DNA of 62,083 bases, taken from Verrucomicrobiota bacterium. Its GTDB lineage: Bacteria > Verrucomicrobiota > Verrucomicrobiia > Opitutales > Opitutaceae. The position numbers were made by a program, and so were the translations under genes. How positions within the stretch are numbered: position 1 is the first letter of the stretch; each line of letters starts with the position of its first letter. The stretch is taken from NCBI GenBank assembly GCA_947471035.1, contig CANIWJ010000005.1:1-62083 (forward strand), read 5' to 3'. This document shows, one piece after another, positions 1 through 62,083 of this stretch. The notes under the pieces were generated by a model, which saw nothing but the letters and a program-made list of their open reading frames with translations, searched no databases and was not told the DNA's origin.

Positions 1-657
1 GAACATGCCCTGGGCGGTCTCGGGGCGGAGGTAGGCGACGGACGAGGCGTCGGTCATGGCGCCGACGTTCGTCTGGAACATCATGTTGAAGGCGCGGGGC
101 GGGGTGAGGTCGGGGTTGCCGGTGGCGGGCGAGGGGATCTTGGTGACCTCGTCGGCGGTGGCTTCGGTGAAGTCCTTGGGCTGGACGGGGGCGAGGGTGC
201 CGACGATGGCTTTTTTGCGTTTAAAGAGTTCGGCGGCGGCCTGGAGTTCCTCGGTGGTTTTCTCGTTTTCGAGGGCGGAGACGTAGCCGTGAATCGTGCA
301 GTCGATGACGATGGGGGACCAGAAGAGCTGGTCGGCGCGGTAGCGGTTTTTGGAGACCTTGCAGTCCACGAGGGGGTCGCTGAAGCCAGCGACGTGACCG
401 GAGGCTTCCCAGACCTTGGGGTGCATGATGATGGAAGTCTCGATGCCGACGACGTCGTCGCGGCGGCGGACCATATCGTTCCACCAGCAGTCGCGGATGT
501 TTTTCTTCAGTTCGACGCCGAGAGGGCCGTAGTCGAAGAAGCCGTTGAGTCCGCCGTAGATTTCGGAGGAAGGGAAAACGAAGCCGCGGCGTTTCGCGAG
601 GGAGACGACGGCTTCCATGAGGTTGGCGGGTTCGGCGGAGGCGGCGGGCGTGGACAT
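1..657 (-). CDS. glyS: Glycyl-tRNA synthetase, single-chain class II type (N-terminal part)
   Basis: This enzyme charges tRNA-Gly with glycine in the cytoplasm. The reading frame starts at the ATG at 657 and stays open to the window edge, so only the first 219 residues are present. The N-terminus shows features of the dimeric (alpha2) enzyme: an early KRRGFVFPSSEIYGGLNG segment followed by FFDYGPLGVELKKNI, which holds class II motif 1 elements. Further on, RPETAQGMF is the class II motif 2 region. The gene is complete at its 5' end and truncated only by the window. A 21-bp palindrome lies about 85 bp upstream of the start, which is unusual for a synthetase gene. Identity is secure from the motifs. 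Confidence 0.96.
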   Translation of the reverse strand, partial: MSTPAASAEPANLMEAVVSLAKRRGFVFPSSEIYGGLNGFFDYGPLGVELKKNIRDCWWNDMVRRRDDVVGIETSIIMHPKVWEASGHVAGFSDPLVDCKVSKNRYRADQLFWSPIVIDCTIHGYVSALENEKTTEELQAAAELFKRKKAIVGTLAPVQPKDFTEATADEVTKIPSPATGNPDLTPPRAFNMMFQTNVGAMTDASSVAYLRPETAQGMF

Positions 658-741
658 AAGCGGGAATGTCTAGCGGGGGTGGCGCGGCGCGGTCAATGGC
701 GCGACGGAGGCGGCGTCATGGAGCGAAACGCGAAGCAGACA

Positions 742-762
742 AAGTAACCTAATAGGTTACTT
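742..762. promoter_or_regulatory. Operator-like palindrome, copy 1
   Basis: A perfect inverted repeat has arms aagtaacct and aggttactt separated by aat. It sits in the 264-bp gap between divergent glyS and the gene at 922. A copy differing at one base lies at 21881-21901 upstream of an efflux adaptor gene, and some flanking bases also match. The size and symmetry fit the binding site of a dimeric repressor such as a TetR or MarR type, but no such regulator is in the window. The rest of the 658-921 gap shows only G-rich sequence with no clear promoter. Confidence 0.55.
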
Positions 763-921
763 GATGCTGGGGTGGGGTGTTTGGGTTGGGGCGGGGGATG
801 GGAGAGGGGTGGAAGGCGAGGGTGGATGGCGCGGTGGGGTTGAGGATTGGGGAGGTAGGCTTGGGGTGGGGCGCCTTACGGCCTTGCACCGAAGGGTCGG
901 GGCGGTGCATTTCGAGTCCTT

Positions 922-1389
922 ATGAAGGTCATGTTTACCGCCAAGGAATACGCCCGTCTGCTGGAACTCGCTTACCTGGGGTCGCGCGTGATCGCGGGCG
1001 CGCGTCCGCCCGAGGAGGAAAATCCGCACCTCGCCCGTTACCAGGAAATCCAGCAAAAAATCTTCGATCTGGCCACGCCACTGGGCTGCGCGGACATGGT
1101 GACGGTGGCGAGCAACGGCCTGCTCATGCCTTCGGAAAAAATGCTGGAGGACGAACGCTTGCGAAAGATCGAGGGCGACTACTCCAATGACTTGTTCTGG
1201 CATGAACTGGTCGCCCGTCTGGCCGACCGTGATCTCGCGGCGGAGCAGGCGCGCAGTCACGCCAAGGGCAAGGGCGGGCCGCCGATCGACGCGGATTTAC
1301 GGCTGAAGGAGATCGAGGATGGGTATTGGGACGAGTTCGAGAAACACGATCTGGCGCACATCCTCCTGCTGCGCGGGGCCAAGGGCTGA
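922..1389 (+). CDS. Hypothetical protein, 155 aa
   Basis: I do not recognise this family. The product is a soluble, charged protein with no signal peptide, membrane segment or cysteine cluster. It begins MKVMFTAKEYARLLELAYLG and is rich in Glu, Arg and Leu, which suggests an all-helical fold. The segment DADLRLKEIEDGYWDEFEKHD is strongly acidic. It is 18 bp upstream of the DUF4202 gene on the same strand, so the two are probably co-transcribed. Codon use matches the surrounding housekeeping genes, which supports a real gene. No function is proposed. Confidence 0.7.
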   Translation: MKVMFTAKEYARLLELAYLGSRVIAGARPPEEENPHLARYQEIQQKIFDLATPLGCADMVTVASNGLLMPSEKMLEDERLRKIEGDYSNDLFWHELVARLADRDLAAEQARSHAKGKGGPPIDADLRLKEIEDGYWDEFEKHDLAHILLLRGAKG

Positions 1390-1407
1390 GTTTCACACGC
1401 GATTAAT

Positions 1408-1995
1408 ATGAGCAACGCAGCTTACGAGCGGGCGCGCGAGGCTATCGACGCGGCCCATGCGGCCGATCCGAAACGCGCCGCTGATGGGCGCGCCGCCGAG
1501 CTGGTTTATGGCGAGCGGGTGGAGGCTTGGGTGGTGCGCTTGGTGCCGGATGCCGCGCCGCATTTGCGGCTGGCGGCGCGGTGCCAGCACCTAGAGCGCT
1601 GGCTGACGCCGCGGGCGAGCTATCCGCTGGACAAACCCGGTTACCATGCGTGGCGGCGCGGGCTCTATGTGAAGCAGGCGGAGCGGGCGCGGGAGTTGTT
1701 GCTCGCGGCCGGCGTCGATGCGGGCGAGGCGGCGGAGGTGGCTACCTGGGTCTCGAAAACCGGCCTCAAGACCAATCCGGGCACGCAGGTTTTGGAAGAC
1801 GCGGCGTGTCTGGTATTTTTGGAAAACGAGATCGCGGATTTCGCGGCTACGCATGCGGACTACACCGAGGAGAAGTTCGTCGATATTCTGCGCAAGACCT
1901 GGCGCAAGATGAGTCCGGCGGCGCAGGCGGCCGCGCTGGCCTTGGAGTTGCCCGCGCCCATCGCGGCGCTGGTGCGCACGGCGTTGGCGGGGTGA
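1408..1995 (+). CDS. DUF4202 family protein
   Basis: A 195-residue protein recognised from the central block RCQHLERWLTPRASYPLDKPGYHAWRR and the later LEDAACLVFLENEI stretch, both characteristic of DUF4202 proteins. The family is widespread in bacteria and some fungi and has no established reaction. The conserved His, Glu and Asp residues in these blocks could bind metal, as in HD-like folds, but that is inference. The product has no signal peptide and should be cytoplasmic. It follows the hypothetical gene at 922 closely and ends 7 bp from the convergent CxxCxxCC protein gene. Confidence 0.85.
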   Translation: MSNAAYERAREAIDAAHAADPKRAADGRAAELVYGERVEAWVVRLVPDAAPHLRLAARCQHLERWLTPRASYPLDKPGYHAWRRGLYVKQAERARELLLAAGVDAGEAAEVATWVSKTGLKTNPGTQVLEDAACLVFLENEIADFAATHADYTEEKFVDILRKTWRKMSPAAQAAALALELPAPIAALVRTALAG

Positions 1996-2002
1996 GGTGG
2001 GA

Positions 2003-2356
2003 TTAGGCGGCGGCGGGGCGTTCGGCCTTGAGGGCGCGTTCGCCTTCGCATTCGGGGGAGCCGCGGGCGAGGTCGCGGCAGGTTTGCGGGCGGCGTTCGT
2101 AGATACGGCAAACGTATTCGCGAGCCCCGTCGGCGGCGGTGCGCACGGCGAGGGCGGCGCAGTGGCCGTCGGTCATGCGGAGGTAGGCGCGGTGGCCGAT
2201 GAAGTGGGCGAGGTGTTCGGCGTCGGGGCCGAGGCGGGCCCAGTCGTCGCCGGTCACTCGCACGTAGGTTTCCAGGTGGGAAAAACAACAAACTCCGCAG
2301 CGTAGGCACGCGGCGGAGTCGTCGAGGGTGGCGGCGGAGTCGAGAGCGGTGGACAC
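2003..2356 (-). CDS. YkgJ-type cysteine-cluster protein
   Basis: A 117-residue protein with the CxxCxxCC signature (C-L-R-C-G-V-C-C) near its start, then a downstream HC and a C-R-I-Y-E-x-R-P-x-x-C-R block. This is the pattern of the UPF0153/YkgJ family, thought to bind zinc or an iron-sulfur cluster; the role is unknown. I chose the GTG at 2356 because the longer frame to 2461 would run into the coding end of the thioredoxin gene and its added residues look random. The gene follows the TlpA-like gene on the same strand by 34 bp and may be co-transcribed with it. Confidence 0.8.
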   Translation of the reverse strand: MSTALDSAATLDDSAACLRCGVCCFSHLETYVRVTGDDWARLGPDAEHLAHFIGHRAYLRMTDGHCAALAVRTAADGAREYVCRIYERRPQTCRDLARGSPECEGERALKAERPAAA

Positions 2357-2390
2357 GGTGGGCGCTCGAACCGGGTCGGGTCGTGCGGGA

Positions 2391-2930
2391 TTAGAGCAAT
2401 GACTTGATGAGTTTCTCGTATTCTTCGGTTTCCATCGCGCCGACCTTGCGGTGACGGACATTGCCTTCGCGGTCGATCAGGAAGGTGGTCGGGATGGCCT
2501 CTATGCCGCCGAAGGTTTCGACGATCTCGGGCGAGACCAGGGCGAGGGGATAGTTGACGGCGTTTTTCTTGGCGAAGGGTTCGACGACGGCGGCGCCTTT
2601 TTGGTCCACGGAGAGGCCGACGATGACGAGGCCCTTGTCGGCGTATTTCTTTTGCAGCTGCACGTAGCCGGGGATTTCGCGCACGCAGGGCGGGCACCAG
2701 GTGGCCCAGAAGTCGAGGACGACGACTTTGCCCTTAAGTGTGTCTTTGCCGATGGGTTTGCCGTCGAGGGTGGTCAATTGCCAGGCGGGCGAGGGGCCCA
2801 TGACGGGCAGGGTGGCGGGTTTGGGCAGAAGGGGCTGGGCGTCGGCGCGGAAGGCCGGCACGAGGATGCCGGCGACCAGAAGGGCAGCGGCGGCGAGGCT
2901 GAGGGGGACGAGGCGGAGGCGGGATTTCAT
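2391..2930 (-). CDS. TlpA/ResA-like thiol-disulfide oxidoreductase, exported
   Basis: A 179-residue thioredoxin-fold protein. Residues 1-30 form a signal peptide or anchor (Lys/Arg start, then Leu/Ala-rich core ending near FRADAQP). The AhpC/TSA-Redoxin domain follows with the active site FWATWCPPC and the later cis-proline segment EAIPTTFLID. Such proteins reduce disulfides in the periplasm, often for cytochrome c maturation, which would suit the cytochromes encoded elsewhere in the window. The start at 2930 (MKSRLRL) places a normal signal sequence first; an upstream ATG in the same frame adds 34 unlikely residues. The substrate is not identifiable. Confidence 0.9.
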   Translation of the reverse strand: MKSRLRLVPLSLAAAALLVAGILVPAFRADAQPLLPKPATLPVMGPSPAWQLTTLDGKPIGKDTLKGKVVVLDFWATWCPPCVREIPGYVQLQKKYADKGLVIVGLSVDQKGAAVVEPFAKKNAVNYPLALVSPEIVETFGGIEAIPTTFLIDREGNVRHRKVGAMETEEYEKLIKSLL

Positions 2931-3074
2931 GGTGGTAAAGCGGTGGGTGAGACAGCGCGGACGTGCATGAGATACGCCAAAGCGGAAAAAATTCCCGCTG
3001 GCGTGGTCGAGCCATGCGCTAGGCGCAGGCACAAACAGACCGCCGGATGCGGCGAAAGCGCAAATATCCCGGCG

Positions 3075-3977
3075 TTAAACCGGGCCGCCGACGCCGAGTT
3101 CCATGCCCAGGGTGTCGATGAACTTTTTCATCGCGGGGGTGAGTACGCGGCCCTTGCGGTGGAGGATGGCGAGGGGGCGGGTGAAGTCTTTGCCCTTGAG
3201 TTTGAGCACGGCGAGGGTGCCGGCTTTCACTTCTTGCTGCACCGTGGCCTGGGGCACGATGGCGATACCGTGGTCGATCTCGACCGCGCGTTTAACGGTC
3301 TCGATGTTGTCGAACTCCATGACGGGCTCGCAGTTTTCGAGTTTATGGTCGCGGAAGATCTGGTCCACCGCTTTGCGGGTGGGGATGTCGGGATCGAAGC
3401 CGATGAATTTGTGCCCGGCCAGTTCGGCGACCGAGACTTCGCCTTTTTTCGCCAACGGGTGGTTGGGTGGGGTGATGAGGACGAGGCGGTCGTTGCGGAA
3501 GGGGAGGATCTCGATCTGGCGTTGTTTGAGGGGGAAGGCGACGAGGCCGAAGTCCACCGAGTTGTGCAGGATGTCTTCGTAAACGAGGTTGTTGCGCCGG
3601 TATTCCACCCGCACGTTGACCGAAGGGTAGTCGTGGAGGAATTTTTTGATGTAAGGCGGCAGCTCGTGCAGGCCGATGGAGTAGATGGTCGAGATGCGGA
3701 TGGTGCCGCTGATGACCTTTTTTAGCTCCTGCAGGTCCGAATCCAGCTTATCGTAGGTATGCAGGATCTCCTTGGCCGATTCGTAAACTTGGTAGCCCTC
3801 ACGGGTAAGCTGGAATTGCTTCTGGCTGCGGTCGATGAGCAGCGCCTTGAAGGTTTTTTCCATCGCGCGGGCCTGCTGGCTGACGGCGGATTGGGTGATG
3901 CCGTTGATTTTGGCGGCTTTGGAAAAGCTCTTCGTCTCCACGAGATCAGCGAAGATTTTGAAGTTCTCGATTTGCAT
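3075..3977 (-). CDS. LysR-family transcriptional regulator
   Basis: A 300-residue regulator. Residues 1-60 form the winged helix-turn-helix with the family pattern SFSKAAKINGITQSAVSQQ, and the remainder is a periplasmic-binding-protein-like effector domain (segments such as VDFGLVAFPL and VEIDHGIAIVPQ). It resembles the CysB/CysL/CbbR part of the family, but the effector cannot be read from sequence. It is transcribed divergently from yggS across a 78-bp gap containing a tandem near-repeat that could be its binding site. The start at 3977 (MQIENFKIF) is typical of LysR proteins. Confidence 0.92.
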   Translation of the reverse strand: MQIENFKIFADLVETKSFSKAAKINGITQSAVSQQARAMEKTFKALLIDRSQKQFQLTREGYQVYESAKEILHTYDKLDSDLQELKKVISGTIRISTIYSIGLHELPPYIKKFLHDYPSVNVRVEYRRNNLVYEDILHNSVDFGLVAFPLKQRQIEILPFRNDRLVLITPPNHPLAKKGEVSVAELAGHKFIGFDPDIPTRKAVDQIFRDHKLENCEPVMEFDNIETVKRAVEIDHGIAIVPQATVQQEVKAGTLAVLKLKGKDFTRPLAILHRKGRVLTPAMKKFIDTLGMELGVGGPV

Positions 3978-3981
3978 GGGG

Positions 3982-4015
3982 TTTTGGGCCTAAATTGTGC
4001 TTTTGGGCTATAATT
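3982..4015 (+). promoter_or_regulatory. Tandem near-repeat and TATAAT box in the lysR-yggS gap
   Basis: Two copies of a 15-bp unit (ttttgggcctaaatt at 3982-3996 and ttttgggctataatt at 4001-4015, 12 of 15 identical) lie 19 bp apart, about two helix turns. The second contains a perfect TATAAT (4009-4014) pointing towards yggS. LysR proteins commonly bind such gaps, so this is a candidate regulator site and promoter. No convincing -35 box was found. Confidence 0.4.
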
Positions 4016-4055
4016 CCATCTAATCCCACTGCAACAGAGAAAACCAGCTTACACT

Positions 4056-4769
4056 ATGATCACCTATGAAGAATTCTTTTCCCGCGTTGAAAAAGTCGAA
4101 GCGCGGATCGCGGCGGCTTGCCTAGCGTCGGGGCGGGCGGCGGGAGAAGTAAAACTTCTAGCTGTAACGAAAACGCATCCGGCCGACGCGGCGATTTATG
4201 CGGCGCGTCACGGGCTGGCGGCGGTGGGGGAAAACCGGGTTCAGGAAGCCTCGGCCAAGCGGCCGCTGGCGGTGGCGGCCGGGGCGGCGGCGTTGCGCTG
4301 GGAGCTGATCGGGCATTTGCAAAGCAACAAGGCGAAGCTGGCGGCCGAGACCTTTGATCGGGTGCAGAGCGTGGATTCGGAGAAACTGGTGCGCCAGCTG
4401 GACAAGGCGGCCGGGGAGCTGGGGCGGCCGCTGGCGGTATTGTTACAGGTGAATGCGGGGCGTGATCCGGCGAAGTTCGGCTGCGAGCCGGAGGATGCGC
4501 CACGTTTGCTGGAGGCGGCGCTGGCGGCCCCGAATCTGCGGGTGGATGGCTTGATGACCATCGCGCCGCTGGGTGCGGATGCGGCGGAGACGGCGGAGCA
4601 TGCGCGGCGGACTTTTGCCAATTTGCGGGCACTGCGGGATGAGTTTGCGGGGCGCTTCGGTGTGGCCTTGCCCGAGCTCTCGATGGGGATGAGCGCGGAT
4701 ATCGAGCTGGCGATTGCGGCCGGGAGCACGTGCGTGCGGGTGGGCTCGGCGTTGTTTGGGGCGCGCTGA
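4056..4769 (+). CDS. yggS: YggS/PROSC-type pyridoxal-phosphate homeostasis protein
   Basis: A 237-residue PLP-binding TIM-barrel protein of the alanine-racemase-like fold. The PLP lysine lies in KLLAVTKTHP, followed by the family blocks GENRVQEASAK, WELIGHLQSNKA, VDGLMTIAPLG and LSMGMSADIELAI. The C-terminal GSTCVRVGSALFGAR binds the cofactor phosphate. The protein carries and balances free PLP in the cytoplasm and has no known catalytic reaction. It is divergent from the LysR gene. Length and motifs are normal. Confidence 0.95.
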   Translation: MITYEEFFSRVEKVEARIAAACLASGRAAGEVKLLAVTKTHPADAAIYAARHGLAAVGENRVQEASAKRPLAVAAGAAALRWELIGHLQSNKAKLAAETFDRVQSVDSEKLVRQLDKAAGELGRPLAVLLQVNAGRDPAKFGCEPEDAPRLLEAALAAPNLRVDGLMTIAPLGADAAETAEHARRTFANLRALRDEFAGRFGVALPELSMGMSADIELAIAAGSTCVRVGSALFGAR

Positions 4770-4780
4770 GGAGTGTGACG

Positions 4781-4869
4781 TGTAGCAAAGGTCGGTAACC
4801 GGTTCCTCGGAGACAAGGGACGCGAGGTCGGCGTTTCCAAAAGCGCACCGGTCGGCGACCGTTGCTACA
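4781..4869. repeat. REP-like imperfect hairpin repeat downstream of yggS
   Basis: Two inverted arms of 23 bp (tgtagcaaaggtcgg... at 4781-4803 and ...gcgaccgttgctaca at 4847-4869) pair at about 20 of 23 positions around a 43-bp loop. A second short hairpin with ggggt/acccc arms follows at 4921-4936 before gccctaca. The 4770-4952 gap otherwise has no gene. Such palindromes between genes resemble REP or small non-autonomous elements, though no other copy is in this window. It could also act as a terminator between the converging yggS and receptor genes. Confidence 0.5.
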
Positions 4870-4952
4870 TGTTTTTGACGCGCAAGGTCTGGCAGTGGAC
4901 GAGGCCGGGTTTGCGGACGGGGGGTGCGGCGACCCCGCCCTACAATGCTGGT

Positions 4953-7418
4953 TTAGAAGCGGGCGCCGAGGGTGAAGCGGTAGGTTTCGCGTGAGTATTG
5001 GTTCTGGGTTACGCGGTCGCTGGCGGCCTCGCTGGCGCGTTCGGGGTAATCGAGCAGGTTGGTGATTTCCAGGCCGGCTTGGAGGGCCTTGTAACGCCAG
5101 GTGATCGCGGGGGTCAGGCTCACGACGTTGCCGCGATAGATGTCTTGGGCAGTGGTTTCTCCGATGCTGTCCAAGGCGCGGCTTTGAATAGAACCGGCGA
5201 TCTGCGCGCCCCAGCGTCCGCGTTCCCAGCGCACGCTGGAACGGAAGAGGTGGCGGGAACGTTCGGGCATGGGCAGGATCTGGCCGGGGCGGCTGGGAAT
5301 CTCGGCCTCGCTGTCGGAATAGGTGTAAACGTTTTCCAGGGTCCAGAGGCCGGTGTTGGTTTTAAGCGGCTGGCGGTAGAAAAGCTGGAAGCCCTGGATG
5401 GTGCCTGCGCCGCCGTTCTCGACTCGCGAAACGGAGTAGAGGGAGCCGTCGAGCACTTCGGTGGCGCGGGCGCCGTGGAAAAAGCCTTCGACGCCGATGC
5501 GGTAGAGTTCGAGGCCGACTCTGCCGGATCCAGGCAGGGGGCGCTCGACGGCGAGAAGGGTGGTAAAGAGTTCGGTGGGTTCGAGGTTGGGGTTACCCTC
5601 GGTGATGGTGCGGGTGGGTTGGTTGACGCGGCGGTAGGCGACGAGGTCGAAATACTGCGGGCGCATCAGGGATTGGTAGGCGGCGGCGCGGAAAACGAAG
5701 GGCTTGAAGTCTTTCCAAGCGAGGCCGAGCGAGGGGAGTACGTTGCGGTAGTCTTTCTCGCCGGTCGTTTCGCGGATGTTTTGGGTGACGCCGTTTTCCA
5801 CCACGGAGGCGAGGAGTTTGCCGGTGCCGGTATCGAGCGAGGCGGGCGTGGTGGAGGTGCCGAGGGTGGTGTTTTCGGTTTGTTCGAGGCGCACGCCGCC
5901 TTCGACTTCCCATTTGGGGTTGGCGACGAGGCCGCCGAGGTGGGCGGCGGAGACGGACTCAGTGGAGTCGTAGAGTTGCTGGTAGCTTTCGATGATGCTG
6001 CGGCTGGAATTGTAGGAGAAGGAGGCGGGGCGGGTGGAGAGGGCGTTTAGGCCGGCGTCGAAGTCGATGGCGCGGGGCAGCACGTAGGTGTCCTGCATGA
6101 TTTTGCCGGGATCTTGGTCGCGGGCGACTTCGGCGAGGGTAAGCGGGGCGGCGGCGTTGCGCAGATAGACACTGCGGGTTTCGCGGTTGGTGCGTTCTTT
6201 ACTGCGGTAGTGGAGACCGGTGAGCAGCCAGGCCTTGGTTTCTTCGTCGAGGAGTTTCCAGTCGGTGTCGAGGCGGAGGGCGCGGTCCTTGTCCACGGTG
6301 AGCGGGCGCTGGAGGCGGAGATCGTTGAAGGTGGCTTGGGTGAGGTCGGTGTAGGGGGTGCCGGCGGTTTTTTCCAAGCGGGGGAACCAGGGCGAGGAGA
6401 GGTCGTAGCGAAGGGCGAGTTTGTTTTCGGTGAAGTTCCACGCGTCGGTGGAAACGCGATTTTGCCAGTCGCTGAGGTAGCCGCGAAGGTCGGCATTGAA
6501 GCGGGGGCGTTCGAGGATGAGGCCGGCGGAATAGCGGCGGATTTCGCGCTCGGTCACGGCGTCGCTGAAAAAGCGGCGGGTGGTGGCGTTGGCCGAGTTG
6601 GCCTGGAGGAGGGAGCCGTCCGGGGAAATTTGAGGTGTACTGGTGGCGGAGCTCAGCTTGCCGGCGCCGTAGTTGAACTCGATGCGGTTGCGTTGGGCGA
6701 CGTCGTCGTAGTTGGCCCCGGTGAATTGAACGAAGGCGAGCAGGCCAGGGAACAGCTTTTTCTCCAACGCGACCCGGGCGGTGCGGTTGGTGGTGTCGAT
6801 GTCGTCTTGGGAAATACGGGCGCGGTCTAGGTAACGCGTGCCGGGGGCGAGGGTGCCGGGGGTCTTTTCCCAGGCGGCTTCGTAAAACTGGATGGCGCGG
6901 AGGGCGCTCTGTTGTTGCACGCGCAGGTCGATGATCAGGGGGCGTTCGCCGGGGGTGGCGCCGCGCCAGCCGATCTGGCCGCCCCAGGCTCCGGCGGTGG
7001 CGAGGGCGTTGTAGGTGTAGGTTAGCTCGGCGAGGCCGGGCTGGGGGCCGGGGCGTTTTAGGCCGGGGGTGCCGAAAAAGGAGCGGAAATCCACGCTTTC
7101 GCCGTCGCTGGCCACGCCGGGGATGCGGCCAAAGGCGCTTGGTTCCTGGTATTCGGAGGCGATGGGGTTGCGTTTGGTCAGGACGCGGCTGCGTTCGCGC
7201 GGGCTTTCGGTGGCGCTGGCGTCGGATTCGGTTGCGGCGGTGGGCTTGGCGGCGGCGCTTTTTTCAGCGGTGGCGGCGGCGGGCGCGACAACTACGGGGG
7301 CGGTTACCGCTGCGTTCAAAGGCGAGGAACCAGCGCGCCAGGCAAGCACAAGGGCCCAGACGATGAGCTGGGTGGAGCGGGCGAGGGGCCGATGGAAAAG
7401 GGACGGTGAGCAGGGCAT
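4953..7418 (-). CDS. TonB-dependent-receptor-like outer-membrane barrel lacking a plug
   Basis: An 821-residue outer-membrane protein. An N-terminal signal peptide ends near SPLNAA, then an Ala/Pro/Thr-rich linker reaches residue ~70. From about residue 110 the sequence alternates aromatic and polar strands to the C-terminus, ending YRFTLGARF with the terminal Phe used for barrel insertion. The blocks NPNLEPTE and LEITNLLDYPERAS are typical of the C-terminal half of TIGR01782-type TonB-dependent receptors. No recognisable plug domain or TonB box precedes the barrel, so it may be a degenerate receptor or a passive porin-like derivative. The substrate is unknown. Confidence 0.75.
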   Translation of the reverse strand: MPCSPSLFHRPLARSTQLIVWALVLAWRAGSSPLNAAVTAPVVVAPAAATAEKSAAAKPTAATESDASATESPRERSRVLTKRNPIASEYQEPSAFGRIPGVASDGESVDFRSFFGTPGLKRPGPQPGLAELTYTYNALATAGAWGGQIGWRGATPGERPLIIDLRVQQQSALRAIQFYEAAWEKTPGTLAPGTRYLDRARISQDDIDTTNRTARVALEKKLFPGLLAFVQFTGANYDDVAQRNRIEFNYGAGKLSSATSTPQISPDGSLLQANSANATTRRFFSDAVTEREIRRYSAGLILERPRFNADLRGYLSDWQNRVSTDAWNFTENKLALRYDLSSPWFPRLEKTAGTPYTDLTQATFNDLRLQRPLTVDKDRALRLDTDWKLLDEETKAWLLTGLHYRSKERTNRETRSVYLRNAAAPLTLAEVARDQDPGKIMQDTYVLPRAIDFDAGLNALSTRPASFSYNSSRSIIESYQQLYDSTESVSAAHLGGLVANPKWEVEGGVRLEQTENTTLGTSTTPASLDTGTGKLLASVVENGVTQNIRETTGEKDYRNVLPSLGLAWKDFKPFVFRAAAYQSLMRPQYFDLVAYRRVNQPTRTITEGNPNLEPTELFTTLLAVERPLPGSGRVGLELYRIGVEGFFHGARATEVLDGSLYSVSRVENGGAGTIQGFQLFYRQPLKTNTGLWTLENVYTYSDSEAEIPSRPGQILPMPERSRHLFRSSVRWERGRWGAQIAGSIQSRALDSIGETTAQDIYRGNVVSLTPAITWRYKALQAGLEITNLLDYPERASEAASDRVTQNQYSRETYRFTLGARF

Positions 7419-7496
7419 GGACGCGGTGAAAAAGGCGTCCGCTATGCACGAAGCGTTCCATGCGCTTCGGGTTTTTATTTTACCAAGACGGGGGCG

Positions 7497-8021
7497 TTAA
7501 GGGGCGGGTTCTGTGGGTGAAGCGTCCTCGGCCAGCAGATCGACGAGCAGGCGCAGGGCGGCGGTGGCGGTCTGGGTTTGCATCTCGGTGCGGGTGAGGT
7601 CTCCGCCGCCGATGCAGGCGGTGAGTACGCGGGGGCCGTACACCGCCGCCACCCAGGCATAGGGGGCGGATACGCCACGCGTCTGGTCGGGCTCGGCGTA
7701 GCCGGTGGTGGCCAGGCCGAGTTCGCAGTCAAAAAGCCGGATAACACCGCGCGCCATTTCGATGGCGACGCGTTCGGAGATGGCGTTGACCGCCGTGGCG
7801 TGGGTCGAGTCCACGCCGAGTAGGCGGAGTTTGGCGGCGAGGGCGTAGGTGGTGACGCCGCCGACGAAGTAGGCAGAGGCTCCGCTGTGCCGTCCGAGCG
7901 CGCTTTGCACGTGCCCGACGGTGAGACTCTCGGCCACGGCCACGCGTTGGCCGGAGGCCAGCAGGCGGGCGTGCAGGTCCCGGCTTTCGGCATCGGTCCT
8001 AGGCGTGTTGGCGTCGATCAT
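7497..8021 (-). CDS. CinA C-terminal-domain protein (nicotinamide-nucleotide amidase-like)
   Basis: A 174-residue stand-alone CinA/PncC domain. The family block VAVAESLTVGHVQSALG keeps the nucleophile serine of the ES(C/L)T motif, and GASAYFVGGVTTYALAAKLRLLGVD and TGYAEPD are also conserved. PncC deamidates nicotinamide mononucleotide to nicotinate mononucleotide for pyridine-nucleotide recycling. The usual glycine pair after EST is replaced by VGH, so activity is likely but not assured. The N-terminal molybdopterin-like domain of full CinA is absent. It is on the same strand as exonuclease III, 39 bp downstream. Confidence 0.82.
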   Translation of the reverse strand: MIDANTPRTDAESRDLHARLLASGQRVAVAESLTVGHVQSALGRHSGASAYFVGGVTTYALAAKLRLLGVDSTHATAVNAISERVAIEMARGVIRLFDCELGLATTGYAEPDQTRGVSAPYAWVAAVYGPRVLTACIGGGDLTRTEMQTQTATAALRLLVDLLAEDASPTEPAP

Positions 8022-8060
8022 GGCGGTCGGTCGGTCGGGGTTTTTGCGGAAGCTAAAAAC

Positions 8061-8825
8061 TTACAACGCGATTTCGACGCCGACGGGGCAATGGTCGCTG
8101 CCGAGCACGGCGGGTTCGATCCAGGCGTTGATGAGTTTCGGGCGCAGGGCGGCGGAGGCCAGGAAGTAGTCGATGCGCCAGCCCACGTTCCGGCCGCGGG
8201 CGCCGCCGCGATAGCTCCACCACGAGTATTTGCCGGGCGAGGAGTCGAAGGCGCGGAAGGTGTCCACGAAACCGGCGTCGATGAAGCGGGTGAAGCCGGC
8301 GCGCTCTTCGGGGGTGAAGCCAGGGTTCGCCACGTTTTCCTTGGGCCGGGCGAGGTCGATTTCCTTGTGGGCGACGTTGAAATCGCCGCACACGACGACG
8401 GGTTTGGTTTTTTCGAGGCCTTGGAGGAAATCGAGGAAGACACGGTCCCAGACCTGACGGTAGGCGAGGCGGCGCAGCTCGTCCTGGGCGTTGGGGGTGT
8501 AGACGTTGACGAGGAAAAAGGTGTCGAACTCGGCGGTGAGCACGCGACCCTCGGCGTCGTGTTCGGGCGCGCCCATGCCGAAACGGACGGTGAGCGGGGC
8601 GTGTTTGCTGAGGAGGGCGGTGCCGCTGTAGCCCTTTTTCTCGGCGGCGTAGAAGGTGACGGATTTGTAGTCGCCGGGCCAGGAGACGTGGGCGATGTCG
8701 CCCGGGTGGCACTTGGTTTCCTGGAGGCAGATGGCGTCGGCCCCGCTGGCGAGCATCCACGGCAGGAGGGTGTTTTTATCGAGTCCGGCGCGGGCGCCGT
8801 TTACGTTCCAAGAGAGAAATTTCAT
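8061..8825 (-). CDS. xth: Exodeoxyribonuclease III (AP endonuclease)
   Basis: A 254-residue enzyme of the exonuclease/endonuclease/phosphatase fold that cleaves DNA at abasic sites and degrades 3' ends during base-excision repair. Motifs in order are MKFLSWNVNGARAG, ICLQETKC with the metal-binding Glu, VNVYTPNA, CGDFNVAHKEIDLA, WWSYRGGARGRNVGWRIDYF and a C-terminal LGSDHCPVGV with the catalytic His. The start at 8825 gives the standard N-terminus; longer frames upstream add unrelated residues. It is divergent from the cystathionine gamma-synthase gene across about 114 bp. Confidence 0.96.
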   Translation of the reverse strand: MKFLSWNVNGARAGLDKNTLLPWMLASGADAICLQETKCHPGDIAHVSWPGDYKSVTFYAAEKKGYSGTALLSKHAPLTVRFGMGAPEHDAEGRVLTAEFDTFFLVNVYTPNAQDELRRLAYRQVWDRVFLDFLQGLEKTKPVVVCGDFNVAHKEIDLARPKENVANPGFTPEERAGFTRFIDAGFVDTFRAFDSSPGKYSWWSYRGGARGRNVGWRIDYFLASAALRPKLINAWIEPAVLGSDHCPVGVEIAL

Positions 8826-8939
8826 TGCGGGTAAAAAGCGCACCTTCTGCGGGCTTGATGGGTATTTCAACCCCGCAGCCAGGTTCTTCGCGGTCTTGCC
8901 ATTGGGCGGGCGTGGGCCGTCATGTGGTGCTTTCCGCCC

Positions 8940-10490
8940 ATGACCGCTCTCGTTCATCGCCCGCTTGGCCAACGTATTCCGGATCGCTTGCACGCAGTCT
9001 CCTGCAGTCTGCCGACCATGCGCGACGTGATTGGTTACGAGGAGAAGGACCCGGCAATCACCGCGCACCTGACCAGCGGGTATCCGCGCTTCGTGGTGCA
9101 CCCGTTGTTGCAGCGTGCGGCGGTGGTACTCCAACGCACGCAGGCCGGGCTAGCTGGCCGGGAAATCTGGTTGTGCGCCGGTCCGGCGGTGGCGGCGGCG
9201 CTCCATGCCCATCTCGACGGAGTGGGTGAAGTGGTGTCGGTGACGCCTTATCTGACCGCGTATGCCTTTCCGTCGGCGGTGAGCTTGGCCGATGACGTGG
9301 CGGCGGCGCTTTCGAGACGCACCAAGCATTTTTTGCAACACACCGGGGGCTTCGCGTCTTCGCGCGCGGCTGAGGATTGGCTGGCGGCGAGGAGGGAGAT
9401 CGAGGCGGTAGTGCCGGTCCCGAATGAGGCGGCGGCCAAGGCGGCCAGCGAGCAGGTGTGCGGCGCGATGGCCGGATTTTTTGGCGCGGGACTCACCGCC
9501 GATGCGGTTTGCCTGACGCCAAGCGGCATGGCTGCGACCTACGCGGCCTTTCAAGCGGTCAACGCAGTGCAGGCCCCGCGTGGTCGCACGCGCTGGGTGC
9601 AGCTCGGCTGGCTGTATCTCGATACGATCGCGATCCTGCAAAAATTCACAGCAACCCCGGCCGACGATTATTTGCACCATGCCGATGTGTTCGATCTGAC
9701 GGGTTTGGGAAAGCTGTTCGTCGCCCATGCCGGTCAGATCGCGGGGGTGCTGGCTGAGGTGCCAACCAATCCATTGATCCAGACGCCCTCCTTGCCCGCC
9801 CTGCTCGCACTTTGCCGGGCACACGGGGTGGCGCTGGTGGTGGATCCGACCATAGCCTCGACGCTCAACGTGGACGTGCTGCCTCACGCCGATGTGGTGG
9901 TGAATTCGCTCACCAAATACACCGCCGGCGAGGGCGACGTGATTCTCGGTGCGGCGGCGGTGAATCCCGCTTCGCCGCTGGCGGCGGAACTGCGTCCGGC
10001 CCTGGTAGCGGCGGCGGCGCTCGCCCCGGTGTATCCGCGCGATCTCGTGCGTCTGGCCGAGCAGATCGGGGCGACGCCTTCGCTGGTCGCGCGGATAAAC
10101 GAAAACACTCCGCGCGTGGTCGAGTTTCTCCGTGCGCATCCGCGGGTGGCCGAGGTGTTTTGGAGCGGGCACGTGGCTTCGGCGGCCAACTACGCCGCGC
10201 TCGCCCGCACGCCGGGCAGCGTGGGCTCGATGATCACGTTTACGCTGCGCCCGAGTCTGGCCCTGCCGGCGTTTTATGACCGGGTGCGCATCGCCAAGGG
10301 GCCGAGTTTCGGGCTTTCGACCTCGTTGATCTGTCCGTTCATGTACCTCGCCCATTACGATCTGGTCACCACCGAGGAAGGCAGGGCGGAATTGCGGCGC
10401 AACGGGCTCAATCCTGACTTACTGCGCTTGAGCGTGGGGGCCGAACCGGCGGAGGAAATTATCGCCGCGCTGGCCGAGGCGTTGGATTAA
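8940..10490 (+). CDS. Cystathionine gamma-synthase-like PLP enzyme, fungal Str2-type architecture
   Basis: A 516-residue Cys/Met-metabolism PLP enzyme. The PLP lysine lies in VVNSLTKYTAGEGD, and the PLP-binding SGMAATYAAF and VPTNPLIQTP blocks are present. The N-terminus has an extra region containing PLGQRIPDRLHAVSCSLPT and VIGYEEKDP, which I recognise from fungal Str2/Met-type cystathionine gamma-synthases rather than from the ~390-residue bacterial MetB. The enzyme would condense an O-acyl-homoserine with cysteine in transsulfuration. An ATG at 8922 in the same frame is an alternative start. It precedes deoC by 27 bp on the same strand without an obvious pathway link. Confidence 0.85.
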   Translation: MTALVHRPLGQRIPDRLHAVSCSLPTMRDVIGYEEKDPAITAHLTSGYPRFVVHPLLQRAAVVLQRTQAGLAGREIWLCAGPAVAAALHAHLDGVGEVVSVTPYLTAYAFPSAVSLADDVAAALSRRTKHFLQHTGGFASSRAAEDWLAARREIEAVVPVPNEAAAKAASEQVCGAMAGFFGAGLTADAVCLTPSGMAATYAAFQAVNAVQAPRGRTRWVQLGWLYLDTIAILQKFTATPADDYLHHADVFDLTGLGKLFVAHAGQIAGVLAEVPTNPLIQTPSLPALLALCRAHGVALVVDPTIASTLNVDVLPHADVVVNSLTKYTAGEGDVILGAAAVNPASPLAAELRPALVAAAALAPVYPRDLVRLAEQIGATPSLVARINENTPRVVEFLRAHPRVAEVFWSGHVASAANYAALARTPGSVGSMITFTLRPSLALPAFYDRVRIAKGPSFGLSTSLICPFMYLAHYDLVTTEEGRAELRRNGLNPDLLRLSVGAEPAEEIIAALAEALD

Positions 10491-10517
10491 TTCAGGCGTC
10501 TGGTTATCGTTGCCCAA

Positions 10518-11225
10518 ATGAATTTTACGTCCGCCCAGCTCGCCGCCGCGCTCGATTCGACCAACCTGAGGCTGGATGCGACGGAGGCGGATATCACGAC
10601 CTTGTGCGAGGACGCGGCCAAGCATCGGTTTGCCTGCGTGATGATTTATCCGGCGTCGGTTGCGCACGCGGCCAGGGTGCTGGTGGGCACTGTTATGCGC
10701 ATCGGCACGGTGGTCGGTTTTCCGAGCGGACGGTTCTCGCCCGAGGCCAAGATCGCCGAGGTCGCGGCCGCGCGTGCGTCCGGGGCGCACGAGGTGGATG
10801 TGGTCATGAACTACGCCGCGTTGCTCGACGGCGACTTGGATTGGGTGGATGGGGAATTGCGCGCGGTGGTGCGCGCCGCCCATGCCCAGGGTTTGTTGAT
10901 AAAGATCATCGTCGAGACCTGTTACCTCGACGCCGATCACCGTATCAGCGCATTACGGCTCTGCGAGGATGCGGGGGCGGATTTTATCAAAACGTCCACC
11001 GGCTTCGGCACGGCGGGGGCGCAGGTGGATCACATCGCCGGGTGGGCGGCGGCCCGGCGTGGGCCGATACGGCTCAAGGCCAGCGGCGGCGTAAAAACCC
11101 TCGCCCAAGCCCGCGCCCTGATCGAGGCCGGTGCCACCCGGCTGGGCACGAGCAATGCCGTCCAGCTTCTGGCTGAACTCACTTCCGGCGGCGCGGAGGC
11201 GGCGAGCCCGGGCGGCGGATATTGA
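10518..11225 (+). CDS. deoC: Deoxyribose-phosphate aldolase
   Basis: A 235-residue class I aldolase that splits 2-deoxyribose 5-phosphate into glyceraldehyde 3-phosphate and acetaldehyde. The catalytic Schiff-base lysine is in [10 protein letters not shown] and the second active-site lysine in IRLKASGGV. The family segments [13 protein letters not shown] and [17 protein letters not shown] carry the substrate-binding Asp. The stop codon overlaps a possible TTG start of the helicase gene, so the two are probably translated from one message. Confidence 0.96.
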
Positions 11226-11239
11226 GCGCCGTGCCGACG

Positions 11240-13837
<2,598 letters not shown>

Positions 13838-13850
13838 AGCATCAGGGCAT

Positions 13851-13874
13851 AAAAAAGCCCGGACATGTCCGGGC
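13851..13874 (-). terminator. Rho-independent terminator (minus strand)
   Basis: A perfect palindromic stem, gcccggac/gtccgggc with central at (13857-13874), is followed on the minus strand by six T residues (13851-13856). It would end transcription of the small gene at 13904 and the kinase upstream of it, and could also block helicase read-through. Confidence 0.8.
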
Positions 13875-13903
13875 TACTAAGTAAGAACTTGATGTGGTTA
13901 GTT

Positions 13904-14095
13904 TTAGGCCAACCAAGCAATTTGCTTTTCCAAGTTTTGAAGGACGTGGCGAGCGACGCGTTGCTGGGCATCGGCATCCATGCGTTCGAGGAATTGATCC
14001 TTTTCCTGAAGGTAGCGCTCGAAGGCGTTTTCGTCCTGCCCCGCCAATTCGCTCAAGGTGAACGAACGGTTTTCAGTGTATGCTTCGGTGATCAT
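13904..14095 (-). CDS. Small acidic protein partnered with the zeta-like kinase
   Basis: A 63-residue protein with no recognised family. It is acidic and predicted helical (segments FTLSELAGQDENAFERYLQEKDQFLERM and QRVARHVLQNLEKQIAWL). It begins 21 bp after the kinase stop codon on the same strand and ends at a terminator, so the pair looks like a two-gene operon. Size, charge and linkage fit an antitoxin, but the order (toxin first) is the reverse of classic epsilon-zeta loci. It could equally be an unrelated small protein. Confidence 0.6.
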   Translation of the reverse strand: MITEAYTENRSFTLSELAGQDENAFERYLQEKDQFLERMDADAQQRVARHVLQNLEKQIAWLA

Positions 14096-14116
14096 GGGGA
14101 GTGTGGTTCTGACAAA

Positions 14117-15091
14117 TCAAACCATGTTGGAAAACTTGGTTCGGTCAAAGATTTCAAGCTCCTTATTCGGCACAACCTGACGGGCAATTAAGCAGGGATC
14201 GCGCCGTTTCGGTGAATCCGGCGGTGTGCCTTCATTTGCAAATACCCAAGTTTCATCAGCGAAAGGCAGGTATTCGCGCCAACAAGCCCGGAATCCCTGG
14301 TGCGATTCCGGCAGACGTTCCGGGTGTGCAAAACGACGGGATTTTCTAGCCCGTTCCATTGCCTGTCGGACCGCCACGTCCAACGGAGTAAATACCGCCA
14401 GGAAAACAACTTTGTAACCTGCAGCACGGACAGTGCGCAGCTTGTCCAAAGTAGGCGCGGCATTGGACATTGAGGAGTCCCAGCCAAAAGACAGTCGCTC
14501 GCGCACCAAGCGGTTAAAGAGGTCGTCTGACATAAGGCGGGCCTCTTCCTGCACCACGGAGCTGGCTCGCCCTTCCCCGAGCCGTTGTAAAAAGCAGTAT
14601 TCCGGCAGGTAGGCTTTGAAATAGTCCACGCCCATGACTTGCCCGCGCTGGATGGGCAATTGGCCATGTTTGACCAAAAAATCCAAAATAGTGGTCTTGC
14701 CGCTGCCGTATCCTCCGCCAACGAAAACGACTACCGGCTCAGCATCTCGTTCGCCGTGCCGCAGGACGTGCCGCACGAGGCAATCGCGGTAGTCGGCCCG
14801 ATCCAGCATGGTGCCGTGTAACAAATAACCAGCCCGGCGTGCGTTGAGGAGATAGGCGCTGGCAAAAGCGGTGTAGGTAACAGTGTCGATTGATGGCTTG
14901 TTGTGCGTGGCGACGGCGACCTCCGCGTCGTCATCCGAAACCAGATAAGGGCGTGTCAAACGGTCGAATGATGCGTGGGACCACCACCATTCCCAGTAGC
15001 ACCGCATAACTTCGGGCTCCAGTGCGAGCTGCTCTGCGGGGAAGCGTTGACCGTCCTTTAGTGCGGCCAGAAGCGAGTCGCGGGTGTGCAT
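14117..15091 (-). CDS. Zeta-toxin-like P-loop kinase
   Basis: A 324-residue protein. Residues 125-134 are a Walker A loop (GGGYGSGKTT, Lys132), followed by GVDYFKAYLPEY, matching the substrate-binding D-x-x-K region of zeta toxins, and by a helical lid. Zeta toxins phosphorylate UDP-N-acetylglucosamine and block cell-wall synthesis; whether this member does so is not known. About 115 residues precede the kinase domain, more than in the minimal toxin, with the aromatic stretch CYWEWWWSHASF. It is the first gene of a two-gene unit with the small protein at 13904. Base composition is lower in GC than the neighbours, which hints at transfer. Confidence 0.75.
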   Translation of the reverse strand: MHTRDSLLAALKDGQRFPAEQLALEPEVMRCYWEWWWSHASFDRLTRPYLVSDDDAEVAVATHNKPSIDTVTYTAFASAYLLNARRAGYLLHGTMLDRADYRDCLVRHVLRHGERDAEPVVVFVGGGYGSGKTTILDFLVKHGQLPIQRGQVMGVDYFKAYLPEYCFLQRLGEGRASSVVQEEARLMSDDLFNRLVRERLSFGWDSSMSNAAPTLDKLRTVRAAGYKVVFLAVFTPLDVAVRQAMERARKSRRFAHPERLPESHQGFRACWREYLPFADETWVFANEGTPPDSPKRRDPCLIARQVVPNKELEIFDRTKFSNMV

Positions 15092-15299
15092 GGAAACGCA
15101 GGTTTAGTAATTCGTTAGCAAATTCAAGGCGGCGGGTTCGCGTTGTTCGTTGGCGAGCCCAAGTTTTCCATGTGATTACCGCACCGTGGCAGGGGGTGGC
15201 GGAGAGCGGCAAGCCCGGCTTTGGTGAGGGAGTTTTGTTTATACTTGTTGGCCAAAGGCGTTGCCTCGCGGGGGAGAGATGGCGTGATCTTTAGGGCGC

Positions 15300-17084
15300 A
15301 TGAAATTAACCGAAAACGTAGCGGCAGCACCGACGCCGCGGGTGTGCAGCGATGGCGTCCGTTTTTGGTGCCTGATGGCTGTTATCTTCGTGTTTAAGCT
15401 GGTGCTGGAGGGGGTGTTTTTCGTCGGGGTGGTCAACCAATACGGTGAGGAATGCCAGTTTGTTTCGCTGGCTTTTTCCGGCCAGATTCCCGGTGAAAGT
15501 TATTGGGATGCCATGACGCGATATACCGTGGTCCAGGATTGGGCGCAGTGGAAGGGCGACCCCGGCGACATGTATCCGTTTCGGGTGTCCGCGTTGTATC
15601 CCAACATCTGGTTTGTGCGGTTGCTGGGCGGGTCGGAATGGGCGATCTCGACGTGGTCCATGCTGACGGGAGTCGGGTCGGTATTGGTGGTGGGCTTGCT
15701 CGGTCGGAAACTGGGCGGGAACGCCATGGGGCTGGGCGCGGCGGTGGTGTTGGCGGCGATTCCCGGGCACGTGCTTTACTCGGCGCGGGTAGCTACGGAC
15801 ATGCCGCAGTTGTTCTACATGGCGACGGGGATCTGCCTCTTGGTTTGCGCGTTGGCGGCAGGCACAGTGAGGCGTCAGCTGGTTTTTGCGGCGGCGGCGG
15901 GGGTGGGGTTCGGGTTGCTTTATCTGGCCAAGTTGCCGCCGGCGTTTTTGGCCCTAGGCTGGGCGCTGTTGATGCCATTCGGGCTGGCGGCGTTTAAGGA
16001 CACGGAAACACTGGTGGCGGGATCGGGAAAATGGCGGCAGGCGGCGGGGATTTCCGGCGCTGTGCTGGCGGGGTTTCTAGTGGTTTTTTTGATCGAAAAC
16101 ATAGCCTACCATCAGCTTTCCGGGCAGTGGTTGCTGCATTGGCGGATCATGGGGGCGAATGCGGTGAACATGGCGGATTGGCGGGGCAAGGAGGCGGCGG
16201 ACTTTGGCTTTATCCGGCTGTGGCTTCCGATTGGCGGGAAGTATGAGTTGTTCGCCCATAGCTACATGTTTGCCCGAAGCTTTTTTCCGGTGGAGTGGTT
16301 CTCGGATGTTTATCAGGCACCCATACACGGGTGGAGCGCGGCGTTGGCGGTGCCGTCGTTGCTGGTGCTGCCGTTTTTGCGGCATGGCCGTCATCGCCTG
16401 CAACTTTGGGTGATCGGGGGCTTTGTGCTTTACTTCATCTATCAGGAGTTTTTGTGGCTTTATCCGACCTGGGAGGACGGGCACTTGAACCTGACCTTTG
16501 TGCATAAGGTGCACCGGTTTATTTTCCCGTGTTACATCGGTATCGCGCTGGTGGCGGGCGCCGGTTTGGCGGCCTTGGGTCGGTGGGCGAAGCGGCTTGG
16601 TGGCAGCAGGTTGGGCGGCGCGGTGCCCGGCGTGATTCTGGTGGTTTATGCGGTGGCGAACCTGGCGCCCACGGCGTTTTTCCATGAGCGACTTCGTCGT
16701 TCTCTGGCGGATACCCGGTTGATCTGCGAAATGGTGCGGCGGCACGCGGAGCCCGGCACCTGGATATACGGGGCGGCGGGCATGGAGCCGTTTTTTCGGC
16801 TCTTGCAGTATCCGGGTCATTACCAATGGGGCTATGCGGTGGACCGAACTCCGGATACCATCGGCCCGGGCTTGGCGGTGGTGGGCGGTTCAAACGGGAT
16901 CGGGCTTTCCCCGGAGATCATTTTTGAACGTTATCCGGTGTGGCTGCAGCCTTATTTCCAGGGCACGGCCGAACCGCCGGCCGGCTGGCGTTTGCTGGAA
17001 ACGATACCGGGCTCCGAGTCGGCTTACATGCCCCCCATTCGGCTGTTGCGGCTGCCCGAACCCAAGCCGGTAAAAACGGAGTGA
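15300..17084 (+). CDS. GT-C family membrane glycosyltransferase (PMT/ArnT-like, GT39-type)
   Basis: A 594-residue polytopic membrane protein with about ten hydrophobic helices, starting around residues 25-45 (CLMAVIFVFKLVLEGVFFVG). The first periplasmic loop contains the acidic pair NQYGEECQFV, where GT-C enzymes keep catalytic acids. The loop after the second helix contains YPFRVSALYPNIWF. The enzyme probably transfers a sugar from a polyprenyl-phosphate donor to a protein or lipid on the periplasmic face; donor and acceptor are unknown. It is directly followed (1 bp gap) by a methyltransferase gene, so both may act on the same glycan or lipid. Confidence 0.78.
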   Translation: MKLTENVAAAPTPRVCSDGVRFWCLMAVIFVFKLVLEGVFFVGVVNQYGEECQFVSLAFSGQIPGESYWDAMTRYTVVQDWAQWKGDPGDMYPFRVSALYPNIWFVRLLGGSEWAISTWSMLTGVGSVLVVGLLGRKLGGNAMGLGAAVVLAAIPGHVLYSARVATDMPQLFYMATGICLLVCALAAGTVRRQLVFAAAAGVGFGLLYLAKLPPAFLALGWALLMPFGLAAFKDTETLVAGSGKWRQAAGISGAVLAGFLVVFLIENIAYHQLSGQWLLHWRIMGANAVNMADWRGKEAADFGFIRLWLPIGGKYELFAHSYMFARSFFPVEWFSDVYQAPIHGWSAALAVPSLLVLPFLRHGRHRLQLWVIGGFVLYFIYQEFLWLYPTWEDGHLNLTFVHKVHRFIFPCYIGIALVAGAGLAALGRWAKRLGGSRLGGAVPGVILVVYAVANLAPTAFFHERLRRSLADTRLICEMVRRHAEPGTWIYGAAGMEPFFRLLQYPGHYQWGYAVDRTPDTIGPGLAVVGGSNGIGLSPEIIFERYPVWLQPYFQGTAEPPAGWRLLETIPGSESAYMPPIRLLRLPEPKPVKTE

Positions 17085-17085
17085 T

Positions 17086-17814
17086 ATGAGTAATTCCAAA
17101 CCCAGTTGTACGCCGTCCAAGCAAAGGACGGTTAACGAGGATCGTAACGCCGACTTCTTCGATGGGTGGGGCGAGTATCATGACATGGTCGGCAGTCTCG
17201 ACACGTATTCCAACAGCGCCCGGGCCTTGGATTCGGAGTTGGCGGGACGGGTGGTGGACGTGGGCAGCGGCGGGGTAGTGAACTACGACTGCTCGCGGAT
17301 AGCCGAATTGGTTTTGGTGGATTTGAGCGAGGTGAAGCAGGCGGGGTCGTCATGGCCGAGCTGCGTGAGGCCGGTTCTAGGGTCGGCGGTGGAGCTGCCT
17401 TTGGAAACGGGCGGCTACGATTGTTTGCTCATGCAGATGGTGGTGCATCATCTGGCGGAGCGGGATTTCGCTACGACCCGCGAGCGGGTGGGGCAGGCTT
17501 TTCGCGAGGCGCAGCGGGTGCTGCGGCCAGGCGGGCGGCTGGTGGTTTTGGAATCGGTGATGCCGGGGGTGTTGGAGTGGGCGGAGCGGTTGGCTTTTCC
17601 GCTTACCCGCCGGATTCTGGCGTGGATGGGTCATCCGCTGGTGTTTCAATGGCGGGCGGCCAGCTTGCGGCGGCTGGCCGTCGAGGCGGGTTTCGGCACG
17701 GCTAAGGAGAGCTGGGTGCCTCGGGGACGTTGGATGATTTTTCTGGGACGTCGGATGCCGACGGCGTTGGTGCCGGTGCGCTTCGTTAAGTTGGTGGCGA
17801 CGAAGGCGGGGTAG
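17086..17814 (+). CDS. Class I SAM-dependent methyltransferase
   Basis: A 242-residue cytoplasmic protein with a Rossmann methyltransferase fold. The glycine-rich SAM motif is VVDVGSGGVVNY, followed by the acidic motif II region LVLVDLSEV and motif III-like YDCLLMQMVVHHLAE, then the post-motif LRPGGRLVVLE. These are the Methyltransf_11 landmarks. The substrate is not visible. Its start codon lies one base after the stop of the glycosyltransferase, implying translational coupling and a shared pathway such as cell-surface lipid or glycan decoration. Confidence 0.85.
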   Translation: MSNSKPSCTPSKQRTVNEDRNADFFDGWGEYHDMVGSLDTYSNSARALDSELAGRVVDVGSGGVVNYDCSRIAELVLVDLSEVKQAGSSWPSCVRPVLGSAVELPLETGGYDCLLMQMVVHHLAERDFATTRERVGQAFREAQRVLRPGGRLVVLESVMPGVLEWAERLAFPLTRRILAWMGHPLVFQWRAASLRRLAVEAGFGTAKESWVPRGRWMIFLGRRMPTALVPVRFVKLVATKAG

Positions 17815-17858
17815 GCGAGTGGGGTGGGCTTATACTCTTTGGCGATCAAACCGGGTCT

Positions 17859-17943
17859 TTAACGCAAAGGCGCGGAGCCGCAGAGAAAGCGCATTCCTTT
17901 AATGGTTTATGTTATTCTCTGCGCCTTTGCGTCTCTGCGTTAA
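17859..17943. repeat. Intergenic inverted repeat of the aacgcaaaggcgc type
   Basis: Left arm 17859-17887 (ttaacgcaaaggcgc...) and right arm 17915-17943 (...gcgcctttgcgtctctgcgttaa) are near-complements around a 27-bp spacer. The sequence occupies the gap between the convergent methyltransferase and rlmN genes. Similar aacgcagagacgcaaaggcgc sequences are, from memory, frequent intergenic repeats in several phyla. It may also work as a bidirectional terminator. Confidence 0.65.
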
Positions 17944-17970
17944 AAGGTCTGAATTGCTGTGTAATCGGTA

Positions 17971-19074
<1,104 letters not shown>

Positions 19075-19262
19075 GGCGAAGGGCGAAGGGGCGCAGAGTC
19101 CTTGGAAAAAGTTAACCACCAATAATTGGGAGAAAGCGGGATATTTGCCGGGATCTGGGCCTTTCGTTTGCGGAAGGGGCGGTGGGGCGCGAGTGGATTG
19201 GTTTTGCGGAGCGGGGAAGCTTAGGTAACCAGAAAGCGCCCGTTGGGAACGGCGGGGTTTTT

Positions 19263-20555
19263 ATGATCACAACCAAGACGGAAACGAAGCGCATGCACTA
19301 TGCCTGGGTCGTCGCGGGGGTGACGTTTTTGACTTTGCTGGCGGCGGCCGGGGGGCGGGCGGCGCCGGGAGTGATGCTGCTGCCGCTGGGCAATGAGCTT
19401 CAATGGAGCCGCGCCACGGTGTCGTCGGTCGTGGCGGTGAATATTTTTCTCTATGGGCTGATCGGGCCGTTTGCGGCGGCGCTTTATGTGCGGCTGGGGC
19501 TGCGGCGGACGATGATGCTGGGCATGACCTTGCTGGCGCTTGGCTACGGGGCTACGGCGTTCATCACCGCTTACTGGCAGTTTTTTATTTTCTGGGGTTT
19601 GGTCGTCGGCGCGGGTTCGGGCCTGGCGGCGACGGTGTTGGGCGCGGCGGTGGCGAATCGCTGGTTCACGAAGCATCGCGGACTGGTGATGGGCCTGCTG
19701 ACCGCGAGTACGGCGACGGGGCAACTGGTGTTTCTGCCGTGGTTTGCCTCGCTGGTGACGACGTCGGGATGGAGAAGCGCGCCGCTGGTCGTGACGTGTG
19801 TCGCGTTGGGCATGATTCCGGTGATCTGGGTTTTCATGCGCGATGAGCCGCGGGACGTGGGTCTGCGTCCGCTGGGTGAAACGGGCGCGGTGGAAACGAC
19901 GCCGCGGGTGGCGGGGAATCCGGCGAAGCTCGCGATCACGACTTTGATCGAGGCGGCGCGCACGAGGGATTTCTGGCTTTTGGCGGGATCTTTTTTCGTG
20001 TGCGGAGCGAGCACCAACGGGCTGATTGGAACGCATTTGGTGGCGGCGGCGTTTGACTGCGGAATCCCCGAGGTGAGAGCCGCCGGGTTGCTGGCGCTGA
20101 TGGGCATCTTCGACCTGGCGGGCACGACGCTCTCGGGGTGGTTGTCGGATCGCTACAACAACCGGGTGCTGCTTTTCGGTTATTACGGGCTGCGCGGCCT
20201 GTCGTTGTTGTTTTTGCCGACGGCGTTGCTCGGTCCGACGGCAGGGCTCGGGGTGTTCGCGGTATTCTACGGGCTGGATTGGATCGCGACGGTGCCTCCG
20301 ACGGTGCGCTTGACGGGGGATGTTTTTGGCAAGGAGCGGGCCAGTATCGTTTTTGGCTGGATCGTGGCCTCCCATCAGGTGGGCGCGGCGTGCGCGGCGT
20401 ATGGTGCGGGGGCGGTGCGAACCGCGTTGGGCAGTTACGCGTGGGCGTTTACCGGTGCGGGCTTGCTGTGCGTGATCGCGGCGCTGGGCGTGCTGACGAT
20501 CGGCAAGAAGAAGACGCCGGCTGGGTCGGACGGCGCGGTGGCGGCGGTCTCGTAG
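19263..20555 (+). CDS. MFS transporter (MCT/OFA-like)
   Basis: A 430-residue major facilitator with twelve predicted membrane helices. The first helix (HYAWVVAGVTFLTLLAAAGG) and the pattern RAAPGVMLLPLGNELQWSRATVS resemble monocarboxylate/oxalate-formate type carriers, which often read W-x-W-S-R near this point. The loop between helices 2 and 3 is atypically LRLGLRRTMML in place of the classic GxLaDrxGrr, while GWLSDRYNNRVLL provides the second-half copy. The substrate is likely a small organic acid. I chose the ATG at 19263 because the longer frame adds non-hydrophobic residues. It converges on the HlyD gene. Confidence 0.85.
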   Translation: MITTKTETKRMHYAWVVAGVTFLTLLAAAGGRAAPGVMLLPLGNELQWSRATVSSVVAVNIFLYGLIGPFAAALYVRLGLRRTMMLGMTLLALGYGATAFITAYWQFFIFWGLVVGAGSGLAATVLGAAVANRWFTKHRGLVMGLLTASTATGQLVFLPWFASLVTTSGWRSAPLVVTCVALGMIPVIWVFMRDEPRDVGLRPLGETGAVETTPRVAGNPAKLAITTLIEAARTRDFWLLAGSFFVCGASTNGLIGTHLVAAAFDCGIPEVRAAGLLALMGIFDLAGTTLSGWLSDRYNNRVLLFGYYGLRGLSLLFLPTALLGPTAGLGVFAVFYGLDWIATVPPTVRLTGDVFGKERASIVFGWIVASHQVGAACAAYGAGAVRTALGSYAWAFTGAGLLCVIAALGVLTIGKKKTPAGSDGAVAAVS

Positions 20556-20587
20556 CGGTTGATGGCGCGCGGGAAAGGCGCGTTTGT

Positions 20588-21817
20588 TTACGGTGTGAGG
20601 GCGCGGATGCGTTTGCCGTCGGCGAGGGTGTCGGGCGGGTAAACGATCACGCGGTCGCCTTCGGCGAGGCCGGAGACGATTTCGGTGAGCAATCCGTCGC
20701 TCAGGCCGGGCGTCACCTCGCGCAGGCGGGCTCGCGAGCCGTCGGCGACGTAGGTGTGCCAGCGTCCGTTGAGCTGGAACAAGGCTCCGGCGGGAGCGCG
20801 GAGTACCTTGGCCAGTTCGGCGGTGATGACTCGCGCCTCGACCCGGTAGGCGTCGCCGAGGGAGGGGCGGGCGGCGGCGGGGCTGGTGAGATCGGCGATG
20901 ACGTTGACGCGCTGCTCCTCGACGCCGAGCGCGGAGATTTTGGTGAAGGCGGCGGGCTCGACCAGGCGCACGCGGGCGGTGAGCGGGGCGGGGCCGCCCC
21001 AGCGTTCGAGCACAACGGGTGCGCCGGGGCGGATGGCGACGGCGTCGCGCGAGAGCACCTCGACCACGACTTCGAGGTCGGTGGGGTCGCCGATTTCGAG
21101 CAGCGGGGTGCCCGCGAGGACGGGTCGGGAGCTCTCTTCGTAAACGCGCAGGACGAAGCCGGAGACGGGCGCGGTGAGGGCGAGGCTTTGCGGGGTGGCG
21201 GCGGGGTCGAGGCCGCGCGCGAGGGTGGCGCGGGCTTGGGTGACTTCGTGGCGGGCGACGGCGAGGGCGAAGGTGGCAGCGCGTTCGTCTTGCGCGGCGG
21301 TGAGGGCGCGGGTGGCGGCGAGTTCGTTTTCTTGGTTGGAGAGCACGCCTTGGGCGGCGAGGGCGGCGGCGCGGTCGCGGTCGGCGTTGGCCTGGCGTAG
21401 GGAGGCCTGGGTGGAGGCGAGGCGCGCGGCGGCCTGGGATTCGGTGGAGAGAGCGGAGGCGAGGCGGGCCTCGGCCTGGGCGAGGGCGCGGGCGTCGAGC
21501 AGGTCGGGCGCGCCGGTGGCGAGGGTGGCGAGAACGGTCTGGCCGGCCACGACGGGGGCGCCGGCCTTGAAGGGGATGCGTTGCAAGGTGCCGGAGACGG
21601 GGGCGGCGATGGTGTAGCGCTGGGTGACGCGGGTGCGGCCCTCGTCCTCGACGCTGGTGACGAGCGGGCCACGGGCGACGGCGGCGAGTTCAACCGGCAG
21701 GGCGCGCGGCCAGAGGCCGGCGGTGATGAGCGCGAGCAGCAAGGCGACGCCGGCGTAGGGCAGCCACGGGCGGCGGGTGCGCGGAGCGGGAGCGAGGGTG
21801 ACGAGCGGGTGGGACAT
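20588..21817 (-). CDS. HlyD/MacA-like periplasmic adaptor of an ABC efflux system
   Basis: A 409-residue membrane-fusion protein. A single N-terminal helix (PYAGVALLLALITAGLW) anchors it in the inner membrane. The first half-lipoyl segment (TIAAPVSGTLQRIPFKAGAPVVAGQTV) leads into an Ala-rich helical hairpin of about 110 residues. The second lipoyl half (LTAPVSGFVLRVYEES) and beta-barrel/membrane-proximal domains follow. It probably links the FtsX-like permease encoded upstream to an outer-membrane channel. It is last in the order ATPase-permease-adaptor, with an operator-like palindrome 64 bp upstream of its start, suggesting separate control. Confidence 0.88.
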   Translation of the reverse strand: MSHPLVTLAPAPRTRRPWLPYAGVALLLALITAGLWPRALPVELAAVARGPLVTSVEDEGRTRVTQRYTIAAPVSGTLQRIPFKAGAPVVAGQTVLATLATGAPDLLDARALAQAEARLASALSTESQAAARLASTQASLRQANADRDRAAALAAQGVLSNQENELAATRALTAAQDERAATFALAVARHEVTQARATLARGLDPAATPQSLALTAPVSGFVLRVYEESSRPVLAGTPLLEIGDPTDLEVVVEVLSRDAVAIRPGAPVVLERWGGPAPLTARVRLVEPAAFTKISALGVEEQRVNVIADLTSPAAARPSLGDAYRVEARVITAELAKVLRAPAGALFQLNGRWHTYVADGSRARLREVTPGLSDGLLTEIVSGLAEGDRVIVYPPDTLADGKRIRALTP

Positions 21818-21880
21818 GGTGGGTGTTGCGCGATGCGGTCTAGGTTGGGCGGATTTTGAAATTCGGAAACCCCGGGCGCA

Positions 21881-21901
21881 AAGTAACCCAATAGGTTACT
21901 T
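21881..21901. promoter_or_regulatory. Operator-like palindrome, copy 2
   Basis: This 21-bp element (arms aagtaaccc and aggttactt around aat) differs at a single base from the element at 742-762; the match continues on both sides (caaag before, ttga after). It lies in the 176-bp gap between the permease and adaptor genes, so it would control the adaptor rather than the whole exporter operon unless a promoter lies here. Confidence 0.6.
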
Positions 21902-21993
21902 GAGGCTTGGGGGCGGAGGCGCGAAGGAGGTTGGTGGGGGCGAGCGTCGGTGGAGGGAGGATGTGGACCGGGGATCGCGGGTGGCGTGGGGTA

Positions 21994-24357
21994 TTAGTCG
22001 CGGGCTTTGAGGACGCTGACGAGGTCGAGCTGGGAGAGGCGGCGGCAGGCGAGCCAGAGGCTGGCGGCGGTGGCGAGGGAAACGATGAGCACGGCGAAGG
22101 CGTAGTTGGCGGTGGTCAAAATAAGCGGGAGGCGGATGGTCTCGGTGTTGACGGTAGCAATGATGCTGGCGGCGATGCCCGAGCCGAGCACGAGTCCGCA
22201 AGGCATGGCGACGAGGGCGAGCAGGATGATCTCGCCGATGAGCACGATGCTGACTTCGCGCACGGTGAAGCCGAGCACGCGCAGGGTGGCGAGTTCGCGG
22301 GTGCGTTCGGAAAGGGCGATGCGGGCGCTGTTGTAACAGATGCCGGCGGCGACGATGATGGCGAAGGTGCGGTAGAGCATCTGGATGAGTCCGATGCTCT
22401 CGGCGGTGGTCTTGCGGAAGCTTTCGCGCAGGGAGTTTTTGATCATCACGCCGGACGCGCTCGGGGTGGCTTTGAGCGCGGTGAGAAACGCGGTCCACTG
22501 GCCGGCGGCGACGGTTAGGTGCGCGCCGTTGAGGCGGTCGCCCTCGCGGAGGAAGCGGTTGAGCGCGTCGAGTTCGAGGTAGGCGGCGGTGCCGGCGAAG
22601 TCCTCGGAGATGGCGGCGACGGGCAGGGACTGGCGGACGCGTTTGCCTTGGAGGACGCGGACCTCAACGGAGTCGCCGGGGGCGAGTTGCAGGGCGTCGG
22701 CGAGGGCGCGGGAGAGGACCAGGCCTTGCGGGGGAAGCGAAAAGGGGCGGCCGCGGGCGTCGGTCAGACGTTGCAGGGTGGCGTCGGCGGGCAGGCCGTT
22801 GAGTGCGACGCGTCGGGTGCGGGGGCCAGCGACGAGTTCGATGGGCACGCTGCGGAAGGGTTCGGCTCGTATGACGCCGGGGAGAGCGCGCAAATCGGCG
22901 AGGGCGCGGAGCGGGCCGGGTTCCTGGAGGGCGACGGTGACGGTCTGGCGTTGCACGACGTCCCACTGGAAATCGAGCACGTGGCGGATGCCGTCGCGGA
23001 AGGAACCGGGCACGACGAGGATGGCGGTGGCGAGGGCGAGGGCGGCGGTGGTGAGGGCGGCCTGGAGGGGTTTGCGGGCGAGGTTGCGCAGGGCCATGCG
23101 CAGGGGCACGGAGGCGTGGCGGGCGGGACCGAGGCGTTCGAGCAGGCTGGGTCGGAAATCGGCGGGCGGCTCGGGGCGCATGGCCTCGGCGGGGGCGAGG
23201 CGGGCCAGGCGGCGCACGGTGGCGGCGACGCCGACGAGGGCGGCGAAACCGCTGGCCAGCGCGGCGGCGAGGATGGCGCTCCAGGCGGGGATGAAGACAA
23301 GGTCAGGGAAACGGAAAAAGAGGTGATACATCGCCACCAGTTTATGCCCGAGGAAGAAGCCCCCGAGGGTGCCGAGGGCGGTGCCGGCGGCGACGATGAG
23401 CAGGGCGAATTTGAGGTAGTGGAAGCCGATGGCGGGGTTGGCGAAACCGAAGGCCTTGAGCACGGCGATTTGTTCGCGCTGGAGGGTGATGAGCCGGGCG
23501 AGCACGGAGTGGGTCATGAACGCGGCGACGCTGAGGAAAACGAGCGGGAAGCCGAAGGAGAGGCCGCGCAGGACATTGATCTCGTCGGTAACGCGACGGT
23601 TGCCGGGGTGGCGTTCGCGGTCGTAGGCACCGAGGCCGCCCCAGGGTTCGAGCAGGCGGTCGATGGCGGCGATGAGCGCGGCGGGCCGTGCGCCGGGGCC
23701 GAGGAGGACGGAGATTTGGTTAAACGCTCCGTCGAGATCGAAGGCTTCGGCGAGGGCTTTTTCGCGCATCCAGAACACGCCGAAGGTGCGGGGGTCGGGC
23801 AGGGCGGAGCCGGGCGGGGCCTCAAAGACGTAGTGCGGGGCGAGCACGATGCCGACCACGCGCAGGGTGGTGAGGCGGCCGTTGAGGAGGAGGTTGAGGG
23901 TGGCGCCAGGTTGGATGTTGCGCGCTTCGGCGAAGGCTTCGCCGACCAAAACTTCGTCGGCGGCGGAAAGGGCGAGGGCGCGGCCGGCGCGAAGGACGGG
24001 GCGGTCGAGGAACGGGTCACGACGATCGGGCAGGGAGTGGACCAGGCCGGAGGCGGGTTCGAGCAGGCCGGGTACGTCGAGGGTGACGCCGACGCGCAGG
24101 GAGGGCTCGACGGCGGCGACGCCGGGCAGGGCGGCGATCTGGGCGGCGAGAGAGGAGGGGGCGCGTTTGAGGGAGGCGAAGAGGTCGCCGAAGCGTTGTT
24201 CGCGGTAGTAGGTGTCGCGGGCGTGCTCCAGCGAGCCCATGAGGCTGCGGGTCATGATCATCATGGCCAGGCCGCAGGCCATGACGAGGGCGACGGCGAG
24301 GAGCTGGGTGCGGAGGGCGCGGGCGTCGCGGAGGAGTTTTAAATCGAGCGGGTGCAA
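21994..24357 (-). CDS. FtsX/MacB-like ABC transporter permease, two FtsX units
   Basis: A 787-residue inner-membrane protein. Helix 1 ([15 protein letters not shown]) is followed by a ~210-residue periplasmic domain. Three helices at about residues 265-385 form the first FtsX domain, containing [13 protein letters not shown] second anchor near residue 430 and a second periplasmic domain precede a last set of three helices with [18 protein letters not shown]. Duplicated FtsX cores are typical of lipoprotein- or lipid-extracting and efflux permeases of the MacB/LolCE superfamily. The ATPase gene lies 57 bp upstream and the adaptor downstream. The exported substrate is unknown. Confidence 0.88.
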
Positions 24358-24414
24358 GCAGAGGAGCGACGGAGCGGGGAGCGGGGAGCGGAGAGCGACG
24401 GCGGGCGGGCGGGG

Positions 24415-25146
24415 TTACCAGGCGAGTTGGGACGGGGATTTGCGGGTGGGGTTGGTGGTGAGGCTCTGGATGCGGCCGTCGGAGAGGTGGATGACGCGGG
24501 CGGCCATGTCGGCGATGACGGCGTTGTGGGTGATGACGACGGTGAGGGTGCCGAGCTCGCGGTTGATGCGTTCGATGGCGGTGAGCACGGTGATGCCGGT
24601 CTGGATATCGAGGGCTCCGGTGGGTTCGTCGCAGAGCAGGACGGCGGGTTTCTTGGCGATGGCGCGGGCGATGGCGACGCGTTGTTGTTCGCCGCCCGAG
24701 AGCTGGGCGGGGAAATGGTCGAGGCGGTGGGAAAGGCCGACGAGGTCGAGGGCGGCCTCGGGAGTCATGGGGTCGGGGGCGAGGGCGGTGATGAGGGCGA
24801 CGTTTTCCCGGGCGGTGAGAGACGGGATGAGATTGTAGAACTGGAATACGAAGCCGACGACGTGGCGGCGGTAGCGGGTGAGCTCACCCTCGGTGGCGCG
24901 GGCGAGGTTCCAGTCGCGATAGGATAGGGTGCCGGTCGAGGGCAGGTCGAGGCCGCCGAGTAGGTTGAGCAGGGTGGATTTGCCGGATCCGGAGGGGCCG
25001 AGCAGGACGACGAGTTCGCCGCCGAAGAGGTCGAGATCGACGCCTGCGAGGGCGTGGACGGCGGCGTCGCCGTGGCCGTAGGTTTTGGTGAGGCCGCGGG
25101 CTTGGAAGACGGCGTCAGGGCGGGCGGAGGCGGCGGGTGGAGGCAT
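24415..25146 (-). CDS. ABC transporter ATP-binding protein (MacB/LolD-type)
   Basis: A 243-residue ATPase powering the adjacent FtsX-like permease. It shows Walker [11 protein letters not shown]-loop [12 protein letters not shown], signature [14 protein letters not shown], Walker [13 protein letters not shown] and H-loop VVITHN. The FQFYNL Q-loop and [12 protein letters not shown] are characteristic of the LolD/MacB group. The start at 25146 (MPPPAAS) is chosen over an upstream ATG at 25200 that lies in low-conservation sequence. It is the first gene of the transporter operon. Confidence 0.94.
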
Positions 25147-25222
25147 GGGAGGTTGGGCCGGAAACACACCGCGAGGTGCGGCGCTTATTCGATGGCGCAC
25201 ACGTTGGCGGGGAAGAGCGATT

Positions 25223-26008
25223 TCAAGCGGTGGGAGTGGCCTTGGGCGACTGCAGCGCAGGTGGCTTGCCTAAGATTATTCGGACTTCGCGACAAATTTC
25301 GTTGATGGCGATTTGCACGTCTAGCGGGCCGGGTAACCGCAAGCTCAGGGGGAATAGCTCGTCGAGATCCAGGCCATGGCTGCGAGCGGCGTTTCCAGCG
25401 AACGGGGCCAGTACGACTTCACCCGCGTAGCGCACGGCTCCCAGTAAGTTGGCTTCGGAAATACGGCCTGCACGGTGTTCGGCGGCAAGCTCGGTGAAAT
25501 AAAGAGGGATGATCTGCATCAACATTCGAGCGTGCCGGATGTCTTGGGGCCGGTCCATATTTGCGAGCGAGACGAGGTTGTAGAGTTTCGCTTTGAAAAG
25601 CACGAGCGGGGATGGCGTTCGGTAGTGAGTACCGTTCTCTAGCTCTATCGTGGTGCTCATGTTGAGATCGTTCTCCGTGAGACCATTGACTTCGTTTAGC
25701 ACCTCAATGGTGAGTGTGGGTTCGTTATTACGCTCGGGTTTAACCAGAATAGCCACGGCGGCCGAATGGGGATCGTTGGTGAAGTGGCATTCCCACCCAT
25801 TTCGTTTTGCCAGCGTCTCGGCGAGTGCGCGCGTGCCGTAGATATCCGCATCAGCGCTGGTGAAGGGCGCATAGGCATCAAGGGTGGGAGATTGGCTGGC
25901 GTAAATCTCCGCCCATAAATTGACCGCCTGCCCTCCGACAATGAGCGGCGGTTCATCGCCAGCCAGAATTTCCGAAAAATCCGCAGGCGTGCGCGGGGCC
26001 TCAGACAT
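25223..26008 (-). CDS. Nucleotidyltransferase-fold protein
   Basis: A 261-residue protein with a polymerase-beta-like nucleotidyltransferase signature: [15 protein letters not shown] followed by TSADADIYG, which supplies the two catalytic acids of the hG-G...D-h-D pattern. The middle contains [17 protein letters not shown], which resembles the kinase-like helix region of AbiEii/MenT-type toxins. Its ATG overlaps the stop of the small upstream gene (ATGTCTGA), indicating translational coupling. It may be the toxin of a type IV-like toxin-antitoxin pair or a stand-alone tRNA-modifying enzyme. Base composition is lower in GC than the surroundings, which suggests acquisition. Confidence 0.65.
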
Positions 26009-26246
26009 ACTGGGCGTGCCGAACAATACGGGCACCGCCTTGGGGAACGCGGACCGCAGCATTTTGCATTTGAATCTGGCGAGGGGTCGCGAGGTTTAAC
26101 TCCAGCTTGGCGGCATCGTATGCGCGCATCTCGGCCTTCCACTCGTGAAATTCGGCAACGGTGGCCCTCCGCATCTGGGGAGCAGGGGTGCTGGGATTGC
26201 TGCGGAAGGCGGCGACAAAATGGTTCTTTGCCTCGGTGAATTTCAC
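26001..26246 (-). CDS. Small protein coupled to the nucleotidyltransferase
   Basis: An 81-residue protein not assigned to a family. I take the GTG at 26246 as start because an aggga sequence lies about 10 bp upstream and the frame before it decodes as low-complexity Arg/Pro residues from the antisense of the neighbouring gene. The product is basic with helical segments such as EAKNHFVAAFRSNP and VAEFHEWKAEMRAYDAAKLE. Its stop overlaps the start of the nucleotidyltransferase. It could be an antitoxin or a partner subunit, by inference from position only. Confidence 0.5.
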   Translation of the reverse strand: MKFTEAKNHFVAAFRSNPSTPAPQMRRATVAEFHEWKAEMRAYDAAKLELNLATPRQIQMQNAAVRVPQGGARIVRHAQYV

Positions 26247-26302
26247 GCGCGTAGGAAAGCTCCCTGCGCCAATCCTGTCAACCGGTGCGACTGGCGCGGC
26301 GT

Positions 26303-26764
26303 TTAGTCGATGCGGCCCTCGTCGAAGTCGATCAGGTCGGGCACGCTGAGGATTTGGCCGATGCGGTCGGTGCAGCCCATGGCAGTGAGGGCTTCGGCGA
26401 GGAACTTGCGGCCTTCTTCGCTCATGCCGCGCTGGCAGAGTTCGCGGTTCCACTTGATGGCGCGCACATCGGCAGGGAAGAGGGCACGCAGGCCGGTCTC
26501 GATGTCGGTGTCGTTGGCGGCCTCGTGGACGATTTTTTCCACGGCGGCGGGGTCGATGCCGAGGTGGAGGCAGAGGAAGCGGTCGAGGCCGCGTTTATAG
26601 TTTTTGGCGTAGCTTTTGGGCAGGGCGCCGTGGGCCTTTACGTAGCGGCACTTGGCGAGGAAGCGCGGGAGGTAGAGCAGGCCGGTGGCGGGGTGGGGGA
26701 GGTAGGGCGAGGGCAGGCAGGTGAGGACTTCGCCGGTCGATCCGGGTATGGGCTTGGAAGGCAT
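26303..26764 (-). CDS. DUF5069 family protein
   Basis: A 153-residue cytoplasmic protein recognised by SPYLPHPATGLLYLPRFLAKCRYVKAHGALP and by the closing IDFDEGRI. DUF5069 proteins are common in Verrucomicrobiota and Planctomycetota and their function is unknown. Start chosen at 26764 (MPSKPIPG), which leaves a 64-bp divergent gap to the sugar dehydrogenase gene. Confidence 0.82.
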   Translation of the reverse strand: MPSKPIPGSTGEVLTCLPSPYLPHPATGLLYLPRFLAKCRYVKAHGALPKSYAKNYKRGLDRFLCLHLGIDPAAVEKIVHEAANDTDIETGLRALFPADVRAIKWNRELCQRGMSEEGRKFLAEALTAMGCTDRIGQILSVPDLIDFDEGRID

Positions 26765-26828
26765 GATTGCCGCCAATGAGGCGCGGGCGGGGTTGCGGAG
26801 CAAGCGCGGGCGTGTATCGGTGGCCGGC

Positions 26829-28256
26829 ATGAAGCCATTTCGCGTCGCGTCGGTTGCGTTGTTCATGGGTTGCCTGGCAGCGGGGGCGTCGGCGCAGGAG
26901 TTGACGCGGGATGCGGGTAAACTTTACGCCGAGTTTTGCGCGACGTGCCACGGGGCGAACTTGGAAGGCGGGCAGGGCACCAGTTTGATCGACGATGTGT
27001 GGAATCGGGGGGACGGCAGCGACGAGCATCTAACCCGCATGATCACGGATGGCTTGGCGGATGCGGGCATGCCGAGTTTCGGCGCGGTGCTGGATGCGCC
27101 GCGGGTGCGCGGCCTGGTGGTGTATCTTCGGGAGCGGGCGGTGCGGGCGCAGGAGGCGCACACCGATTACGCCAAGCCGGTCGAAGGCATGGTCGTCAAA
27201 GGGCGGGCGGCGAGTTTCCGGATTGAGACGGTGGCGAGCGGGCTGGGCGTGCCGTGGTCGCTGGCGTTTTTACCCGGTGGCGACTTGTTGATCGCGGAGC
27301 GCGAGGGGGCTTTGCGACTGGTGCGGAACGGGCGTTTGGAGCCGACGCCAATAACAGGCACGCCGAAGGTTTGGGCGCAGGGGCAGGGTGGGCTCTTGGT
27401 GGTGGAGGCGCATCCCGACTATGCGCGCAACGGCTGGATCTATCTGGCGTTTAGCGATCCCGGGGAAAAGGCGGGCGAGGCGATGACGGCGGTGGTGCGC
27501 GGGCGGATTCGTGACGGGCGTTGGGTAGATGAGGAGCAAATCTACCGGGCGCCACGCGGGCTGTATCGCACCGGTGGAGTGCATTTCGGCACGCGGCTGG
27601 TGTTTGCCGAGGGTTATCTGTTTTTCGCCATCGGTGAGCGGGGCACGCAGGATCACGCGCAGGATCTCGGGCGGCCCAATGGCAAGATTCACCGCGTGCA
27701 CGACGATGGCCGGGTGCCGGCGGACAACCCCTTCGTGAACACGCCGGGGGCCTTGCCCACGATTTGGAGTTACGGGCATCGTAATCCGCAGGGTTTGGTG
27801 GCCCGGCCGGGCACGGCGGGCGCGGGGTTTCAGCTTTGGGAAACCGAGCATGGGCCGCGCGGGGGTGATGAGCTCAACGTGGTGCGGCGCGGCGCGAACT
27901 ACGGCTGGCCGCTGATCACTTACGGGATGAATTACAACGGCACGCCGATCACCGCGGAAACGGGGCGGCCGGGGCTTGAGCAGCCGGTTTTACATTGGAC
28001 GCCGTCCATCGCGGTTTGCGGGTTGGCGGTTTACGCGGGCGATCAATTCCCCGGCTGGCGGGGAAATTTGCTCATCGGTTCTTTGCAGCAACAGGAGATG
28101 CGCCGGCTGGTTTTGGACGGTGACCGGGTGCTTGAGCAGGAGGTATTGTTTCGCGGCATAGGCCGCGTCCGTTCAGTGCAAGTATCAACAAAGGGAGAAG
28201 TTTACGTGTGTTTGGAGGGACCGGGGCGGGTCTTGCGGCTGGTGCCGGTGAAGTAA
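26829..28256 (+). CDS. Cytochrome c-PQQ aldose dehydrogenase fusion, exported
   Basis: A 475-residue periplasmic enzyme. A signal peptide ends near GASAQE (~residue 23). A cytochrome c domain follows with C37-A-T-C-H41 and a Met ligand probably in GMPSF. From residue ~125 the sequence is a six-bladed propeller of the PQQ-dependent aldose-sugar dehydrogenase (Asd/GDH-B) type, with VASGLGVPWSLAFLPGGDLLIAER, VEAHPDYARNGWIYLAFS, GTRLVFAEGYLFFAIGERG, WSYGHRNPQGL and ETEHGPRGGDELNVV. It would oxidise sugars to lactones and pass electrons through its own haem to the respiratory chain. The built-in cytochrome avoids the need for a separate acceptor. Confidence 0.92.
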   Translation: MKPFRVASVALFMGCLAAGASAQELTRDAGKLYAEFCATCHGANLEGGQGTSLIDDVWNRGDGSDEHLTRMITDGLADAGMPSFGAVLDAPRVRGLVVYLRERAVRAQEAHTDYAKPVEGMVVKGRAASFRIETVASGLGVPWSLAFLPGGDLLIAEREGALRLVRNGRLEPTPITGTPKVWAQGQGGLLVVEAHPDYARNGWIYLAFSDPGEKAGEAMTAVVRGRIRDGRWVDEEQIYRAPRGLYRTGGVHFGTRLVFAEGYLFFAIGERGTQDHAQDLGRPNGKIHRVHDDGRVPADNPFVNTPGALPTIWSYGHRNPQGLVARPGTAGAGFQLWETEHGPRGGDELNVVRRGANYGWPLITYGMNYNGTPITAETGRPGLEQPVLHWTPSIAVCGLAVYAGDQFPGWRGNLLIGSLQQQEMRRLVLDGDRVLEQEVLFRGIGRVRSVQVSTKGEVYVCLEGPGRVLRLVPVK

Positions 28257-28299
28257 ATCGCGGAACTTTGAAACAACGGTTCTTGCCGGACTGAAACGC

Positions 28300-28315
28300 T
28301 GGCACGGGATTTGCT
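28300..28315 (+). promoter_or_regulatory. Sigma-54 (RpoN) promoter of the secreted aminotransferase gene
   Basis: The sequence TGGCACG-GGAT-TTGCT matches the sigma-54 consensus TGGCACG-N4-TTGCW exactly, with the invariant GG (28301-28302) and GC (28313-28314) correctly spaced. The transcription start would fall near 28326, 60 bp before the ATG at 28386. Sigma-54 promoters need an AAA+ activator, which is not in this window. Confidence 0.88.
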
Positions 28316-28385
28316 GAATTCATACTGACCTCTCCTCAAGGAGACTTGAGGGGCATCGCCGTCTGCAAACTCAACCATAACCTCC

Positions 28386-29516
28386 ATGCTATTCCTTCAG
28401 AATGTTTCCAAATACGCCCGGGTGCTTACCGCCACCGGCGCTATTCTCGCCACCAACGCGGTCTTCGCCCAGCACGAGGTCGATGACTCCGCCGACGCCG
28501 GCCCGGTTAAGATTTCCGGTAACGAAAACGCCTTCGGTTATTCCCCGGCCGCGATGACCGCCATGATGCAGTCGCTCGGTGGTATCAACCGCTATGCCCG
28601 TACCCAGGCCGAAGACTTCACCGCCGCAGTTGCCGCGCACGAGAAGGTTCCAGCCAATTTCATCCTCCCCACCCCTGGCTCCGGCCCGGTGTTGAGCATG
28701 ACCGCGCTGGCTTATGCCGCGCCCGGCAAGAATGTCGTCACCGTGACCCCTGGCTACACCCAGTTGACCAATCTGTTCGCCAGCCAAGGTGGCACCGTTA
28801 AGTCTGTGCCTCTCAATGAAAACCTCGCTTACGATCTGAAGGCCATCGAGGCCGCGATCGATAAGGACACGGTCATCGTTTACATCTGCAATCCGAACAA
28901 CCCGACCGGCACCGTGCCCGATCCCGAAGAGCTCAAAGCCTTCGTTCGCCGCATCCCGAAGAACGTGTTGATTTTCGCTGACGAAGCCTACCTCGAGCTC
29001 GCTCCCGGCGGTGTTGAAAAACACAGCTTGGCCCCGCTGCTCAACGAAGGTCTCAACATGATCGTTTCCCGCACCATGTCCAAGGCCTACGGTATGGCCG
29101 GTCTGCGCGTTGGCTACGGCATGGCCAAGCCTGAGATCCTCACCAAGCTCCGCCCCTATTACCAGGGTGGTCCTAACTTGCTCGCCCTTGTCGGCGGCAC
29201 CGCTGCCATTCTCGACAAGGAATTCCTCGCCGAGAACATCGCCAACTACGCCAAGGTGCGCGAGATGGTTACCAAGGAACTCGCCGGTCTCGGCATCAAG
29301 TTCGCTGAGCCCAATGGTAGCTTCATCTTCATGGAAACCGGCATCGAAGCCGTTGAATTCCAGAAGCTGATGCTCGCTGAGAAGATCGAAGTCGGCCGTC
29401 CCTTCGCTCCTATGACCAAGTGGGCCCGCGTGAGCATCGGCACCGAGGACGAAATGAAGCGTTTCCTCGTCGCCTTCAAGAAGGTCATGACCGCTCAGGG
29501 CAAGTTGAAGGGTTAA
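28386..29516 (+). CDS. Secreted HisC-like PLP aminotransferase
   Basis: A 376-residue fold-type I aminotransferase resembling histidinol-phosphate aminotransferases. Key features are NPNNPTGT, FADEAYLEL, the PLP lysine Lys233 in RTMSKAYGMAGLRVGYG and the C-terminal WARVSIG segment. Unlike cytoplasmic relatives it starts with a Sec-type signal (MLFLQNVSKYARVLTATGAI...) ending NAVFA-Q, so the mature enzyme should be periplasmic. It lies behind a consensus sigma-54 promoter and a strong terminator follows, making it a single-gene unit with strongly C-ending codon use suggestive of high expression. Substrates are unknown; context points to amino-group transfer in periplasmic nitrogen scavenging. 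Confidence 0.82.
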   Translation: MLFLQNVSKYARVLTATGAILATNAVFAQHEVDDSADAGPVKISGNENAFGYSPAAMTAMMQSLGGINRYARTQAEDFTAAVAAHEKVPANFILPTPGSGPVLSMTALAYAAPGKNVVTVTPGYTQLTNLFASQGGTVKSVPLNENLAYDLKAIEAAIDKDTVIVYICNPNNPTGTVPDPEELKAFVRRIPKNVLIFADEAYLELAPGGVEKHSLAPLLNEGLNMIVSRTMSKAYGMAGLRVGYGMAKPEILTKLRPYYQGGPNLLALVGGTAAILDKEFLAENIANYAKVREMVTKELAGLGIKFAEPNGSFIFMETGIEAVEFQKLMLAEKIEVGRPFAPMTKWARVSIGTEDEMKRFLVAFKKVMTAQGKLKG

Positions 29517-29536
29517 TTTTGGTTTAACTAGGTTGG

Positions 29537-29580
29537 AATCGGCTGCGGTGGCTTAACTCGCCTCGCAGCCGATTTTTTTT
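29537..29580 (+). terminator. Rho-independent terminator after the aminotransferase gene
   Basis: A perfect 11-bp stem (aatcggctgcg at 29537-29547 and cgcagccgatt at 29564-29574) is followed by a run of T residues reaching 29580. It separates the aminotransferase message from the MFS gene. Confidence 0.92.
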
Positions 29581-29605
29581 GCCCAGCCTACGACCTAACC
29601 CACGC

Positions 29606-30823
29606 ATGACGGAGCAAGCGGAATTTCGGGATCGGTTGGGCGCGCAGCTGTGCGCCGCGATCCAGTTTGTGCTCACGGCGCAATCGTTGCTGATGATCCC
29701 GATGTTGCCGGCCTTTGCCGAGCGGCACGGGCAAAGCGGCGGCAGCGTGGCGCTTATTCTGGTGGTTTATGCGGTGGTGATGGGGGTGGGCACCGGGTTG
29801 ATGGGGCCTTTGTCGGATAGGGTGGGGCGCAAGAAAATGATCTTCGCCGGCTCGGCCATGACCGGGCTTTGTCTGACTGGGCATTTTTGGGCGCATGATT
29901 TCGCCACCTTGCTGGTTTTGCGGGCGCTGACCGCAGTGGGGCACAGTATTTTGATCGGAGCGTTTACCTGTTTCGTGGCTGATCGGTTCCCGCACAAGCA
30001 GCGGGTGAAGGCCAACGGGCGCATCCAGCTCGGCTATATCGCCGGGCAGACGGCGGGGGTATCGGCCGGTCTCTTTTTACTGGATCGCGTGGGGCCGGAA
30101 GGCGTGCTTGGGTTGTGGGGGCTGCTTTTGCTGCCGATCAGTCTGGTTTTCGGTTGGGTGGTCGGGCCGGAGCGCGAAGAGGACGTTGCCCCGGCCGCGG
30201 TGCGTTTGCGTTGGCGCGATCACGTGGAGGCCTGGCGCGGACTCTCCGCCAGTTTTGGCACGGTCAGCACGTTGACGGCTTACGCGCTGATGTTCGTGGC
30301 GGCGCATGCGTTTCTGGTCGTTTTCCCTCTTTGGGGGCATGACCGGTTGGAGTTTAATTCCGAAACCCTGGGTTTTGTGTTTTTGGCGGGAGGCATCGTG
30401 CAGGCGCTTTTTCTGGTGGTGCCCGGCACGCCGCGTTTCGCCAAACGGCACGGATCCTTAATCGTGGGCTCTTTACGCTGGAGTGGCTTCGTGGTGATGG
30501 CGGCGGCGTTGTGGCCGGAAGCGGCCGGGGTGATTATCGGGGTCTATCTTTTGTTTTCCGCTTTGCTGGCGGTGCGCATGGGGCCCTTGCAGGTGGCGAT
30601 GTCGGGCATCGCGGCCCGGCACCATCGCGGCACCTGGACGGGCTGGGTGCAGTCGAGCGGCCAGGCGGGTCGGGCGGTGGGGGCGTGGCTGGGCGGCATG
30701 TCGTATTCGTTTTTGGGTGTGCGGGCCGTGTTCGTGATCGCGGCGGGTATGTTCATCGCGTCCGCCCTGCTTTTTGCACGCGGGCAGGCCTTGAAAGACA
30801 CCGCGCTTCCCGAGGTCTCTTGA
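29606..30823 (+). CDS. MFS transporter, DHA1-like
   Basis: A 405-residue carrier with twelve predicted helices. The A-motif is GPLSDRVGRKKMIFAGSA between helices 2 and 3, and the helix 4 region reads LVLRALTAVGHSILIGA. A charged central loop (GPEREEDVAPAAVRLRW) separates the two halves. The DHA1-type N-terminus (LTAQSLLMIPMLPAFAERHG) suggests a drug- or metabolite-proton antiporter. It sits between the two sigma-54-controlled amine genes, and its stop codon is 5 bp before the second sigma-54 promoter, so it might move an amine or its product, but no sequence feature fixes the substrate. Confidence 0.85.
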   Translation: MTEQAEFRDRLGAQLCAAIQFVLTAQSLLMIPMLPAFAERHGQSGGSVALILVVYAVVMGVGTGLMGPLSDRVGRKKMIFAGSAMTGLCLTGHFWAHDFATLLVLRALTAVGHSILIGAFTCFVADRFPHKQRVKANGRIQLGYIAGQTAGVSAGLFLLDRVGPEGVLGLWGLLLLPISLVFGWVVGPEREEDVAPAAVRLRWRDHVEAWRGLSASFGTVSTLTAYALMFVAAHAFLVVFPLWGHDRLEFNSETLGFVFLAGGIVQALFLVVPGTPRFAKRHGSLIVGSLRWSGFVVMAAALWPEAAGVIIGVYLLFSALLAVRMGPLQVAMSGIAARHHRGTWTGWVQSSGQAGRAVGAWLGGMSYSFLGVRAVFVIAAGMFIASALLFARGQALKDTALPEVS

Positions 30824-30828
30824 GCGGC

Positions 30829-30844
30829 TGGCACGTTGACTGCT
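30829..30844 (+). promoter_or_regulatory. Sigma-54 (RpoN) promoter of the amine-oxidase operon
   Basis: TGGCACG-TTGA-CTGCT matches the sigma-54 consensus except for C in place of T at the first base of the -12 box; GG and GC keep the exact spacing seen in the promoter at 28300. The start codon of the amine oxidase is 51 bp downstream of the element. Two such elements 2.5 kb apart in related genes make chance unlikely. Confidence 0.82.
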
Positions 30845-30894
30845 TGGTGGGGAGTCCGGCCCGGCTAAACCACCGCGGCCCATAACAAGCCACA

Positions 30895-32454
30895 ATGACC
30901 AACAAACCCCTCACTCGTAGAGACTTTATCCATTTGGCCGGACGATATGGCGGCACCGCATTTACCGCCATCACCGCTCTCGGCATGATCAGCAAGGCCT
31001 CCGGCCAAGGCGTGGTTTTGGCCGACCGGCCCAAGTTGAGCAGCGGAAAGAAAGTTTTGATTCTCGGTGCGGGCGTGGCGGGCATGACCGCCGCCTACGA
31101 ACTGGCCAAGCTGGGTATCGACAGCGTGATTTTCGAGGCCGGCAAACGCGCGGGCGGTCGTTGCATCACCATCCGCAAGGGCGACGTCGTGGAAGAGACG
31201 ACCGGCGTGAAGCAGGTGTGCGAATTCGATGACGACCAATATTTCGATCCAGGTCCGGTCCGTTTCCCCCAGTGGCAGGTCACGATGGACTACTGCCGTG
31301 AGCTCAAGGTTCCTATCGCGCCCTTCGTGGGCCTGAACGAGAACGCTTACTACTTGAGCACCAAAGAGGGCGGCTTGAAGAACAAGCGCTTGCGCATCCG
31401 CGAGGCCAAAACCGATTTGCGCGGCTACACCGCCGAGCTGCTCGCCAAGGTTGTGGACCAAGCATCGCTCGATCAGCCCTTGGATGCGGCCGATAAAGAG
31501 AAGCTCATCGAATTCCTTCGTTACGAGGGCGGTCTGGATAAATCCAACAAGTACACCGGCCACAGCCGTCGTGGTTTCGAGCTCTGGCCTGCTGCTGGTT
31601 TGCAGGAAGGCACACTGGGCGAGAAGCTCGGCTTTAAGGATTTGCTCAACTCCGAGCTCGGTCTGCTTTTCCACCGAGCCAATGACTTTCACTACCAGTC
31701 TGCCATGTTCGCTCCCGTGGGCGGCATGGACAACATCGCCAAGGCGCTGGAGCGCGAAACCAAGGACAAGATCATCTACGGCGCCAAAGTGAAGGAGTTC
31801 CGCAAGACTCCGACCGGGGCCAAGGTCATCTACACCAAGGATGGCGCCGATACCGAGGTCACCGGCGATTATCTGATTTGCACGCTTCCGCCGACCATCC
31901 TGAAGCGTATACCGAACGACTTCTCCGCACCGGTGAAAAGCGTGGTCAATATCGTGCCCTTCCAGAACTCGGGTAAGATCGGCCTCCAGTTCAAGCGTCG
32001 CTTCTGGGAAACCGACGACCGCATCTTCGGCGGCATTTCCTGGACCGGTCTGCCCAACGGCGAGATCTGGTATCCTAACCACGGTTACTTCAAACCCAAG
32101 GGCTTGCTCACCGGTTACTACGTGTTTGGTCCGGTGTGTGACCAGCTGGGCCGCATGTCGCCGGCCGAGCGCACCGAGTTTGCCCTGGCAAATGGTTCGC
32201 AACTGCACCCGCAATATCGCGACGCCTTCGAGACCGCCATTTCCTATAACTGGGCCACGATCCCGAACATCGAGGGCTGCCTCGCGCACTTCCCGCAGGC
32301 CATGATCAAGACCTTCTATCCGTTGCTGGTGAAGCCGGACGGCAATTTCTATATCGCTTCCGACTGGGCCAGCCACCTCGGCGGCTGGCAGGCCGGTGCC
32401 TTCGAGGCCGCCCGTCTCGCGGTGGACAGTATCTATAAACGCTCGGCCGCCTGA
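30895..32454 (+). CDS. Tat-exported flavin amine oxidase/dehydrogenase
   Basis: A 519-residue FAD enzyme of the flavin-containing amine oxidase family (PF01593). The N-terminus carries a Tat signal (LTRRDFIHLAGRYGG) so the enzyme is exported folded with its FAD. The dinucleotide-binding site is VLILGAGVAGMTAAYELAKLG with VIFEAGKRAGGRC. The C-terminal FAD segment YIASDWASHLGGWQAGAFEAARLAV closes the fold. Members oxidise monoamines, polyamines or L-amino acids to imines. A lipoprotein cytochrome c gene follows 19 bp downstream, so electrons may go to cytochrome c instead of oxygen. It heads a sigma-54-controlled operon through 37211. Confidence 0.92.
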   Translation: MTNKPLTRRDFIHLAGRYGGTAFTAITALGMISKASGQGVVLADRPKLSSGKKVLILGAGVAGMTAAYELAKLGIDSVIFEAGKRAGGRCITIRKGDVVEETTGVKQVCEFDDDQYFDPGPVRFPQWQVTMDYCRELKVPIAPFVGLNENAYYLSTKEGGLKNKRLRIREAKTDLRGYTAELLAKVVDQASLDQPLDAADKEKLIEFLRYEGGLDKSNKYTGHSRRGFELWPAAGLQEGTLGEKLGFKDLLNSELGLLFHRANDFHYQSAMFAPVGGMDNIAKALERETKDKIIYGAKVKEFRKTPTGAKVIYTKDGADTEVTGDYLICTLPPTILKRIPNDFSAPVKSVVNIVPFQNSGKIGLQFKRRFWETDDRIFGGISWTGLPNGEIWYPNHGYFKPKGLLTGYYVFGPVCDQLGRMSPAERTEFALANGSQLHPQYRDAFETAISYNWATIPNIEGCLAHFPQAMIKTFYPLLVKPDGNFYIASDWASHLGGWQAGAFEAARLAVDSIYKRSAA

Positions 32455-32473
32455 GCCCTTTTTAATTAACGTC

Positions 32474-32977
32474 ATGCAGACTCAGGGGTTTTCCCTTCAG
32501 CGGCCCGCTCGTTTGGCCGTGTTCTTGGTTTTGCTCAGTGGGTTGGGCCTAGGCTCCGCTTGCTCAAAAAAGCCGGAACGTTCCGCCGGCTCGGTTAAAC
32601 AAGGTGCCGTCGTCAAAGTCGCGGCCGGTTCAGGTGCCGCTGCGGTGGCGGCGGCTGGAGGCGATCGCAACACCGTCCTGGCTGCCATGGCCAAGGACAA
32701 GAACCTGGTTAAATCAGGCGGCGAAAACTTCGAGATGTTTTGCGTCAGCTGTCATGGCCGGCCGGGTGCACTTTTGCCCGGTGTGGCCGACGCCTCGCCC
32801 TCGAACCTGTTTGATCAGGCTTGGTTTCACGGCGGGCTGCCGTCCGAGATCGAGCGGACCATCACGCAGGGCTTTAACGACAAGGGCATGCCGGCTTGGG
32901 ACGGCATGCTCGAGAAAGACAAAATCGAGTCCCTCGTCGCCTATATCTATTCGTTTCAAACCGCTTCGAAAAACTAA
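32474..32977 (+). CDS. Lipoprotein cytochrome c
   Basis: A 167-residue single-haem cytochrome. The signal peptide ends in a lipobox-like LGLGSAC, so the mature protein is probably lipid-anchored. After a Lys/Ala/Gly-rich linker, the haem motif is C90-V-S-C93-H94, with the distal Met likely in FNDKGMPAWDGM. The C-terminal KIESLVAYIYSFQ helix is standard for class I cytochromes. It lies between the amine oxidase and ammonium-transporter genes (3-bp gap to the latter), so it probably takes electrons from the amine oxidase to the respiratory chain. The start at 32474 puts the lipobox at the right depth. Confidence 0.92.
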   Translation: MQTQGFSLQRPARLAVFLVLLSGLGLGSACSKKPERSAGSVKQGAVVKVAAGSGAAAVAAAGGDRNTVLAAMAKDKNLVKSGGENFEMFCVSCHGRPGALLPGVADASPSNLFDQAWFHGGLPSEIERTITQGFNDKGMPAWDGMLEKDKIESLVAYIYSFQTASKN

Positions 32978-32980
32978 TCC

Positions 32981-34342
32981 ATGATCACCACCGCCAAACT
33001 CCGCACCGCATTCGCCTGGACCGGCTTCCTGCTTTTGGCGGGGGTCGTTTCGGCCCAATCCGTCGCGGCGCGCATCCCCACCGAGGCGACCTACGACGCC
33101 TACATGGATAACCTGATCCAGGAGTATTCCTTCTTCACCGCCAGCAACGTCTGGCTGCTGGTGTGTTGCGGATTCATGATCCTCATGCACCTCGGTTTTC
33201 TCTGTCTGGAAACCGGCCTGAATCGCTCGAAGAACGCGGTCAATATCCTCTACAAAAACGTCTTCATCCTCTCCATCGGCATGGTGCTCTACGCCCTGAC
33301 CGGCTTCAGCACGATGTATCCGCCCGATACCTTCAACGGCATCATCCGCCTCGGCGGCTGGATCGGGGTCGATAAGACCAAGTTCCTCGAAATCATGACG
33401 ACCAAGTCGGGTGCCAACATCACCTACTGGGCCGACTTCCTCTTCAAGGCGACCTTCGCCGCCACCGCCGCCACCATCGCCTCGGGCGCGGTCGCCGAAC
33501 GCGTCAAACTGGTGCCTTTCATGATCTACACAGCCGTGATGGTCGGTCTCTGCTTCCCCGTCGCCGGTTCCTGGACCTGGGGTGGTGGCTGGCTCGCCCG
33601 CCACGGTTTCGTGGACTTCGCCGGTGCCTCGGTGGTACACGTTTTCGGCGGGTTCTCCGCTTTGGCCGCCGTCTTGGTCCTCGGGCCTCGTCTGGGTAAA
33701 TACCTGCCGGACGGCAAACTCCGCCCCATCGTGGGCCACAGCATGCCGCTGGCCGCCATCGGTGTTTTCCTGCTCTGGTTCGGCTGGTTCGGCTTTAACG
33801 GTGGTTCCGTCCTCAACGCCCAGCCCGAGCGCATCGGCCGCGTGCTGGTCGTAACCGCGCTCGCCGGTTGCACCGGTGCTCTTAGCTCCATGGTCATCAG
33901 CCAGATTCTCCTCCGTCGTCCCGACCTCTCCATGGCGCTCAACGGCGTGCTCGCCGGTCTGGTCAGCATCACCGGTGGCGCCGATTCGATCGAGCCGCTC
34001 TGGGGCATGGTCGCGGGCGCCATCGGCGGCGTGATCGTGGTGTTGTCCGTCATTTTCTTCGACAAGATCAAGGTGGACGATCCGGTCGGCGCGGTCTCGG
34101 TGCACGCCGTCTGCGGCCTTTGGGGCACGATCGCGGTCGGCATCTGGGGCAGCGGCAAGTTGCTTTGGCAGGTGATTGGCGGCCTTTCCTACGCACTCAT
34201 CGCGTTCGTGGTCGGTTTCGCGCTCTTCTCGCTTCTGAAACTTATCATGGGCGTGCGCGTGACGGAGGCGGAGGAGATCGAGGGTCTCGACCTCGCCGAG
34301 CACGGTCAAAAAGCCTACACCGAAGAAAACCACGGGGTCTGA
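32981..34342 (+). CDS. amt: Ammonium transporter (Amt/MEP/Rh family)
   Basis: A 453-residue ammonium channel with eleven membrane helices. A cleavable signal (MITTAKLRTAFAWTGFLLLAGVVSAQ) precedes the core, as in many Amt proteins. The pore twin histidines are His220 (ASVVHVFGG) and His375 (VSVHAVCGLWGT). The blocks GFLCLETGLNRSKNA and WFGWFGFNGGS are conserved, and the cytoplasmic tail has RVTEAEEIEGLDLAEHG. Its placement in the amine-oxidation operon, with no glnB/glnK gene beside it, suggests it captures ammonia released in the periplasm rather than environmental ammonium. Confidence 0.97.
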   Translation: MITTAKLRTAFAWTGFLLLAGVVSAQSVAARIPTEATYDAYMDNLIQEYSFFTASNVWLLVCCGFMILMHLGFLCLETGLNRSKNAVNILYKNVFILSIGMVLYALTGFSTMYPPDTFNGIIRLGGWIGVDKTKFLEIMTTKSGANITYWADFLFKATFAATAATIASGAVAERVKLVPFMIYTAVMVGLCFPVAGSWTWGGGWLARHGFVDFAGASVVHVFGGFSALAAVLVLGPRLGKYLPDGKLRPIVGHSMPLAAIGVFLLWFGWFGFNGGSVLNAQPERIGRVLVVTALAGCTGALSSMVISQILLRRPDLSMALNGVLAGLVSITGGADSIEPLWGMVAGAIGGVIVVLSVIFFDKIKVDDPVGAVSVHAVCGLWGTIAVGIWGSGKLLWQVIGGLSYALIAFVVGFALFSLLKLIMGVRVTEAEEIEGLDLAEHGQKAYTEENHGV

Positions 34343-34354
34343 GGATCTCCGGCC

Positions 34355-35812
34355 ATGTCCGTCTTTCACTCATCCCATCGCCCCGGCCTCATCTGGGGCA
34401 TTTTCGGAGCGGCTTTGGCGCTCTGGTTCGGGCTCGCCTGGACCGTCGTCCACGAGCATCCCGAATTCAAAGTCGTTAAAATCGCCAAGACCGACCTTAA
34501 GCCCATGTCGGTCGTGGTGCAGCCCGGCACCTCGTATTTCTTTACCTGGGGCGTGACCGCTCGTCCGCGCTCCAAGCTGATCGCCCAGCGCTCGCTCCCC
34601 GAGGAAGAACGCTTTGGCAATACCTTCCAGCAGACCCACAGCGTGCTGACCAACTTGCGCGACGACTTGGAGCAGGTTGGCCTGAACCTGCGCGACGTCG
34701 TGCACGTGCGTGCCTACGTGGTGGGCGACGCCGAGAATCCACCTGATTTCGAGTCTTCGGACCGCGCCTTCCGCGATTTCTTCGGCACCGCGCTCCAGCC
34801 GCATGTGCCGGCCATCACCAAGATCGGCATCGCCCGCCTGTTCTTGCCCGCCTACCAGACCGAGATCGAGTTTATCGCCGCGTTCCCTCCCGGTCGTGGC
34901 CCGCTCGTCCCCGGCACTCGCCCTTGGCTTAATCAAGAGCGTCTGCGCCGCGTCGAGACCCGCCCCGAGTGGCGCTCGATCGGCCGCCCGATGTTTCAGA
35001 TGAGCACGGGCAAGGCGGTAATCGGTGGTCAGGCGCTGGCCGTGACCTCCGCGCTGCAAGCCACGCCCATCAATCCCAAGTTGCCTGAGGCGGCCTGGAC
35101 CTATGGCACGACCGCGCAGCAGTCCACGTCCTTGATCAAGCGCGGCGAGGCCATGCTCGCGACCGCCGGCATCGACTACAAAGACGTGTTTTTCGTGCGC
35201 ACCATGATGTTTCCTGAGAAGGGCGTGAACATCGGCCGCAACTTCGGCATCTTCGGCACCGAATACGGAAAGTTCTTTAACAACCCCGCCAATCCGAACC
35301 GCCCCACCCGCACCGTGATGTCGGCTCCCGGCTATGCCTACCGCAAGGAGGCGCTCGCGCTGGAAATGTATGCGCTAGCCAAAGATCCGGCCACCGCGGT
35401 GCCGGAGGATGCGCGCCTTAAAGCCTATCCTCGCCCCGGACAGCCGATCAGCGATGTGGTGGTGGTCTCGCCCCGCGCCGCGCTGGGCTGGATGGCGGGC
35501 ATCGTCGAGCCTGCCGCCGGCAACCTTGAGGCGCAGGCGACCGCGTGTTTACAGACCTTGGAAACACGCCTGACCTCGCTTGGCGGCGGTTTGGCTGATG
35601 TTGCGCATATCCGCGCTTACGTTGTGGCCAAAGATATGGAGCCCCGGCTTGCGGTGGCGGGCTGGATGAAAGCCTATTCCGCCATGTTCGGCACAGAAAA
35701 GAATCCCCACAAACCCGCCCTTACGGTGCTACCTGTCGTAGCCTTGCCCGGCGGTGGCCTGGTCGAAGTCGAGTCGCTTGCCGCGCTCCCGCCTTCGGCC
35801 GCCAAGAAATAA
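34355..35812 (+). CDS. Membrane-anchored protein with three fused RidA (YjgF) domains
   Basis: A 485-residue protein. Residues ~11-31 form one membrane helix (GLIWGIFGAALALWFGLAWTV) with positive charges before it, so the rest should face the periplasm. Three consecutive RidA-like domains follow at about 40-175, 205-345 and 365-478. RidA enzymes hydrolyse reactive enamines and imines to carbonyls and ammonia, and normally work as homotrimers with an arginine at each subunit interface. Here the conserved Arg is kept only in the middle domain (Arg319 in PTRTVM); domains 1 and 3 read PAITKI and PALTVL at that point. It starts 12 bp after the Amt stop. It could therefore be a single-chain pseudotrimer with one active site. 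Confidence 0.85.
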   Translation: MSVFHSSHRPGLIWGIFGAALALWFGLAWTVVHEHPEFKVVKIAKTDLKPMSVVVQPGTSYFFTWGVTARPRSKLIAQRSLPEEERFGNTFQQTHSVLTNLRDDLEQVGLNLRDVVHVRAYVVGDAENPPDFESSDRAFRDFFGTALQPHVPAITKIGIARLFLPAYQTEIEFIAAFPPGRGPLVPGTRPWLNQERLRRVETRPEWRSIGRPMFQMSTGKAVIGGQALAVTSALQATPINPKLPEAAWTYGTTAQQSTSLIKRGEAMLATAGIDYKDVFFVRTMMFPEKGVNIGRNFGIFGTEYGKFFNNPANPNRPTRTVMSAPGYAYRKEALALEMYALAKDPATAVPEDARLKAYPRPGQPISDVVVVSPRAALGWMAGIVEPAAGNLEAQATACLQTLETRLTSLGGGLADVAHIRAYVVAKDMEPRLAVAGWMKAYSAMFGTEKNPHKPALTVLPVVALPGGGLVEVESLAALPPSAAKK

Positions 35813-35822
35813 CCCTTCTCTT

Positions 35823-37211
35823 GTGATCGCCGCGCCCGCAGCCGCCCCGGTCTGGCGTCACCCTGTGACGGCGGCACCGCTTGCCACCTACCTCACCGAC
35901 GACGCGGTCGCGGTGGAGCGTATCCTGGCCGCCACCCAGCGCACTTATGAGCAGTGGTCGCGCCTGAATCCGGTGCAACGGGTCGCCCCGTTTCTGCGCC
36001 TGGCCGAGTTGCTGCGTTTGGAAATGCACGAGCTCGCTCCGATGATTTCGGGCGAGATGGGCAAGACCCGCCACGAAGCCGAGGAAGAGTTGGCCCAGTG
36101 CGCCCGCATTTGCGACCACTACGCGGCGGTCGGGCCCGCTCTCCTTAAGGACGAAGAAGTGCAGACCCGCGCCGGACGTCACCTCGTGGCCCGCTGTCCT
36201 ATCGGTCCCATTCTGGCGGTGCTGCCCTGGAGCTTTCCGTTTTGGCAGGTGTTTCGCACCGCGATTCCGAATCTGGCGGCGGGCAATACCGTGGTGGTAA
36301 AACCCGCGCCGAATGTGCCGCGCTGTTCGCTCGCGCTGGAGGATTTGTTTGTTCGCGCCGGCATGCCGGTGGGCGCGCTTTCGATGGTCCACGTCGAACC
36401 CGGCCGGGTGGAGCGTTTGGTGGCCGATCCGCGCATCCGCGGCGTGTCGGTGACGGCCGGCGTGGTTGCAGGCCGCGCAGTGGCCGAGGCGGCGGGGCGG
36501 CATCTTAAAAAAGTCGTGCTCGAACTCGGCGGTAGCGACCCGTGGTTAATCATGGAGGACGCCGATCTGGACCAAGTGGCGGCCGATATCGTGAAAGCCC
36601 GCCTCCGCAACAACGGCCAGTGCTGCATCGGCCCCAAGCGCGTGATCGTGGCCCGTGCGGTCAAAGACGCGCTGGCGGAGCGGCTGGTGGAGCGCCTGAC
36701 CAAGCTGAAGTTTGGCGACCCGCTCGCCGCCGGGGTGGATTTGGGGCCGATGGCGCGTTTCGACTTACGCGACCGGGCTCATGAAGTGGTGCAGGAAGCG
36801 GTAGCCAAAGGTGCCAAAGTGCATTGCGGCGGCTACGTGCCCGAGCTGCCGGGAGCGTTTTATCCGGCCACGCTGGTTTCGGGGGTGCGCCCGGGCATGA
36901 AGTTGTTCGACGACGAGATTTTCGGTCCGATCGTGGTGCTCTGCGCGCACGACGGCTGGCAGGAGGCGGTGGCGCTGGCCAACCGCAGCGATTTCGCGCT
37001 CGGCGCGGCGATTTACACCCAAGACGAAGAGCGGGCGAAGAAGACCCTGCTGACGGAGATTTCCTGCGGCGTGGCGGCGATCAACTCCATCCCCCGCTCA
37101 GATATGTCTTTGCCCTTCGGCGGCACCAAACACTCCGGCTTCGGCCGCGAGCTGGGCTCGGCCGGCCTGACCGAGTTCACCTGCCCCGTAACCCTGCGCA
37201 TCGGGGCTTGA
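35823..37211 (+). CDS. NAD(P)-dependent aldehyde dehydrogenase (succinate-semialdehyde-like)
   Basis: A 462-residue cytoplasmic aldehyde dehydrogenase. The family motifs are present: the VLPWSFPFWQV cofactor region, Glu234 in LELGGSDPW as general base, and the catalytic nucleophile Cys268 in NNGQCC. The late PFGGTKHSGFGRELG segment is typical of the GabD/SSADH group. I chose the GTG at 35823, 10 bp after the RidA-like gene stop; the longer frame overlaps that gene. It should oxidise an aldehyde derived from the periplasmic amine to a carboxylate. It is the last gene of the amine operon. Confidence 0.9.
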   Translation: MIAAPAAAPVWRHPVTAAPLATYLTDDAVAVERILAATQRTYEQWSRLNPVQRVAPFLRLAELLRLEMHELAPMISGEMGKTRHEAEEELAQCARICDHYAAVGPALLKDEEVQTRAGRHLVARCPIGPILAVLPWSFPFWQVFRTAIPNLAAGNTVVVKPAPNVPRCSLALEDLFVRAGMPVGALSMVHVEPGRVERLVADPRIRGVSVTAGVVAGRAVAEAAGRHLKKVVLELGGSDPWLIMEDADLDQVAADIVKARLRNNGQCCIGPKRVIVARAVKDALAERLVERLTKLKFGDPLAAGVDLGPMARFDLRDRAHEVVQEAVAKGAKVHCGGYVPELPGAFYPATLVSGVRPGMKLFDDEIFGPIVVLCAHDGWQEAVALANRSDFALGAAIYTQDEERAKKTLLTEISCGVAAINSIPRSDMSLPFGGTKHSGFGRELGSAGLTEFTCPVTLRIGA

Positions 37212-37240
37212 GGAGGTAAGGTAAGGCGGGCTTGAAACGA

Positions 37241-37978
37241 CTACCGGCCCGGGATCGCGACGGTGGCGCGGAGGCCGGGTTTTAGGGCGGCGTCGGCGTT
37301 GTCCAAAAGGACTTTGACGCGCATCAGGCCGCTGGCGGCGTCCACGCGGGGGTCCACGAAATCCACCTTGCCGGGGAAAACCCGGGTCGCATCGGCCACC
37401 GGGCAACGCACTTCCATCGTCTCGCCCAAACGGATCGCCCCGGCATCCTCGGCGCGAACGTAGAATTGCACGTAAAGTCGGGAAATATCCACCAGGCGAA
37501 ACAGGGGCTGGGAGGCGGCGACGGTCTCGCCTGCTTCCTGGTGTTTCTCGACCACGATGCCGTCGAGCGGGGCTTTGATGGTGCGCTGGGCCAGCACTTC
37601 GGCGGCTTGCTCGTGTTGCAGCCGGGCAAGGTCGAGCTCGATCTTGGCTTTCAGGGCTTCGTCTTGGGAGATGATGCTGTCGGCCGAGAGGTTTTTGGAG
37701 CCCTTGTAGTCGAATTCGCGTTTTTCCAGGGCGGCCTTGGTGCGCTGGGTGTCGAGCTCCTCAATGCGGGAGTAAAGCTGGGCAAGGGTATCGCCGGCCT
37801 TCACGCGGTCGCCTTCCTTGACTGCGAGGCGTTCGATGCGGGCCTGCACCGGGGCCGAGACTACGACCTCTTTGAGCGGTAGCACCAAGCCGGGGTATTC
37901 GACGGCGGCGGCAGAAAGGGCGGCGGCGCTGGCGGCAAGGACGGCGGCTATGGCGGGGGCGGTGAGGCGGAGGCGCAT
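37241..37978 (-). CDS. Short HlyD/RND-type periplasmic adaptor
   Basis: A 245-residue membrane-fusion protein with an N-terminal signal sequence (APAIAAVLAASAAALSAAAV). Lipoyl halves VVVSAPVQARIERLAVKEGDRVKAGDTL and TIKAPLDGIVVEKHQEAGETV bracket a short coiled-coil hairpin with many Lys/Glu. A beta-barrel domain with the LRATVAIPGR end follows. The size is at the small end of the family. It is downstream of the TolC-like gene on the same strand, and no RND or ABC pump gene is nearby, so it may serve the export island encoded divergently. Confidence 0.86.
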   Translation of the reverse strand: MRLRLTAPAIAAVLAASAAALSAAAVEYPGLVLPLKEVVVSAPVQARIERLAVKEGDRVKAGDTLAQLYSRIEELDTQRTKAALEKREFDYKGSKNLSADSIISQDEALKAKIELDLARLQHEQAAEVLAQRTIKAPLDGIVVEKHQEAGETVAASQPLFRLVDISRLYVQFYVRAEDAGAIRLGETMEVRCPVADATRVFPGKVDFVDPRVDAASGLMRVKVLLDNADAALKPGLRATVAIPGR

Positions 37979-38019
37979 GGGAGGGAGCGGGGAGGCGGGA
38001 GCGGGGATGGGAAATTACG

Positions 38020-38060
38020 AATGACCAATGACGAATGACGAATGACCAATGACCAATGAC
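38020..38060. repeat. Heptanucleotide tandem repeat aatgac(c/g)
   Basis: Six tandem copies (the last one truncated) of a 7-bp unit, aatgacc or aatgacg, fill 41 bp of the 102-bp gap between the TolC-like and adaptor genes. Copy number may vary between strains and change spacing in the leader of the adaptor gene. It is not a CRISPR array because there are no spacers. Confidence 0.8.
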
Positions 38061-38080
38061 GGAGGGCGAATGAGGGTGGC

Positions 38081-39685
38081 TTAGTTGGCGGCGAGGTCGA
38101 TGCGGAGGTGGTCGGGGAGCGTTCCCACGACGAAGTGGTATTGGATGATGGCCTTGTTCAGGTCCACCAGGGCGGCGAGTTCGCGGGAGCGGGCGGAGCT
38201 GAAATCGCGCTGGGCCTGGGCGACGTTGTAGCTGGTGGTCATGCCGGAGGCGAGGCGCTTGGTCTCGACTTCGACGGCATTGCGGGCGAGGCGCACGGTG
38301 TCGGCCACGAGCAGGTTGCGTTGTTCGGCGTTGGTGATTTCGCGCAGGGAGTTGTCGAAGGCGCTGAGCAGGGTGATCTCGGTGCGCTTGAGGTTGAAGA
38401 GGGCCTGGGCTTTGCGGCCGCGGGCCTCGGCGAGGCGGGCTTTGCCGGTGCGGTCGCCGATGGGCACGTTGACCACGATGCCGACGCTGATGTTGGGCTG
38501 GTCGCGGTTTTCGTAGTCGCGGTAGGCGTCGAAGAAGCCGTTATCCATGCCCATGTAGCCGATGGATGCTTTGAGGTCCACGCGCGGGTAGCGTTGGTTT
38601 TGGGCGTAGGTCACGCGGATGTTTTCGCTCTTGGTGGTGGCGACGGCGGCGAGGTAGGCGGGGTTGCGCTCGAAAAGGGTGGCGAGGGCGCGGTCGCGGT
38701 CGGCGCCGAAGGGTTGGGCGGCGACGATGCCCGGCTCGACGAGGAAGTCGGCGGAGGAGTCGTCGAAGTTGTCGCGGGTGATCTCGCGCAGGGTGTTGCG
38801 GCGGCCGGCGAGGAAGTTTTTCGAGAGCAGTAGTTCTTCGCGGGCCTCGGCGAGGCGGGCCTGGGCCTGGGTGACGTCGATGGGGGCCATGCGGCCTTCG
38901 TCGAAGCGGCGCTGGTTATCGCGCACGAGGGCTTCGGCGACGGAGACGGCTTCCTGTTTAACGCGGATGTTTTCCTGGCCGAAGGCCATTTCGAGGGCGG
39001 CCACGGTGACGTCGCGCAGGACGCGTTGCACGGTGGTTTCGAGTTCGTGGCGGGCGATCTGGGTGGCGGCTTTGTTCAGGCGGACTTCGGCGAGGTTGGC
39101 TTTGAAGCCGAAGTCTTTGAGCAAGGGCTGGGTGATGGTGAGGGTGGTGTTGGAGGTGTATTCCGGGGTGTAGAGCGGGTTCGGCGTCATCTGGATGCCG
39201 AAGACGTTGGTGCCGGGGCGGCGGATGGTGGTGTTGTCCGCACGATCGGTGCCGGTAAGCAGCTCGTATTGGGTGCCGGTGGGGAGTTTGCCGACCAGGC
39301 CGGTCTGGGTGCGGTTGATATCCTCTTCGTAGATGCTGGCGTAGCGACCGCCTGCGACTGCTGCGGTCATGGAGGTGTTGGCGTAGTTCTGGGCGCGCTC
39401 GCTGGAAATGTAGCTGTAACCGGCGACCCAAGCCGGGTCGAAGGCACCCCAGGCACCGCTGATGCGGTATTCGCCGATCTGGGGGTCGATGCGCTTGGCC
39501 TTGATTTCAAGATTGGTGTTGAGCGCGGCAATCAGGAGGGCGTGCAGGTCCATGGTAGGAACGGCAGCGGAAGGCTGGGTCTGGGCCGGGGCCGGGGCTG
39601 GGCTGGCGTCGGGCGGGGTTTGGGCCGCGAGAGGGAGCGCGGAGCTGGCGACCAGGGAGCACAGGGCAAGGCGGGACAGAAACAT
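38081..39685 (-). CDS. TolC-family outer-membrane efflux protein
   Basis: A 534-residue channel-forming protein. The signal peptide is MFLSRLALCSLVASSALPLAAQ. The mature part has two long alpha-helical coiled-coil repeats (for example LEMAFGQENIRVKQEAVSVAEALVRDN and LFNLKRTEITLLSAFDNSLREI) with short beta segments (ITQPLLKDFGF), the OEP/TolC pattern. It would trimerise into the outer-membrane duct for exported cargo. Its gene is divergent from the GAF-HlyD gene across 202 bp and forms a pair with the small adaptor downstream. A proline/alanine-rich linker follows the signal. Confidence 0.9.
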   Translation of the reverse strand: MFLSRLALCSLVASSALPLAAQTPPDASPAPAPAQTQPSAAVPTMDLHALLIAALNTNLEIKAKRIDPQIGEYRISGAWGAFDPAWVAGYSYISSERAQNYANTSMTAAVAGGRYASIYEEDINRTQTGLVGKLPTGTQYELLTGTDRADNTTIRRPGTNVFGIQMTPNPLYTPEYTSNTTLTITQPLLKDFGFKANLAEVRLNKAATQIARHELETTVQRVLRDVTVAALEMAFGQENIRVKQEAVSVAEALVRDNQRRFDEGRMAPIDVTQAQARLAEAREELLLSKNFLAGRRNTLREITRDNFDDSSADFLVEPGIVAAQPFGADRDRALATLFERNPAYLAAVATTKSENIRVTYAQNQRYPRVDLKASIGYMGMDNGFFDAYRDYENRDQPNISVGIVVNVPIGDRTGKARLAEARGRKAQALFNLKRTEITLLSAFDNSLREITNAEQRNLLVADTVRLARNAVEVETKRLASGMTTSYNVAQAQRDFSSARSRELAALVDLNKAIIQYHFVVGTLPDHLRIDLAAN

Positions 39686-39887
39686 AGGAGGCAGGGTTTA
39701 GGGCGTCTAACGCGGGCCGGTAGCGGACGCAGCCGGGGTGATCACTGGCAAATACAAAAAACGCGTAACCGGAGCGTCACGGAATAGGCGGAGAGTTGAC
39801 GCAAAAGGCAAAGAAAGGGTTGAGCAGGGCGGGGGCGGGCCTCAGTTAAACCGGCTCACTCGCTTTTTTTTGCCCCACTCGAATCGT

Positions 39888-41744
39888 ATGCAAGATCTGC
39901 TCCCCTCTGGCGTTTCGCTCTCCGACGCCCTCGCCCGACTCGAAACCTGCCGCCTGTTCGCCGGGCCGCCGCGCGAGTTTTGGCCGCTGTTTGCGCGGAC
40001 TTGTGGGCAACTAGCCGAGGCGGCGGGCGCGCGGGTGTTGTTACGCACGCCGGGTTCGGCCGACTGGCGGCTGGTGGCGGGTTGGCCGGATGCGCGGACC
40101 TTTCCGGCCGCGATGGGCGGGCCGGTTTTTGAGGCCTTGGCCGAACAGGCGCGGCGCGAGGGCATCGCGGCGGCTCCGGGCGCGGCGGGACACGAGTTTA
40201 ACGCCGGTCTGATCCTGCTGGCGCTGGCCAGCGGCGGGCGCGAGGGCGAGGTGTGTTTGCTGGCGGCGGCGGTGCAGCCGGGCACGCGCGAACGGCTGGC
40301 GGCGGCGGGCGCGGTGCTGCGCCTGGCGGCGGATACGCCGCTGCTTTACCAACGCCAGCGGCAGCTGGAGCGGGCCAAGCGCGAAGTGGCCGACTATGCG
40401 GCGGCGCTGGAAGTGCTGGCGGCGACCAACGTGCACACGCGTTTCCTGAGCGTGAGCATGGCCTTGGTAAACGAGTTGGCGGCGCGGCATCGTTGCTCCC
40501 GCGTGAGCCTGGGCTGGCGCGATGGCGCGGTTATCCGGGTGAAGGCAGTCAGCGGCACGGATAAATTTGAGCGCCGCATGGAGGTGGTGCAGCGCCTGGA
40601 GGCGGCGATGGAGGAGGCGGCCGAGCAGGACGAAGAGTTGTCCTGGCCGGCCTGGCCGGAGACGGACGCGGTGCTGCGCGACCACGAAGTCTATGCCGCG
40701 CGCGAGTTGGTCCCTGCCCTGCTTTCGGTGCCGGTGAGGGTGGCGGGCGAAGTGCGCGGGGTGCTTACTCTGGAACGCAGCACCGAGGCCGGGTTGTTTA
40801 CCGAGGCCGATGCGCTTGCCCTGCGCGTGGTGGCCGACCAGGTGGCGCGACGGCTGGATGATCTTAACCGCAACGACCGCTGGTTCGGGGCGCGCTGGGC
40901 GGCGGAAACGCGCGATTGGCTGGGGAATTTTCTCGGGGCCAAGCAGACTTGGTTGAAAACCGCCGCGATCGTCGGCGTGGCGGCGGCAGGGTTTAGTTTG
41001 CTGGTGCCACTGCCCTATCGGGTGAATGCGAATTTCATCGTGCGGGCGGACGAGCTGCTGCACTTGCCCGCTCCCTACGAAGGCTATCTGGGTTCGGTTT
41101 CGGTCCGTCCTGGCGACTTGGTGCGCAAGGGTGATTTGTTGCTCAAGCTCGACACCAGCGACCTGCTGGTGGAGCGGGCGGCAGCGGCGGCCGAGCGGCA
41201 GCGCTTCGCCAGCGAGGCGGAAAAAGCCGAGGCGGATAAAAAACTGGCCGATTTGCGCGCCGCGCGGGCCGCACTGGCGCAGGCGCAGGCGCGGCTCGAT
41301 CTGGTGGATTATCGTCTCGGCCGCGCCGAGATGCGCGCGCCCTTCGACGGCGTGGTGGTCGAGGGCGATTTGCGCGAACGTATCGGCGCGCCGGTTAAAA
41401 TCGGTGACGTGCTCATGAAGGTTTCCAAGCTGGAAGGCCTCTACGTGGAGATGCGTGTGCCGGAGCGCGACGTGGACCTGATCGCAGGCAGCCGCAGCGC
41501 CGAGGTCGCGTTTACCACCCGGCCCGAGGATACGTTTGGCGTGGCGGTGGAGCGCATCGAACCAGCCGCGCAGGTGGAGCGCGAGGGCAGCGTCTTCGTG
41601 GTCACGGGCAAGCTGGACCGGAGCGCGGACTGGCTGCGGCCGGGCATGAGCGGTGTGGCCAAGGTGGAGAGCGAGCGCCGCACCCTGGCGTGGATCGCGA
41701 CCCACCGGCTGGTCGATTTCCTGCGTTTGAAACTATGGTGGTGA
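39888..41744 (+). CDS. GAF domain-HlyD adaptor fusion protein
   Basis: A 618-residue hybrid. The N-terminal ~330 residues are cytoplasmic and contain a coiled segment and a GAF-like sensor domain (about 180-325, including AVLRDHEVYAARELVPALLSVPV and EVRGVLTLERST). A single helix at ~365-385 (AIVGVAAAGFSLLVPLP) leads into a periplasmic HlyD region with lipoyl halves APYEGYLGSVSVRPGDLVRKGDLL and MRAPFDGVVVEGDLRERIG and an Ala/Glu-rich hairpin. The layout ties an intracellular ligand- or redox-sensing domain directly to a secretion adaptor. It heads the island with the M50 fusion and SecA paralogue; start at 39888 (MQDLLPSG). Confidence 0.85.
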   Translation: MQDLLPSGVSLSDALARLETCRLFAGPPREFWPLFARTCGQLAEAAGARVLLRTPGSADWRLVAGWPDARTFPAAMGGPVFEALAEQARREGIAAAPGAAGHEFNAGLILLALASGGREGEVCLLAAAVQPGTRERLAAAGAVLRLAADTPLLYQRQRQLERAKREVADYAAALEVLAATNVHTRFLSVSMALVNELAARHRCSRVSLGWRDGAVIRVKAVSGTDKFERRMEVVQRLEAAMEEAAEQDEELSWPAWPETDAVLRDHEVYAARELVPALLSVPVRVAGEVRGVLTLERSTEAGLFTEADALALRVVADQVARRLDDLNRNDRWFGARWAAETRDWLGNFLGAKQTWLKTAAIVGVAAAGFSLLVPLPYRVNANFIVRADELLHLPAPYEGYLGSVSVRPGDLVRKGDLLLKLDTSDLLVERAAAAAERQRFASEAEKAEADKKLADLRAARAALAQAQARLDLVDYRLGRAEMRAPFDGVVVEGDLRERIGAPVKIGDVLMKVSKLEGLYVEMRVPERDVDLIAGSRSAEVAFTTRPEDTFGVAVERIEPAAQVEREGSVFVVTGKLDRSADWLRPGMSGVAKVESERRTLAWIATHRLVDFLRLKLWW

Positions 41745-41810
41745 GTGGCGTGTTAATCACGTTTCCCTACCTGTTTTTACCCGAGCTTTTTTGTCCTTTA
41801 GTTTTTCCCC

Positions 41811-43988
41811 ATGAGTGATGCCCAACGCGCCATCTTTTCGGAATCCTGGCACCGCGTGGCCGGGCAGCGCCTGAAGCTGCGGCCCTCCGTGGCCATCCGC
41901 CGCCAGACCTATCGCGGGGAGCGCTGGCATGTGGCGCAGGACGGCTTCACCAACGAGTTTTTCCGTTTCCGTTCCGAGGCCTACGATTTCATCGCCCGGT
42001 TGGACGGCACGCGCACGGTCGAGGAAATCTGGCTGGGCTGCGTGCAACGCACGCCCGAGACCGCGCCCGGCCAGGGCGAAGTGGTGGCTTTGCTGGCCCA
42101 GCTTTATCAGGCGAATCTGCTGATGAGCGACACCTCGGCGGACACCGCGCGTTTGTTTTCCCGTCATGAAAAACGCCGCAAGCAGGAGCTCGCGGCCCAG
42201 CTTTTCGGCATCTTTTTCCTGCGTATCCGATTACTCGATCCCGACCGCTGGCTGAGCAAGGTCTGGCCCTCGATTAGCTGGCTGGCCACGCGCGGGGCGG
42301 TCGCGGCCTGGGGCGTCTTGCTGCTCGCGGGTTTGACCACGGTGGTCGGCCAGTGGAGCCGGGCGATGGACCAGTCCCAGGCGGTGCTGGCACCGGGCAA
42401 TTTGATCTTACTCTACGCCGCCTTCACCATGGCCAAGCTCATCCACGAGTTTGGCCATGCCTTTGCGGTCAAGGCCTTCGGCGGCGAGGTGCACGCGATG
42501 GGTGTTACGCTGTTGGTTTTTACCCCGGTGCCCTATGTGGACGCGACGGCGGCGTGGGCTTTTCCCGAACGTTGGAAACGGGTGGTGGTGGGAGCGGCGG
42601 GCATGATCCCCGAGCTGGCCTATGCCTCGCTGGCGGCCTTCGTCTGGGCGTGGACCGCGCCGGGCACGCTCAACAGCCTCGCCTATAACACCATGGTGGT
42701 CGCCTCGGTTTCCACCCTGGTGTTTAATATAAATCCCCTGCTGCGTTTCGACGGTTATTACATTTTGTCGGATTTAACCGATACGCCTAATTTGCAGGCG
42801 CGCTCCTCGCGCCAGTGGCTGCATCTCTGGGAGCGCCACGCGTTGAAGGTAAATACACTGGAAAGCCCGGCGCGCACCCCCACGGAGGCGACCGGGCTGA
42901 CGGTGTTCGGGGTGGCGAGCTACGTGTATCGCATGGTGGTGACGGTCTCCATCATCCTGTTCGTGGCGGACCAATACTTCGGTCTCGGTCTGCTGGCGGC
43001 GGCGCTGACTATGGCGGGAGCGTTTATCCTGCCGGCGGTGAAGGCGTTTAAATATCTGGGCAACGAGCCGCGTATCGAGCGCAGCCGCAAACGTGCCTGG
43101 GCGCTGGCGGGCGGCGGCGTGGCGGTGGTGCTCGGCTTTTTGGCTTTGGTGCCGATGCCGTATCACTTCCGGGCGCCGGGCGTGGTGCGGGCGGCGGGCT
43201 CGGCCGATGTTTACGCGCCGGTGTCGGGCTGGGTGCGCGATCTGAAGACGCCGAGCGACAGCACGGTAACCGAAGCGCAGGAACTGGTGCGCTTAGAGAG
43301 TCCGGAGCTCGCCCTGCAACTGGCGGCGGCGCGGGCGGAGCTGGCCCAGGTAGAGGCGCGGGAGCGTCAGATGTTGTCTGCCTTGGCGGCGGGCATCGAG
43401 CCGATGCGTCTGCGTCGCGAGGCGGCGGAGACGGCGGTGCGTCGCTTGGAGACGGACCAGACTGCGCTGGCGCTGAGCGCGCCGGCGGCGGGGCGCTGGG
43501 TGGCACTGCGCACCGAGGACTGGGCGGGCATGCACGTAGCGCGCGGCACCCGCTTGGGCGAAATTGTGGGGCCGGGCCCGGAGTGGGAGTTTTTCGCGGT
43601 GGTCGGGCAGGAAGATGCGAGCGCTTTGTTCGGCGCGGCCAAGGAAGGCGCGGAAGTGCGTTTCGCGGGTTCGTCGGGTCGCGATGCGGCGGTGAAGGAG
43701 TGGCGGGTGGTGCCCGGTCGCCAGGAGCAGTTGCCCAGCCCGGCGCTGGGCTGGCAGGCGCAGGGACCGGTGCGCACCCGCGAGGACGATTCGCGCGGAC
43801 TGCGGGCGGACCAGCCGTTTTTCCTCGTGGTCGGCCGGGTGTCGGCCGCCGATGTGGATGCGGGCGAGGGTCCCTTGCTCTGGCAGGGACGGGTGGGCGC
43901 GATGCGTTTCGCCCGGCCCTGGACGCCGCTGCTGGTCCAGTGGGCGCGCGACTTCCGCCAGCTCTTGCAGACCCGTTACCAACTGTGA
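41811..43988 (+). CDS. PqqD-like/site-2 protease (M50)/HlyD fusion membrane protein
   Basis: A 725-residue protein. Residues ~20-105 resemble a PqqD-like peptide-recognition domain (LRPSVAIRRQTYRG...DGTRTVEEIW). The membrane core carries the zinc site H212-E-F-G-H216 and a second motif N308-P-L-L-R-F-D314-G, the pattern of intramembrane site-2 proteases. From about residue 440 the chain becomes a periplasmic HlyD-like adaptor (YAPVSGWVRDL, long Ala/Glu/Arg helix, ALSAPAAGRWVAL). The fusion could bind, clip and hand over an exported protein. It follows the GAF-HlyD gene by 66 bp, and the SecA paralogue follows by 49 bp. Confidence 0.85.
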   Translation: MSDAQRAIFSESWHRVAGQRLKLRPSVAIRRQTYRGERWHVAQDGFTNEFFRFRSEAYDFIARLDGTRTVEEIWLGCVQRTPETAPGQGEVVALLAQLYQANLLMSDTSADTARLFSRHEKRRKQELAAQLFGIFFLRIRLLDPDRWLSKVWPSISWLATRGAVAAWGVLLLAGLTTVVGQWSRAMDQSQAVLAPGNLILLYAAFTMAKLIHEFGHAFAVKAFGGEVHAMGVTLLVFTPVPYVDATAAWAFPERWKRVVVGAAGMIPELAYASLAAFVWAWTAPGTLNSLAYNTMVVASVSTLVFNINPLLRFDGYYILSDLTDTPNLQARSSRQWLHLWERHALKVNTLESPARTPTEATGLTVFGVASYVYRMVVTVSIILFVADQYFGLGLLAAALTMAGAFILPAVKAFKYLGNEPRIERSRKRAWALAGGGVAVVLGFLALVPMPYHFRAPGVVRAAGSADVYAPVSGWVRDLKTPSDSTVTEAQELVRLESPELALQLAAARAELAQVEARERQMLSALAAGIEPMRLRREAAETAVRRLETDQTALALSAPAAGRWVALRTEDWAGMHVARGTRLGEIVGPGPEWEFFAVVGQEDASALFGAAKEGAEVRFAGSSGRDAAVKEWRVVPGRQEQLPSPALGWQAQGPVRTREDDSRGLRADQPFFLVVGRVSAADVDAGEGPLLWQGRVGAMRFARPWTPLLVQWARDFRQLLQTRYQL

Positions 43989-44037
43989 GGCGCGGGCGCG
44001 TTTAGGAATTTTATAATCGTTTAAAACTCACCCGATC

Positions 44038-46053
44038 ATGGCCGCTCCCCTGACTGAAGTTCGCCGCACGGAAATCCCGGCGCGGGAGAAACTGCCCAAA
44101 GGTCTGGATGCTTTGGTCCATCGCGCGCATGGGGCTTGGAAGCGGCGGCGCAGCCATGGTGAGGAGCTCTTGCTGGAGGCGCGGCGGTTGCACGCCGAGG
44201 CGGAGCTCCTGCGCGAGCTCAGCGACGCGGAGTTGCGGGCGCGCATGCAGCAGGCGCGCGCTACCTTGCGGCGGGCGGGCGCGGAGGATTTGACGGCGGT
44301 GTTTAGCGAAGCGTTGCCGGTGGTGGCGGAGCTGGCCCACCGCAGCCTGCGTCTGCGGCCCTATCCGGTGCAGCTGATGGGCGCTCTGGGTCTGGCCCAG
44401 GCCCGACTGGTGGAGATGGCCACGGGCGAGGGTAAAACCCTCACCATCGGGCTGGCGGCGGCGCTCATGGCCTGGCGCGGGCGTCCCCTGCATGTGGTGA
44501 CGGCCAACGATTATCTGGCGGGGCGCGATGCGGAGACGATGCAGCCGCTTTACGCGGCGTGCGGGGTGACGGTCGCGGCGGTGACCTCGACTCTCGGACC
44601 GGTCGAGCGGCGGGCGGCCTATGCGGCCGGCGTGGTCTATACGACGAGCAAGGAGCTGGTGGCGGATTTTCTGCGCGATCGCATCGTGCTCGGGCCGCTG
44701 GCAGATCCGGGGCGGCGCACCGTGGCGCGGTTGATCCGCGGCGCGGGCGGGGCTCCGACGGAGACCAATGTGGTGCAGCGCGGGCTGCATACCGCGATCG
44801 TGGATGAGGCGGACAACCAGTTGATCGACGAGGCGGTGACGCCCTTGATTATCAGCCGTCCGCAGGAGGATGCGGCGCTGGTGGCGGTGTGTCGCTCGGC
44901 CGATTCGATCGCGTCCGGGTTGCTGCCCGGCGAGCACTACGAATTGGATACACGGCACAAGGAAACGCGTCTGACCGACGCTGGACGGGAGCGCATCGCG
45001 GCGTGGTGCGCGCAGGCGGGGCCGGGCCGGTTTCACCAACCGGCGTGGATTGGTGTGCTGGTGGTGCAGGCCTTGCAGGCGCGGCATTTTTTCCTGCGCG
45101 ACAAGCAGTATGTGGTGGTGGACGGCAAGGTGGTGATCGTGGACGAATCGACCGGCCGCTTGATGCCCGGGCGTTCGTGGCGGCTGGGCTTGCACCAGGC
45201 GGTGGAGGCGAAGGAAGGCGTGGAGATCACGCCGCCGAACGAGTCGCTGGCGCGACTGAGTTTTCAGCGGTTTTTCCGTTTGTTTCGTCATCTGTCGGGC
45301 ATCACGGGCACGGCGGCGGAGGCGGCCCCGGAGTTTTGGCGGGTGTATGAACGCCCGATGGTGGTGGTGCCGCCCAACCGGCCCAACCGGCGCGCGGCGT
45401 GGGCCTCGCGTTACTATGCCACGGCGGACGAAAAGTGGACGGCGGTGGTGGCCGAGATCGAGCGCCTGCATTCCGAGGGTCGGGCGATCCTGGTGGGCAC
45501 GCGGAGCGTGGCGGCGAGCGAGCATCTGGGACAGTTGTTGAGCAAAAAATTTCTGAGTTTTGCTCTACTCAACGCACATCGTCATGCGGAGGAGGCGGCG
45601 ATCATCCATCTGGCGGGCGACCCTCGCTCGATCACGGTGGCGACGAATATGGCCGGGCGCGGCACGGATATCCGACTCGGCCAGGGCGTGGCGGCGGCGG
45701 GCGGCTTGCATGTGATTTTGACCGAGATGCACGACTCGGCGCGCATCGACCGGCAGTTGCAGGGCCGGGCCGGGCGGCAGGGCGATCCGGGCAGCACGCG
45801 TTTGTTTGCGAGTTTGGAGGACGAGCTGGCGGAGCGGTTCGTGACCCGGCCGGTGCGGTCGGGTTTATTGCGTTGGTTGAAGGCGCGGGCCGAGGCTGAT
45901 GGCGGGGTGGGGGAGGGACTGGTCGGCTGGTGGCTGCGCCGGGCGCAACGGTCGGCCCAGGCGCATGCTTACCGCCAGCGCTGTTTGGTGATGGAGCAGG
46001 ATCAACAGATGGCGGAGGCGCTGATTCCCGGACAGGGACTGGACCAGATTTGA
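44038..46053 (+). CDS. secA: Short SecA paralogue (SecA2-like translocation ATPase)
   Basis: A 671-residue SecA-type ATPase. It has Walker A ATGEGKT (Lys133), VTANDYLAGRDAE, the Walker B DEAD at 256-259 (VDEADNQLIDEA), NESLARLSFQRFFRLF with SGITGTAAEA, the TNMAGRGTDIRLG motor motif and the helicase arginine-finger region QGRAGRQGDPGS. Canonical SecA is ~830-900 residues; here only about 60 residues follow the second nucleotide-binding domain, so most of the helical wing/scaffold and the zinc tail are missing. Its place next to the adaptor fusions suggests it powers a dedicated export route rather than general secretion. Confidence 0.88.
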   Translation: MAAPLTEVRRTEIPAREKLPKGLDALVHRAHGAWKRRRSHGEELLLEARRLHAEAELLRELSDAELRARMQQARATLRRAGAEDLTAVFSEALPVVAELAHRSLRLRPYPVQLMGALGLAQARLVEMATGEGKTLTIGLAAALMAWRGRPLHVVTANDYLAGRDAETMQPLYAACGVTVAAVTSTLGPVERRAAYAAGVVYTTSKELVADFLRDRIVLGPLADPGRRTVARLIRGAGGAPTETNVVQRGLHTAIVDEADNQLIDEAVTPLIISRPQEDAALVAVCRSADSIASGLLPGEHYELDTRHKETRLTDAGRERIAAWCAQAGPGRFHQPAWIGVLVVQALQARHFFLRDKQYVVVDGKVVIVDESTGRLMPGRSWRLGLHQAVEAKEGVEITPPNESLARLSFQRFFRLFRHLSGITGTAAEAAPEFWRVYERPMVVVPPNRPNRRAAWASRYYATADEKWTAVVAEIERLHSEGRAILVGTRSVAASEHLGQLLSKKFLSFALLNAHRHAEEAAIIHLAGDPRSITVATNMAGRGTDIRLGQGVAAAGGLHVILTEMHDSARIDRQLQGRAGRQGDPGSTRLFASLEDELAERFVTRPVRSGLLRWLKARAEADGGVGEGLVGWWLRRAQRSAQAHAYRQRCLVMEQDQQMAEALIPGQGLDQI

Positions 46054-46129
46054 GTTCGTGTGTGCGCGTGACGCCGAAACGAGCCGAGTCGAACCGAGGC
46101 TGGGTTTGCTCTAACTAAGATTTTGTCCC

Positions 46130-49100
46130 ATGGGTGTGCGCGTGCGTTTTTGTTACCAAGTCTTCCGGGGTCTGGCTGCGGGCTTGGCGTGCTTGTGGTT
46201 CGCGGGCGGCGGTGCGGCGGCGGCGGATATGAGTGTGTATTCACCGCACTATGTGGTTTCGACCTACGCGGGCTATGCCGGGCAAGGAAACGCAGACGGG
46301 GTCGGACTCACCCAGGCGCAGTTCGCCTACCCGCAGGGCGTGGCGGTGGACGCGGCTGGAAACCGCTACGTGGCGGATACGGTGAATCACACCATTCGTA
46401 AAGTGACTCCGGCGGGCGTGGTGAGCACGCTGGCCGGGCTGGCGGGGGCGCAGGGTTTTCGTAACGGGACGGCCGGCGAAGCGTGGTTTAATAGTCCGCT
46501 GGGCATCGCGGTGTCGGCTGACGGCTCCAAGGTGTTCGTGGCGGATACGGGCAACCAGGTGTTGCGCCGCATCAATACGGCCACCGGTTTGGTAACGACG
46601 GTGGCCGGGGCGGTGGGCGAGACCGGGGCGGTGGACGGCACCGAAACGAGCGCGCGCTTTAACTCGCCGGCCGGACTGGCGCTGGCGGCGGATGGCACGC
46701 TCTATGTGGCGGACGCGGGTAATAACCGGGTGCGCAAGCTGGTTTTCGGATCGGGCATGGCGGTTACGGTTACGACCGTGGCGGGTAACGGGACCCTTCC
46801 GGCGGGCTCGCTCGACGGAATCGGTGCAGCCGCGAAGCTCAACCAGCCAGTGGCCGTGGCTTTGAATAGCGGCGGTACCGAGCTTTATGTCGCGGAGACG
46901 GCGGGTCAGGTGGTCAGACGTATTACGCTTTCGAGTGCCTCGGTGGTCACTTTGGCGGGTGCGGCGGGAGTTACCGGCACGGCGGACGGCAGTGGCGGGG
47001 CAGGGGGCGCGGCACGTTTTAACAAGCCCTCGGGACTGGCCTTGAACCCGGCCGGAACGGAACTGTTCGTCGCGGATCAGGAGTCGAATACGCTGCGGAA
47101 AATCACGGTCTCGAGCGGTGCGGTGACCACAGTGGCGGGCAGCGCAGGTGTGATAGGCAGTGTGTCGGGTGCAGCCCTCGGCGCGGCGTTGTTTCGTCTG
47201 CCGACCGGGCTGGCTTACGACTCCGTGGCAGGCGGCGTGGTGGTGGCGGATACGTTTAACTCGCAGCTTCGACTTTACGACCCGGTGGCAGCCACGGTAA
47301 CGACGCTGGCCGGAGCGCCAGAAGCTAGAAATAGCACCGACGGCGCGGCGGCGACCGCGCGGTTCAATACCCCGGCGGCGCTCGCGTTGCACTCGGATGG
47401 GACGCTTTACGTGGCGGACCGTGAAAATCACTTGATCCGCAAAATCACGCCGCAGGGCGTAGTGAGCACGTTGGCTGGAATGGCGGGGGCAGCGGGCACG
47501 GCTGATGGCATGGGCGGGGCAGGGGGAGTGGCGCGTTTTAACTACCCGTCGGCGCTGGCCTTAAATGCGACGGGCACGGAATTGTTTGTCGCCGATGGGG
47601 ATGTAAATATTGGCCGGGTGAGGCGAATTCTGCTTAGCGGTGGCGTGGCGACTGTGAGCACGTTGCTTGGTGTCTTTAAAGAACCGCGCGGCCTGGCGGT
47701 AACGGCGTCTGGTTTACTTTACGTGAGCGAAACTGGAGATGGTAAAATCTGGGTGTATGCGACTCCGAGTGCTTCTCCTATCGTGGTTGAGCCCGGGGTT
47801 CTTCGTGAGAGCGGGCTTCTTCGCCCCTGGGGGCTCGCCGTTGGCACCGGTGGTGAAGTTTACGTGGCCGACAGCTATAATCAGTTGATCAAAAAATGGA
47901 TACCTGGAGCACCGACGGAATTCGGAATTCTGGCCGGGGCGTCAGGTGGCGGTGCCAATGATGCGATAGGCACGGCGGCGAAGTTTTTGTATCCCAGCGG
48001 GGTGGCAGTTGACGCGACGGGAAATCTATATGTTTCAGAGCAGGAAAATCAACAGGTGCGCCGCATCACGCCTGCCGGGGTGGTCACAACCTTGGCAGGT
48101 AGACCGCAAGAAAAAGGGTTTGCGGACAGTGCGGAAGGCTCAGCCCGGTTTAAGTATCCGCTCGGTTTGGCTGTATCAGCCGACGGCAGTTCGGTTTACG
48201 TGGCTGATGGAGATAATCACTCGATTCGAAAACTCAGTTTGATTCCCGCACCCACCGTGAGCAGTGCGTCGACTGCGGGGGACACTTACGGCCAAGCTTT
48301 TATCTATAATATCCAAGCCGCGCCGGCGATTACCGCTTACGGGCTTACCGGGACTTTGCCGGCTGGTCTGGAGTTCAATTCGCAGCGTGGTCAAATCACA
48401 GGCACACCCACCGTCGCGGGCGTTTATAATGTCACTGTGAGTGCGACCAACGCCACCGGAACGACCAGCCTAAACCTGACCATCACCATTACCAAGCAAC
48501 CGGTTACGATCACCTTCACGGAGGGCGGCTTGAGTAGCCGTTGGGATGGGACGGCACGCGTGCCCGTTGCGGAAACCAGCAACGGCATCCACACCGTGTC
48601 GTTTACATACAACGGCAGTGCCACCCCTCCGACCAAGGTCGGCACTTATACGGTGGTCGCGACCGTGAACGAGCCGAACTTCACCGGCACCGCCACGGGT
48701 ACGTTTACGGTTTTGCCTCCGGAGGCTTACACCGTGGGGACTTTGCCCGGCGGAGCGGGAGTGGACGCCGATGCGCTGGCAGTGGACGGCGCGGGCAATG
48801 TTTACATCGCCGATGCGGGAGCGGGTCTGATCCGTAAGTTGACGCCTGCGGGGATTTTGAGCGATGTCGCTTTGACCGGCGCGCCCGGGGGCTTCGCCCC
48901 GACAGGTATCGCGGTGGCGGCGGACGGGACGCTCTATGTGTCGGACAGTGTAAATGGGCGCATTTGCCGGATCAGTTCTGGTGGAACGGTGGATACTTTG
49001 GTTGAGGGATTTACTACGCCTGCCGCCTTGATTCTCAGTCGCGACGCAACGAAGCTTTTCCTCCTGGATAGTGACGGCAATGGGGGCTACGTCAGGCAGA

Positions 49101-50251
49101 TCCGGCTAGCGGATGGAAACGTGACTACATTGGCGTCAAAGTTTGTAGGTCTGGAATATCCTCGGGGATTGGCGGAAAATCCGGATGGTACATTATTTGT
49201 AACAGATTCGGTTGGAAAGGTGGTATATGAAATCACCACAGATTCAGTTTTACCCGCTATAGCTGGGCAAAATGCTCTAAACGGAAGTGCGGATGGTGTA
49301 GGAAATCAGGCCCGTTTCAATGAGCCCTTCGGGCTCATTGTTGCTTCGGATGGGGCCCTTCTAGTCAGTGACTCCGCCAATAACACCTTGCGCCGGATTG
49401 AGATCGCCACGGCTGCTGTAAGCACGGTGGCGGGTCTGGCAGGCACTGAAGGCGAGGGTTTTTTCAACGGAACCGGCTCCGCCGCCCTCCTCGCCGGCCC
49501 CCGCTCTCTCGCGCTTCGCCCCGATGGCGCGGTGGTTTTCGCTGATACCACCAACCACGCCCTCCGCCTCGCCACGCCCCCGCCCAGCGTGCCTGTCATC
49601 ACCAGCGCTTTGACTGCGCAAGGCACGCAATCCTCGGCGTTTACTTATGCTCTCACCGCCAGCGGCATTCCGATCACCTACGCGGCATCCGGTTTGCCGA
49701 GCGGACTAGCTATCGATTCTGGCAGCGGCTTGATCAGTGGCACGCCCACTGAATCCGGCGTATTTACGGTAACCCTGACCGCCGGAAACGCGGTCGGCGA
49801 TGGCCAGGCTTCGTTGGTTTTAACGATTGCTCCCCCCACTTACCCGGTTTGGCAGGCCTCGTATTTTACTCCGACCGAAGTATCCCAGACCGCTCTGGGT
49901 GCGGCAGCCGCCGACCCGGATGGGGATGGATTTGCTAATTTTATCGAGTATGCCCTCGGTACGAATCCCCGGTCCGCCTCCTCAGTCCCGATGATTCAGA
50001 GCTCCATCCAAAGCGGTTACTTGCAATTAACTTACAGTCGCTTGCGGGCTCATTCCCCCTCGACCCTGAGCTTCACTCCTGAGGTGTCCACCAACTTGCA
50101 AACTTGGCAGTCGGGCGCTAGTTACTTGCAAGAAATCAGCGTGAATGCGCTCAATTCGGCAAGGGAGCAAGTGGTGGTGCGCAGTTTAAGTCCGCTCGCG
50201 TTGACCGGCCGAAGCTTTGTGCGGCTTCGGGTTTCGGTGGTCACTCCTTAG
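46130..50251 (+). CDS. Secreted NHL-repeat/Ig-like multidomain surface protein
   Basis: A 1373-residue exported protein. The signal peptide is MGVRVRFCYQVFRGLAAGLACLWF and ends near GGAAAA. About ten NHL beta-propeller repeats follow (units such as YPQGVAVDAAGNRYVADTVNHTIRKVTPAGVVSTLAG). Two Ig-like putative-Ig (He_PIG) domains appear (LPAGLEFNSQRGQITGTPTVAGVYNV and LPSGLAIDSGSGLISGTPTESGV), with an MBG-like domain between (FTYNGSATPPTKVGTYTVVATV), then more NHL repeats. The C-terminus contains a calcium-binding-like DPDGDGFANFIEYALGTNP. It probably forms an adhesive or scaffold protein at the cell surface. It follows the SecA paralogue by 76 bp and could be cargo. Confidence 0.85.
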   Translation: MGVRVRFCYQVFRGLAAGLACLWFAGGGAAAADMSVYSPHYVVSTYAGYAGQGNADGVGLTQAQFAYPQGVAVDAAGNRYVADTVNHTIRKVTPAGVVSTLAGLAGAQGFRNGTAGEAWFNSPLGIAVSADGSKVFVADTGNQVLRRINTATGLVTTVAGAVGETGAVDGTETSARFNSPAGLALAADGTLYVADAGNNRVRKLVFGSGMAVTVTTVAGNGTLPAGSLDGIGAAAKLNQPVAVALNSGGTELYVAETAGQVVRRITLSSASVVTLAGAAGVTGTADGSGGAGGAARFNKPSGLALNPAGTELFVADQESNTLRKITVSSGAVTTVAGSAGVIGSVSGAALGAALFRLPTGLAYDSVAGGVVVADTFNSQLRLYDPVAATVTTLAGAPEARNSTDGAAATARFNTPAALALHSDGTLYVADRENHLIRKITPQGVVSTLAGMAGAAGTADGMGGAGGVARFNYPSALALNATGTELFVADGDVNIGRVRRILLSGGVATVSTLLGVFKEPRGLAVTASGLLYVSETGDGKIWVYATPSASPIVVEPGVLRESGLLRPWGLAVGTGGEVYVADSYNQLIKKWIPGAPTEFGILAGASGGGANDAIGTAAKFLYPSGVAVDATGNLYVSEQENQQVRRITPAGVVTTLAGRPQEKGFADSAEGSARFKYPLGLAVSADGSSVYVADGDNHSIRKLSLIPAPTVSSASTAGDTYGQAFIYNIQAAPAITAYGLTGTLPAGLEFNSQRGQITGTPTVAGVYNVTVSATNATGTTSLNLTITITKQPVTITFTEGGLSSRWDGTARVPVAETSNGIHTVSFTYNGSATPPTKVGTYTVVATVNEPNFTGTATGTFTVLPPEAYTVGTLPGGAGVDADALAVDGAGNVYIADAGAGLIRKLTPAGILSDVALTGAPGGFAPTGIAVAADGTLYVSDSVNGRICRISSGGTVDTLVEGFTTPAALILSRDATKLFLLDSDGNGGYVRQIRLADGNVTTLASKFVGLEYPRGLAENPDGTLFVTDSVGKVVYEITTDSVLPAIAGQNALNGSADGVGNQARFNEPFGLIVASDGALLVSDSANNTLRRIEIATAAVSTVAGLAGTEGEGFFNGTGSAALLAGPRSLALRPDGAVVFADTTNHALRLATPPPSVPVITSALTAQGTQSSAFTYALTASGIPITYAASGLPSGLAIDSGSGLISGTPTESGVFTVTLTAGNAVGDGQASLVLTIAPPTYPVWQASYFTPTEVSQTALGAAAADPDGDGFANFIEYALGTNPRSASSVPMIQSSIQSGYLQLTYSRLRAHSPSTLSFTPEVSTNLQTWQSGASYLQEISVNALNSAREQVVVRSLSPLALTGRSFVRLRVSVVTP

Positions 50252-50369
50252 CTCTAAGGTTCCATTCCGGTTACTTGTTAAATTTTTACGGAAATGGGCT
50301 TGCCGACTATGGGGTGAACTAGGCATCTCTGATCCACATTTTGTTATACCCTTCTGATTTCTTGTCCCC

Positions 50370-53300
50370 TTGAGCCGAGGCCTACCCTCACGATCCGTCA
50401 CCAGTTCCGCCTTCGTTTTGGAGGCATTGGAGGGTCGTCTGTTGCTATCAGCGACCGCGCTGGACGAGGCGTTGCTGGCACCGGCAACAGGCGCTTTGGT
50501 TGCTAACTCCACGGTCGAACTCGCTTCTGTCGGCCATGCTGCGGCGGTAGCCGTCCCGGTGGTGAATGATCCGGACAGCCTCTTTGCCGACCTTTCCGAA
50601 GCGGCGCCGGTGGCCCTCGCAGCTACTACCCCTGCGGTCGAGCTCAGCGCGGTCGAAGCGCACGATGTTGCGGTCACTGCCCCTACGCCAAGCGCTCAAA
50701 ATCCAACCGATTCTCCGGTTTCCTCGTTGCCCACGGGCACCGTGCCTCCGCGCTTAATTATCACCTCTAACCCCTCCCAAGGGCCTCCGGTTAAGCAGAT
50801 TCTCACTCCCGAAACTCTAAATTCAAATCTTCTCACCGTTGAGGCACAACAGCGCCTAAACGGTGTTGGTGTTTACGACCTCTCCTTGGTCAACCACGGT
50901 ACTTTCGCCCCTGGTAATTCCCCCGGAACCACCAGCGTAACCGGCACCTTCACCAACGACTCCGACGCCACTTTGGAGATCGAGTTGGGTGGCACTACCG
51001 CCGGCACCCAATACGACCAAGTCGTCGCCACCGGCACCGCCACCTTGGGCGGTACCCTTAAGGTTTTCCTCTACGGCGGCTTCGCTCCCACCGTCGGTCA
51101 AACCTTCACCATTCTCACCTCCGCCGGAATCACTGGCGACTTCGACGACTTCTCCGGTCTCAACATTGGCAACGATCTTTACCTCCGCCCCTCTATCGTC
51201 GGTAACAATTATGTGCTGACTGTCGTCGCCGGTCCCGCCCGCCCCTTGGTCTTCGTTCCCGGCTTCGGCGGCTCCTTCCCGACCGCCGCCGCCTTCGGCG
51301 AATGGCTCACCACTCGCGGCCTTGCTCCCGATAAGCTCACCCTCGAACCGATCGAGAACACTTACGGTAGCATTATCAAAACCCTCGAAAACGTCGGCTA
51401 CGTGGTCGGCCAAAACCTCTTCATCGCCAACTGGGATTGGCGTCTGGCCGTGGCGCCAAAGGATGGCGTTAATGATGGGGTTATTACCCTCTCCGGCACC
51501 AACGGCGGCGCGGTCGCCTTGACCGACTCCACTTTCGCCACTGGCATCGACTATCTCGGGTACGCGATGAAGCAGGCGGTCGAGACCTGGGCTACGAACC
51601 ACAGCGGAGCCGCCCCCGCCGAGGTGGACATGATCACGCACAGCACTGGCGGCCTTGTCGCCCGCGCATATATACAGAGCAGCGCCTATAACCAGACCTA
51701 CACCACTTCCGGGACCAGCTACGACCTGCCCGAAGTTAAAAACCTCGTCCAAATCGGAGTCCCCTCCCAGGGCGTCGTTCAGGCCTACAACTTCCTTGCC
51801 GACAACTTCGGTCTCTCTTCCGCCTCCCGCCTCGCCGGGCTCGTCGCCAACCTCGCCTTCGACGCCGTCAAGTCCGGCTCCACTATCACCGGTCCCGATG
51901 GCAACATCACCCTCGCTTCCATTCAAACCGCCGGCCAGCCCGACGCCGCCAAGTTCCTCCGCGCATATTTCCCCTCTCTCGTCGATCTGACCGGCACCTT
52001 CGACTTCCTCGATACCAACTCCACCAACGCCGCCAGCTATGTGGACGTGAACTCGTCGCCCACCACCTCCTTGTTGCTCGATCTAAACGATCGCCTCGGC
52101 TTGGACGGCGCCACGAGCATCGACGCCAACAAGTTCATCGACCGGCTCACCGGCGAACTCTCTATTATATATAGTAGCGATTTGTCCTCCCCCTCCACCT
52201 TGCAAGCGTACACCGGTGGCGTTGGTTCCATCGTCGGCATGGCCTCACCCACTGGACGCCTACCCGGTACATCCGAAATCTGGTACCAACAAGAATTCGC
52301 CTCCACCGGCGACGGCACCGTGCTCTCCACTTCCGCTTGGGGACAGTTCGCTTCCATCACTGCCCTATCAAATCCGGCGCGTTTCGCCAAACTCAACAAA
52401 GTCGAAATCACCGGCGGCACCGCCTCCACCGCCGGTCACAGTGCGCTTACCTTTAACACGACCGCGCTTACCCACGTCCTCACCCAGCTTGACTTCTCAA
52501 GTTTCACTTCAGTCCTCGACACCAACGAAGCCCACGGCACCGCTGACCAAGCAGGAGCCCTCCTGCATTACGCCGTCGGTTTCTATCTTTCCGACGTACG
52601 TAGTATAGAGAGCGCCTACAGTCTCTTTACCACCACCCTTGATGCCGTCGATGGCTTCATCAACGCTGTCTCCACCTCCGATTACTCAGCCGGCTTCAAC
52701 CTTCCCACCGCCGCCTTCACGTTGCCCAACGTCACCTTGGACAACGTGCTCTTCCTCGGCACGCCGGTCATCGCGCTTAGCGCGGGTAGCCTCGCCAACC
52801 CCCACTACCAATCCGGTACCCTCGACGCAAAAGTAACCTTCGCGGTCGGCTCCGCCTCCCTCTTCCCCGGCGGCACCGTTTTCAGTTCCGTCACCGACGG
52901 TTCCGACGGCGACGCCAACGGGCTCGTCGGCACCTACGACTTCGCCACCGGCCAGTTCGCGTTCACCCTCGATCAATTCGTGCTCAACGCCGGTGCTGCT
53001 TTCAGCCTCAGCGCTTCCGCCGTCACCGCTGCCCTGAATCCGGCCAGCTCCGCCGAAAACGCCTTCTCCTTCAGCGTGACCGGTGGCCGTTTCACCCTCG
53101 GGGCCGGCATGATCGCTCAAGGCGACTTCGCCTTCTACAAGGGCAGCGACAACCTCGTTCACGCTGCCGCTTCCAGTGTTTCCGCGTTCGTTGGCACCGG
53201 CTTTGGCACGGGTTCCCCGGTTGGCCTCTCCATCGCCTCCGGTCTTTTCGGCCTCCAGCTCAACCCCTCCACTTCCAAATACGCGCTCGATATTCAAGGC

Positions 53301-56300
53301 TCCGTTTCCACCTCCGGCCTCTCCTCCCTCGGCCTCAGCCTCAGCGGCACTTTCAATCTCCTCGTCTCCAATTACGCCACCGACCAGACCTTCACTGTCG
53401 GCGTCGGCGGCTCCTCCACCTCCGTCACCGTCGGGGCCAACTCCCTCTACCTGCGCGGCTCCGCCACCCTTAACCTCGGTTCCGGCTCCGCCTATGTCTC
53501 CGGCCTCTTCGACTTTGCCCAAGACACTTCGCTCATCACCGCCTCCGCCGCCTCCGTCACTGCCTTCTTTGGCAACGGTTACTCTACTCCCGCCGCCACC
53601 GGTCTCAGCCTTACCTCCGGCAAAATCGCCTACCGCATTAACTCCGCCACCCTCGACTACGCCCTCGGCGTCGAAGGCACCGCCGCCATCGTCGGTATCG
53701 CCGGGCTCACCGTTACCGGCACCTTCCGCCTGCTCGCCTCCACTTTCGACACCGACCAGCTCCTCAGCTCGACCCTCGGCGCCACCACCTACACCTTCAA
53801 CGCCCCCGCCGACACCCTCTTCGTTACCGGTACCGTCAGCCTAAACATCTCCGGCTTCGCCATCCTCTCCGGCTCCTTCACCTTTAACCGCACCGCCACC
53901 ACCATCACCGCCGCCGGCACTGACCTCACCGTCTTCATGGGCACCGGTTTTGGCACCGGCTCCGCCACCGGCCTTCAAATCACCGACGGCCTCTTCGCTC
54001 TGCGCCTCGATCTTGCATCCGGCAAATTCGTCGCCGGTGCCAGCGGCTCCGCCTCCTTGGTCGGCGTGCCCAATGTCACTTTCTCCGCCACCGGCTTTAC
54101 CTTCATCGCCAACCAATTTGATACCGACCAAGCCCTCGTCGTCGGCGTCCCGGGTAATACCGTCAGCCTCACCGCCGCCGCACTCTCGTACTATATGAGT
54201 GGCACCGCCGCCCTCGCTCTCGACGGCGCGGTCTTCGTCTCCGCTGACTTCACCTTCGCCAGTGCGCCCGCCGTGGTCGATTGGGTTCAGGGCCTCATCG
54301 CCGCCGACACTTCCGTGGTCGAACTCGTGCCCGCCTCCGCCGGTCAATCCGAGGAACAACTGCTCACCCTCACCGCCGCTGATCACGCCTACGGTACCTT
54401 TACCCTCACCTATGCCGGTCAGACCACCGTCGCCCTCGCCCTCGCGCTAAATGATACCGCCACCATGGCCGTCGCCATTCAAGCCGCCCTGCGCAACCTG
54501 TCTAACATTGGCGACAACGACATCACCGTCACCTACGCGGGCAAACCCGCCAGCAACGACTACGCCTTCCGCATCCGTTTTGGCGGTGCGCTCGCCGCCA
54601 CCAACGTTTCCCTAATCACCGTCGCCGTCTCCACCTCTGGCACCCTGCAATCTCAAGTCTGGGACGTCGCCCTCGGCTCCGCCACCGGCACCTTCGCTTT
54701 CACTCTGGGCGCTGCCTCCACTTCTCTCACGCTCACCGGAGCCGAAAACACCGCCACCGTCGAAGCCGCGCTTAAAGCCGCCCTCGCTACCTTGTCTCCA
54801 CTCACTGCCTCGGCGCTCACCGTCGTCTCCCAAGGCGGCGGTACCTACCGCGTGACCGTCGGCGGCGATCTCGCCGGCCAAACCATCGGCACCCTCGCCG
54901 TCTCCACTTCTCTACCTGCCGCCACCACCTCCGTCGTCCGCTCCACTCCCGGCTCGGTCGCGCAAAACGAGGTCGTTGCCCTTTATCTCAACGACCCTTC
55001 CGGCACCGCCGCCGGTACTTACACCCTTTCCTATAACAGCCAGACCAGCGGCACCCTCCGCTTCGCCGACAGCATGGTCGATATGAACCGCCAGCGCATC
55101 GAGGACGCCCTCGTCGCCTTCACCGGCATCGGCCCGAACGACATCACCGTCACCTTTGACTCCACCTCCACCATCCGCCGCCAGCGCTACCTTATCACCT
55201 TCAAGGGTGCCCTCGCCGGCCAAAACGTCTCTGCCCTCACTGCCAACGACACCCTCTTCCGTGGCGGTTCGGTTGAGCTGGTCACCGTCACCCAAGGCTC
55301 CGCTGCCGCCAGCGAGACCCAGACCGTCTCCATTTCCTCCGCCGTCGCCTCAACCTTCACCCTGAGCCTCACCCGCTCCGGAACCACCTACACCACTTCC
55401 GCTCTCTCCACTTCTGCCACCGCCATCGCCGTTCAGACCGCCCTCAACACCGCTCTCGGATCCGCTGGCATCACCATCGTCGCATCAGGCGGCGTCGGCA
55501 TCTGGATCGTCGGCTTCGGCGGGGCCCTCGCCGGGACTTCACCTCCCCTTCTGGTAATCACCCCGACTCTCACCGCAGCCAACGCCTCTGTCTCCGTCGT
55601 TACCACGGGTGGCTCCCAGTCCGCTTCCGGTTCGGCGTTCACCGCCGTTACCTCCACTCCTCTTTCCGGCAACACCGCCGGCGGCTCCATCCAAGAGGTC
55701 ACCGTTACCGCCGATGTCGCGGGCGGCACCATGACCCTGAGCCTCACCCACAGCGGCTCCACTTATACCACCGCCGCGATCTCGACCGCCGCCACTGCCG
55801 CCGCCGTTCAATCCGCTCTCGCCACCGCGCTCTCCGGCCTCGCTGGAGCCACCGCGACCGTCACTTCCGCCAGCACCGGCGTCTATCGCGTCGCTTTCGG
55901 CGGCACCCTGTCCGGCATCTCCGTCGCCCTGCTTGAAGTCACCGCCACCGTGCCCGCCCCCCCGGCCGCGCAGACCGAAATCCTCATCGCCGCGACCAAT
56001 GTTACCGCTCTCGTCGGTAATGGCTATCAAACCGTCACGGTCGTAGCCTCGGCCGCCGACACCTTCACCCTTTCCTTTGTTTACGGCGGCACCACCTACA
56101 CCACCGCCGCCATCGCCATCGGCGCTTCCGCCACCACGGTTCAGAGCGCCCTCACCACTGCCGTCACCGCGCTCTCCGGCGCGACTGTAGCCGTCACCTC
56201 CCCCTCTGCGGGCATTTACCGCGTATATCTCGGCGGCGTGCTCGCCGGCACCGCAGCCCCCATACTTACCGCCACCCCCGCACTCGGCACGACCACCATT

Positions 56301-59300
56301 ACGGTTACTGCCGCCACCACCGGCGTCAGCCTCACCGGCGGTACCCTCGCGCTCGTTATTTATCCCGACACCGATAAATACGCCTTCGCCGCGCGTGGTA
56401 CCGCCACCGTCACCGGGCTGGCCGGCGTCAACCTCAGCGGCACCGTGACCGTGATCACCGGCAATCTTGCCACCGACACCACCTTGGAAATCTCCACCCC
56501 CGGAGGCACCGTGGTGGCCGAAATTCCCGCCGGCCTGACCCAGGTTTACGGCGACCTGAGCTTCGACTTCGGCGGCTTCGTGGCTGGCTCGGGCAACTTC
56601 ACGATTACCCACTCCGCCGATCTCCTCACCGTCGAAGCCGATAGCGTTACCGCCTTTGTCGGCACCGCCTTCGGCACCCCCGGCGAGACCGGCATCAAAG
56701 TCACCGCCGCCGCGCTCGCTCTTGAGCTCGACCTCGACTCCGGGCTCTACGCCTTCGCCGCCCGTGGCACCGGTAGCCTGGTCGGCATCGGCTCCGTCAC
56801 CCTCAACGGCACCCTCGCCATCGAGTCTTCCACCTACGCCGCCTCCACTTCGCTGACCGTCGGCGTCACTTCGCTCACCCTCGCCGCCAACACCAGCCGC
56901 GCTACCGGCACCGCACTCGCCTTTGACTTCGCTGGCTTCGTCGCTGGCTCGGGCGATTTCGTCGCCACCAAGACTGCTTCCCAACTCGATTTCACCGCCT
57001 CCACCCTCACCGCTTTCGTGGGCAACGGCTACGGCACCGCGTCACCCACCGGCCTCCGTCTCACCGCCGCCGACCTCGGCCTGCGCGTGTTCCTTTCCAC
57101 TTCCCGCTACGCCCTCGCCGCCCGCGGGACCGGCGAACTCCAGGGCATTTCTGGCCTCACCCTCGCTGGTTCGCTCACCGTGCTCACCGGCACCTCGCTG
57201 ACCGATCAAACCCTCACCTTCGCCGGTTCTCCCACCACCATCACCGCCGGCGTCAGCACCGTCTCCGGCACCGGCCTCACCCTGTCCGTCGGCACGTCTC
57301 TTCTGCTCTCCGGCAACTTCGCTTTCACCAAATCCGCTACGGAACTAAACCTCGCCGCAACCGGAGTCACCGCCTTCGCCGGTCAGTATTACAACAACGT
57401 CGGCGGCACCGAGACCGGCGTCAAAGTCACCGCCGCTTCCCTCGCTCTCCGCGTTGACCTTACGACCGGTCGCTACGCCCTCGGCGCTCAGGGCACCGCC
57501 GCCATCGTAGGAATCAGCGCCTTCGCCCTCAGCGGCAACCTTACCGTTATCGCCTCCACTTACACCACCGACGTCGCTTTCACCGTCCCCGTCGGCGGCA
57601 CCAACCTCACCCTCACCGCCGTCGCCAACTCCCTCGCGTTCACCGGTAATCTTACCCTCACCGTCGCCGACTTCGTCGCCCTCAGCGGCAACCTCACCTT
57701 CTTCAAGGACGACACCCAGCTCATCCTCGCCGCCACCTCAGCCACCGCCTTCGTCGGCACGGGCTCCACCGGCCTCACCGTCAGCAATGGCCTCATCGCC
57801 CTCCTCTACGACTTCACTTCTGGCAAATACGCGCTCGGCGCTTCCGGCACTGCCGCCCTCACTGGTGTCTCCGGCATCACCCTCACCGGCACGCTTGAAG
57901 TCGTGGTCACCACCTTCGCCACCAATGTGGACCTCGAAGTCGGCGTCGGCGACGAAATCGTCGCCCTCACCGCCACCGCCGGTGTCACCACCGTGCGCGG
58001 CTCCGCCACGGTTAACTTGGCCGGCTTCGTCGCCGTCCAAGGCACTTTCGCCGTCACCAAGACCGCCACCACCCTCGCCGTTTCCGCCACGTCCGTCACC
58101 TCCTTCCTCGGAACCGGTTTTGGTACCTCCGCCGCCGTCGGCGCTTCTCTCACCGGCGGCAACCTCGGCCTGCTCCTCTCCACCGCCGGTCCCACCGCCG
58201 GACAATACGCCCTCGCCGCCACCGGCACCGCCGCCCTGGTCGGCGTCTCCGGCCTTACGCTCACCGGCAACCTCGACGTCCGCCGCAGCACCTTCGTCAC
58301 TTCGCAAAACGTCACCCTCAACTCCGTCTCCACCGCCGTCACTGCCGGGGTGCGCACCTTCTCCGGCACCGGCCTCTCCCTTGCCGTCTCCACCCAACTC
58401 ACGCTTTCCGGCAACCTCGCCTTCGACCTCTCCACTTCCGACGTCGTTGTCCTGGGCACTTCCCTCACCGCCAGCCTGACCCTTGGAACCTTCTCCGCTG
58501 GCTTCACCTCCGGCACGCTCGCCTTGCTCGTTCGCGGCAACGGCACCTTCGCCGTCTCCGCCTCCGCCACCACCCTGAGTCTCTCCGGCGCGGGTTTCGC
58601 CTCCGCTTCCGCCACCGAGGTCACTTTCGCCTATAACAACACCGGCATCGACCTCGTCGCCGCCCCGCGCGTGCTCACCGTGGGTGCCGCCACCGGTTCG
58701 CTCGACCCCGCCCTTGGTACCACCGCCGCGCCTTACGTCGCCCTCGCCGCCACCGGAGTCTCCGTGCAACTCGCCGGACTCGTCACCGCCACCGGCGACT
58801 TCACCTTTAGCCGCGCCACCACCGCCGACGCCGATTCTGTGGTTCGCATCGCCGTCGCTAATTTCGGCGCCACCCTCGGCACCGATACCACCACCTTCTT
58901 CACCCTGAGCAACGGCACTGGCGCGTTACTCGTCTCCACTTCCGGTGGCGTCACCTCCACAGCCGCCACCCTTACCGTAAGCGCCGCCCTTGCCAATGTC
59001 CCTGGCGTCACCCTCGGCGCTTCCACCTTTACCCTGGAGTTTAACACCGGCACTGCCGCCGTCAGCGAATCGTTCACCGTAGGCGGCTCCAACGTCGCCC
59101 TCGACCTCCCCGGCGGCGTGTTTGTCCGCGTCATCGCCGTCCCCATCGACCTCACCATCGCCGGCACCACCCTGACCGGCCGCATCGCCTTCGAGCAGAC
59201 CCGCGACTCGCTCAACGCCAAAACGACCGTCCTCTCCCTCGCCGACGTTACCATCGCCGCCTTCAGCAACGGCCAGACCGCCGCTCCGATCAGCATCACC

Positions 59301-62083
59301 AACGCCCGCGGCATCGCCGTCCTCACCTCCGCCGGCATCGGAGCCAGCCTCAGCTTTACCGCCTCCGCCGGCATCACCGGCTTCTCCGCCGGAGCCACCG
59401 TCATCCTCGAAATCAACAACACCAACGCCGCCGTGAACGCCGAGGGCCCTTTCGGCTCCCTCGCTCTCTCCGCCGGCATCTACCAGAGCATCGTTCTCAA
59501 TAACCTCTCCGTCGTGCTCCCCGGGGTCGAAATCTCCGGCGACTTTAGCTTCCGCACCGTCACCATCAGCGGCTCCTCCACCCAGATCATCGTTGGCAAC
59601 AACGTCCAGGTCTTCGTCGGTAACAACACTGGCGGTATCCGTATCGGTCTCGAACTCACCGATGGCCAGGCCGTTCTCATCCGCGTCGGCGGCGGAGTCA
59701 CTGAGGTCGGCTTCGTCACCGGTCGCGTCCGCTTGGTCGGCGTTCCCGGTTTCGCCCTCGATGCCACAATGACCCTGCGGCTCAACGAGACCACCTCCAC
59801 TTACGCCGAGTCCTTCACCCTCGATGGCCAGACCGTGACGATGAACTTTGCCGCCGGCGAGGTCGCCTCCGGCGGCGTCGCCTATGCCCAAGCCACTGCC
59901 ACCGCCGTAGACCTTAACCTCAACGGCTTCGTGGTCTTGCGCGGCGACTTCACCTTCACCCGCACCGCCACTACCTTCGTCGCCGCCGGGGCAAACATCA
60001 CCGCCTTTGCCGGATCCGGCTTCGGCGGTGCCTCCGAGACCGGCATCAAGGTCACCTCCGGACTCTTCGCCTTCCGCATTCAGCTTACCGGTGCCGATGC
60101 CGGCAAATTTGTCGTCGGCGTCCGCGGCACCGGCGCACTCGTCGGTGTATCTGGCACCACCCTTACCGCCACCCTCACGGTTATCGTTAACCAGTTCGCC
60201 TCCTCGCAAAGCCTCACCGCCGGCGTCGGCGGCAGCACCGTCGCCCTCACCGCCGCCGCATCCACCACCGCCATCTCCGGCAACGGCATTCTCAACCTTG
60301 CCGTCTCCGTGGTCGTCGCCGCCGACTTCACCTTCCAAAGCTCCCCCACCATCGCCGCCTGGATCGACGGACTGGCTCAAGGCCTCACCACCTCCGTCAC
60401 CGAGGTCGTCCCCCCCGCCGCCGGAATCGACGAGGAACAGCTCCTTACCCTCACCACCGTCGCCCAAGCCTACGGCACCTTCACCCTTTCCTACGCCGGC
60501 CAGACCACCGCCTCGATCGCCCTCGCGCTTAACGACACCGCCACGATGGCCGCCGCCATCCAGACCGCTTTGCGCAACCTCAGCACCATCGGCGCGGGCA
60601 ATGTCACCGTCGCCTACGCCGGTTCCCCCGCTTCCGGTCAGCAATCATTCCGTGTTCGCTTCACTGCCGCGCTCGCCGCCACCAACGTCGCCCCGCTTAC
60701 CGTCGCCGTCGCCACCTCCGGCACGGTCGAATCCCAAGTCTGGCGCGTCTCCCTCGGCGCATCCATTGGCACATTCACCTTCCAGCTCGGCGGCTCCGGC
60801 CCCACCGCCGCCCTCACCCTCACCGGCACCGAGTCCACCACCGCCGTCGCCGCATCCCTTCGCACCTCCCTCGCCACGCTTTCGCCGCTCACCCCCTCCG
60901 CTCTCACCGTTACCTCGCTTGGCGGCGGCGACTTCCGCGTCACCGTCGTCGGCGCGCTTACCGGCACGGCCCTCGGTGCGCTTACCGTCGCCACTTCGCT
61001 GCCTGCGCCGTCTTCGTCCGTTACCGCCTCCACCTCCGGCAACACCGGCGTCAACGAAGTCATCGTCATCACGCTCCTCAATCCGTCACTCACCGGCACC
61101 GGCACTTATACGCTTTCGCTCGGCGGCCAGACCAGCGCCACCATCCGCTTCGCCGGATCGGACGTCACTTACAACAAAAACGCCATTCGCGACGCCCTCG
61201 CCGCCTTCACCGCCATCGGCTCCGGCAACGTCCAAGTCATCTTCGACTCCACCTCTTATATCAGCGAACAACGCTATACAGTAACGTTCATCAACGCCCG
61301 CGCCCGCCAAAACATCGGCGAGATCACCGCCAATTTCACAAAATTCCGTGGCGGCGAAGTCTTGGTTACGACCACCACCCAGGGCTCCGGCGTCACTAAC
61401 ACCACCCAGACCGTTACCTTTGCGTCCGCCGTCGCCGCCACCTTTACCCTCGGCTTGACCCTTGGCGGCACCACTTACACTTCCAGCGCCCTCTCTGCCA
61501 CCTCCACCGCCGCCCAAGTTCAGGCCGCCCTCAACGTCGCCCTTGGCTCCGCCGGTTCCACCACCGTCACCTCTTCCGGCTCCGGCATCTGGACCCTCGC
61601 CTTCGGTGGCGCGCTCGCCGGCACCTCGCCCCCTGCCGTCGTCGTTACCCCGACCGTTACCGCCCCCTCCGCCTCCGTCACCGTGCTCACCACCGGCGGC
61701 ACCCAGACCCCCTCCACTTCCGCTTTCACCGCCGCCATCACCACCGAACGCCAAGGCGGCACCGCTGGTGGCTCCGTGCAAGAAATCGCCTTCACTTCCG
61801 ATTCTGACGCCCCTGGCACCTTCACCCTTTCGCTGGTTTACAATAACCGCACCTACACCACCGCTTCGCTCGCCCTCGACGCCTCCGCCAGCGCCGTCGC
61901 CTCAGCCCTCACCGCCGCCTTCGGCACCCTGCCTGGCGCAACGGTGAGCGTAACCTCCGCCGCCGCCGGCCAATACCGCATCGCCTTCGGCGGCACCTTC
62001 GCCGGCGTAGCGCTCAACCTCCTCAAAGTCACCGCCGAGCTGACCCCGCCGCCCGTCACGCTCCAGCAGATTCTGATCGGCGC
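50370..62083 (+). CDS. Giant repetitive surface protein, LEPR-XLL-like start plus lipase-like domain (runs off the window)
   Basis: At least 3904 residues are encoded in one frame from a TTG at 50370 to the window edge; the C-terminus is missing. Residues 17-28 read LEALEGRLLLSA, close to the LEPR-XLL motif found at the start of giant repetitive proteins in Planctomycetota and Verrucomicrobiota. Residues ~175-285 resemble autotransporter-associated beta-strand repeats (NHGTFAPGNSPGTTSV, YDQVVATGTATLGGTL). A hydrolase domain from ~290 (PLVFVPGFGG) has the lipase-like nucleophile elbow THSTGG with Ser425. From ~830 on the protein is a Thr/Ala/Gly-rich array of beta repeats. TTG is chosen because an in-frame stop lies at 50355, but no strong ribosome-binding site precedes it. 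Confidence 0.85.
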   Translation, partial: MSRGLPSRSVTSSAFVLEALEGRLLLSATALDEALLAPATGALVANSTVELASVGHAAAVAVPVVNDPDSLFADLSEAAPVALAATTPAVELSAVEAHDVAVTAPTPSAQNPTDSPVSSLPTGTVPPRLIITSNPSQGPPVKQILTPETLNSNLLTVEAQQRLNGVGVYDLSLVNHGTFAPGNSPGTTSVTGTFTNDSDATLEIELGGTTAGTQYDQVVATGTATLGGTLKVFLYGGFAPTVGQTFTILTSAGITGDFDDFSGLNIGNDLYLRPSIVGNNYVLTVVAGPARPLVFVPGFGGSFPTAAAFGEWLTTRGLAPDKLTLEPIENTYGSIIKTLENVGYVVGQNLFIANWDWRLAVAPKDGVNDGVITLSGTNGGAVALTDSTFATGIDYLGYAMKQAVETWATNHSGAAPAEVDMITHSTGGLVARAYIQSSAYNQTYTTSGTSYDLPEVKNLVQIGVPSQGVVQAYNFLADNFGLSSASRLAGLVANLAFDAVKSGSTITGPDGNITLASIQTAGQPDAAKFLRAYFPSLVDLTGTFDFLDTNSTNAASYVDVNSSPTTSLLLDLNDRLGLDGATSIDANKFIDRLTGELSIIYSSDLSSPSTLQAYTGGVGSIVGMASPTGRLPGTSEIWYQQEFASTGDGTVLSTSAWGQFASITALSNPARFAKLNKVEITGGTASTAGHSALTFNTTALTHVLTQLDFSSFTSVLDTNEAHGTADQAGALLHYAVGFYLSDVRSIESAYSLFTTTLDAVDGFINAVSTSDYSAGFNLPTAAFTLPNVTLDNVLFLGTPVIALSAGSLANPHYQSGTLDAKVTFAVGSASLFPGGTVFSSVTDGSDGDANGLVGTYDFATGQFAFTLDQFVLNAGAAFSLSASAVTAALNPASSAENAFSFSVTGGRFTLGAGMIAQGDFAFYKGSDNLVHAAASSVSAFVGTGFGTGSPVGLSIASGLFGLQLNPSTSKYALDIQGSVSTSGLSSLGLSLSGTFNLLVSNYATDQTFTVGVGGSSTSVTVGANSLYLRGSATLNLGSGSAYVSGLFDFAQDTSLITASAASVTAFFGNGYSTPAATGLSLTSGKIAYRINSATLDYALGVEGTAAIVGIAGLTVTGTFRLLASTFDTDQLLSSTLGATTYTFNAPADTLFVTGTVSLNISGFAILSGSFTFNRTATTITAAGTDLTVFMGTGFGTGSATGLQITDGLFALRLDLASGKFVAGASGSASLVGVPNVTFSATGFTFIANQFDTDQALVVGVPGNTVSLTAAALSYYMSGTAALALDGAVFVSADFTFASAPAVVDWVQGLIAADTSVVELVPASAGQSEEQLLTLTAADHAYGTFTLTYAGQTTVALALALNDTATMAVAIQAALRNLSNIGDNDITVTYAGKPASNDYAFRIRFGGALAATNVSLITVAVSTSGTLQSQVWDVALGSATGTFAFTLGAASTSLTLTGAENTATVEAALKAALATLSPLTASALTVVSQGGGTYRVTVGGDLAGQTIGTLAVSTSLPAATTSVVRSTPGSVAQNEVVALYLNDPSGTAAGTYTLSYNSQTSGTLRFADSMVDMNRQRIEDALVAFTGIGPNDITVTFDSTSTIRRQRYLITFKGALAGQNVSALTANDTLFRGGSVELVTVTQGSAAASETQTVSISSAVASTFTLSLTRSGTTYTTSALSTSATAIAVQTALNTALGSAGITIVASGGVGIWIVGFGGALAGTSPPLLVITPTLTAANASVSVVTTGGSQSASGSAFTAVTSTPLSGNTAGGSIQEVTVTADVAGGTMTLSLTHSGSTYTTAAISTAATAAAVQSALATALSGLAGATATVTSASTGVYRVAFGGTLSGISVALLEVTATVPAPPAAQTEILIAATNVTALVGNGYQTVTVVASAADTFTLSFVYGGTTYTTAAIAIGASATTVQSALTTAVTALSGATVAVTSPSAGIYRVYLGGVLAGTAAPILTATPALGTTTITVTAATTGVSLTGGTLALVIYPDTDKYAFAARGTATVTGLAGVNLSGTVTVITGNLATDTTLEISTPGGTVVAEIPAGLTQVYGDLSFDFGGFVAGSGNFTITHSADLLTVEADSVTAFVGTAFGTPGETGIKVTAAALALELDLDSGLYAFAARGTGSLVGIGSVTLNGTLAIESSTYAASTSLTVGVTSLTLAANTSRATGTALAFDFAGFVAGSGDFVATKTASQLDFTASTLTAFVGNGYGTASPTGLRLTAADLGLRVFLSTSRYALAARGTGELQGISGLTLAGSLTVLTGTSLTDQTLTFAGSPTTITAGVSTVSGTGLTLSVGTSLLLSGNFAFTKSATELNLAATGVTAFAGQYYNNVGGTETGVKVTAASLALRVDLTTGRYALGAQGTAAIVGISAFALSGNLTVIASTYTTDVAFTVPVGGTNLTLTAVANSLAFTGNLTLTVADFVALSGNLTFFKDDTQLILAATSATAFVGTGSTGLTVSNGLIALLYDFTSGKYALGASGTAALTGVSGITLTGTLEVVVTTFATNVDLEVGVGDEIVALTATAGVTTVRGSATVNLAGFVAVQGTFAVTKTATTLAVSATSVTSFLGTGFGTSAAVGASLTGGNLGLLLSTAGPTAGQYALAATGTAALVGVSGLTLTGNLDVRRSTFVTSQNVTLNSVSTAVTAGVRTFSGTGLSLAVSTQLTLSGNLAFDLSTSDVVVLGTSLTASLTLGTFSAGFTSGTLALLVRGNGTFAVSASATTLSLSGAGFASASATEVTFAYNNTGIDLVAAPRVLTVGAATGSLDPALGTTAAPYVALAATGVSVQLAGLVTATGDFTFSRATTADADSVVRIAVANFGATLGTDTTTFFTLSNGTGALLVSTSGGVTSTAATLTVSAALANVPGVTLGASTFTLEFNTGTAAVSESFTVGGSNVALDLPGGVFVRVIAVPIDLTIAGTTLTGRIAFEQTRDSLNAKTTVLSLADVTIAAFSNGQTAAPISITNARGIAVLTSAGIGASLSFTASAGITGFSAGATVILEINNTNAAVNAEGPFGSLALSAGIYQSIVLNNLSVVLPGVEISGDFSFRTVTISGSSTQIIVGNNVQVFVGNNTGGIRIGLELTDGQAVLIRVGGGVTEVGFVTGRVRLVGVPGFALDATMTLRLNETTSTYAESFTLDGQTVTMNFAAGEVASGGVAYAQATATAVDLNLNGFVVLRGDFTFTRTATTFVAAGANITAFAGSGFGGASETGIKVTSGLFAFRIQLTGADAGKFVVGVRGTGALVGVSGTTLTATLTVIVNQFASSQSLTAGVGGSTVALTAAASTTAISGNGILNLAVSVVVAADFTFQSSPTIAAWIDGLAQGLTTSVTEVVPPAAGIDEEQLLTLTTVAQAYGTFTLSYAGQTTASIALALNDTATMAAAIQTALRNLSTIGAGNVTVAYAGSPASGQQSFRVRFTAALAATNVAPLTVAVATSGTVESQVWRVSLGASIGTFTFQLGGSGPTAALTLTGTESTTAVAASLRTSLATLSPLTPSALTVTSLGGGDFRVTVVGALTGTALGALTVATSLPAPSSSVTASTSGNTGVNEVIVITLLNPSLTGTGTYTLSLGGQTSATIRFAGSDVTYNKNAIRDALAAFTAIGSGNVQVIFDSTSYISEQRYTVTFINARARQNIGEITANFTKFRGGEVLVTTTTQGSGVTNTTQTVTFASAVAATFTLGLTLGGTTYTSSALSATSTAAQVQAALNVALGSAGSTTVTSSGSGIWTLAFGGALAGTSPPAVVVTPTVTAPSASVTVLTTGGTQTPSTSAFTAAITTERQGGTAGGSVQEIAFTSDSDAPGTFTLSLVYNNRTYTTASLALDASASAVASALTAAFGTLPGATVSVTSAAAGQYRIAFGGTFAGVALNLLKVTAELTPPPVTLQQILIG
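53170..54240 (+). repeat. First array of ~120-residue beta units in the giant protein
   Basis: Three successive units share the landmarks S-x-T-A-F-x-G-x-G-[FY]-x-T, a short TGL-x-[IL] strand, a [FY]AL...G segment and G-x-G-x-[TV]-F-x-x-x. Instances are GTGFGTGSPVGLSIASG (~53190), GNGYSTPAATGLSLTSG (~53570) and GTGFGTGSATGLQITDG (~53942). Spacing is about 370-380 bp. Confidence 0.7.
54243..56000 (+). repeat. Super-repeat block, copy 1, in the giant protein
   Basis: A block of ~1.75 kb runs from ADFTFASAPAVVDWVQGL through EEQLLTLTAADHAYGTFTLTYAGQTT, ALRNLSNIGDNDITV, TFDSTSTIRRQRYLITFKGALAGQ and GGSIQEVTVT to EILIAATN. The block at 60321 repeats the same order of segments. The offset is 6078 bp at the start and 6081 bp after a one-codon difference. 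Confidence 0.75.
56640..60320 (+). repeat. Second array of beta units in the giant protein
   Basis: At least eight units of roughly 360-400 bp alternate strands of the type LTAFVGNGYGTASPTGLRLTA, RYALAARGTGELQGISGLTLAGSLTVL and SLALDFAGFVAGSGDF. Units differ by substitutions rather than being identical copies, as expected for an old expansion. Confidence 0.7.
60321..62083 (+). repeat. Super-repeat block, copy 2, in the giant protein (to the window edge)
   Basis: The block starts ADFTFQSSPTIAAWIDGL and parallels copy 1 through EEQLLTLTTVAQAYGTFTLSYAGQTT, ALRNLSTIGAGNVTV, IFDSTSYISEQRYTVTF, GGSVQEIAFTSD and the final LQQILIG. It gives a super-period of about 2026 codons (6.08 kb). Confidence 0.75.

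Follow-up and report, generated by a model that had tools for sequence, protein, structure and literature searches.

A seven-gene cluster in the genome of a Verrucomicrobiota bacterium (Opitutaceae) probably encodes a sigma-54-controlled nitrogen-scavenging system, in which L-amino acids would be oxidised in the periplasm with transfer of electrons to a cytochrome c, the resulting imines hydrolysed by a Rid protein and the ammonium imported by a transporter of the ammonium transporter (Amt) family. The window, the whole stretch of DNA analysed, comprises 62,083 nucleotides and is contig G000:C5 of a 3.64 Mb genome in 232 contigs (92% complete, 6.6% contamination). The seven genes span 28386 to 37211, all on the forward strand. 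The first (28386..29516, +) encodes a HisC/PRK09105-like PLP aminotransferase of class I/II with a Sec-type signal and the PLP lysine motif SKxYGMAG, for which the NCBIfam scores lie below their cut-offs. It is followed by genes for an MFS transporter (29579..30823, +; first ATG 29606, stop 30823), an L-amino acid oxidase-type flavoenzyme (Amino_oxidase; 30895..32454, +) with a twin-arginine signal, a mono-haem cytochrome c (CVSCH; 32474..32977, +) with a signal and a possible lipobox, by which it is possibly anchored as a lipoprotein, an ammonium transporter (Ammonium_transp; 32981..34342, +), a protein of three fused Rid domains (Ribonuc_L-PSP; 34355..35812, +) and an SSADH-like aldehyde dehydrogenase (Aldedh; 35823..37211, +), whose start is more likely to be the in-frame GTG at 35823 than position 35754. 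The export signals of all cluster proteins were read by eye. Open reading frames and Pfam matches agree with the initial annotation on the five genes from the oxidase onwards, on their order, strands and families; its aminotransferase does lie upstream of the oxidase, although 'just upstream' passed over the MFS gene between the two. Just ahead of the cluster, on its upstream side at 26721-28256 (+), lies a gene for a cytochrome c domain fused to a glucose/sorbosone dehydrogenase domain with a signal-like N-terminus, found at full length in loci L022 and L023 and not in five other loci compared.

Gene order and inheritance in Opitutales

The Rid alignment reduced 68 candidate stretches to 11 named loci, titled Verrucomicrobia(e/iia), Opitutales, Opitutaceae, Puniceicoccaceae or Pelagicoccus. 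The order oxidase-cytochrome c-Amt-Rid was found in 11/11 and the aldehyde dehydrogenase in 10/11, and the closest named relatives of the cluster come from a Verrucomicrobia MAG (Rid 98%) and an Opitutaceae MAG (Rid 94%). Merging duplicates (L022=L029, L023=L030, L025=L039, L026=L032 and L031=L054) gave 15 distinct clusters including that of the window; left out of the counts were L010-L021, in which oxidase matches are limited to the FAD-binding stretch, L009/L028 (G017), with a 38% oxidase and no other cluster genes, short loci, and a triple-Rid paralogue in G004 known as a short locus only. Conservation of the gene order in relatives, which the initial annotation had put forward as a check on its proposal, holds for the core in every one of the 15 Opitutales clusters, with the four genes on one strand and Amt always between cytochrome c and Rid. 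The flanking genes are more variable: the aminotransferase is present in 14/15 (absent from L027), the MFS gene in 13/15 (absent from L027 and L055; proteins 24-30% identical outside the window genus) and the aldehyde dehydrogenase in 12/15, the sequence of L038 ending too soon and two of the 14 clusters that reach far enough (L027 and L055) having none, so that L027 is without a match to any of the three.

Pairwise distances for five proteins across 13 clusters are correlated with r of 0.87-0.98, and for each of the 10 protein pairs 0/2000 permutations gave a correlation as high. The cluster thus behaves as one inherited unit, although shared species history also contributes to the correlation. 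Its distribution is patchy, with an oxidase of at least 58% identity in 7/57 near relatives (3/15 in the genus), a full triple Rid in 6/384 genomes of the class and a close oxidase in 6/387 genomes of the phylum. Four more distant oxidases from the phylum search (38-44%) had no Amt or cytochrome c match nearby, and three of them adjoin a Rid that matches as a single domain.

Further genes join the cluster in relatives. In 11/15 it is accompanied by genes for another aminotransferase and for an outer-membrane beta-barrel, and in 6/15 the aldehyde dehydrogenase has genes for gamma-glutamyltranspeptidase (GGT) and an M19 dipeptidase nearby. The three clusters of the window genus have neither pair, and no GGT was found in the window genome (92% complete). 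Separately, a TonB-dependent-receptor-like outer-membrane beta-barrel is encoded at 4953-7418 (-), ~21 kb upstream of the cluster; it shares 35% of 782 aligned residues with the barrel that belongs to the L024 cluster.

The oxidase, its substrate and its partners

Judged from its sequence, the oxidase is closest to L-amino acid oxidases and not to generic amine oxidases. Its best PDB match is the Rhodococcus opacus L-amino acid oxidase 2jae (E 7.2e-86), with whole-length similarity and 36% identity across 469 aligned residues; the runners-up are 5ts5, deposited under the name 'Amine oxidase' (3.9e-30), and then chains named L-amino acid oxidase, with monoamine oxidase B chains far weaker (best E 7.2e-10). 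In this comparison by sequence alone, R123, Y409 and W498 align with presumed active-site residues of 2jae that we take to be the carboxylate arginine, a tyrosine and the cage tryptophan. The GPxRFP arginine, presumably the carboxylate-binding residue, is invariant, and together with the YY pair and GGWQAG it is kept in 15/15 clusters. The N-terminus carries the twin-arginine motif LTRRDFIHLAG. None of the best 25 of 38 NCBIfam matches lies above its model's cut-off, and the AlphaFold model of the oxidase is poor (pLDDT 62).

The Rid protein combines a Pfam Rid match with a structure model of pLDDT 82.8, in which residues 10-33 form an N-terminal helix, apparently uncleaved, that reads as a membrane anchor; the triple Rid protein of the initial annotation thus stands, with a predicted tether to the membrane added. 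Among the 50 Foldseek matches listed, single Rid chains were found at a target TM of 0.57-0.81, and chorismatase and cyclic amide hydrolase chains with rmsd of 17-21 fill the top nine rows. The model's fit is good to single Rid chains and loose to triple-domain enzymes. The equivalent of the RidA Arg-105, placed by eye against the RidA sequence, is present in domain 2 in 15/15 clusters (R319 in the window), in domain 1 in 12/15 and in domain 3 in 0/15. Isoleucine replaces it in domain 1 of the three clusters of the window genus, where 2/3 sites lack the arginine presumed necessary for deaminase activity, a point against the proposed role of the protein. Rid proteins hydrolyse the products of L-amino acid oxidases in vitro, and deaminase activity is predicted from the Arg-105 equivalent, according to the available text of the relevant reports (PMC4433059/PMC5619798).

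Rid paralogues elsewhere can have a different partner. At L053:8064-10700 (G000:C8, the same genome), a signal-bearing triple-Rid paralogue lies head to head with a Tat-signal flavoenzyme resembling D-amino acid oxidases, and the pair recurs in 4/5 paralogue loci (L053, L056, L057 and L058; not L059). This enzyme is circularly permuted in L053 and L056, its C-terminal GLRP...YGHG part preceding the FAD-binding part; no permuted D-amino acid oxidase is named in open-access paper titles among the matches listed.

The transporter is assigned with 353.9 bits in Pfam and by TIGR00836 above its cut-off, and both histidines that we take to be the pore pair are kept in 15/15 clusters. The genome has three further Amt genes, and a different contig carries both P-II genes, each next to an Amt gene; we therefore reject the cluster Amt as the housekeeping copy.

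The aldehyde dehydrogenase is probably cytoplasmic, since no signal peptide is visible, and it has no place in amino-acid deamination, an aldehyde not being expected from amino-acid oxidation. Its best model is the SSADH PRK09406 in the window, L025 and L032 and the SSADH TIGR01780 in L024, all model scores being below their cut-offs and the best model differing between genera; in L025 the gene is on the opposite strand. The enzyme would have a job if the system catabolised primary amines, releasing an imine and an aldehyde in the periplasm for oxidation of the aldehyde inside, and both its presence in 12/15 clusters and the Pfam family name, amine oxidase, speak for that reading. The 2jae match and the conserved arginine lead us to rank an amine substrate lower; monoamine oxidase B is also a far weaker match, 5ts5 notwithstanding, and the published Rid assays, in the text available, use imines and enamines derived from amino acids (PMC4433059, PMC5619798). 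Amine catabolism is therefore improbable, and of the chain drawn in the initial annotation the steps from imine through Rid and ammonia to Amt hold together as a logic, without the amine at its head.

Putative sigma-54 sites

Sigma-54-type promoter sites precede both the aminotransferase and the oxidase, where the initial annotation had placed them. The site TGGCACGGGATTTGCT (28300..28315, +) matches the consensus in full, lies 70 nt ahead of the aminotransferase gene (P 0.0013 by comparison with random 200-mers from the window) and recurs with one change in the genus relative L023, and TGGCACGTTGACTGCT (30829..30844, +), with one mismatch, lies 50 nt before the oxidase. Across 14 clusters the top-scoring site among the 120 nt upstream of the oxidase reaches 11.5-14.5 of 15 and is located 37-70 nt from the start. 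By comparison with random 120-mers taken from each locus, p<0.05 holds in 13/14; the scoring weights are our own, several of the 14 loci are close relatives, and L022 was left out. Support for the aminotransferase promoter is weaker, because the corresponding sites reach p<0.05 in 6/13 clusters. Sigma-54-like matches with at most two mismatches are not enriched as a class (24 in the window against 27.0 expected), so the case rests on position and conservation. The genome contains rpoN. The sites are consistent with nitrogen control, short of proof.

Three other observations concern possible regulatory sequence. Contig G000:C4 (L079) carries two tandem amt-glnK pairs with a sigma-54-like site upstream of each amt, and these are the only two sites of such score in that 9 kb region, a similarity that speaks for nitrogen control of the cluster as well. 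The window also contains a perfect 7-bp hairpin at 28334-28351 (+), CCTCAAG-GAGA-CTTGAGG, within what is presumably the leader of the aminotransferase gene; the genus relative L023 has it too. Finally, where the MFS and second aminotransferase genes converge, the gap between them holds a sigma-54-like site and, after it, the nearly invariant element TGAAGATGTCYAGTAAACA (L024:5298-5316), which occurs in 10 distinct clusters (L024, L025, L026, L031-L034, L036-L039 and L054, with one change in L035); it is absent from the window. Its flanking arms pair, with changes on both sides at three pairs and broken pairing in some sequences, and the RNAalifold covariation term is slightly unfavourable (+0.27). 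Exact matches occur in 2/286 genomes, one copy each, and the one locus searched matched no Rfam family at gathering score. TGAAGATGTCYAGTAAACA could be a promoter, a small RNA or a DNA element.

Known arrangements and the proposed pathway

The initial annotation knew of no described pathway with these parts, yet the core is in print. In Gluconacetobacter diazotrophicus PAL5, genes in the order lao-cccA-ridA encode a Tat-signal L-amino acid oxidase, a cytochrome c and a Rid protein, the latter two suggested to assist the oxidase, and this organisation is reported to be conserved in Caulobacter crescentus and Xanthomonas (PMC5053998). The available part of that report, concerned with auxin and not with nitrogen supply, makes no mention of Amt, a triple Rid, a secreted aminotransferase, an aldehyde dehydrogenase or sigma-54 control. 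Beyond the three-gene unit with its single-domain Rid, the window cluster has a triple Rid, Amt, aminotransferase, MFS transporter and aldehyde dehydrogenase. A plasmid survey gave 42 records with an oxidase match, and in 8/8 regions examined the homologue was accompanied by cytochrome c and/or Rid: oxidase-cytochrome c-RidA in Microvirga, Paracoccus, Comamonas and Sulfitobacter, oxidase and cytochrome c in Deinococcus, Mesorhizobium and Rhizobium, and oxidase-Rid-tatA-tatC in Metabacillus. No Amt is listed within 5 kb of the oxidase in these eight regions, the gene table being incomplete.

The use of such an enzyme for nitrogen has a precedent in Chlamydomonas, in which a periplasmic oxidase, LAO1, has a Rid gene, LAO2(RidA), in its cluster, is induced by nitrogen limitation and yields ammonium that supports growth; unlike the proposed bacterial system it is eukaryotic and makes hydrogen peroxide, and a transporter in the cluster goes unmentioned in the accessible text (PMC10805672). 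In Pseudomonas aeruginosa, a flavin dehydrogenase unable to use oxygen, DadA, is likewise paired with a Rid protein of the same operon, DadY, which hydrolyses the imino acid, but this is a D-alanine enzyme and the operon, as described in the part available, contains no Amt (PMC9714295). Since the lao-cccA-ridA core and the Chlamydomonas LAO1/Rid pair have both been described, the cluster is an enlarged version of a known arrangement; what looks new is the enlarged unit with its own Amt, of which we found no description in the open-access literature.

The G. diazotrophicus precedent also raises the prospect of a keto-acid or auxin-like signal, with the oxidase and aminotransferase making indole-3-pyruvate or a similar compound and the aldehyde dehydrogenase completing indole-3-acetic acid (IAA). 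In that organism IAA is no longer formed when lao of this core carries an insertion, as the available text states (PMC5053998), and an aminotransferase and an aldehyde dehydrogenase are compatible with the indole-pyruvate route. However, none of the eight window proteins searched in Pfam is of the pyruvate-decarboxylase type, and Amt, the sigma-54 sites and the GGT/dipeptidase genes indicate nitrogen supply, which makes a signalling role a little less probable again than amine catabolism. Some secreted bacterial L-amino acid oxidases produce hydrogen peroxide as a weapon, but an oxygen-using enzyme of this kind, with Amt and Rid incidental, is most improbable given a cytochrome c gene beside the oxidase in 15/15 clusters and the tight co-inheritance of the oxidase with Amt and Rid. 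Overall, nitrogen supply through periplasmic L-amino-acid deamination accounts for the data better than do amine catabolism, auxin synthesis or peroxide warfare.

The sequences themselves show which genes are present and in what order, how far they are conserved and inherited together, their site residues and the promoter-like sites; from these we infer what acts as substrate and as electron acceptor, where the reactions take place, that nitrogen limitation induces the genes, and what the aminotransferase and peptidases do. On this reading the cell would, under nitrogen limitation, export an L-amino acid oxidoreductase that converts periplasmic L-amino acids to 2-imino acids, the electrons going to the cytochrome c encoded next to it and not to oxygen. 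The membrane-anchored triple Rid would then hydrolyse the imine to a 2-oxo acid and ammonia, and the dedicated, adjacent Amt would import ammonium before it is lost. One or more secreted aminotransferases could transfer amino groups to the 2-oxo acid regenerated by the oxidase and so extend the substrate range, and in Pelagicoccus gamma-glutamyltranspeptidase and dipeptidase may supply free amino acids. A more tentative extension, which we regard as possible and rather doubtful, is a periplasmic transdeamination cycle in which the aminotransferases gather the amino groups of many amino acids on one 2-oxo acid, the cytochrome-c-linked oxidase and triple Rid free the ammonia for import by Amt and restore the 2-oxo acid, and the amino acids themselves stay outside, with a D-amino-acid counterpart elsewhere in the genome.

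The usual view is that bacteria take up amino acids first and deaminate them within the cell. If the proposed deamination pathway is correct, these Opitutales would have a bacterial parallel to the extracellular amino acid oxidation of algae, with electrons drained into respiration and an ammonium importer of its own, and Rid proteins would stand where imine hydrolysis has an evident purpose. It would also bear on competition for nitrogen in water and on the fate of the left-over 2-oxo acids.
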